Source: Candidatus Poribacteria bacterium (GTDB taxonomy: Bacteria; Poribacteria; WGA-4E; PCPOR2b). From it: 32,196 nt of DNA. The notes below the pieces were generated by a model, which saw nothing but the letters and a program-made list of their open reading frames with translations, had not been told where the DNA came from and searched no databases. Position numbers and translations under genes: made by a program. Shown piece after piece: positions 1 through 32,196 of this stretch. The stretch lies in the NCBI GenBank assembly GCA_022822005.1, contig JAJECO010000028.1:1-32196 (forward strand). Direction: 5' to 3'. Position 1 is the first letter of the stretch. Every line of letters begins with the position of its first letter.

Positions 1-429
1 ATCCGTCACATATACTTGCATGGAGGGACGCAAATCCGAATCAAAGACTTCATAAACAATCCATTTCCCATCTGGCGACCACTCTCCAGACATATTGGCC
101 GGACGCGGCGGGTTAGCAAGGAGTTTCCGCAAGCCGGTGCCATCCAAATTTATCACCATTAATTCACCTTTACGCCAAGGTGGGAGTGTGAAAAGGATTT
201 GCTGCCCATCTGGGGAGAGTCTAAGATCGTCCATCGGAACGGGCGATTCAAGGGCCAACTCCTTGTTGTTCCCATTGATATCCATCCGCCAAAGATTTCG
301 CTCCCAAAGCCCGGTCGGCATGTAGTAGATCTTCAATTTTGCATGTGCTATGTGGCTAACAACAAACATCAATAGACAAAGCGAACTGACACAGAAGGAT
401 TTGCAATACGTCCTGATTTTGGATTTCAT
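1..429 (-). CDS. Secreted TolB-like beta-propeller protein, partial (N-terminal 143 residues, runs off left edge)
   Basis: The reading frame is open from the ATG at 429 to the window edge without a stop, so this is the N-terminal part of a gene whose 3' end lies outside. A strong ribosome site (AAGGAGG, about 432-438 on the minus strand) precedes it. The product begins with a cleavable signal peptide ending in AHA before KLKIYYMPTG, then shows SPDG-type propeller strands (RLSPDGQQILF, WSPDGKWIVY). It is nearly collinear with the complete gene at 1468-2442 and is its tandem paralogue. It is probably periplasmic or exported. The family folds as a beta-propeller used for binding; I cannot name a ligand. 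It is the last visible gene of a minus-strand set starting at 3489. The 63-base spacer to the gene upstream closely resembles the corresponding spacer at 2443-2505. Confidence 0.85.
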   Translation of the reverse strand, partial: MKSKIRTYCKSFCVSSLCLLMFVVSHIAHAKLKIYYMPTGLWERNLWRMDINGNNKELALESPVPMDDLRLSPDGQQILFTLPPWRKGELMVINLDGTGLRKLLANPPRPANMSGEWSPDGKWIVYEVFDSDLRPSMQVYVTD

Positions 430-492
430 ACCTATCCTCCTTGTTAATGACATTTGGTTCTCCTGTAGGAGGGATCCCCGAATCTCGATAGC

Positions 493-1449
493 TCACTGGT
501 CAATCCGTTTGAACCAGCCCCACATTGTAGGTTTCTTGCCTGTAGGAGCAACCGCAGCGGGAGCAATCCCAAGATTAGGATGAAACCACGTAGGAGCGGA
601 GTCCTCCCCGAAACGTAGGTTAGTGAGGTTTTGAAGATTGCCGCCATCGGCGTCTATCGCGTAGATGTCGAAGCTCCTGCCCCTATCAGATACAAAAGCA
701 ATACGTTCTCCATCAGGAGACCATGAGGGTAACCCATCAAGCGTCGGATGGTTTGTGAGTCTTCGCGGATTATTCCCATCGGCGTCCATCACGTAAATTT
801 CACGGGGCCCATCCCTATCGGACGAGAAAGCAATGCGCTCACCGTCAGGGGACCATGAGGGACTCCAATCCTCTGCCGGATTGTTTGTGAGGTTTTGAGG
901 ATTCCCGCCATCGGCGTCCATCGTGTAAATTTCACTGTTTTCGTCTCTATAGGACATGAAAGTGATGCGTTCACCGTCAGGGGACCATGAGGGAGAATAG
1001 TCACTTCCCGCGTCAGTGAGTTTCTGAGAATTCCTACCATTGGTGTCCATCACGTAAATGCCATAGCCTCTATCCCTTTCGGAAGAGTAGACAATCCGTT
1101 CACCATCAGGCGACCATGCAGGATAACTATCACCTCCGGGATTTTTGGTGAGTCTTCGAGGGTTCCCCCCATCGGCGTCTATTACGTAGATATCTGCCGG
1201 CTTGTCCCACGTTTCAGATGAAAAGACAATGCGTTTGCCGTCAGGAGACCAAGAGGGATCCCATTCATCCTCCGGACTATTTGTGAGTCTTCGAGGATTC
1301 CCGCCATCATCGTCCATAACGTAGATTTCCTTGCTGTGTCCATCCCTGTCAGATACAAAGGCGATTTTTGCTTGTGCCCCAACGCCTACTATCAGTGTTG
1401 TTAGACCTAAAGCAAAGACGAGATATGCGAGATTATATTTCCGGTGCAT
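493..1449 (-). CDS. Secreted PD40/WD40-like six-bladed beta-propeller protein (copy 1)
   Basis: A 318-residue protein with a signal peptide of about 27 residues (hydrophobic core [15 protein letters not shown], cleavage after AQA). The mature part is made of repeats of about 43 residues, each with the pattern IYVMDxDGxNPxxLT followed by W-S-P-D-G-[EK]-R-I. Five WSPDG motifs are visible and a sixth, degenerate blade (TWFHPNLG) closes the protein. This is the PD40 family also found in the TolB C-terminal domain; such proteins bind partners in the periplasm or outside and are not enzymes as far as known. The gene ends 63 bases before the partial gene at 429 and starts 18 bases after the end of the gene at 1468, so it sits inside one transcription unit. 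It is a close paralogue of 2506-3489 and about nine residues shorter. The last residues (WGWFKR) resemble the tails of its neighbours. Confidence 0.9.
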
Positions 1450-1467
1450 CTGCTGCGCCTCCTGCTC

Positions 1468-2442
1468 TCATTTTTTAGCGTCTATGACCTGCCTTTTGAT
1501 TGCCCCCCAAGATGTCGATAGCTTTCCCGCAGTTTTCACCGCAAGCGCGGAGTCGTGCCAGAAGACAAACCTGCTTTGACCATCGTCGGTCAAACGCTCA
1601 ACTTCTTTGGTCTTGACATTCACCACAAGGACATCGGCACGATCATGACCCCCTGTATAGACAATATGCTTGCCGTTCGGTAACCATTGTGCCCTACCCG
1701 GATTTTCCTCATCATTGAAGCGATCTAGCCTTCTGCCTAATGCGTCACCGAGAAAAAGTCCGGTCGTCCCTTCCTCGTCTATCACCGCGATAACGATTGT
1801 CTGTTTCCTATTTGGAGACCAATACATTGAATGGGCAATGAGTCGGTGGTTCATCTCTTTTGCCTTCGCGTTTGGATCGGCATCAACCCAATGAAGTTTT
1901 GCATCAAGTTCACCGACCGTAAAGCCAATCCGCTTACTGTCCGGAAACCAAAAAGGTCCGTACGTGCCTGCTTCTAGATCTGTGGCAATTTGAAAGGAAT
2001 TGAGGCCTTGAGCATCCGCCACATACACTTGAATCGAGGGACGCAAATCCGGATCAAAGGCTTCATAAACAATCCATTTCCCATCTGGCGACCATTCCCC
2101 AGACATGTTCATCGGACGCGGCGGGTTGGCAAGGAGTTTCCGCAAGCCGGTGCCGTCCAAATTTATTACCATCAGTTCAGCCTTAAGGAAGGGTGGCAGT
2201 GTGAACAGAATTTGCTTTCCATCTGGAGAGAGTCTAGGGCTCGACATCGGAACGGGCGATTCGAGGACCAGTTCCTTATTGTTCCCATCGGCATCCATCC
2301 GCCAGAGATTTCGCTCCCAATTTCCGGTCGGCATGTAGTAAATCTTCAATTTTGCATGTGCTGTTTGGCTAACGGCAAAAACCGATAGACAAAGCCAACC
2401 GATGAAGAGAGGGTTGCGATACGTCCCAATTTTGCATTTCAT
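1468..2442 (-). CDS. Secreted TolB-like beta-propeller protein (complete copy)
   Basis: A 324-residue protein with signal peptide (FIGWLCLSVFAVSQTAHA, cleavage before KLKIYYMPTG) and irregular propeller strands: RLSPDGKQILF, WSPDGKWIVY, WFPDSKRIGF, WSPNRKQTIV, WLPNGKHIVY. Its repeats are more divergent than those of the neighbouring PD40 proteins, so it is a separate subfamily. ATG at 2442 is preceded by AAGGAG at suitable distance. The gene lies between its two PD40 partners: 63 bases after the upstream gene and 18 bases before the next. It ends with the segment KLSTSWGAIKRQ, which matches the tails of the PD40 partners although the rest does not. Function unknown; export to the periplasm or cell surface is likely. 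Confidence 0.88.
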   Translation of the reverse strand: MKCKIGTYRNPLFIGWLCLSVFAVSQTAHAKLKIYYMPTGNWERNLWRMDADGNNKELVLESPVPMSSPRLSPDGKQILFTLPPFLKAELMVINLDGTGLRKLLANPPRPMNMSGEWSPDGKWIVYEAFDPDLRPSIQVYVADAQGLNSFQIATDLEAGTYGPFWFPDSKRIGFTVGELDAKLHWVDADPNAKAKEMNHRLIAHSMYWSPNRKQTIVIAVIDEEGTTGLFLGDALGRRLDRFNDEENPGRAQWLPNGKHIVYTGGHDRADVLVVNVKTKEVERLTDDGQSRFVFWHDSALAVKTAGKLSTSWGAIKRQVIDAKK

Positions 2443-2505
2443 ATCTATTCTCCTTGTTGAGGATATTTGGTTCTCCTGTAGGGAGGATCTCCGAATCCCG
2501 ATATC

Positions 2506-3489
2506 TCACTGGTCAACCCGCTTGATCTGCCCCCATATCGTAAGTTTCTTGCCCGTAGGAGCAACCGCAGCAGGAGCAACCCCAAGAGTAGGTCGAAACC
2601 ACGCAGGAGCGGAGTCATTCCCGAACATCATATTGGTGAGGTTTTGAAGATTTCCGCCATCGGCATCTACCACATAGATGTCGAAACTCCTAGCTCTATT
2701 AGACACAAAGACAATCCGTTCACTATCAGGAGACCATGAGGGCAAGAAATCCCTATCCGGATGGTTTGTGAGTCTTTGCGGATTACCCCCATCGTTGTCC
2801 ATCACGTAAATTTCGTGGGGCCCATCCTTGGGCCCATCCCTGTCAGACGAGAAAGCAATGCGTTCACCGTCAGGAGACCACGAGGGGCTCCAGTCCTCTG
2901 CCGGATGGTTTGAGAGGTTTTGAGGATTTCCGCCATCAGCGTCCATCACGTAGATTTCACTATTCTCATCTCTATAGGACATGAAGACAATACGTTCACC
3001 ATCAGGAGACCATGCGGGAGAATAGTCACTTCCCGTGTCAGTGAGCTTCTGAGAATTCCTGCCATTGGCATCCATTACATAAATGTTTTCCACCCACCAG
3101 TTGTTGATCTCATTGGAAGAGTAGGCAATACGTTCACCATCAGGAGACCATGCGGGATAATTGTCGCCACCGGGATTTTTGGTGAGTTTTCGAAGATTTC
3201 CGCCATCGGCATCCATCATATAGATGTCTGATTCCCAATTCTCTTCACCCCACTCAAGCGCAAAGACAATGCGTTTCCCGTCTGGAGACCATGAGGGTCC
3301 CCATTCAGTCTCTGGACTATTTGTGAGTCTTCGCGGATTTTGACCATCGGCGTCCATCACGTAGATTTCCCAACTGTGTCCATCCCTATCAGATACAAAG
3401 GCAATCTGTGCCTGTGTATCAACACCTATCATCAGCATCATCAACCCTAAAGCGCAAACAAGATGTGCGAAACTACATTTCCGTTGCAT
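2506..3489 (-). CDS. Secreted PD40/WD40-like six-bladed beta-propeller protein (copy 2, first gene of the unit)
   Basis: A 327-residue protein with a signal peptide (LVCALGLMMLMIGVDTQA) and about six PD40 blades carrying WSPDG[KE]RI (one as WSPDSERI). It is collinear with the protein at 493-1449; extra residues sit in blade-connecting loops (for example around NEINNWWVEN and GPKDGPHE), as expected when loops vary and the core is conserved. The ATG at 3489 has a good ribosome site (AAGGAGG, seven bases upstream). It is the promoter-proximal gene of the minus-strand set 3489 to 1. The tail KKLTIWGQIKR matches the other copies. A binding or sensing role at the envelope is inferred from the family; no catalytic residues are visible. 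Confidence 0.9.
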   Translation of the reverse strand: MQRKCSFAHLVCALGLMMLMIGVDTQAQIAFVSDRDGHSWEIYVMDADGQNPRRLTNSPETEWGPSWSPDGKRIVFALEWGEENWESDIYMMDADGGNLRKLTKNPGGDNYPAWSPDGERIAYSSNEINNWWVENIYVMDANGRNSQKLTDTGSDYSPAWSPDGERIVFMSYRDENSEIYVMDADGGNPQNLSNHPAEDWSPSWSPDGERIAFSSDRDGPKDGPHEIYVMDNDGGNPQRLTNHPDRDFLPSWSPDSERIVFVSNRARSFDIYVVDADGGNLQNLTNMMFGNDSAPAWFRPTLGVAPAAVAPTGKKLTIWGQIKRVDQ

Positions 3490-3863
3490 CTGCGTGCCTC
3501 CTTTGCTCTCGAAACACTTGATTGAGTATCGCTCGACTGTAAACTGAGTTCTGTCGACACGTTACGGGATCAGCTCAGATCTGACTCTGACATGGATTGT
3601 TGCCAAACGAAATTCACTCACGCATCAACCATATGCAATTTATATGCCACAGTTATCTCTGATCACTTGAAGGGGTAGAAAAAAACGAGTTTCTCAGCAA
3701 ACCCGTTCTCCGGGCAACTTTGCGTCTATTTTCAATATGAGCTATCATTTCAAAGGAAGGATCGTGCTAATAAGATAGTTGTCGAAACTGTGCTACACTG
3801 TCGTTGCAAAAATGCCACACTGATAATGGTAGGGAGCGTATCCTCCGAATCGCGACTCTGATT
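3490..3863. other. Intergenic stretch between propeller set and adenylating enzyme
   Basis: Both flanking genes are on the minus strand. The stretch holds the terminator at 3678-3706 for the upstream enzyme gene and, by position, must hold the promoter of the propeller set between about 3500 and 3670. I see only weak -10-like sequences there (for example TATAAA on the minus strand near 3640) and no convincing -35. No gene is supported. Confidence 0.5.
3678..3706 (-). terminator. Rho-independent terminator after the adenylating-enzyme gene
   Basis: On the minus strand ACGGGTTT (3706-3699) pairs with AAACTCGT (3692-3685), eight pairs with one G-U, loop of six. An uninterrupted run of T follows (complement of A 3679-3684). 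It lies about 160 bases downstream of the stop at 3864. Confidence 0.75.
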
Positions 3864-5156
3864 TTAATTCCGACGATGATCTGTAAAACGCCGCGCCTTC
3901 AACTCAAAGCTGGGCAATGTGCCGTGAGGCACTGGGGTCACCACGGCGCGCAGACCCAGAGATTCGCGCACTGCCTTGGCAACAGCTTGGGCGGTCACGT
4001 CCGGATCTGTGCCGCTGGTCTGGATCCGAATCTCCATCTCATCAAGCGCGCCTCGCCGATAAATGTCTACCGCAAACTCTCCCACTTCAGCAAAACGACG
4101 GATGATGTTCTCAATGGTACTCGGATAGACATTCACGCCGCGGATAATCAGCGCGTCGTCAATTCGTCCGATAACACCACCTTCCAGACGCCGGAATGTC
4201 CGTCCGCATTCGCACGGTTCCGTTTCTAGCTTTACCTGATCACCGGTGCGATAGCGGAGGACGGGCATCCCAACTCTGCCGAGGTTGGTGATGACTAGTT
4301 CGCCTTCTGTGGCTGGTGCGCCGGTTGCAGGATCAATAACTTCACAGATAAACTCCCCTTCGTTCAAGTGCACTCCTGCTTGCGCCTGACACTCAAACCC
4401 CCAAGCCCCCACCTCCGTTGCGCCGGCGTGGTCGTAACAGCGAGCGTTCCAGGCGCTTTCGATGCGATGCTTTGTCCACGGCAGGCTCGCACCCGGCTCA
4501 CCGGCATGAATCGTCACACGGACATTGGCGTTAGCAATATCAATTCCTTCTGCTTCAGCAACTTCAGCGAGATGCAAGGCATACGTGGGGGTGCAGATCA
4601 GTGTTGAAATGTCGTTGGAACAGATAACGCGCACCCGTTGAAGCGAAGTCATTCCGCCGCCCGGAACAGATAATGCACCAATCCGCCGTGCGCCTTCGTA
4701 AGCGCTCCAGAAGCCGATAAAGGGACCGAAAGAGAACGCAAAGAAGATCCGATCGCTTGAGGTCACACCGGCGGCGTTATATACAGCCTCCCAACAGCGC
4801 GCCCACCAATCCCAACTCTCTTCGGTGTCTAAACAGCGCAGCGGTTCGCCGGTCGTGCCAGAGGTTTGATGGATACGGATATACCGTTCGCGGGGAAATG
4901 TAAGATTTGTGCCGTAGGGTGGGTGAGCCTTTCCGTCAGCGGAGAGTTCATCCTTTGTGGTAAAGGGCAGCTGTTGGTAATCTTCGAGTGTTTGTATCTG
5001 CTCCGGCTGCCTCACTCCTGCATCGCTCAATTTTTGCCGATAGAAGGGGTTGGTTTCCAGCACGGGGACAAGCATCGCTTGTAGCTTCTTTAGTTGAATT
5101 TGCGTCAACGCTTCTCGTCCGAGCGTTTCAATGAGAGAATTTAAATCGCTTTTCAT
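3864..5156 (-). CDS. Phenylacetate-CoA ligase-like adenylate-forming enzyme
   Basis: A 430-residue protein of the PaaK-type AMP-binding superfamily, close to the usual length of 430-440. These enzymes activate an aryl or similar carboxylic acid with ATP to an acyl-adenylate and transfer it to coenzyme A in the cytoplasm. The phosphate-binding motif TSGTTGEP is at residues 98-105. A later AMP-binding core is seen in YDHAGATEVG and in YRTGD, followed by RLEGGVIGRIDDALIIRGVNVYPSTIE, which begins the small C-terminal domain. An E-P-C-E-C-G segment before it is common in this family. The substrate cannot be read from the sequence; phenylacetate itself is not implied because no paa catabolic genes are nearby. 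The ATG at 5156 lacks a strong ribosome site. It stands alone on the minus strand and ends before a terminator at 3678-3706. Confidence 0.9.
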   Translation of the reverse strand: MKSDLNSLIETLGREALTQIQLKKLQAMLVPVLETNPFYRQKLSDAGVRQPEQIQTLEDYQQLPFTTKDELSADGKAHPPYGTNLTFPRERYIRIHQTSGTTGEPLRCLDTEESWDWWARCWEAVYNAAGVTSSDRIFFAFSFGPFIGFWSAYEGARRIGALSVPGGGMTSLQRVRVICSNDISTLICTPTYALHLAEVAEAEGIDIANANVRVTIHAGEPGASLPWTKHRIESAWNARCYDHAGATEVGAWGFECQAQAGVHLNEGEFICEVIDPATGAPATEGELVITNLGRVGMPVLRYRTGDQVKLETEPCECGRTFRRLEGGVIGRIDDALIIRGVNVYPSTIENIIRRFAEVGEFAVDIYRRGALDEMEIRIQTSGTDPDVTAQAVAKAVRESLGLRAVVTPVPHGTLPSFELKARRFTDHRRN

Positions 5157-5528
5157 ATCGCGTAAATGTAGCGCGTCCCCAAACCTTATAAAGGTTTGCA
5201 GCCTCCGTAAGGTTATGAGGCGTGGTTAAAAGAGTTGTAAACTACTCGACTGTTCGCTCCAGAGGATTGCTATATGTATGACTGCTCGGCTCCGTTCCGA
5301 GAGTCCGAGACCCCGATAAATCCCCGATGAATCGGGACAGGCGGGATTCAGAGCAACTTGGATATGCCTATCCAAGCCATTTTTGCGTGTGTGCAGTGGA
5401 TTTGTCAATCCACTGCGAGCCGTGTTGACTCGATTTAGCTTTTATTCCCCCGGTTTATAACGTTCCTCATAAGTAGCAACTTGCGTCATTATAGCAGCCG
5501 ATTCATAATCGTGGCAAGCGATACTATG
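5157..5528. other. Gene-free stretch with a run of hairpins
   Basis: No gene is supported. A perfect dyad (AAACCTT-3-AAGGTTT, 5181-5197) lies just upstream of the minus-strand enzyme gene, in the place of its promoter. From 5281 to 5416 four hairpins follow one another: 5281-5304 (CTCGG/CCGAG plus ACT/AGT across a bulge), 5312-5336 (CCCGAT/ATCGGG), 5357-5376 (CTTGGATA/TATCCAAG, loop TGCC) and 5393-5416 (GCAGTGGAT/ATCCACTGC, loop of six). No T-run follows the last one. The open frame at 5226-5408 has no ribosome site and is not credible. Confidence 0.6.
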
Positions 5529-5557
5529 TTGACACACAGATGCTTTGCTGCTACAAT
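5529..5557 (+). promoter_or_regulatory. Sigma-70 promoter of the methyltransferase gene
   Basis: TTGACA (5529-5534), a 17-base spacer and TACAAT (5552-5557): a perfect -35 and a five-of-six -10. Transcription should begin near 5564, about 36 bases before the ATG at 5600. Confidence 0.8.
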
Positions 5558-5599
5558 GAATCGACACACTTACATCAACCCCGATAAGGTGGCATCCAC

Positions 5600-6595
5600 A
5601 TGATATCACCCCCTGAACCGAAGACCATCCAGAAACTGGTGGATGTTTATCCGTCCTTTGCCTTGCTGGCAGGGATGCAACTCGATCTTTTCACGCCACT
5701 CAAAGCTGGTCCCATGCGCCCAGAGCAGATTGCCAATGCCATCGGCGTGGGTGTGGCTAAACTCAAGCCGCTACTCTACGCGCTTGTTGCCGCCGAGTTG
5801 TTGACCGTGGAAGGAGACCGTTTTGCCAACACTGACGAGGCGAACTATTTTCTTGTCCGCGGCGGTCCAGCATACATGGGTGGGGTACATCCGTTATACG
5901 CAGATCTGTGGGATGCAGCACTTCAGACTGCGAAATCCATCCGCACCGGACAGCCACAAGCCAAGCACGATTACACTCAGATGTCCCGCGAAGCATTAGA
6001 AACGTTCTACCAAGGTTTGCATCCGGGTGCCCTCACAACAGGACGCACATTGGTAGAAAACTACGGGCTTTCGTCCTCTCAGAGGTTGTTAGACGTTGGT
6101 GGTGGCTCCGGCGGGGTAGCTATCGCAGCGGTAAAAGCCTGTCCCCATATCCAAGCGACGGTTGTAGATGTATCGAATGTGACACCAATCACGCAACGTT
6201 TCGTGACGGAGGCAGGTGTGTCTGACCGAGTCAAAGTCATTACGGGGAATATCGTGGAAGCCCCACTCGATGGGGCGTTTGATGCCGTCGTGCTGAAGTC
6301 ATTCATTCAAATACTTTCGCCGAGAGACGCACAGCGGGCGCTCAAAAACATCAACGCAACCATGGCACCGGGTGGTGTAATCTGTATCTTGGGAATCGGC
6401 ATCCTTGATAACTCTCGAATTTCCCCGCGGGGGGCTGCTATAACCAATACCATCTTCATCAATATCTACGACGAAGGACAGGCTTATACCGAAGATGAAT
6501 ATCACGATTGGATAATAGGTGCTGGCTTTGTGGGTTTTAAGCGAGACACGTTACCGGACGGTTTGGGTATCATAACGGCGCAGAAACCAATATAA
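5600..6595 (+). CDS. SAM-dependent methyltransferase, O-methyltransferase (dimerisation plus catalytic domain) type
   Basis: A 331-residue protein with the two-part build of the plant-type/hydroxyneurosporene O-methyltransferase family. A winged-helix dimerisation domain fills residues 10-90 (SFALLAGMQLDLFTPL, then the marker IANAIGVGVAKLKPLLYALVA). The Rossmann methyltransferase domain has its SAM-binding glycine loop LLDVGGGSGG at 163-172, an acidic residue at the end of strand two (VVDVSN) and DAVVLKSFIQILS as the post-strand-four region. Such enzymes methylate hydroxyl groups of small molecules, often pigments or secondary metabolites. The substrate is not evident and no biosynthetic partner genes are adjacent. 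The ATG at 5600 has AAGGTGG seven bases upstream and a strong promoter at 5529-5557. The gene appears monocistronic, ending before the hairpin at 6658-6687. Confidence 0.88.
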   Translation: MISPPEPKTIQKLVDVYPSFALLAGMQLDLFTPLKAGPMRPEQIANAIGVGVAKLKPLLYALVAAELLTVEGDRFANTDEANYFLVRGGPAYMGGVHPLYADLWDAALQTAKSIRTGQPQAKHDYTQMSREALETFYQGLHPGALTTGRTLVENYGLSSSQRLLDVGGGSGGVAIAAVKACPHIQATVVDVSNVTPITQRFVTEAGVSDRVKVITGNIVEAPLDGAFDAVVLKSFIQILSPRDAQRALKNINATMAPGGVICILGIGILDNSRISPRGAAITNTIFINIYDEGQAYTEDEYHDWIIGAGFVGFKRDTLPDGLGIITAQKPI

Positions 6596-6657
6596 AAGGT
6601 GAGATGGCGATGTTAATGCCGTGACTCATATTAAAAGAAAGTGCAAAGCACAAAGAT

Positions 6658-6687
6658 AAACCGAGTTTTTTCTTGAAAACTCGGTTT
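6658..6687 (+). terminator. Perfect 12-bp hairpin, probable terminator
   Basis: AAACCGAGTTTT (6658-6669) and AAAACTCGGTTT (6676-6687) pair fully, with a six-base loop. The stem ends in a short T-run but no long T-tract follows, so termination efficiency is uncertain. It lies 62 bases after the methyltransferase stop. Nothing else is seen between 6596 and 6802 except a small dyad CCCGAT-ATT-ATCGGG at 6759-6773. Confidence 0.55.
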
Positions 6688-6802
6688 CTATTGCACAATT
6701 TCTTAACATGAACCACATGAAAACAATTTTGCATTGGTTCATTAATGTCGGTTTCGATCCCGATATTATCGGGGAACTGATGAACTAAAACGGAGAACCA
6801 TT

Positions 6803-7825
6803 ATGGCGTTATTCAAAGCAGGTGTTATCGGTTGTGGTGGACGTGGACGTGGTCATGCGGAAGGGTATCAGGCATCGCCGGATGTAGAGATTGTCGCATG
6901 TGCGGATCCCTTTGAAGAGGCTCGCGGGAATTTCGCGGAGCAGTTCGGAGTTCCGAGAACCTATGAAGATTACCGTGAGATGCTCGACAAGGAATCGCTC
7001 GATTTTGTCAGCGTCTGCACATGGATTGCCCTGCACAAAGAGATGGTGATCGCAGCGGCGAATAGTGGGATCAAAGCCATCCACGCCGAGAAACCGATGG
7101 CACCGACATGGGGCGACGCCAAAGCGCTCTATCAAGCGTGTGTAGACAACGACGTGATGATTAGCTTCTGCCATCAGCGCCGCTTCGGTGCGAGTTTTAT
7201 CAAAGCGAAGGAATTAGCAAACGACGGCACAATCGGTCAGGTCTACCGCTTTGAAGGGGCATGCCCCAATATGATCGACTGGGGAACGCACTGGTTCGAT
7301 ATGTTCTTCTTCTACAACAACGATGAACCGGCGGAATGGGTGATAGGTCAAATTGATGCGGTCGAAGAAACTCTTGTTTTTGGTGTGCCGGTAGAGACGA
7401 GCGGCGTCTCATGGATTCGCTATAAAAATGGGGTGGAAGGTTTGCTCGCCACAGGTGCGGCTGCGTTAGATGGAGTACAGAATCGCATCATTGGCACAGA
7501 TGGTATCATTGAAGTTAGTGGGCGAGACAAACCGCCGGTGCGTGTCCTCCGCCACGGGGCAAGTGATTGGGAAGTGCCAAACCTTGACGGGATTGTGCCG
7601 CCCGGTGGGGATACCGTTCTCGCCGTACTCGACCTTATCGATTGCGTCAAAACAGGGCGCGAGCCAGAACTCAGCGGACGAAAGGCGATTCAGGCAACAG
7701 AACTCATTTTTTCGACCTACGAGTCAAGCCGCCGTCGTGCAAAGATTACCCTGCCGCTTGATGTGGATGACTCTGCGTTGCTGACTATGCTGGATGAGGG
7801 AACAATCAAATACACCAATTCATGA
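6803..7825 (+). CDS. Gfo/Idh/MocA family NAD(P)-dependent oxidoreductase
   Basis: A 340-residue protein of typical family length. The N-terminal Rossmann fold has the dinucleotide loop GVIGCGGRGRG at 7-17, an acidic strand-two end (VACADP) and the hallmark EKP at 96-98, whose lysine is the usual catalytic residue. The C-terminal alpha/beta domain includes H-x-x-x-F-GAS near 124-131 and DWGTHWFD near 159-166, where the family often has its substrate-contacting histidine. Members oxidise or reduce sugars, inositols and related compounds; the substrate here is unknown. The ATG at 6803 follows CGGAG at about nine bases. With the sialidase-like gene at 12790 it fits a genome that processes glycans, but the genes are not in one operon. 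Confidence 0.92.
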   Translation: MALFKAGVIGCGGRGRGHAEGYQASPDVEIVACADPFEEARGNFAEQFGVPRTYEDYREMLDKESLDFVSVCTWIALHKEMVIAAANSGIKAIHAEKPMAPTWGDAKALYQACVDNDVMISFCHQRRFGASFIKAKELANDGTIGQVYRFEGACPNMIDWGTHWFDMFFFYNNDEPAEWVIGQIDAVEETLVFGVPVETSGVSWIRYKNGVEGLLATGAAALDGVQNRIIGTDGIIEVSGRDKPPVRVLRHGASDWEVPNLDGIVPPGGDTVLAVLDLIDCVKTGREPELSGRKAIQATELIFSTYESSRRRAKITLPLDVDDSALLTMLDEGTIKYTNS

Positions 7826-7850
7826 ACCCAATGGTGGTAAATTGGCAACT

Positions 7851-8195
7851 ATTATGGTGAACCATACAAATAAGTATACATATTAACCTTTGGTGCTATT
7901 TAGTGAGAGTGTCTTTCCCACATTTTTGAAGCGTTCATTGATTCATTAGGGTAGCTCATTGGTTCTACCCTTCGGCTGCACATGTCGCCCCTCCGGGGCT
8001 TTGGGTGTTTGGTTGTCCTGTACTCTATAAACATGCCGCCCCTCCGGGGCTAAAGGCACCGAAGAGCCAATAGTTTTCATGTTTCACAGCCTGTCCCGAT
8101 TTATCGGGGCATCACGTTTGACGTTATCAACAGCTGCAAACTAGCACCAAAGGTTATTATTTAAATGTATCAGTAATTATAATTTTTACCATAAT
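7851..8195. mobile_element. MITE-like element with nested terminal inverted repeats, no gene
   Basis: The left end ATTATGGTGAA (from 7851) and the right end, read on the other strand (ATTATGGTAA, from 8195 inward), match, and similarity continues imperfectly for about 45-50 bases. It ends in a perfect 15-base inverted repeat TAACCTTTGGTGCTA (7884-7898) against TAGCACCAAAGGTTA (8142-8156). Inside are two direct copies of a 20-base segment around GCCCC-TCC-GGGGC (7981-8000 and 8032-8051, one mismatch) and the dyad CCCGAT-TT-ATCGGG (8095-8108). No open frame of interest is present. A clear target-site duplication is not visible. The left end recurs at 32066 and in part at 21448. The remaining parts of the 7826-8289 gap hold nothing recognisable. 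Confidence 0.6.
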
Positions 8196-8289
8196 CAGCT
8201 TTCCCGTCAAAGACCGAGGATGAAGCGTGAAGCATAAGTTAGTTCCTTGGTGCGCTGATCCATGGATGAACTAATGAACCGATGAACCG

Positions 8290-8859
8290 ATGAATACCCA
8301 GTCCCACGCCATCATTAACGTCGCACTCCTGAGTCGGAAGGCATCACCGCATCTACATCGTTACGCTCTCATCGGTGCCGCATTACCGGACGTGCCGATG
8401 TTTATCTTTTTTGCGGTTGAGGCGTTCATCCTCAAGCATCCACAACGCCTAATCTGGGGCGAGCGATATTTCCTGCCGGAGTGGCAAAACCTCTTTGATC
8501 TCTTTAACTCTATCCCGCTGTTCCTCATCCTTCTTGGGATTGGTTACTGGCGCAAATCCAACGCCCTCATCGTTTGCTCCTTGAGTCTGCTGTTACACGC
8601 TGCCGGCGATTTCTTCCTCCACCAAGACGACGGGCATCGGCATTTCTTCCCACTCCTCCAATACCGTTTCCATAGCCCGGTCTCCTACTGGGACCCCAGA
8701 CATCACGGCGGGATTGTATCCGCTATCGAGATATTGGTCACAATCGGAGCGTCGGTTTATCTCTTTCCCCGCCTACAATCCCGACTCATGAAGGGTGTAT
8801 TAGTTTTTATAAACCTCATTTCTGCCCTCATGTATGTCGGATTTATTTTCTTCGGTTGA
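8290..8859 (+). CDS. Polytopic membrane protein with conserved-looking His/Asp motifs, function unknown
   Basis: A 189-residue hydrophobic protein with about four membrane segments (near 30-50, 69-88, 93-108 and 150-189). The polar motifs stand out: MNTQSHAIINVAL at the start, AALPDVP near 32-38, LLHAAGDFFLHQDDGHRHFFP near 103-123, and SPVSYWDPRHHGG near 131-143. An LPD motif plus a late histidine pair in a membrane protein recalls the YdjM/LexA-binding inner-membrane metal-dependent hydrolase group (DUF457), but the match is loose and I do not assign an activity. The start has no ribosome site; three short overlapping ATG frames lie just upstream (8262-8293). It converges on the minus-strand gene ending at 8880. 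Confidence 0.72.
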   Translation: MNTQSHAIINVALLSRKASPHLHRYALIGAALPDVPMFIFFAVEAFILKHPQRLIWGERYFLPEWQNLFDLFNSIPLFLILLGIGYWRKSNALIVCSLSLLLHAAGDFFLHQDDGHRHFFPLLQYRFHSPVSYWDPRHHGGIVSAIEILVTIGASVYLFPRLQSRLMKGVLVFINLISALMYVGFIFFG

Positions 8860-8879
8860 GCGACCCGTTCCCTTACGAT

Positions 8880-9887
8880 TCAATACTCCACAACTTCAGC
8901 TGCTTCCAACAAAGTCTCCCAATCTGTTCCATTTTTGCCCTCAAGCTGACTCCGTTTGAAGGTGAGAATCAGCGTTGTTGCTGGCTTGCCACGGAATCTT
9001 TGGGGAACACTTATTGGAGCCGGAAGGGGAGGAACGAGAGGTTTCGGAACCCTCAGAATAAGCTCGCGGGACCGTTTCCCCTTTTTTGATTGTGAGTCTT
9101 CTATTTCTTCATCTTTCTTTTCTTCGATTTCTTTCAGTTCTTCTTCTGCTTTCTCCGCCAATTCTTCCAATTTTTCTACAGCTGCCTGCAGCTTTTCTTT
9201 TTTCTCTTCGAGATTTTCTCCCGTGTGCGAGTGCGAGAGAGTTTCCCGTATGAGAGAGAGAGTTTCCCACCCGTGAGAAAGAGCTTCCCGTGTGTGAGGC
9301 ATCGCATCTACGTCACCGTAATTGACTTTGACTGTCCGTACAAACCCCATAATATCTGTCTCAAGGTCAACGGCGTAATCAGGATAACCGAAGACCACAA
9401 ACGAGATCGTATCATCAAGCGCCAATTGACCAATATGGGAACCGTATTTGCCGACGAGATAAGCGAGTTGCTCCTTGAGTTTATCAACCTTCTCCTTACT
9501 ATACAATTCGTTGTTACCGACCAACCATACCGCCTCTTCTGGTTGACCTTGATGTCGAACTTCTCGCTCATGTTTTTCCCACAAGTTCGTTTTCTTCTCT
9601 GTTTTAACAATCCTCATCTCTTTTTCCGTAACAGGAAACCGCACATCAAGCAGGAACATAACACCATACCCTTTGAGATATAGATGTTGACAGCCACCTC
9701 TACGGAAAAATCCTCCCTTGACATAATCGTCCTCAAATGTCTCGTGCATTGTTTCGTCAACAATCCGACACATCACCTTGAGGTCTTCGACCATCTCGGT
9801 GTAGTCAATTTTATCTTGTGCAGATGCGGTGCCGGTGACCAAGCCGACGCCAAATGCAGCTATGATAAGAGTCATATAGAATTTCAT
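8880..9887 (-). CDS. Secreted coiled-coil protein downstream of a sigma/anti-sigma pair, function unknown
   Basis: A 335-residue protein with a signal peptide (LIIAAFGVGLVTGTASA, cleaved before QDKIDYTEM). Residues about 25-200 form a mixed domain with two early cysteines, a GGFFRRGGC segment and the hydrophobic strand YGVMFLLDVRFPV. Then come three 7-residue repeats of the pattern [HL]xxE[AT]LS. A strongly charged coiled coil rich in Glu and Lys (about residues 225-268) follows, then a Pro-rich linker (VPKPLVPPLPAPISVP) and a short C-terminal segment. I do not recognise the family. The ATG at 9887 has GGAGG eight bases upstream. It lies 78 bases behind the anti-sigma gene on the same strand, so it is likely the output gene of that sigma factor or part of its signalling. 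Envelope location is inferred from the signal peptide. Confidence 0.82.
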   Translation of the reverse strand: MKFYMTLIIAAFGVGLVTGTASAQDKIDYTEMVEDLKVMCRIVDETMHETFEDDYVKGGFFRRGGCQHLYLKGYGVMFLLDVRFPVTEKEMRIVKTEKKTNLWEKHEREVRHQGQPEEAVWLVGNNELYSKEKVDKLKEQLAYLVGKYGSHIGQLALDDTISFVVFGYPDYAVDLETDIMGFVRTVKVNYGDVDAMPHTREALSHGWETLSLIRETLSHSHTGENLEEKKEKLQAAVEKLEELAEKAEEELKEIEEKKDEEIEDSQSKKGKRSRELILRVPKPLVPPLPAPISVPQRFRGKPATTLILTFKRSQLEGKNGTDWETLLEAAEVVEY

Positions 9888-9965
9888 GATTGTATCCTCC
9901 TTTAATACGTGAATCTTCTGAGCCTTCGCGTTTCACGTTTTATACAATTTATAATTTGTATAATG

Positions 9966-10673
9966 TTATTTTATATCCTCTTGTATTTCAGACACATGGG
10001 AAGCGAGGATGAACTCGAAGGCGCGTTGGGTCTCAAGAAATTCAGCTTCTGTTGCACCGGCAAGTTGCTGGAGTTCTTGACGGATAAGTTCCAAATCCTG
10101 TACCCGTTGTGATTGTAACCCTTGATAGATCAACGTCAGTTGTGCATTCGTCTGTTTCTGGCGTTCATCCAGATGGACTTGGAGTTGTTCGCTGAATTCA
10201 TCCAACGCTCCTTGAAGTTGTTTTACAATCTCTACTTGCGTGGCGTGACGTTCCGCCTGAAGCAATCGTACCAGTTCCTGCGCTGTAATCTCCGGGACAG
10301 TCTCTTGCCCAATCCTAAGTGTTAAACCGCGGTCTTCCCACTTAATATCAACGCCGATCCACGCCAATGCAGAAAGGCTAATGACTAAAATCAAACAAGC
10401 CGCCACGCCCCAAGAGAGCCATCGCCATGCCGGTGATCGGGCCCACCATGACAAAGGTTTAGGTTGTATGGCTTTATGCAACGCCTCAATATCGATTGGG
10501 CGATCTACCTCCTCCCATTGATCAAGGGTTTGTTGCGTCTCGTTTAGATTCACTTGGAATTGCGTACACTCACGGCAAGTCTGTAAGTGTGCTTCCAGCG
10601 ATTTTTTCGCCTCCGCTTCCAATTCCTCATAGTTCTCAACTATAATCTGTTCTCTAAAGAATCTGCAATCCAA
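9966..10673 (-). CDS. Membrane anti-sigma factor with zinc-finger-type N-terminus
   Basis: I place the start at the TTG at 10673, seven bases after AAGGAGGT; the longer frame back to 10778 has no ribosome site and runs into a repeat hairpin. From there the protein has 235 residues and opens with M-D-C-R-F-F-R-E-Q and later H-L-Q-T-C-R-E-C, giving the Cys...His-x3-Cys-x2-Cys pattern of zinc-associated anti-sigma domains, which hold an ECF sigma factor inactive at the membrane. One membrane segment follows (WGVAACLILVISLSALAWIGV). The outside part is a long amphipathic helix region rich in Gln and Glu (VEIVKQLQGALDEF onwards), a possible sensor or interaction surface. It is the partner of the sigma factor at 10806-11375; 132 bases separate them, more than usual. 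Confidence 0.85.
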   Translation of the reverse strand: MDCRFFREQIIVENYEELEAEAKKSLEAHLQTCRECTQFQVNLNETQQTLDQWEEVDRPIDIEALHKAIQPKPLSWWARSPAWRWLSWGVAACLILVISLSALAWIGVDIKWEDRGLTLRIGQETVPEITAQELVRLLQAERHATQVEIVKQLQGALDEFSEQLQVHLDERQKQTNAQLTLIYQGLQSQRVQDLELIRQELQQLAGATEAEFLETQRAFEFILASHVSEIQEDIK

Positions 10674-10758
10674 TGAAAACACCTCCTTTATATGTGAATT
10701 AGCCGTGAACGCTGAGAGATTTATAGTGGATCTTAGAATTAGTGAGACACTCCAAACC

Positions 10759-10779
10759 GGTGCGGTTTCCAACCGCACC
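10759..10779. repeat. Palindromic intergenic repeat in the sigma/anti-sigma spacer
   Basis: GGTGCGGTT (10759-10767) and AACCGCACC (10771-10779) form a perfect nine-base stem with loop TCC. A related, imperfect sequence (ACCGGTGCGGCTTGCGGTT) lies at about 21494-21512. It looks like a dispersed REP-type unit inserted between the sigma and anti-sigma genes, and could modulate their relative expression. Confidence 0.65.
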
Positions 10780-10805
10780 TACCGGGTGGCTTTATCCCCA
10801 ATCAG

Positions 10806-11375
10806 CTATTCCTGTTTTGATAACATTCGACTAAGACGCTCCATTCCAGCTGTCATCCGCGACTTGACCGTGCTGATAGGGCGTTCGACGATTGCGGCAA
10901 TCTCATGAAATTTCATGCCGTTATAATGTCGCAGCGTGATCACAACTCGCTGATCTTCTGGCAAACATGCCAACGCTGAACGTACCCGGCTTTCAGTCTC
11001 TTTCCTTATGACAACTGCATGAGGCGGATTAGATGGATCGATAAGTCTCTCGTCGAAACCTTCGGATTCTGAATCCAGATAAGTATCTATCGGCATTTCT
11101 TTTCGACGTTGTTGTTTGGTAAGTGTATCCAGACAGAGGTTCGTCGCAATTCGATACATCCATGTGGAAAACTGCGCCGTTGGGCGATAGGTCTTAGCGG
11201 ATTTATAGATACGGAGAAAGACCTCCTGCCGAAGATCTTCCGCTAACGGGAGGTCGTTGACCATTCGATAGCAGTAATTCAGCAGCGGTTTCTCCCACCG
11301 TTTGACCAATGTATCAAACGAAAGCAAATCGCCTGTCTGGAGTTGGAGCATCAAAGCCTCATCTGATTTCTCCAT
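10806..11375 (-). CDS. ECF-type RNA polymerase sigma factor
   Basis: A 189-residue protein from the ATG at 11375 (GAGGG five bases upstream; an earlier TTG at 11402 lacks one). Sigma region 2 runs from about 18 to 85 with SFDTLVKRWEKPLLNYCYRMVND, the core-binding AEDLRQEVFLRIYKSAKTYRP and the -10-recognising FSTWMYRIATNLCLDTLTK. A linker of about 30 residues follows. Region 4 begins at LACLPEDQRVVITLRHYNGMKFHEIAAIVERPISTVKSRMTAGMERL and holds the helix-turn-helix that reads the -35 element. Such factors direct transcription of envelope or stress regulons and are kept inactive by the anti-sigma factor encoded next (9966-10673). Its own promoter should lie between 11376 and about 11460; I could not identify it with certainty. 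Confidence 0.92.
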   Translation of the reverse strand: MEKSDEALMLQLQTGDLLSFDTLVKRWEKPLLNYCYRMVNDLPLAEDLRQEVFLRIYKSAKTYRPTAQFSTWMYRIATNLCLDTLTKQQRRKEMPIDTYLDSESEGFDERLIDPSNPPHAVVIRKETESRVRSALACLPEDQRVVITLRHYNGMKFHEIAAIVERPISTVKSRMTAGMERLSRMLSKQE

Positions 11376-11481
11376 ACTTACCCTCAATCTATCCGGTCTC
11401 AATAGGTATAAACGGCTGAGGTGTGAAAAAGACGAGATTTTTTATAGGAGGAAAAATTCTATGACAGTAACTTCGGGACTT

Positions 11482-11506
11482 TACGTTTTACGTTTCACGT
11501 TTCACG
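11482..11506. repeat. Heptamer repeat ACGTTTY upstream of rnpB
   Basis: Three consecutive units (ACGTTTT, ACGTTTC, ACGTTTC) followed by ACG. The repeat supplies the -35-like TTCACG of the rnpB promoter. A shorter related sequence (CGTTTCACGTTTTA) occurs at about 9929-9942. Confidence 0.6.
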
Positions 11507-11522
11507 CCCGATATGGTATCAT
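11494..11522 (+). promoter_or_regulatory. Probable rnpB promoter
   Basis: TATCAT at 11517-11522, preceded by TG at -2 (extended -10, TGGTATCAT), with TTCACG 17 bases upstream (11494-11499). The -10 ends eight bases before the first base of the RNA (11531), which is the right distance. Confidence 0.6.
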
Positions 11523-11530
11523 ACTCGAAC

Positions 11531-11903
11531 GCTTGAGTTGGGTAGGTGATCGCGTTCCGAGTAATCGGGATGAGGAAAGTCCGGACTCCACAGGGCGGGA
11601 TGCTGGGTAACCCCCAGGAGCGGCGACGCTATGGACAGTGCAACAGAAAGCAGACTACAACGCTTCGGCGTTGTACAGGTGAAACGGTGCGGTAAAAGCG
11701 CACCAGTTCCGATGGTGACATCGGATGCTCGGTAAACCCCATCTGGAGCAAGGCAAAATAGGAGGATGTAGTAGGCGCGCCCGCCTAGTCCTCGGGTATA
11801 GCTGCTTGAGGTTGATGGTAACATCAATCCCAGATGAATGATCATCACCTTGATGCGCGAGAGCAATTCAGGGAACAGAAACCGGCTTATTCCCAACTCA
11901 AGC
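11531..11903 (+). ncRNA. rnpB: RNase P RNA (bacterial type A)
   Basis: This is the catalytic RNA of ribonuclease P, which trims the 5' leader from precursor tRNAs. The ends are fixed by helix P1: GCTTGAGTTGGG (11531-11542) pairs perfectly with CCCAACTCAAGC (11892-11903). Conserved core blocks occur in order: GAGGAAAGTCCGGACTCC followed by ACAGGGC (P4 5' strand, from about 11572), ACAGAAAGCAGAC (about 11643), GGTGCGGTAAAAGCGCACC (about 11686), GTAAACCCCATCTGGAGCAA (about 11732), TATAGCTGCTTGAGG (about 11798) and ACAGAAACCGGCTTA (about 11875, P4 3' strand). The total of 373 bases is normal for type A. Protein frames across it on either strand are artefacts. No terminator is seen before the next gene 24 bases on. 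Confidence 0.96.
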
Positions 11904-11927
11904 CCCTTTATCAGGAGGAGGGTCCCA

Positions 11928-12773
11928 ATGGAACTGACGGAGGAGGAACGGTTTAATTTAGAACGCAGAACGTATGATTGTCCCCCAACCCTGACAGACA
12001 ATCAGGTATTGGAGTTTTGCCAACAGGGTTTTCTGGTACTGGAGGGAGTTGTGCCAGACGAGATTAACCGCAGGACATTCGCGTATCTTGAAGAGAACGC
12101 CTATTTCGAACCGGCAGAAATCCTTAAAGAGGATTGGTTCGTTGATAACGTGATCCTCAATCCACAGGCAGCCGGTGCTGTCCGGTCATTACTCGGTAAA
12201 AATTTCGGTCTGCCCATCATGATGAGTCAGCATCGGGTCCAGTGTCCGATGTCAGGTCAATCGTGGCACCGGGATGCCGGCTCCAAATGGGGACCTGAAC
12301 TCAATTATCTACAAGTGTTCTACTATCCGCAAGATACACCGGAAGCGTTCGGTCCTACCGAGGTGTTGCCCGGTTCACACCTTTTCAACGCGTCTGCGCG
12401 TTATATGAGTCACTACGGCAATATTCGAGGAACGGTGAAAACAACCGCGCCAGCAGGGTCAATCTTCATCACGGTCTACTCAATCTGGCACCGTCGCTCC
12501 GTTTCGACAGCAGAAGGGATGCGCCACATGTTGAAATACAACTACTGGCGAACCGTGCCGCCGAAACGGGATTGGTTAATTGAACCCGACTTCGACTTTG
12601 AAGCTGCGGATTACGGTCCTAATCGTTTCCAAAGTGCTCACATGTTCTACTGGCTCTGCGGGAAGAAGGAGGAGTTTCGCTGGATTGGGGGGCAAGGGTG
12701 GCCACTACGTTACGGTAGAGGACCTAACTACAAGCCATACGGCGCACCGTCTGCACCGCCGGGGGATTGGTAA
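11928..12773 (+). CDS. Phytanoyl-CoA dioxygenase (PhyH) family protein, copy 1
   Basis: A 281-residue Fe(II)/2-oxoglutarate-dependent oxygenase of the PhyH family. The start is the ATG at 11928 with AGGAGGAG just upstream; the longer frame beginning at 11838 lies inside the RNase P RNA and is rejected. The double-stranded beta-helix metal site is visible as H114-R-D116 (in QSWHRDAGS) and a distal His188 (in SIWHRR); an arginine at about 199 is a candidate for the 2-oxoglutarate carboxylate. The motif FGPTEVLPGSH (141-151) is typical. These enzymes hydroxylate small molecules using O2 and 2-oxoglutarate; the substrate is unknown. It follows rnpB by 24 bases and converges, 16 bases apart, with the sialidase-like gene. 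A second family member is at 14136. Confidence 0.9.
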   Translation: MELTEEERFNLERRTYDCPPTLTDNQVLEFCQQGFLVLEGVVPDEINRRTFAYLEENAYFEPAEILKEDWFVDNVILNPQAAGAVRSLLGKNFGLPIMMSQHRVQCPMSGQSWHRDAGSKWGPELNYLQVFYYPQDTPEAFGPTEVLPGSHLFNASARYMSHYGNIRGTVKTTAPAGSIFITVYSIWHRRSVSTAEGMRHMLKYNYWRTVPPKRDWLIEPDFDFEAADYGPNRFQSAHMFYWLCGKKEEFRWIGGQGWPLRYGRGPNYKPYGAPSAPPGDW

Positions 12774-12789
12774 AGACGATAGGCGTACA

Positions 12790-13953
12790 TTACGGTTTCC
12801 ATTTGATGAGGACACCGCCGTTGGGATAATGACCGTATGCGGTCAGCACTGAGCCATCGCCCATCGAAGTCGAATACAGGTGTCCAGAGACGCATTCATA
12901 CCACTGCGCTGGGTTGTTGTACGACCAATCGTCAAGGATATACATCCGGTCTAGGTTCCACGTCTGACCGTGATCGTGGCTAATGAGAGCGTCGCATCCA
13001 CGCCGATAGCTTGCCAATTTCCCATCCCGCATATCCAACCGTCGGATTACCGTCATCACGAGATCATCGTTCGGGAGACGGAGGAGATTGGCGTGCATCC
13101 GACCCGCTTCCAACAGATGCTCAACCGGCGACCACGTGACCCCATCATCCTTAGATATTGAGATACCTGTCCCCTCAAAGTTGTCGTAGTGATACTTAAT
13201 GTACTTGCCTAGCATGTCAGTACGTATCGCAGCGACGATCCAACCGTTCGCAGCCTGAACCATGGCGCCTTCCCCACAGCCGCGCTCATACGTCACCCCT
13301 TCATAGGTGTCCTGCCATTTCCACGCATTGGGCCAACTGTGGTTTTCCCATGTCCGTCCGCCATCATTTGACCATCGGACGCAGCCGCAAATTGCTTTGT
13401 CAAAGCTGAAGTTGTCCGGAAATGTCTGACCCGTCCACCCAATCCGTGTGGCGCGACCATGCACATCGCGATCTACAAGCGGATTCCCCTCAGAACAGAA
13501 ATCTTTCCCGTCCGGTGCCTTTGCCAGCGGAATCCGTTCCGACCATGTGCGACCATAGTCGTGACTGAAGCACAGCGACGAGCCTGATTCTGCCATCAGT
13601 CCGCCATCATTGTAGCTGAGGGTGCCGCCACCCAAGTCGGTCAACATGACGGGGCGGCCATGGCCGATCGCCTGATAATCGCCCCATGTCGCCCCACCAT
13701 CTGCACTGATCGCAGCGACGGTTTCTTCACCGTTTTGAAAAGCTATGCGGTCCGTCTTTGCTGCTCCCAGCAACAGAATCTCGCCATTATCCATCTTCGC
13801 CAAGCCGAAGGGAACAACCTTGGCTTCCCCAAATCGTGGCAGAAATTGATATTCCGCCGGTTGGGACAGGTAGCCGTCCTCACCATTTCCTACAAGTACT
13901 CGGTGTTCCTTCCAAGAGAATGTTTCAAGGTTATCGTCAGCTTTCTCAATCAT
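12790..13953 (-). CDS. Sialidase-like (BNR/Asp-box) six-bladed propeller protein
   Basis: I use the ATG at 13953 (GGGAG upstream), giving 387 residues; a longer frame to 14019 has no ribosome site. Five Asp-box motifs S-x-D-x-G-x-T-W appear at about 83-90, 130-137, 195-202, 267-274 and 325-332, which define the sialidase/neuraminidase-type propeller (exo-alpha-sialidase family). Family enzymes remove terminal sialic acids, but many bacterial relatives act on other glycans or are uncharacterised. Of the three-arginine carboxylate-binding triad I can only point to candidates (for example R243 in AAIRTD and R304-R305). E229 (GEGAMVQ) could be the catalytic glutamate. No signal peptide is seen at the chosen start, so a cytoplasmic place or misplaced start remains possible. 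It is flanked by two PhyH genes. Confidence 0.85.
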   Translation of the reverse strand: MIEKADDNLETFSWKEHRVLVGNGEDGYLSQPAEYQFLPRFGEAKVVPFGLAKMDNGEILLLGAAKTDRIAFQNGEETVAAISADGGATWGDYQAIGHGRPVMLTDLGGGTLSYNDGGLMAESGSSLCFSHDYGRTWSERIPLAKAPDGKDFCSEGNPLVDRDVHGRATRIGWTGQTFPDNFSFDKAICGCVRWSNDGGRTWENHSWPNAWKWQDTYEGVTYERGCGEGAMVQAANGWIVAAIRTDMLGKYIKYHYDNFEGTGISISKDDGVTWSPVEHLLEAGRMHANLLRLPNDDLVMTVIRRLDMRDGKLASYRRGCDALISHDHGQTWNLDRMYILDDWSYNNPAQWYECVSGHLYSTSMGDGSVLTAYGHYPNGGVLIKWKP

Positions 13954-14135
13954 AAGAAACGCTCCCATTAATGCAGAATTACAACGGGTTGTAAAGACCG
14001 TGGCAGGTGCGAAACACAACTATTTTGCGCTGGAATTGTTTGTGCGGGTATGTTACGATATTGATCCGTGAATAATCCCAAATCCGCAGTCGATATTAAT
14101 TTTAACCAAGGTTCAGAACTGGGTAGGAGGTCGGA

Positions 14136-14897
14136 ATGCCAACTGATATTGATGAGTGCGTAGCAGAGATTCTGGACATCGGACACTGTATCCTACCAGA
14201 TCATTTTCCGCGGACGGCACTTGAAGAATGTCGTCAGGCATTTCAGCCGTTGCTGGAAGATGTTGCCGGCCGTATTCCCGAAGGCAACCGCGGTCCAAAA
14301 CGATGGGCGATCGGATTGCCTTTTGCGCCGCCGTTCTATCACTCTGCTTTCTTCAACGACGACACGGTCATCGAGATTGTCAGTCGCATCTTGGGCGAAG
14401 ACATGCACATCTCTTACTATGGAACCGACACACCGATATCGGGATCAGAATATCAGCACGTCCATGCGGATCTGCCGTTTCTCTTCAACGAGGAGCCGGG
14501 GCATCGTCACCCACCGGCACTGCTGTCCGTCCGATTTACGTTCGTCGATATGACGCCGGAGAATGGACCGTTTGAAGTTGCAGAGCGCACCCAACATTTA
14601 GTCCGGACCGAAATATTGGAGAGAGCCAATGCAGGGAGAATCCCCCTCAAGCCTTTGCTGCTTAAAGCCGGGGACGTGCTAATCTCCGATCCGCGTACCG
14701 TTCACCGCGGTACGCCCAACCGCACCGATATGCCCCGTCCCTTCGCTGTGATTGTCCACAACCGCCACTGGTACAATATCAGTCGTGAGCGGCTGGAAGC
14801 AAACGAAGACACCCCCATGCTTACAGAGGCGTTCTATCGTACACTGTCGGAGCGGGAACAAGAACTGCTGCGAAAAGTCCCCAAGACAACTGACTAA
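14136..14897 (+). CDS. Phytanoyl-CoA dioxygenase (PhyH) family protein, copy 2
   Basis: A 253-residue Fe(II)/2-oxoglutarate oxygenase, clearly different from the copy at 11928. The metal ligands are visible as H110-A-D112 (in YQHVHADLPF) and His190 (in DPRTVHRGTPN), with R201 (PRPFAVIVHNR) as candidate 2-oxoglutarate ligand. VDMTPENGPFEVAERTQH is the usual strand pair that follows the HxD motif. The family hydroxylates small molecules; the substrate is unknown. The ATG at 14136 has GGAGG eight bases upstream (14126-14130). It is transcribed divergently from the sialidase-like gene (about 180 bases between starts) and converges with the long DUF4175 gene 54 bases further on. Shared regulation with the sialidase-like gene through the divergent region is possible. 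Confidence 0.88.
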   Translation: MPTDIDECVAEILDIGHCILPDHFPRTALEECRQAFQPLLEDVAGRIPEGNRGPKRWAIGLPFAPPFYHSAFFNDDTVIEIVSRILGEDMHISYYGTDTPISGSEYQHVHADLPFLFNEEPGHRHPPALLSVRFTFVDMTPENGPFEVAERTQHLVRTEILERANAGRIPLKPLLLKAGDVLISDPRTVHRGTPNRTDMPRPFAVIVHNRHWYNISRERLEANEDTPMLTEAFYRTLSEREQELLRKVPKTTD

Positions 14898-14951
14898 CCG
14901 AATTGTAGGAACTACCAAATCTCCCTAAGAGATTTAAACGGGTGAAATCCT

Positions 14952-17900
14952 CTACAGTTTTTTCTGTGTCTGTTCGGATAACGCTTTGAAATACTGCTGA
15001 ATCAGCTCCCGATACTGCGGGGGCAAACTTTCCTGCTCGCCCGACCTGAGATTCGATTCAATTTGCTGTATGGCTTCCAGTAGCTTAGGATCAAGCGGGG
15101 GTGTATCGTTTCCGATAGCGGTTGGTGTTTTGGCGACCTCACCCTTTCGTCTCTTGCTGACCTCTCGCTTCTGCAACGATTTGGAACTTTCGAGGAGCCG
15201 TGTCAAGATTTCCCGCTGCTTGTTTAGCACCTGCTGATTCAGGTTGCCCCTCTGAAGTTCACCTTCCACCTCCCGCATCTCTTCTGAGACACTGTTCAGA
15301 TCACCAATTACCTCTGACATCCTTTCCATCATATCAGCAAGTCGTTCTGTGGCTTCCCGAATCATCTGCTGCTCGTACGCCATTCGTCTGAGCAATTGTT
15401 CGTTACTTGGCGTGCGTCCTTGTTGGCGCATCTGTTGGTTCAACTGCTGTGCCATTTCATTCAGTTGCCCTTGGCTTTGTGCCAATTGCTCAAGTTGCTC
15501 CAGCATATTTTGCATCCCAGCTTGACCCATCTGTTGGTTCATCTGATCCATTGCTTCGAGCAGATCAGCGATCGCCTGATTAACGTCTGCCAACCCCTGC
15601 TTCTGAATCGGGACTGCGAGGTTCGGCTTTCTGTCTTCCAATGCTCGCGCTGAACGTTCAAAGGCATCCGCGGCAGCGTTAAGCCTCCAGACAGTTTTAG
15701 GGTCAATCTGCATCTGATTGCTGCCTAATTCCCAGAGCCGATCCGCGAGCAGATTTAGCCCTGCCGCAAGGCCTAATTCACTTGCTGCCAATCCCTGCAA
15801 CTGCTTAACTTCACCTGGTAGATATCGTCCATGTCCAGATCCCAAGATCTCGTCAGTACCATCAATTACCTCCTCATGGGTTCTTGAGATATAGAGACCA
15901 CTCCGCACCGCCTCGCGTATTGCGGTCAACGTTTCCTCTGCATTGCCGCCCTCCATAAACTCGAGTGCGTTATCCAGTCCTTGGTGCAGCTCGGTGAGTC
16001 CTTGTTGTGCTTCCTGCCCCGATTCCATTGCATTCTGCATCTGATTTCCACGCATCTGTTGAGTAGCGGATCGGAGATCTCGCGCAATCCGCACATCCCG
16101 CGCGAATTGATTGAGCCGTATGATTTCATCAGCAACCCGTTTAAGATTTTCCAATTCTGACATCTCTTCACCGAGTTCATCGAGTGTCTGATGGAGGTTG
16201 TCCATCTCGTCTGCGATACGCTCCTCCTGATTGGCAAGTCCGTTGAGGGGCTGATCTACATCTTGTGGGTTACTCTGGTTGGTTTGATTGGCTTGTTCAG
16301 CGAGATCACTTAACTGGTCCATTAGACGCCCTTGGCGTTCTGCGAGTTCCTTCGTCTGATTTACCGCTGCTTCCAGCTTCTGTTGGATGATCATCTGCTT
16401 ATAAAGATCCTTGAGCCGATCGAGCTGCTGAAGAAACCTTTCTTGGTTAAAGTTTGCTTCCATCAACTTTTGCTCCTGCTCGGATAGCTCCTGCTGTTCC
16501 AACGCTTCAGCCAACTTGCGTAGCAACTCCTTATGCTCTTCCGATAGGGCCTGCTGCATCAGTTCCTGTAACTCTTGAAACTTCTCAACTGTCTGCATGT
16601 CAAACAGTTGTTGCTTCTGCATCTGCTCGGCTGTCTGCTTCATCTCTTCGAACAGATCCTTCGCTGTTTTGTCAATCTCTTTCTGGTTATCGAGGACGCG
16701 CTCCATCAGTTTCTTATCTTTCAGAGTCAGCTCTTGGCTCTTCCGTATTTTGTCAAGCAGTTCATCGGTTATCGCGGTCTGCTCTGCCTGCTCATCGTAT
16801 AACGCTTCAAGCCCCTGCATCCCAATTTCCTGTTCAGCTTCGACCTCATCGTAAAGTTCAGCTAAGGTAGGCACACGGATCGAATAGATGTTGGATTTGC
16901 CGACGTTCGGTCCAGAAACATTGTCCGCATCAACTGCCTCCGCATGGTAAGAGACCACATCCCCAGGATACAGTCCAATCGGATCAATGTCCCAAGGAAA
17001 TTCAATAAAAACTGGTGTGTCTGCTGGATTCCACTCTTTCAGAGGCACTGCTATGACATCATCTGCCCCTTCAACTCGATAAACAAGTTGAATCCTCTTT
17101 ACACCGTAATCGTCTTTCGCGTCGAGTTGTAGGGAAACAATCATCGAATCATCAAGCACAACATCTTTGCCCGGTGCAACAATTTCGATTTGTGGCTCGG
17201 TGTCCTCAATTGCGTGAATCGTGTACACAATCGGTTGTGCGTTTGGAATGCTATTTGTGTCGATTAATTCGATATGATACTTTTCGCTACGCTGGACAAT
17301 AAAGCTACCGGACAACAGTGTTCCGCCTGAAACGGAAAGTTTGACTGGATCCGATTCTTCAAAGACCAGCCGTGCTGAAGCGATGGGCTTGTTTCCCGCT
17401 CCCTCAAAATTAATCGTTGTTCCAATGAGGGTGGTAACATTGCCAAGATTCTCTTCGAGCACTTGCGGCGAGAGCTGCGTATATTTCGGATAGTTGAGTT
17501 TAAGTTGGAATCGGCTTAAGATTGGCGCACGAGCAACAGTAATGTGAAAGCGTTCTGATCTTTCTTCCTTCACCGCAATGTAGTATTCCATTGATTGCTT
17601 GACATTCTTGAGTGTGAGTCGATAAGCGATTTCGGTCTCGTTCCTGGTCATCAAGAGATTGCGCCACGCGCTCGCTGATACGGTCGTTTCGCCGCTACTC
17701 CCTAGGCGATAGTAGAGATACACGGGTGCCCCCAAGTGGCCCCTCACTTTTGCGGTGATTGTGATATCTGCCCCGGATTCAATTAGCGCACTTCCCGGCT
17801 GAACCTCATCAATCTGGACGCTGAGGATATCCTGTGGTGTTTTAGGTAGTTCATCGAACGCTTGTGCAAAGTCCTTTGCCGCAGACGGAAAGATGAAAAA

Positions 17901-18422
17901 GGTGATAAACAGCAGTGCGAAAGCGACGAGCGCAAAACCACCGTACCGCCTAAGCTTCAGAAACTCTTGCGAGAAGACTTTTTTGCTTTCGATCTCAGCC
18001 AACAATTGATGCGTACTTTCAATCAATCTCTCAATGAATACCGAAGCGTATCCGAACCGGTTGTTCTCCATTTCCGGTTTCAGTTGGACAGCGCTCAAAA
18101 TACGGTTTTCAAATCCGGGATAATGAGCTTCAACGTATGCCGCCACACGAGCATTGGTAAGTTTCTGGACCACAGGACGAATCAAATAGCGAAACGCTGC
18201 ATACACGCCAACTCCTAACCACGACAACACCAGTCCCATACGAAGGAAACGCGGCAACGGTAAGATCTGATCAATGATGAGTGCAGGGACAAGTGCGAGG
18301 GCAAGGGCACCTAACCACCGGAATAAACTGTGGGAGAATAGCAATAATCGCCACTGTCTTCGCAATGCCTGAAGCCGGTCAATTATTTCTTGATAGCTCT
18401 GTTCCGTATTTGAGTTTGACAC
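14952..18422 (-). CDS. Large membrane-anchored coiled-coil protein, DUF4175 type
   Basis: A 1156-residue protein with two membrane segments near residues 26-80 and a third near 157-178 (FALVAFALLFITFFIFPSAA), the layout of DUF4175 proteins. A periplasmic part of beta-rich repeats covers about 200-520. From about 525 to 1090 the chain is almost wholly helical, with many Gln, Glu and Leu (for example ELYDEVEAEQEIGMQGLEAL, LMQQALSEEHKELLRKLAEA), and forms long coiled coils. The start is a GTG at 18422 with GGAGG eight bases upstream. It is the last of three genes (21424, 19152, 18422) separated by 10 and 28 bases. In planctomycete-, Bacteroidetes- and Poribacteria-like genomes this family accompanies DUF4159, VWA, DUF58 and MoxR genes. 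The molecular role is unknown; an envelope scaffold is plausible. Confidence 0.85.
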   Translation of the reverse strand: MSNSNTEQSYQEIIDRLQALRRQWRLLLFSHSLFRWLGALALALVPALIIDQILPLPRFLRMGLVLSWLGVGVYAAFRYLIRPVVQKLTNARVAAYVEAHYPGFENRILSAVQLKPEMENNRFGYASVFIERLIESTHQLLAEIESKKVFSQEFLKLRRYGGFALVAFALLFITFFIFPSAAKDFAQAFDELPKTPQDILSVQIDEVQPGSALIESGADITITAKVRGHLGAPVYLYYRLGSSGETTVSASAWRNLLMTRNETEIAYRLTLKNVKQSMEYYIAVKEERSERFHITVARAPILSRFQLKLNYPKYTQLSPQVLEENLGNVTTLIGTTINFEGAGNKPIASARLVFEESDPVKLSVSGGTLLSGSFIVQRSEKYHIELIDTNSIPNAQPIVYTIHAIEDTEPQIEIVAPGKDVVLDDSMIVSLQLDAKDDYGVKRIQLVYRVEGADDVIAVPLKEWNPADTPVFIEFPWDIDPIGLYPGDVVSYHAEAVDADNVSGPNVGKSNIYSIRVPTLAELYDEVEAEQEIGMQGLEALYDEQAEQTAITDELLDKIRKSQELTLKDKKLMERVLDNQKEIDKTAKDLFEEMKQTAEQMQKQQLFDMQTVEKFQELQELMQQALSEEHKELLRKLAEALEQQELSEQEQKLMEANFNQERFLQQLDRLKDLYKQMIIQQKLEAAVNQTKELAERQGRLMDQLSDLAEQANQTNQSNPQDVDQPLNGLANQEERIADEMDNLHQTLDELGEEMSELENLKRVADEIIRLNQFARDVRIARDLRSATQQMRGNQMQNAMESGQEAQQGLTELHQGLDNALEFMEGGNAEETLTAIREAVRSGLYISRTHEEVIDGTDEILGSGHGRYLPGEVKQLQGLAASELGLAAGLNLLADRLWELGSNQMQIDPKTVWRLNAAADAFERSARALEDRKPNLAVPIQKQGLADVNQAIADLLEAMDQMNQQMGQAGMQNMLEQLEQLAQSQGQLNEMAQQLNQQMRQQGRTPSNEQLLRRMAYEQQMIREATERLADMMERMSEVIGDLNSVSEEMREVEGELQRGNLNQQVLNKQREILTRLLESSKSLQKREVSKRRKGEVAKTPTAIGNDTPPLDPKLLEAIQQIESNLRSGEQESLPPQYRELIQQYFKALSEQTQKKL

Positions 18423-18450
18423 AGTGTGACCTCCATTATCCTCTTCCCGC

Positions 18451-19152
18451 TTAGTGCGTTAGCACATACACCGCAACGTTGACCGCCATCTTTGCCGCAA
18501 GTTCGCGAACCTGTGGCGTATCCTTGGGATGCACTTGCGGATCCTCCAACCCGTCCCCAATATCTGAACTGTAGACATAGTAAACAACCATTCGACCTTC
18601 GTGGAACAACCCGAAGCCTTGTGCAGGTTTCCCATCGTGTTCGTGGATCTTCGGAAGTCCGTTGGGCAAATCGTAGAAGCAGTGGTAGATGAGGTGTGAA
18701 TCCGGTATAGGTTGTAGTGACTGATCGGGGAACACACGGCGTATTTCACGACGGAAGCCCTCATCTAATCCATAGTCGTCGTTCACAAAGAGGAAACCGC
18801 CGTGCGTCAAATAAAAGCGCAGTGCCTCGATCTCTTCTTTAGTGAGGCGAATGTTGCCATGCCCCACAATATAGAGCATCGGGTATTGATATAGGTTCCG
18901 ATCTGTCAACTTCACAATTACGCGCTCTTCTGCTACCTCAATATCTGTTCTGGTGCGAAGGATCTTCAGCCAGTTAGAAATTGTAGTCTGATCGCCATAC
19001 CAGTCGCCACCTCCGCCGTATTGAACTTGAGCTATGACAAACTTCTCACCAGCGCTGTGAGCAGATCCGATCACGAGAGCCATACTCAGCGCGATGTAAA
19101 GCGTAAAACGTAACGCGTGATTTATTTGATTCCCAGCTGTTTTTTTTGTCAT
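18451..19152 (-). CDS. DUF4159 family exported protein
   Basis: A 233-residue protein with a signal peptide (LYIALSMALVIGSAHSA, cleaved before GEKFVIAQVQYGGGGDW). The mature part has the features of DUF4159: YPMLYIVGHGNIRLTKEEIEAL, then GGFLFVNDDYG, DSHLIYHCFYDLPNGLPKIHE, GFGLFHEGRMVVYYVYSSDIGDGLED and the final KMAVNVAVYVLTH. The fold resembles flavodoxin/class I amidotransferase domains, but no catalytic Cys-His-Glu triad is evident, so it may be a binding module. It begins 10 bases after the stop of the VWA-type gene and lacks a well-spaced ribosome site of its own, which suggests translational coupling. It ends 28 bases before DUF4175. Confidence 0.9.
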   Translation of the reverse strand: MTKKTAGNQINHALRFTLYIALSMALVIGSAHSAGEKFVIAQVQYGGGGDWYGDQTTISNWLKILRTRTDIEVAEERVIVKLTDRNLYQYPMLYIVGHGNIRLTKEEIEALRFYLTHGGFLFVNDDYGLDEGFRREIRRVFPDQSLQPIPDSHLIYHCFYDLPNGLPKIHEHDGKPAQGFGLFHEGRMVVYYVYSSDIGDGLEDPQVHPKDTPQVRELAAKMAVNVAVYVLTH

Positions 19153-19162
19153 ATCCTACAAA

Positions 19163-21424
19163 TTACACCAGTCCTCTCCGCGTGCGTAAAAACCATTCCG
19201 TTCCTAAGAACCCAACCGCAAGGATTAGGACAATTGGGTTATCCCACAGGTCACGTTCTTGGACAGCAAAGACCGATTCTTGGACAGGCTTTATCTTTTC
19301 CGGTAGTGATTCTACATCAGCAATCGAGGTGTAATGACCGCTGGTTTTGGAGGCAAGCTGTTTAAGCAGATCCTCGTTGAGCTGCGGATGATCAAACTCC
19401 GCCAGCGGAGATGCCACAAAAACTTCCGTCAAGTCCTCACCGAGCGTGGCTGAACGATCTACGCCTGTAGCGCGAATGCGGTACGCTCCCTTTTGGTTGG
19501 CACGGAACTGGGCACGATAGGCACCCGGCTCCTGTGAATATGCGCCAATTCGCACCTGAAAATGCTTTTCGTCTGGCGGGGTAACCTCGATCTTGAGATC
19601 TGCAGCAACCATCGGTTGATAGCTCTCATTATAGGTGTATGCGATGATCTGGACCTCATCGCCAACTGAATAGGCTATCAAATCTGTCGTAACGTTAATC
19701 CGCTTCGTATCTGTGCGTGTTGACATCCAGCGAATCGTCTGCCCCCAAAAGCGGGGATAAGTGTCGTCCTCATCTTTGAAATTCCATACACCAAACCCCC
19801 AATTCCACAGTCCTTCGGCAGCGATTAGCAGGCTCTTGCCTAACCCTGAGCGTTGAAAAATCATGATTGGCAGCGTGGTCTGATTTTTTTCTGACTGAAA
19901 CTCGGCGAGTGTTGTTGCCCCACTCTTAAGTTGAAATCCACCCAACCGACGCGATAGCGGCGGCAAATCACGCCATAAGGCTTCCACCTTTGCTTGCGTT
20001 TCTGCCAATCGGGTAATTGGATGGTACATACCCTGTTGCGTCAATTTTAGACTAAAATCCTCATCCTGCACGTAGCAGCCGTTGGGTGGGATGACAACGG
20101 GCAAAAGGGAGGCAAGCTCGGTTTTCCTAAAGCCATCACGACCAAGAGAGTGCTGACCGCCGAGGAATATGACGGCTTTCCCCTCTCTTTCAACGAAATC
20201 GACAATCGCTGTATGCTGTTGTGGAGTTAAAGTGTCGGAACGGAGGTCGCCGATGATGAGTATATCGTAAAATAGTAGCTCCTCAAGCGTTTCCGGAACA
20301 CGAGACATTTGAGTTGTCTGGGTTGTCTGTGGATAATAGCCGTTGTAACGGGCTAACAACGTTCCACGGAGCTGGTTTGGTGTTTTGCTTGATAGGACGA
20401 CGCAGGTCGAATCGATGTTTGGATCACGTTCAACTATCCGCTTAAGAAAAGCGTATTCCCAGCCGGGTTGTCCTTCAATGTAAAGCAAGTGTAACTTTGT
20501 CTTGACTACCTTCAACGGAAACGCCCGTGTGTTGTTTTCGGCAGTCAGTTCACCTTCAAGCGTGGGAACAGAAACGACGTATTGAAAAGTGCCTTCCTCT
20601 TGAGGATTCAAGCTAAACTCAATCATCTGCGTCGGTTCATCCGTTAGTGTAATTGGCACATTGTCCACGACCTGATTATCTATCATGAGTGAAACACGTG
20701 TCTGGCTCCCTGAGTAGCCTGTGTGATCTACGGTAACGCGAATCGGCACATTGTGCTCCGTGTAAACAATAGGACTGACTTCAACTCGAGAGAGTTTAAG
20801 ATCTCTTGGCGGGATAGGGGCGCCGACACCGACCGCATAGATGGGAATCTCTGCTTCAGTCAGCCTGCCAACCACGGACGTTGAGGCGTTATGGGCCCCA
20901 TCGGTGAGCAGAACTATCCCCGCAAGCAGTTGGCCGCGCCATTCGTTAGAGGCGTCATGAATTGAGGTCGCGATATCAGTTAATCCGCCCACCGCATCAA
21001 GTGAGCCAATCTCACGAGGAATTTGGTGAGACTGTTTATCAAAGCGGTATAGGTGAACATCAAATCGATCAGTTAGGGTTGGAAGAAAACGACTGGCTGG
21101 GTGGAATAAAATACGGTTCACAAGGTCTAATCTTGTTGAGGATTGACCTACTGATTCTACATCTTGAAGCTGCATGCTCTGGGAGGTATCGGCAAGAACC
21201 AATAGGTTTGTTGGTGGGGTAATATCTTTTCGTTCAATCAGCACCGGTTCAAGTAGACAGATCAACAACACAAGTGCTGCGAAAATTCGCAAACCGATGA
21301 GAAGCACCTTAAACCTTCGACTCAGCGGACGATTCAAGCGGAGATACCCATACACTGTAATACTAGCCATGATAGCTAGTCCAAGCGCAACCGCCCACCA
21401 TGGCCACAGGTAAGTAAATCGCAT
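19163..21424 (-). CDS. Membrane protein with VWA domain and amidotransferase-like domain
   Basis: A 753-residue protein from the ATG at 21424 (a TTG directly before it at 21427 is the alternative). Two membrane segments lie at the N-terminus (WWAVALGLAIMASITVYGYL and IGLRIFAALVLLICLLEPVL). A von Willebrand A domain starts near residue 82 with the metal-site motif D-T-S-Q-S in LLVLADTSQSMQL and continues to IVLLTDGAHNAST and VGAPIPP. After a beta-rich part comes a class-I amidotransferase-like domain (YDILIIGDLRSDTLTPQQ...VIFLGGQHSLG), in which the nucleophilic cysteine is not seen. The C-terminus carries a last membrane segment (IVLILAVGFLGTEWFL) and a short basic tail. It is the first gene of the three-gene operon and has the promoter at 21458-21486. 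Confidence 0.87.
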   Translation of the reverse strand: MRFTYLWPWWAVALGLAIMASITVYGYLRLNRPLSRRFKVLLIGLRIFAALVLLICLLEPVLIERKDITPPTNLLVLADTSQSMQLQDVESVGQSSTRLDLVNRILFHPASRFLPTLTDRFDVHLYRFDKQSHQIPREIGSLDAVGGLTDIATSIHDASNEWRGQLLAGIVLLTDGAHNASTSVVGRLTEAEIPIYAVGVGAPIPPRDLKLSRVEVSPIVYTEHNVPIRVTVDHTGYSGSQTRVSLMIDNQVVDNVPITLTDEPTQMIEFSLNPQEEGTFQYVVSVPTLEGELTAENNTRAFPLKVVKTKLHLLYIEGQPGWEYAFLKRIVERDPNIDSTCVVLSSKTPNQLRGTLLARYNGYYPQTTQTTQMSRVPETLEELLFYDILIIGDLRSDTLTPQQHTAIVDFVEREGKAVIFLGGQHSLGRDGFRKTELASLLPVVIPPNGCYVQDEDFSLKLTQQGMYHPITRLAETQAKVEALWRDLPPLSRRLGGFQLKSGATTLAEFQSEKNQTTLPIMIFQRSGLGKSLLIAAEGLWNWGFGVWNFKDEDDTYPRFWGQTIRWMSTRTDTKRINVTTDLIAYSVGDEVQIIAYTYNESYQPMVAADLKIEVTPPDEKHFQVRIGAYSQEPGAYRAQFRANQKGAYRIRATGVDRSATLGEDLTEVFVASPLAEFDHPQLNEDLLKQLASKTSGHYTSIADVESLPEKIKPVQESVFAVQERDLWDNPIVLILAVGFLGTEWFLRTRRGLV

Positions 21425-21457
21425 CAAGTTTCCTTCTTCGTTTCCAATTTATGGTGA

Positions 21458-21486
21458 ATTATACCTTATACCGAAAACCTCGTCAA
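21458..21486 (-). promoter_or_regulatory. Sigma-70 promoter of the VWA/DUF4159/DUF4175 operon
   Basis: On the minus strand TTGACG (21486-21481), spacer of 17, TATAAT (21463-21458). The -10 lies inside the 16-base sequence TTTATGGTGAATTATA (21448-21463), which recurs exactly at 32066-32081 at the end of a MITE-like element. Transcription should begin near 21451, about 27 bases before the ATG. Confidence 0.8.
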
Positions 21487-21574
21487 CTTAAATACCGGTG
21501 CGGCTTGCGGTTCGATAGAATGCCAGTCTATTTCTGCCTCCACTCATCAACTCGAAAATTTTACTTTTTGGGGG

Positions 21575-21603
21575 TTGACAAGGAAATCCATCTTCTGTAG
21601 AAT
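21575..21603 (+). promoter_or_regulatory. Sigma-70 promoter of the zinc-ribbon gene
   Basis: TTGACA (21575-21580), 17-base spacer, TAGAAT (21598-21603). It diverges from the operon promoter at 21458-21486, the two -35 boxes being about 90 bases apart. The leader to the ATG at 21674 is about 64 bases. Confidence 0.78.
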
Positions 21604-21673
21604 TAGCGTTGTCTCATTCAGCCGACTGCATCTGTTCTTAACTTATTAGGGTTAAACCGTTGCCTTGAAACAC

Positions 21674-22219
21674 ATGAGCAAGGGGGTGGAGTCAATCCAA
21701 TCATCACCCATATTAGACAGAATTTACGCGATAACACTCAGTTTCCGAGGGGAAATGATCCCAGCAGAGATTGTCTTGAGTCCGGAAACACATCAAAAGA
21801 TTGTGGAGCAATCGAACTTGCAGCAGGGACTTGAGTCAAAAAAAGATCCAGTCTCTGCGCTTAAAGGTGCGTTCTCAATTCCAATCACAATTCGAGAAGA
21901 GAATACAGATATTATCGTTGTAAAAGGACTATATCCAAACCCTTGCCCGGTTTGTGGTCGCCGCATTCCATTCTTGCGAGAGATGATTGAGCGTATTGAA
22001 TCCCGATCTGTTAAACGCATCCGCTGTCCATTGGGTCACCGCTACGAGGGGGAAATCAAAGTCTACTACCTGAATATCTTTCAGGAAAACCAATCAGAAC
22101 CCGAAGCAGTTCAAGTATGTCCGCAATGTGGGAGTGAAAATGTACAGAAGTTAAGCCAAACGGATATCTTCTGCCTGGATTGCGAATGGGACAACCTGAA
22201 ACATATTCACGATCCTTAG
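21674..22219 (+). CDS. Double zinc-ribbon protein, function unknown
   Basis: A 181-residue protein from the ATG at 21674; a TTG nine bases earlier (21665) is possible and neither has a good ribosome site. The N-terminal half is a mixed alpha/beta region without known motifs. Around residues 91-122 comes CPVCGRR...CPLGHRYEG, a Cys-x2-Cys and Cys-x3-His pair 24 residues apart. Near the C-terminus is a second ribbon, CPQCGS...CLDCEW, with Cys pairs 15 residues apart. Two such knuckles suggest zinc binding and possibly nucleic-acid or protein binding. I do not recognise a family. It has its own strong promoter (21575-21603) and ends before a bidirectional terminator shared with the convergent groEL. 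Confidence 0.82.
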   Translation: MSKGVESIQSSPILDRIYAITLSFRGEMIPAEIVLSPETHQKIVEQSNLQQGLESKKDPVSALKGAFSIPITIREENTDIIVVKGLYPNPCPVCGRRIPFLREMIERIESRSVKRIRCPLGHRYEGEIKVYYLNIFQENQSEPEAVQVCPQCGSENVQKLSQTDIFCLDCEWDNLKHIHDP

Positions 22220-22290
22220 CGTCTGTCTTGTTCGGGAAGGACACTCAAAGCGCAGCAACGGAAAAAAAGAGGTTCCATTTATAGGCAAAT

Positions 22291-22330
22291 AAAAAGCCAT
22301 GCTGCACGACGTATGACAGCATGGCTTTTT
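22291..22330. terminator. Bidirectional Rho-independent terminator
   Basis: AAAAAGCCATGCTG (22291-22304) pairs with CAGCATGGCTTTTT (22317-22330), 14 pairs with a 12-base loop; A and T runs on both sides make it work on either strand. It lies between the convergent zinc-ribbon gene (stop 22219) and groEL (stop 22384). Confidence 0.9.
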
Positions 22331-22383
22331 CGTGCCCCGATAGTGGATTACGGGGGCAGATTTGTTTTGTTACTTTCTGGTGA

Positions 22384-24021
22384 TTAATGATGATGGTGCC
22401 CATGTCCATGATGATGATGTCCATGGTCTTCCGGCTCTTCCTCGACCTCTGTAACTAACGTCTCGGTGGTTAACAGCAATCCTGCGACGCTCGCACCATT
22501 TTGAATTGCGGATCGGACTACCTTCGTTGGATCAACGACTCCTGCCTCAAGCAGATCGCCGTACTCACCGGTTGCGGCATTCAAGCCGTAGCTTCCCTCG
22601 CCGTCTTTGACCTGTGCAGCTACAACGGATCCTTCCAAGCCCGCGTTTTCGGCAATGGTTCGGATAGGCGATTCCAGAACTCGTCGGACAATGTTCACAC
22701 CGGTTTCTTGGTCGCCTTCAAGATGAAAATCTTCAAGTGCTGCACCCGCTCTTAGCAGTGCGATGCCACCGCCCGTGACAATTCCTTCTTCAACGGCTGC
22801 ACGGGTCGCAGATAAAGCATCCTCAAATCGTGCCTTTTTCTCCTTCATTTCAACTTCTGTTGCGGCACCGACATTGACGACAGCGACTCCACCTGCCAGT
22901 TTTGCAAGGCGTTCTTCTAACTTCTCTTGGTCATAATCAGAGGTCGTTACCTCGATTTGTTGTCGAATCTGTCCAATCCGTGCTTGAACATCCTCCGTCG
23001 TACCCGCTCCGCCAACAATCGTTGTGTTATCTTTGTCAATGATCACACGCCGTGCACTTCCCAACATACCAGCTACTACATTTTCCAACCGGATGCCGAC
23101 ATCTTCTGAAATTACCTGACCACCGGTGAGAATGCCAATATCTTCAAGCATCTCCTTACGACGGTCTCCGAAGCCAGGGGCTTTCACTGCAGCAACCTTA
23201 AGTCCACCGCGGAGTTTGTTCACGACCAACACCGCTAAAGCCTCTCCTTCGACATCTTCAGCGATAATCAACAGCGGACGCCCAAGTTGACCGACCTTTT
23301 CCAAAACCGGAACTAGATCAGTAACTGTACTAATTTTATCGACGTTAATCAGAATGAGCGGATCTTCCAATTCAACAACCATAGTTTCGGGATCTGTCGC
23401 AAAATGTGGCGAGAGATAACCCCGATCAAATTGCATACCTTCAACAATATCGACTTCTGTTTCAGCGCTCTTACCATCTTCAATTGTAATTACGCCATCT
23501 TTGCCAACTTTATCCATTGCATCGGCAACAGTCTGTCCAATACCACTGCGATTTGCGTTATCATTGGCGGCAATTGATGCGACCTGTGCAATCTCATCGT
23601 TTGTACTAACCGATTTGCTCTGTTTTTGGAGCTCTCCAACAACGACTTCGGCGGCTTTATCGATCCCGATTTTCAGCTGCATCGGATCCGCACCGGCGGC
23701 AACGTTTTTGAGACCTTCGTGAACGATTTCTTGCGCCAATACGGTTGCTGTAGTTGTGCCATCTCCCACCGCGTCATTGGTCTTGGTTGCAACCGATTTC
23801 AGTAATTGAGCCCCCATATTTTCATAGTGATCTGGTAGGTCGATTTCTTTGGCTACCGTTACACCGTCACTGGTGATCACGGGTGCTCCAAAGGATTTCT
23901 GAAGAACGACGTTTCTCCCACGGGGACCCAACGTAACTTTCACGGCGTTTGCTAGTGCGTCCGCGCCCTCCTTAAGGGCGTTTCTCGCTTCTACATCAAA
24001 GATCAGTTGTTTTGCTGCCAT
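22384..24021 (-). CDS. groL: Chaperonin GroEL with histidine-rich C-terminus
   Basis: A 545-residue chaperonin of the standard length; it forms the double-ring, ATP-driven folding chamber in the cytoplasm. Family marks are all present: [17 protein letters not shown] near the N-terminus, the ATPase loop [13 protein letters not shown] near 84-96, [16 protein letters not shown] near 275-290 and the signature [12 protein letters not shown] near 403-414. The C-terminus departs from the usual Gly-Gly-Met repeats: after [10 protein letters not shown] it ends in nine histidines among glycines. ATG at 24021 follows GGAGG. No groES is next to it; upstream is a 170-base leader with a CIRCE operator and a strong promoter, so it is a heat-shock gene under HrcA-type control. 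It could be one of several groEL copies. Confidence 0.97.
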
Positions 24022-24191
24022 AATGTTCCTCCTTAGCTGGCGGTACTGTAATCAATTTTAAATAAGCCTTCGTTTCGCCTTATCTTGAGACAGGATCTGC
24101 CTCCTTTGTTGGCAAGAGTCCAACCGTAGGGTGATTCTCGGTAAATTCTACGAACAGATCTATAATATAACGATTTCAAAATCCGAAACTT

Positions 24192-24218
24192 TTAGCACTC
24201 TCATGGGGTGAGTGCTAA
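24192..24218. promoter_or_regulatory. CIRCE operator (HrcA binding site)
   Basis: TTAGCACTC (24192-24200), nine bases, GAGTGCTAA (24210-24218): an exact match to the CIRCE consensus. It lies directly downstream of the groEL -10 box, covering the start of the transcript, where HrcA repressor would block transcription outside heat stress. The hrcA gene is not in the window. Confidence 0.96.
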
Positions 24219-24229
24219 AAGCAGGCGAA

Positions 24230-24258
24230 ATTATATCATTACTGTTTCCCAAAGTCAA
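24230..24258 (-). promoter_or_regulatory. Sigma-70 promoter of groEL
   Basis: On the minus strand TTGACT (24258-24253), 17-base spacer, TATAAT (24235-24230). The expected start point is near 24223, just before the CIRCE. Confidence 0.9.
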
Positions 24259-24736
24259 CCCGAATCTCAGCCAGATTTAGGTTTCTCGCTTGCCGCAACT
24301 AGTAATGCGTGATAAAATGACTCCGTCAAATTGCACAACCCGGTGCATCACCCCTTGCGTATGCCACAGATTGGGCAGTTTTTGTTTGCAACTGGGTATA
24401 AGAATTCATGAGATAACTCGATAATCCTCTGATACTGTCTCGACCCAACCGATATATCGCCCGATGGGCGTCAAGGCTGGACTGTTGGTTCAATGTGAAG
24501 CAATTCCAAAAAGCTCAAGATACTGGAAAAATTTATCTGTCCGATCATTTGCCTAATCAATGGTATAATCTTTGCTTCCAAGATAATAGTGATGCATTTC
24601 TTGATCCACATAACAGGCTGTTGATTCAAGTTGGTAACGCTTCATCCTATCGCCCTGTTTCAATCGTTTCATATCGGTCCAAGATCTCATGATGTGTCCC
24701 TTTGTGCGTAGGCGAGCATGGAAAGGAGAATGAAAA
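24259..24736. other. Divergent intergenic stretch with a possible promoter for the ABC genes
   Basis: About 480 bases without a credible gene; an open frame at 24495-24692 has no ribosome site or recognisable product. An extended -10 TGGTATAAT (TATAAT at 24564-24569) without a clear -35 could start a leader of about 160 bases for the permease gene at 24737. A small hairpin CGCCC-GAT-GGGCG lies at about 24458-24470. Confidence 0.4.
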
Positions 24737-25885
24737 TTGAACTACATGTTTCTGAAAGATATGTCCTATCGAAAGGCACGGGTCATCTTAACCACGATTG
24801 GTATCACTGTGCTAATCGCCCTTATTCTGATGTTAGGTGGGATCATGAACGGTATGCGTATCCAAGCGCAGCAATACCCTAAATTCACGGGAGCCGACAT
24901 TTGGATCTCCGCAGAAGGTTCTGGCAGCGCCTTTATCGGCTTTTCGTTACTCGTGCCAGAGCATCTTGCCTACCTCGATGGTGCACAACCACTAAAGCCG
25001 CAATCGGTGTCACCGCTTGTTTTCGCACATGCGCGCCCTGTAATCCGTGGAAAACTAGGTAAAGCCGTTGTTGTGGGGTATAAGTCTGGGAAATTGGGAG
25101 GACCTACACAGTTTGAATTAACCGAGGGACGACTGGTTACTGCCAGCGAATATGAAGGGTGGGCGGAAGCAGATATTCCACCGCGTGAGGTTGTCGTTGA
25201 TGAAAAGATGAATCTCGAAATCGGGGAACGAATCTTGATCGGGAATAAGGACCTCAAGGTAGTTGGAAAGGCAAGAAGCCTGATGTTTGTGCTCGACACG
25301 CCGCTATTGTTTATGGATCTTCGGACTGCACAAGAAGTACTTCTAAAAAACTCGCTTCACGTCAATATGATGATAGCTCAAGCAGCGGACGGATATACGC
25401 CAGAAAAAGCCGCCAAGGAGCTTGAAAACTTCGATGAACAACTTAAAACGATTGACGTGCGCACCCTTAAGCAGACACTTGGTGATATTATTGCTACCTA
25501 TGTCGATGAACCGATGAAAGCTGTTCAGTTCCTGCGCGTAATGCTCTGGATTGCCGCGGGGCTTATCGTCGGAATGATTACCTACGTCACAACGCTCGAA
25601 AAGACCCAAGAGATTGGTGTCCTCAAAGCAATTGGTGCGTCTAATTTTTATATCTCAGGGTTGATCATTAAACAAGTTGTTCTGATGTCGGTGGTTGGTG
25701 TAATCTGTGGGCTGATTTTGTCCTACATCTTTGCCGCTGCTGCACCAATCTTTGTGTCAATTCACCCAATCGAATCAGGCATTGTCGCGCTAATCAGTTT
25801 TGTTGTGTGTTGTGCTGGTGGTTACCTCGCGGCGAGAAAAGCGATCGGCGTGGACCCCATGGTCGCATTCAGAGGAGAGGTCTAA
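24737..25885 (+). CDS. ABC transporter permease, FtsX/MacB type
   Basis: A 382-residue membrane protein with the FtsX-like permease layout: one membrane segment near residues 14-36 (ILTTIGITVLIALILMLGGIM), a periplasmic domain of about 220 residues, and three C-terminal membrane segments (VMLWIAAGLIVGMITYVTTL, IIKQVVLMSVVGVICGLILSY, GIVALISFVVCCAGGYLAA). The cytoplasmic loop EKTQEIGVLKAIGAS after the second segment is the coupling helix that contacts the ATPase. Start: TTG at 24737 with AAGGAG eight bases upstream; an ATG nine bases later is too far from it. Members move lipids, lipoproteins, peptides or act as mechanotransmitters rather than pumps. The ATPase is encoded 151 bases downstream (26037). 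Confidence 0.9.
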   Translation: MNYMFLKDMSYRKARVILTTIGITVLIALILMLGGIMNGMRIQAQQYPKFTGADIWISAEGSGSAFIGFSLLVPEHLAYLDGAQPLKPQSVSPLVFAHARPVIRGKLGKAVVVGYKSGKLGGPTQFELTEGRLVTASEYEGWAEADIPPREVVVDEKMNLEIGERILIGNKDLKVVGKARSLMFVLDTPLLFMDLRTAQEVLLKNSLHVNMMIAQAADGYTPEKAAKELENFDEQLKTIDVRTLKQTLGDIIATYVDEPMKAVQFLRVMLWIAAGLIVGMITYVTTLEKTQEIGVLKAIGASNFYISGLIIKQVVLMSVVGVICGLILSYIFAAAAPIFVSIHPIESGIVALISFVVCCAGGYLAARKAIGVDPMVAFRGEV

Positions 25886-26036
25886 TCTGCGAAGGTTAAG
25901 TGCGGAAGGTGAATAAACCGACGATATAAATTTCCGATTTAGATGTGCTTTAGGTGTGCCAGGAACCGTCGCTTCTCCCGGTCCCTTTCTCAAGAGCGGC
26001 GACACACGAATTGCTATACGCATAGGGAGGAACTTA

Positions 26037-26711
26037 ATGGGAATGGTTGTCGAGGGAAAAGGATTAACAAAACATTTTGGCGAAGGGGATGCGAGAGTTG
26101 TCGCTGTTGACCAAGTTGATATCGCTATCGAAGAGAGCGAACTGGTGATGTTCATGGGCGATAGCGGTTGTGGTAAGACGACACTAATCAGTCTGCTCGG
26201 TTGTATCCTCACACCAAGTGAAGGAGATGTTTGGATTGACGGCGAACAGATCGATTACGAAAGTCGCGATCTATCCCAACTTCGCAGCGGGAAGATTGGC
26301 TTTGTGTTTCAACTGTTCAACCTCATCCCGTACCTAACGGCGCTGGAAAATGTGATGGTTGCCATGAACATCGCTGGACAGAGGGGCGATGAGGCAGAGA
26401 AGCGCGCGACGGAACTTCTCACTCAGGTTGGATTGGCAGAACGCTTGCACCATCGACCCGCACAGCTTTCAGGGGGCGAAAAGCAGCGTGTCTCCTTTGC
26501 ACGTGCCCTTGCCAACTATCCTAAAATTATCTTTGCTGATGAACCCACCGCGAATCTTGATAGTCGCCAGAGTGCGAATCTGATGAACCTTGTTCGTGAA
26601 CTTCGACAAGAACACCAAACTACCATTGCAATTGTAACGCATCACGAGGGCTTGAGGAAAGATGCGGATCGCGTGATCCAGATGAAAGATGGACAGATTG
26701 TGTCAGTATAA
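26037..26711 (+). CDS. ABC transporter ATP-binding protein, LolD/MacB type
   Basis: A 224-residue ATPase from the ATG at 26037, which has GGGAGG upstream; a longer frame from 25956 has no such support. Walker A GDSGCGKTT is at 41-49, the Q-loop glutamine near 92 (FQLFNLIPYLTALENV), the signature LSGGE at 144-148, Walker B IIFADE at 164-169, D-loop ANLD and the switch histidine near 202 (IVTHHE). Length and motifs place it with the LolD/MacB/FtsE branch that powers FtsX-type permeases. It forms a unit with the permease at 24737. The 151-base spacer holds only a weak dyad (GTCGC/GCGAC near 25968-26003). The VWA protein gene starts 122 bases on. Confidence 0.93.
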   Translation: MGMVVEGKGLTKHFGEGDARVVAVDQVDIAIEESELVMFMGDSGCGKTTLISLLGCILTPSEGDVWIDGEQIDYESRDLSQLRSGKIGFVFQLFNLIPYLTALENVMVAMNIAGQRGDEAEKRATELLTQVGLAERLHHRPAQLSGGEKQRVSFARALANYPKIIFADEPTANLDSRQSANLMNLVRELRQEHQTTIAIVTHHEGLRKDADRVIQMKDGQIVSV

Positions 26712-26833
26712 TATCGCAGGATTCATTTCCTAACCAACACTATTGGTTCCCAGCGTTTGGGACGACTGTTGTTGTCACATATATGCTGCGTGAAGCAAAA
26801 GGTATTTCATAGAGTGGCGGGAGGAACAGGACC

Positions 26834-28897
26834 ATGCTGCCTCAAAATCGTCGCCGCAGATCCATTCATGCTTTACTCATTTCGCTGATTGCCTATCTCT
26901 TGATTGCTATAGTGTGGACATTTATGTACTATGAGCAAGATGGAGCCGGGTTTGAGGAGGTAGTAGAAGTTGCACTCCTCGACGAGAAAGACCTTCTCGA
27001 GTCGCGCCGCGAGACGCTTAAACCGCCTCCGCCGAAACGGATCATGGTCCCGAGACAGGTTCAATCGTCAATTGTCCATCAGCCTCAAACAGTCAAGCTA
27101 ACACCCTCGGCAAATCCGATTAGTGAGACTCTCCAACCATCCGAACAACCCCTACTCCACAGCGCCTCCCCCGATCAACTCAATCCCCAAGACCAGCTTC
27201 CTGATGTCACAACGGCGGCGGAACAACTTAATAGCCGTGAAACACGAATTAGTGAGGCGGTTTCAACACGCTTTCAAACAAGCGATGCGGAGGGTGTGAA
27301 AAGCAATCGCCAGCGGGCGAAAGGGAGCGGTAAGGACGGGATCCATGCACTGGAATCTACCGGAACATCAGACATCGGTACGGTTGGTGATCGTCCCGGG
27401 AAGCGTGGTTCAGGTCAGCAAGATGGCTCTGGCACGTCAGACAGCGCCTCCGAGAGCCCCTTTGCTGAGGCTTTGCGTCGCATCGCTGAGCACATCATAG
27501 CCACACGTACAAGAGATCAGGTTGATGTTGTCTTTGTATTGGATACGAGTGCGAGTATGCGGGATAACATTCAGCAGGTTGCGGATAACCTGTTCAGTAT
27601 GACCGATGCGTTTGATGAGATCAATATCGAATATTTTCTTGGTATGACAGAGTTTAGTGTTAGGCACGAGGGGCAGATGCTGAAACGGCGACCGCTTGTG
27701 CCAGATGTCGGGATGCTTCGGTATCAGATGAGAAAAATCCGACTGAGCGGGGATGAGCATGCGCTCGATGCGATGATGGATACCTTCAACTCCATGGAAT
27801 TCCGTTCAAATGCCGATAAGTTTCTCGTGCTAGTAACGGACGAACCCGCCACGACCCAATCGGGGATAGAATTGGATGAGATGCGTCAGAAAGTAATCGA
27901 CGGTTGCGAGTTGAATGAATTGCGTGTCAACGTGCTGGGACATACGGAAAAGTATCAAACACGCCTTGCGGAAGAAACCGGTGGGCTATGGCAAGAGATT
28001 CCCGGCGGACTCAAACAGAGGACTAGTTTGCAGGCTTCACCTACTAGCAAGGGCGGTCTCGTTGAAACCTTCCGTACAATTGCCACCGATATCCGCCGAA
28101 ACGCCGGCGCACTGTTATTCAGCCTTGAGCTCGAATTCCAAGCAGCTTTGGACGACCATGGGGATATTCTCACTCAAAAACTTCGTCGAGAATTTGAAAA
28201 GAACAACGTTGTTCTTTCCGAGGCTTGGCAACTCTCTGAAAGTGCTACTACCTTGGTAAGGTCGCCAGGCGAAATATGGGTAATCGCCGATCATGGCAGC
28301 GGACGGGTCTATACAATTCGGAAAGAGGGAGAGAAGCTCAACGTCTACCGCGGTATCCACCCAGAAGCTTCTGTGCACCAGATAGCGGACATTGTCCTCC
28401 TCCTTGATTATAGCCGTAGCATGGGCGGTAAGTCTGAAACACTAATGCTCGGAATCAGCGCCTTAATTGGGAGGTTGCAGCTTTTGCCGATTGATTATCA
28501 AATAGGACTCATCCGTTTTGCAGAGGCAAAGGATGCCATCAAATCGGTTGACGGTGCAGATGTCATCCAGATGCCGCTCGGAGAAACTGGGATACGGGAC
28601 CTGCTTGCAGATCCCTTCGGTGGGGATGAACATCTTACGGATGCCATTGTGAAAGGGCTACCACAGATTCGCTTTCGTCGCGATGCCAGTCGTTTTATCC
28701 TTGTCTTGACCGACGAGCCAACCACTGGCGTTGTCCCGCCAGAACGCGCAATAGCGGTTTGCCAATCACTAGGCGTGCAGGCGTACGTCATCGGTGTGCC
28801 GGGAAAAGGTGACTTTCAATGGCAACTGGCGAAACAAACCGGCGGTCTGTTTTTCCGAATGCCAAAACACTTGCGCCAAGCCTATCCATACCAGTGA
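26834..28897 (+). CDS. Membrane-anchored protein with TonB-like N-terminus and two VWA domains
   Basis: A 687-residue protein with one membrane segment (residues 11-31, IHALLISLIAYLLIAIVWTF) followed by a Pro-rich TonB-like stretch (KPPPPKRIMVPR, 63-74) and a long low-complexity linker rich in Ser, Gly and Gln (75-210). Two von Willebrand A domains follow. The first has the metal-site motif D237-T-S-A-S and a TDEP strand end at 335-338; the second D525-Y-S-R-S and a matching TDEPTTG near 630. Each VWA domain ends with the same kind of motif, L-A-x-x-T-G-G-L, so the module is internally duplicated. A spacer domain (about 400-510) separates them. VWA domains bind metal and partner proteins; the location is the periplasmic side of the inner membrane. 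ATG at 26834 follows GGGAGG. Placement behind the ABC genes suggests a shared envelope function. Confidence 0.85.
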   Translation: MLPQNRRRRSIHALLISLIAYLLIAIVWTFMYYEQDGAGFEEVVEVALLDEKDLLESRRETLKPPPPKRIMVPRQVQSSIVHQPQTVKLTPSANPISETLQPSEQPLLHSASPDQLNPQDQLPDVTTAAEQLNSRETRISEAVSTRFQTSDAEGVKSNRQRAKGSGKDGIHALESTGTSDIGTVGDRPGKRGSGQQDGSGTSDSASESPFAEALRRIAEHIIATRTRDQVDVVFVLDTSASMRDNIQQVADNLFSMTDAFDEINIEYFLGMTEFSVRHEGQMLKRRPLVPDVGMLRYQMRKIRLSGDEHALDAMMDTFNSMEFRSNADKFLVLVTDEPATTQSGIELDEMRQKVIDGCELNELRVNVLGHTEKYQTRLAEETGGLWQEIPGGLKQRTSLQASPTSKGGLVETFRTIATDIRRNAGALLFSLELEFQAALDDHGDILTQKLRREFEKNNVVLSEAWQLSESATTLVRSPGEIWVIADHGSGRVYTIRKEGEKLNVYRGIHPEASVHQIADIVLLLDYSRSMGGKSETLMLGISALIGRLQLLPIDYQIGLIRFAEAKDAIKSVDGADVIQMPLGETGIRDLLADPFGGDEHLTDAIVKGLPQIRFRRDASRFILVLTDEPTTGVVPPERAIAVCQSLGVQAYVIGVPGKGDFQWQLAKQTGGLFFRMPKHLRQAYPYQ

Positions 28898-28976
28898 CAC
28901 ACGTCCACGGCTAAATCATTACGCCTGTTGTCGCTTTTAAAAAAACACACGGTTGCAAAAAAATCCTTGACAAATG

Positions 28977-29005
28977 AGAATACGCCTGATAAAATTAACA
29001 GTGTT
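28977..29005 (+). promoter_or_regulatory. Sigma-70 promoter of the TetR-family gene
   Basis: TTGACA (28977-28982), 17-base spacer, TAAAAT (29000-29005). A TetR-type palindrome (29000-29022) starts inside the -10 box, which fits autorepression. Confidence 0.82.
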
Positions 29006-29022
29006 AAGTTAAGTTACTATGT
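29000..29022. promoter_or_regulatory. Likely TetR operator, tetR promoter copy
   Basis: TAAAATTAAC, three bases, GTTAAGTTAA: the inner TTAAC-AGT-GTTAA is a perfect dyad, and the right half GTTAAGTTA equals that of the site at 29689-29711. The left half is less conserved. It overlaps the -10 box and presumed start point. Confidence 0.65.
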
Positions 29023-29040
29023 AAATCAAGGGGAAGGGCC

Positions 29041-29646
29041 ATGGGTGTTAAAGAACGGAGAACTAGGGAAAAAGAGCAGTTGCGGCGTCAAATTCTTTCT
29101 GCGGCGCGAGAGCTGTTTGTCAATGAAGGCTATGAGAGCGTTTCTATGCGGAAGATTGCCAATAAGATCGAATATTCACCGACGACGATCTATCTCTATT
29201 TTGAAGACAAGGCGGATCTTTTAGACTCCGTTTGCAAGGAAACCCTTCTGGACCTGTTAAACACGCTTGAACGGCTAAAAGAGGATACCGGCGATCCCGT
29301 CGAGGCTCTAAGGGAGAGTGGAAGAGCTTATGTCGAATTCGGTCTAAAATATCCGCAAGACTACAAGCTGACGTTTGTCATACGTCCTCAGTTCCAGAAA
29401 GGGTTAGGTTTGCAACAAGGATCGGTTGGTGAAAGGGTGTTCAATTACCTGCGTGCAATGGTTTCTGAATGTATTCGACAGAAGGCATTTCGCCAGGTGG
29501 ACGTCGAAACCACTGGTCAGGCACTGTGGTCGGCTGTTCATGGTGTTACATTGCTCCTAATTGATTTTTCGGATTTCCCTTGGACTGAGAAAGACAAATT
29601 GATTGACATGGTAATTGACACGATGATCGATGGCTTGACGGCATAG
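29041..29646 (+). CDS. TetR/AcrR-family transcriptional regulator
   Basis: A 201-residue regulator of standard length. The DNA-binding domain is at residues 12-60: QLRRQILSAARELFVNEGYESVSMRKIANKIEYSPTTIYLYFEDKADLL, with the helix-turn-helix in SMRKIANKIEYSPTTIYLYF. The C-terminal ligand domain (RAYVEFGLKYPQDYKLTFVIRPQ onward) resembles the WHG/TetR_C group, sometimes tied to fatty-acid or solvent stress, but the ligand cannot be read. ATG at 29041 has AAGGGGAAGG upstream. Promoter and operator precede it (28977-29022). A palindrome with the same half-site lies in front of the next gene (29689-29711), so it probably represses both itself and the lipoprotein gene. Confidence 0.92.
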   Translation: MGVKERRTREKEQLRRQILSAARELFVNEGYESVSMRKIANKIEYSPTTIYLYFEDKADLLDSVCKETLLDLLNTLERLKEDTGDPVEALRESGRAYVEFGLKYPQDYKLTFVIRPQFQKGLGLQQGSVGERVFNYLRAMVSECIRQKAFRQVDVETTGQALWSAVHGVTLLLIDFSDFPWTEKDKLIDMVIDTMIDGLTA

Positions 29647-29660
29647 ACTCCAAATTCTTT

Positions 29661-29684
29661 GGCGCAGGCCGCCATATTTTTTTT
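29661..29684 (+). terminator. Possible weak terminator after the TetR gene
   Basis: GGCG (29661-29664) and CGCC (29670-29673) form a short stem, followed by a run of eight T (29677-29684). The stem is short, so termination is uncertain; the T-run merges with the -35-like TTGTCA of the next promoter. Confidence 0.35.
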
Positions 29685-29711
29685 GTCAATAACTTAACGA
29701 TGTTAAGTTAT
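29683..29711 (+). promoter_or_regulatory. Operator palindrome within the lipoprotein gene promoter
   Basis: ATAACTTAAC (29689-29698), GAT, GTTAAGTTAT (29702-29711): a perfect 10-plus-10 palindrome. It directly follows TTGTCA (29683-29688), a good -35; the -10 would fall at AGTTAT (29706-29711) or slightly downstream. Repressor binding here would block RNA polymerase. The start codon of the lipoprotein gene is 44 bases further on. Confidence 0.78.
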
Positions 29712-29754
29712 TTATCTATGTTAATACATAGAAAACCTTGGAGGAAAAGTAAGA

Positions 29755-31413
29755 ATGAAAACGCGAAACCGGTCTTATAGACACTTTCTGGTTACAAAAC
29801 TTAGCTGGATCACTAATCCCGCAAGGTATTATCAACTCAGTTGCTGTTCCGTGCTAATTTCTAGAATATTCCTATCAGGCTGTTCTGGTCTGTTTGGCAT
29901 AGAGTTTGATCCGATGTCGCCCACTGTGCCATTTACTTTCAAGCAGTACGATGTTCTCACCGGTACGGCGAAGCACCAGACCGTTCTGACAGGATTTCTT
30001 CTCGGCGGTTCTACCGCGGAACTTGCCGTGGTAAACGTCGACGCAGAGGATAACCGCCGCCTGCACATCTACGCGTTCGAGTACGACAAGTGGGGGACGG
30101 TACTCGATATAATGTTACATCCCGACGTGTTTTTCGTCGATATTGCGAACATTGGGGGGCGCGACCGCTTGATTATGTACGAGAACGGTTGCCTGAACTG
30201 GTTTGATCCTGAATCTGCAACGGAGCATACATTAGTGACGGTTCTCTCCAACGTGCCACCTCCCCAAGGTGAAATCCCTCACCTCGATGTCACTTGTGAC
30301 GTCAACGACGATAACCGTGACGATCTGGTTGTGCCGGACTCCGATGGTTTCTGGGTATTTATCCAGACGAAGGATGGCGCGTTTGCCGATCCAGTGAAGA
30401 TCGGATCCTCCGTTGAAATAGGTAGGTTCTACGCAGCGGATGGATATCGATACAACCCTTGGGAAAAGGAGGACATCCACGAAATTGATTATAATCGAGA
30501 TGGTCGCAGCGACTTGGTTTTCTGGAACGAAGATCATTTTGTGGTTCATCGCCAAGACGAGCGTGGGTTGTTCTCCTTAGAGACTGAGGTGTTCACGACA
30601 GAGGTATCCTTCGACTCCGACGACCTCGGATCGCTGGTCGCTCCCGATGGGGTTCGTGGCAGACGTTTTGATCATGGTGCACCCGGAGCCATGACGGGAA
30701 GAGTACTGCATGCGTTCACTGACATGAATCATGATGGCATAGCCGATCTCTCAATCTTCTCGTTGCAGGCGGGGAACAGCAGATTCCTTGGACAGACATC
30801 GGAACTTTGGGGTATGCGATCTACCTACGAGGTACATTTCGGCGCGCCGATCGCTGATGGCACTATATTCGCGACAGAAGCGAGTACTACGATCCAATCG
30901 GAGGGCATCCCTTTTGATTTGGGGCAACAGGACTTCGACCGCGACGGTCAGATTGATATGACTTTTGCGGTTATTGATCCGGGGGTCTTCAAAGTCGTGG
31001 GTATGCTGGCTAGAGGGATCCTGACAAAGTCCGCATTGCTGGATCTCCATCTCTACCGCATGGCAGAGGGATCCTACCCGGACGAGCCCGACACTGCCCG
31101 CAGGATTAAAACACACTCTCCCGGCGACTCAGGGAAACAAGCCATGCACTTCCCATCGTTACTATTCGGGGATGTCAACGGCGACGGGCGGTCGGACCTA
31201 CTGGTGCAGCATGGGCAGAAAGAACTTCGCGTCTTTATCGGTGTGCCGGGACCGAATCTGTTTGTACGGAAGCCTCAAAAGGTGGCGGTCGACATGCCCT
31301 ACGAGGAATATACTTGGCTGGTGGACCTCAACAGGGATGGAGTACAGGACGTCCTCATGCACTACCCGTCCACCACTGAATCACATCGACTGACAATGCT
31401 GATCGCTCAATGA
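29755..31413 (+). CDS. Lipoprotein with FG-GAP/calcium-loop repeats
   Basis: A 552-residue protein. The lipobox L-S-G-C (FLSGCSGLFG) with cysteine at residue 43 marks it as a lipoprotein, although the preceding region is unusually long and polar (about 25 residues). Six D-x-N-x-D-G/N-x-x-D-type loops are visible: DVNDDNRDDLVV, DYNRDGRSDLVFW, DMNHDGIADLSIF, DFDRDGQIDMTF, DVNGDGRSDLLVQ and DLNRDGVQDVLM. These FG-GAP/VCBS-like repeats fold into an integrin-type propeller and bind calcium; the role is adhesion or carbohydrate/protein binding outside the cell. ATG at 29755 follows GGAGG by nine bases. The gene is behind a palindrome matching the TetR site. By eye it is somewhat richer in GC than its neighbours; not computed. 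Confidence 0.82.
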   Translation: MKTRNRSYRHFLVTKLSWITNPARYYQLSCCSVLISRIFLSGCSGLFGIEFDPMSPTVPFTFKQYDVLTGTAKHQTVLTGFLLGGSTAELAVVNVDAEDNRRLHIYAFEYDKWGTVLDIMLHPDVFFVDIANIGGRDRLIMYENGCLNWFDPESATEHTLVTVLSNVPPPQGEIPHLDVTCDVNDDNRDDLVVPDSDGFWVFIQTKDGAFADPVKIGSSVEIGRFYAADGYRYNPWEKEDIHEIDYNRDGRSDLVFWNEDHFVVHRQDERGLFSLETEVFTTEVSFDSDDLGSLVAPDGVRGRRFDHGAPGAMTGRVLHAFTDMNHDGIADLSIFSLQAGNSRFLGQTSELWGMRSTYEVHFGAPIADGTIFATEASTTIQSEGIPFDLGQQDFDRDGQIDMTFAVIDPGVFKVVGMLARGILTKSALLDLHLYRMAEGSYPDEPDTARRIKTHSPGDSGKQAMHFPSLLFGDVNGDGRSDLLVQHGQKELRVFIGVPGPNLFVRKPQKVAVDMPYEEYTWLVDLNRDGVQDVLMHYPSTTESHRLTMLIAQ

Positions 31414-31544
31414 GTGAAAAATGAGTGTCAACGGAGACATATATGCACACTACTGCATGAGTCCACGCGATTGTGGATCCATAGAGTTAAGAACGCGAGT
31501 TATCACAGCGTTCTACGTTTCACATTTCAAAAAGGAGAAAAACA

Positions 31545-32057
31545 ATGATACGTTTAATTTGTTGCTTAATCTGTGTTCTTTTGGGACTAACCTTGAGTGC
31601 TTCGGTTCAGGCGCAAGAAACTGACCTCACCAAGAATTTTGGTATTGGGCTTCAGGCGGCTACACCCGCATTTGGCGGAATCAGTTTTCGTTATAGCGGA
31701 TTGGCGCCTGTCTATCTTCAAACTGTTGGTCGTTTTATTCTTAATGATCAGAACAGCGACCACATGTTAGGGGCTGGTGTCTCGTACGCCATAGTCGAAC
31801 ATCAGAACAGGCTGAACGTTGCTCGGCTCTATTTCACGCTAGAAGGTGGTTGGCGCTATCACAAAGAGGAAGCGCTTGAGACAACAACTCTCGCAGCTGG
31901 ACTCGCGTTTGGAGGCGAGCTTGTGTTTTCGCTTGGAGGAATCCCTCTCGGCTTGAATGCCCAGATCGGTCAAGGGTTCGGCAAGGAAAAATCCGATTCT
32001 CAGACCAAGGATCTTGCCGGTGTTTATATCGGAACGGGTATACATGCCTATTTTTAG
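31545..32057 (+). CDS. Small exported, probable outer-membrane beta-barrel protein
   Basis: A 170-residue protein with a signal peptide (LICCLICVLLGLTLSASVQA, cleaved before QETDL). The mature part shows alternating strand patterns (GISFRYSGLAPVYLQTVGRFIL, LYFTLEGGWRYH, LAAGLAFGGELVFSLGGIPLGLNAQIGQGFG) and ends in a final aromatic residue (GVYIGTGIHAYF), which suits an eight-stranded outer-membrane barrel and recognition by BamA. ATG at 31545 follows AAGGAG by seven bases. It is 131 bases after the lipoprotein gene on the same strand and may be cotranscribed with it. No specific function is recognised. Confidence 0.78.
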   Translation: MIRLICCLICVLLGLTLSASVQAQETDLTKNFGIGLQAATPAFGGISFRYSGLAPVYLQTVGRFILNDQNSDHMLGAGVSYAIVEHQNRLNVARLYFTLEGGWRYHKEEALETTTLAAGLAFGGELVFSLGGIPLGLNAQIGQGFGKEKSDSQTKDLAGVYIGTGIHAYF

Positions 32058-32065
32058 ACCGCTAT

Positions 32066-32196
32066 TTTATGGTGAATTATAAAAATAAGTAAACATTACC
32101 CATAACTCCGACCTTCGAGAGGTTTCCAAAGTCCCCCTGACAAGGGGGATTTAGGGGGTTGGCTGTGTAGTGGGAATGTCTAAGTAATTGTAAAAT
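32066..32196. mobile_element. Second MITE-like element, right end cut by the window
   Basis: The left end TTTATGGTGAATTATA (32066-32081) is followed by AAAATAAGTAAACATTA, much like the left end at 7852-7884. The last bases of the window, read on the other strand, begin ATTTTACAATTACTTAGACA and match the left-end sequence imperfectly, as expected for the inner part of the opposite terminal repeat. Inside is the hairpin CCCCC-TGACA-AGGGGG (about 32134-32150). No gene is present. The element likely ends a few bases beyond the window. Confidence 0.55.

Follow-up and report, generated by a model that had tools for sequence, protein, structure and literature searches.

A putative two-box TetR operator at the promoters of a regulator gene and a propeller lipoprotein gene in Candidatus Poribacteria

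Known TetR systems and layout of the locus

Regulators of the TetR/TetA and AcrR/AcrAB type combine a TetR_N helix-turn-helix with a ligand domain and act through a palindromic operator placed over their own and their target promoters, in a divergent arrangement in which both units share an intergenic operator and the target is an efflux pump. For the dimer-of-dimers regulators QacR, CgmR, Ms6564 and CprB, operators of 22-32 bp have been described (PMC4150764). The poribacterial locus analysed here shares with the former type the domain composition and a palindromic, putative operator over the two promoters, whereas regulator and target stand in tandem, each with a site of its own, and the target is a predicted surface propeller-barrel pair. 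With the latter subclass it shares a long candidate operator, conserved over about 31 bp, which suggests the binding of two dimers; it differs in that two AACA-n-TGTT boxes can be recognised, spaced by exactly 18 bp and in some cases forming a longer series (L152, see below).

The window, that is, the whole stretch of DNA analysed, comprises 32,196 nt and forms contig C70 in a draft genome of 6.0 Mb. From left to right, the locus carries a VWA-domain gene, then tetR with its promoter before it and a candidate terminator behind it, then the palindrome followed by the FG-GAP and small barrel genes. The features are as follows:

26834-28897: VWA-domain gene, directly before the tetR promoter
28967-28995, + strand: tetR promoter, -35 TTGACA (28967-28972), 17-bp spacer, -10 TAAAAT (28990-28995)
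28991-29011: tetR operator box O1, AAAATTAACAGTGTTAAGTTA, core AACAGTGTT at 28997-29005, overlapping the -10; profile E 1.3e-9
29015-29023: tetR operator box O2, TACTATGTA, 5/8 to AACA-n-TGTT, 18 bp from O1
29041-29646, + strand: tetR, 201-aa TetR-family regulator with TetR_N and TetR_C_33 matches
29660-29682, + strand: candidate intrinsic terminator after tetR, TGGCG-CAGGC-CGCCA followed by a T-run
29689-29711: target operator box O1, ATAACTTAACGATGTTAAGTTAT, perfect palindrome, core AACGATGTT at 29696-29704; profile E 1.6e-8
29714-29722: target operator box O2, ATCTATGTT, 6/8, 18 bp from O1, overlapping the likely -10 TATGTT
29755-31413, + strand: FG-GAP repeat gene, product with lipobox FLSGC, predicted to fold as a beta-propeller and likely to be a surface lipoprotein
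31545-32057, + strand: small 8-stranded outer-membrane beta-barrel gene

The assignment of the regulator to the TetR family is supported by an N-terminal PF00440 TetR_N match (E 3.9e-15, 55.8 bits, cut-off 24) and by a PF13305 TetR_C_33 ligand/dimerisation domain (E 1.9e-10, 41.7 bits, cut-off 26.8). None of the named NCBIfam TetR equivalogs (FadR, FasR, RutR, ScbR, AcrR and others) was matched, the best score being 44.8 bits against a cut-off of 200.

The presumed target protein matches PF13517 FG-GAP_3 (E 3.9e-15, 56.6 bits, cut-off 26.9) and PF01839 (42.7 bits, cut-off 22.1), and its AF2 model is a propeller of moderate confidence (pLDDT 75.6), with propeller lectins such as 2bwm and 5c9l among the best solved Foldseek matches; a sequence search of the PDB returned weak PVL lectin matches only. 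The repeated Ca-loop-like Asp motifs and the predicted fold are shared with the PVL (2bwm) and PLL (5c9l) lectins, whereas the poribacterial protein is a predicted lipidated bacterial protein of 11-13% identity, with at most a putative capacity for sugar binding. For the barrel protein, with no match in Pfam or NCBIfam, AF2 models eight strands (pLDDT 86.5), and the best Foldseek hit is OmpX 1qj9 (6.8e-4), a weak match at TM 0.38-0.43. Both proteins are therefore likely, by prediction, to be surface-located. The N-terminal stretch of the lipoprotein that precedes the lipobox is unusually long (about 40 residues; 29755-29890), as it is in most relatives. Among relatives, the first propeller copy often carries Tyr in place of the lipobox Cys, e.g. 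LSGY (L065, L067, L068, L071, L073, L075, L076, L077 and L080), and the copy that follows it, where present, retains Cys; perhaps these are secreted and lipidated forms.

The FG-GAP and barrel genes are likely co-transcribed, and the barrel gene has no operator of its own within the window. The fold of the candidate terminator after tetR is not statistically better than that of shuffled sequences (z -1.25), and a hairpin with a T-run is also present 3' of tetR in relatives. On the other side of tetR, the protein encoded at 26834-28897 carries an N-terminal membrane segment as well as two VWA domains; of the loci compared, that of the nearest relative (G003, L059) is the only other one with this gene next to tetR.

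Shape of the operator and its promoter context

The original prediction had placed a perfect palindrome before the lipoprotein gene and a degenerate copy over the -10 box of tetR, and both were borne out. Specifically, ATAACTTAAC-GAT-GTTAAGTTAT at 29689-29711 is a perfect palindrome, and the sequence at 28991-29011, a conserved palindromic candidate operator at the regulator's own promoter, differs by 2 mismatches and overlaps the TAAAAT box. Allowing up to 3 mismatches, the window contains 2 matches where 0.01 are expected, a number reached in 0/100 shuffles. The genome-wide search recovered the same two places as the sole matches in 6.0 Mb, so that the palindrome is not widespread; the reversed control pattern gave 6 forward and 6 reverse matches over the same genome. 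No third site was found in the whole 6.0-Mb genome of the window, and the proposed regulon of an FG-GAP lipoprotein and a small barrel is supported for this genome.

By aligning 33 tetR sites and 41 target sites, we found that both promoters have in common a 31-bp element, TTAACAnTGTTAAnTTAwwTnACTATGTwAA, longer than the palindrome first noted. This candidate operator holds two AACA-n-TGTT boxes with centres 18 bp apart, the second copy being the weaker. In three separate sets, namely the sites at tetR, those at the target and those of distant homologues, +18 was the best second offset, with mean box scores of 5.2, 5.9 and 5.6 of 8, respectively, against a background of 2.2-2.4. In the distant set, the +18 box was equalled in 0/5000 shuffles.

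The distant set comprises 23 TetR homologues, mostly from Clostridia, with about 25-48% protein identity. Within 250 bp upstream of tetR, a perfect AACA-n-TGTT was present in 15 of the 23 (chance about 1% each), and in most of these 15 a second box follows 18 bp on. The core was absent upstream of tetR in L135, L136, L144, L147 and L148, and L133 has its second box at an offset other than +18. The homologues from Clostridia and Acidobacteria (L131-L156) share with the window's TetR not only this upstream arrangement, but also an MG-x-x-ERR N-terminal arm and a KIEYSP-type recognition region.

It is conceivable, but unlikely, that the single palindrome is the whole operator, bound by one dimer, and that the box following it simply belongs to the -10 or the leader. 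In line with this possibility, O2 is degenerate in the window (5/8 at tetR and 6/8 at the target), and TATGTT at the target, which stands 17 bp from TTAACA as a -10 would, could make the target O2 partly a -10 element. At tetR, however, the O2 block lies downstream of the real -10 and is nevertheless kept at the 18-bp offset; it is conserved in relatives, where the -10 is elsewhere, which argues, not conclusively, that the block is not simply a promoter element. In addition, L139, L141, L143, L146 and L156 carry near-perfect +18 copies (7/8), and in L152, a Clostridiales homologue, several AACA-n-TGTT-like boxes are repeated upstream of tetR with an 18-bp period, forming an extended operator. 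Because of the second box at this spacing, which fits the long-operator subclass, we infer two dimers per site: the TetR protein probably binds as a pair of dimers that occupies about 31 bp of DNA.

The promoter scan assigned to tetR a promoter matching the consensus at 11/12 positions, with TG before the -10, and TTGACA and TATAAT/TATACT are kept at tetR in relatives. The palindrome had also been thought to lie between the -35 and -10 of the lipoprotein gene, which is not clearly so: the -35 proposed, TTGTCA, was rejected, being unconserved even in the nearest relative and absent from any promoter found by the scan. The conserved arrangement at the target instead has a -35-like TTAAC(A/G) as part of the palindrome and, after 17 bp, TATGTT as part of the second box; this TTAAC-N17-TATGTT might be the target promoter, a putative assignment that would make it off consensus and weak.

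Likewise, the claim that the stronger site is at the target is unsupported, the measures being in disagreement. While the outer arms are better at the target in 22 of 31 loci (equal in 3, better at tetR in 6), in the window the tetR site matches the AACA-n-TGTT core at 8/8 versus 7/8 for the target site, and its profile score is 40.8 versus 37.3 bits. The poorer left arm of the tetR site is due to the overlap with the -10 box, which constrains it. Therefore, whether the target would be shut off first, as had been proposed, is not readable from the sequence.

The promoter context bears also on the sign of regulation. TetR could repress only itself and activate the lipoprotein operon, or be a two-way regulator, since the target site lies where a weak, off-consensus promoter might need help, and the weak NCBIfam matches, far below cut-off, include the TetR-type activator FasR. 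We regard this as quite improbable: at the target the site extends over the two putative promoter hexamers and is not placed upstream of the -35, at tetR the corresponding box overlaps the -10, and TetR-family regulators with sites over promoter hexamers are mostly repressors.

The regulator and its sites across genomes

The comparison covered 59 poribacterial genomes of the order, including the window's own. A close TetR orthologue is encoded in 34 of them, again counting the window's genome, and the relatives with the same TetR include Candidatus Poribacteria MAGs. Its neighbours are nearly always a small barrel gene and one to three FG-GAP propeller genes in tandem. Over the 29 loci with all three genes, mean identity falls from 86.6% (TetR) through 77.7% (barrel) to 57.8% (propeller), the regulator thus being better conserved than the genes under its presumed control; within TetR, the DNA-binding part is 92% identical on average versus 84% for the rest.

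A site profile was then run over the 59 genomes, with E below 1e-5 defining a strong match. Such matches came from each of the 34 genomes with TetR and from one more, G001. There the locus has decayed, and what is left is a tetR-like fragment, the site and a truncated propeller lipoprotein gene. The other 24 of the 59 genomes gave nothing better than E 0.005. As the profile was trained on part of the scored sites, the positives' scores are partly built in, whereas the absences are not. In 11 TetR-less genomes with an intact propeller-barrel pair the site is absent, the best score being -5.6, where real sites score at least 32.3 and the null reaches at most 10.3. This presence and absence across the 59 genomes supports the earlier proposal that the two sites are one TetR-dependent element shared by regulator and target. 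That the palindromes are instead another regulator's sites or structural repeats, with TetR as a mere neighbour, is very improbable: short AT-rich palindromes can be mobile repeats and G008, without this TetR, has 15 similar sequences, but site and TetR are jointly present or absent in 59 genomes, the sites are gone in TetR-less genomes retaining the target genes, and tetR homologues in other phyla have the same core upstream.

In conclusion, the sites, their uniqueness, conservation and dependence on tetR, and the 18-bp spacing are all seen in the DNA, and at this level the putative two-site TetR switch is real and specific, with good backing from the comparison of genomes.

Further copies and arrangements were observed. 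Most of the additional propeller genes are each preceded by a site, at a distance of some 50-65 bp from the start. A second copy of the locus, with tetR deleted, is present in G030 (L093), and in G040, an assembly without TetR, the contig begins inside an apparent second box and is therefore a truncated case. In genus g6 (L169-L172, L174-L178) the pair occurs without TetR, mostly in the opposite gene order, so that barrel and propeller seem to function jointly, independent of the switch.

Some candidates were set aside. The matches in G022 and G033:C135 are surrounded by proteins unlike those of the cassette and were taken as chance. The 15 TAACTTGACAATGTTAAGTTA-like palindromes of G008, spread across contigs (e.g. 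L096, L097), were tentatively considered a different repeat, there being no orthologous TetR, and are perhaps a mobile or repetitive element. As to a mobile cassette, the flanking genes are common to up to 22 loci and there is no sign of frequent movement there; yet two loci, L060 and L062, have tetR downstream of its targets, propeller and barrel, and there the propeller gene is preceded by a promoter of the tetR type that includes a site.

A further target appears in six genomes (G015, G033, G036, G041, G043 and G055; L160-L165), where a tetR-type promoter and site precede a polysaccharide deacetylase gene (PF01522, 5e-34). In L160 and L165, the start of a decayed tetR lies between promoter and deacetylase gene, which suggests that a deletion joined the tetR promoter to the next gene, a putative promoter capture.

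Proposed mechanism and biological meaning

In view of the two sites, the history they share with tetR and their placement over promoters, this locus most probably, and by a wide margin, encodes an autoregulated repressor of the TetR family with a very small local regulon. On this reading, TetR would bind the two-box operator, i.e. two AACA-n-TGTT cores with centres 18 bp apart, one copy of which would cover the -10 and start region of tetR and the other the promoter of the FG-GAP lipoprotein-barrel operon. As the operator copies cover both promoters, both units would be repressed until a ligand enters the TetR_C_33 domain. Binding, repression rather than activation, the pair of dimers and the ligand are the parts that we infer.

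The distant homologues keep the core but differ in their neighbours, judged from sequence: next to the Clostridium regulators lie what look like flavodoxin, FMN-binding and MFS genes, next to the Bryobacteraceae one an apparent ABC exporter, and next to those of Acidobacteria RND-type efflux genes. Regulator and operator would therefore be of old origin, and Poribacteria seem to have gained or exchanged the target, which is the presumed direction of the change. We found no paper on Poribacteria with FG-GAP proteins, on these operator words with a bacterial TetR, or on a TetR with a propeller lipoprotein in a literature search that took in a minority of subscription papers. Within the literature searched, the switch looks undescribed, ordinary in kind and unusual in target.

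The assignment of a regulator, its operator and its target in an uncultivated phylum comes with a natural control, i.e. where the regulator is missing there is no site. In addition, the operator code of two AACA-n-TGTT boxes at 18 bp should predict the regulons of this TetR subfamily in Clostridia and Acidobacteria. The locus also suggests that sponge-associated bacteria have surface genes controlled by a ligand. More tentatively, Poribacteria may have rewired an ancient TetR-operator module, found beside redox or efflux genes elsewhere, to a diversifying surface set of tandem lectin-like propeller lipoproteins, a barrel and, in some genomes, a polysaccharide deacetylase. If this is true, a sponge-associated bacterium would change its surface in response to a small molecule derived from the host or the community.
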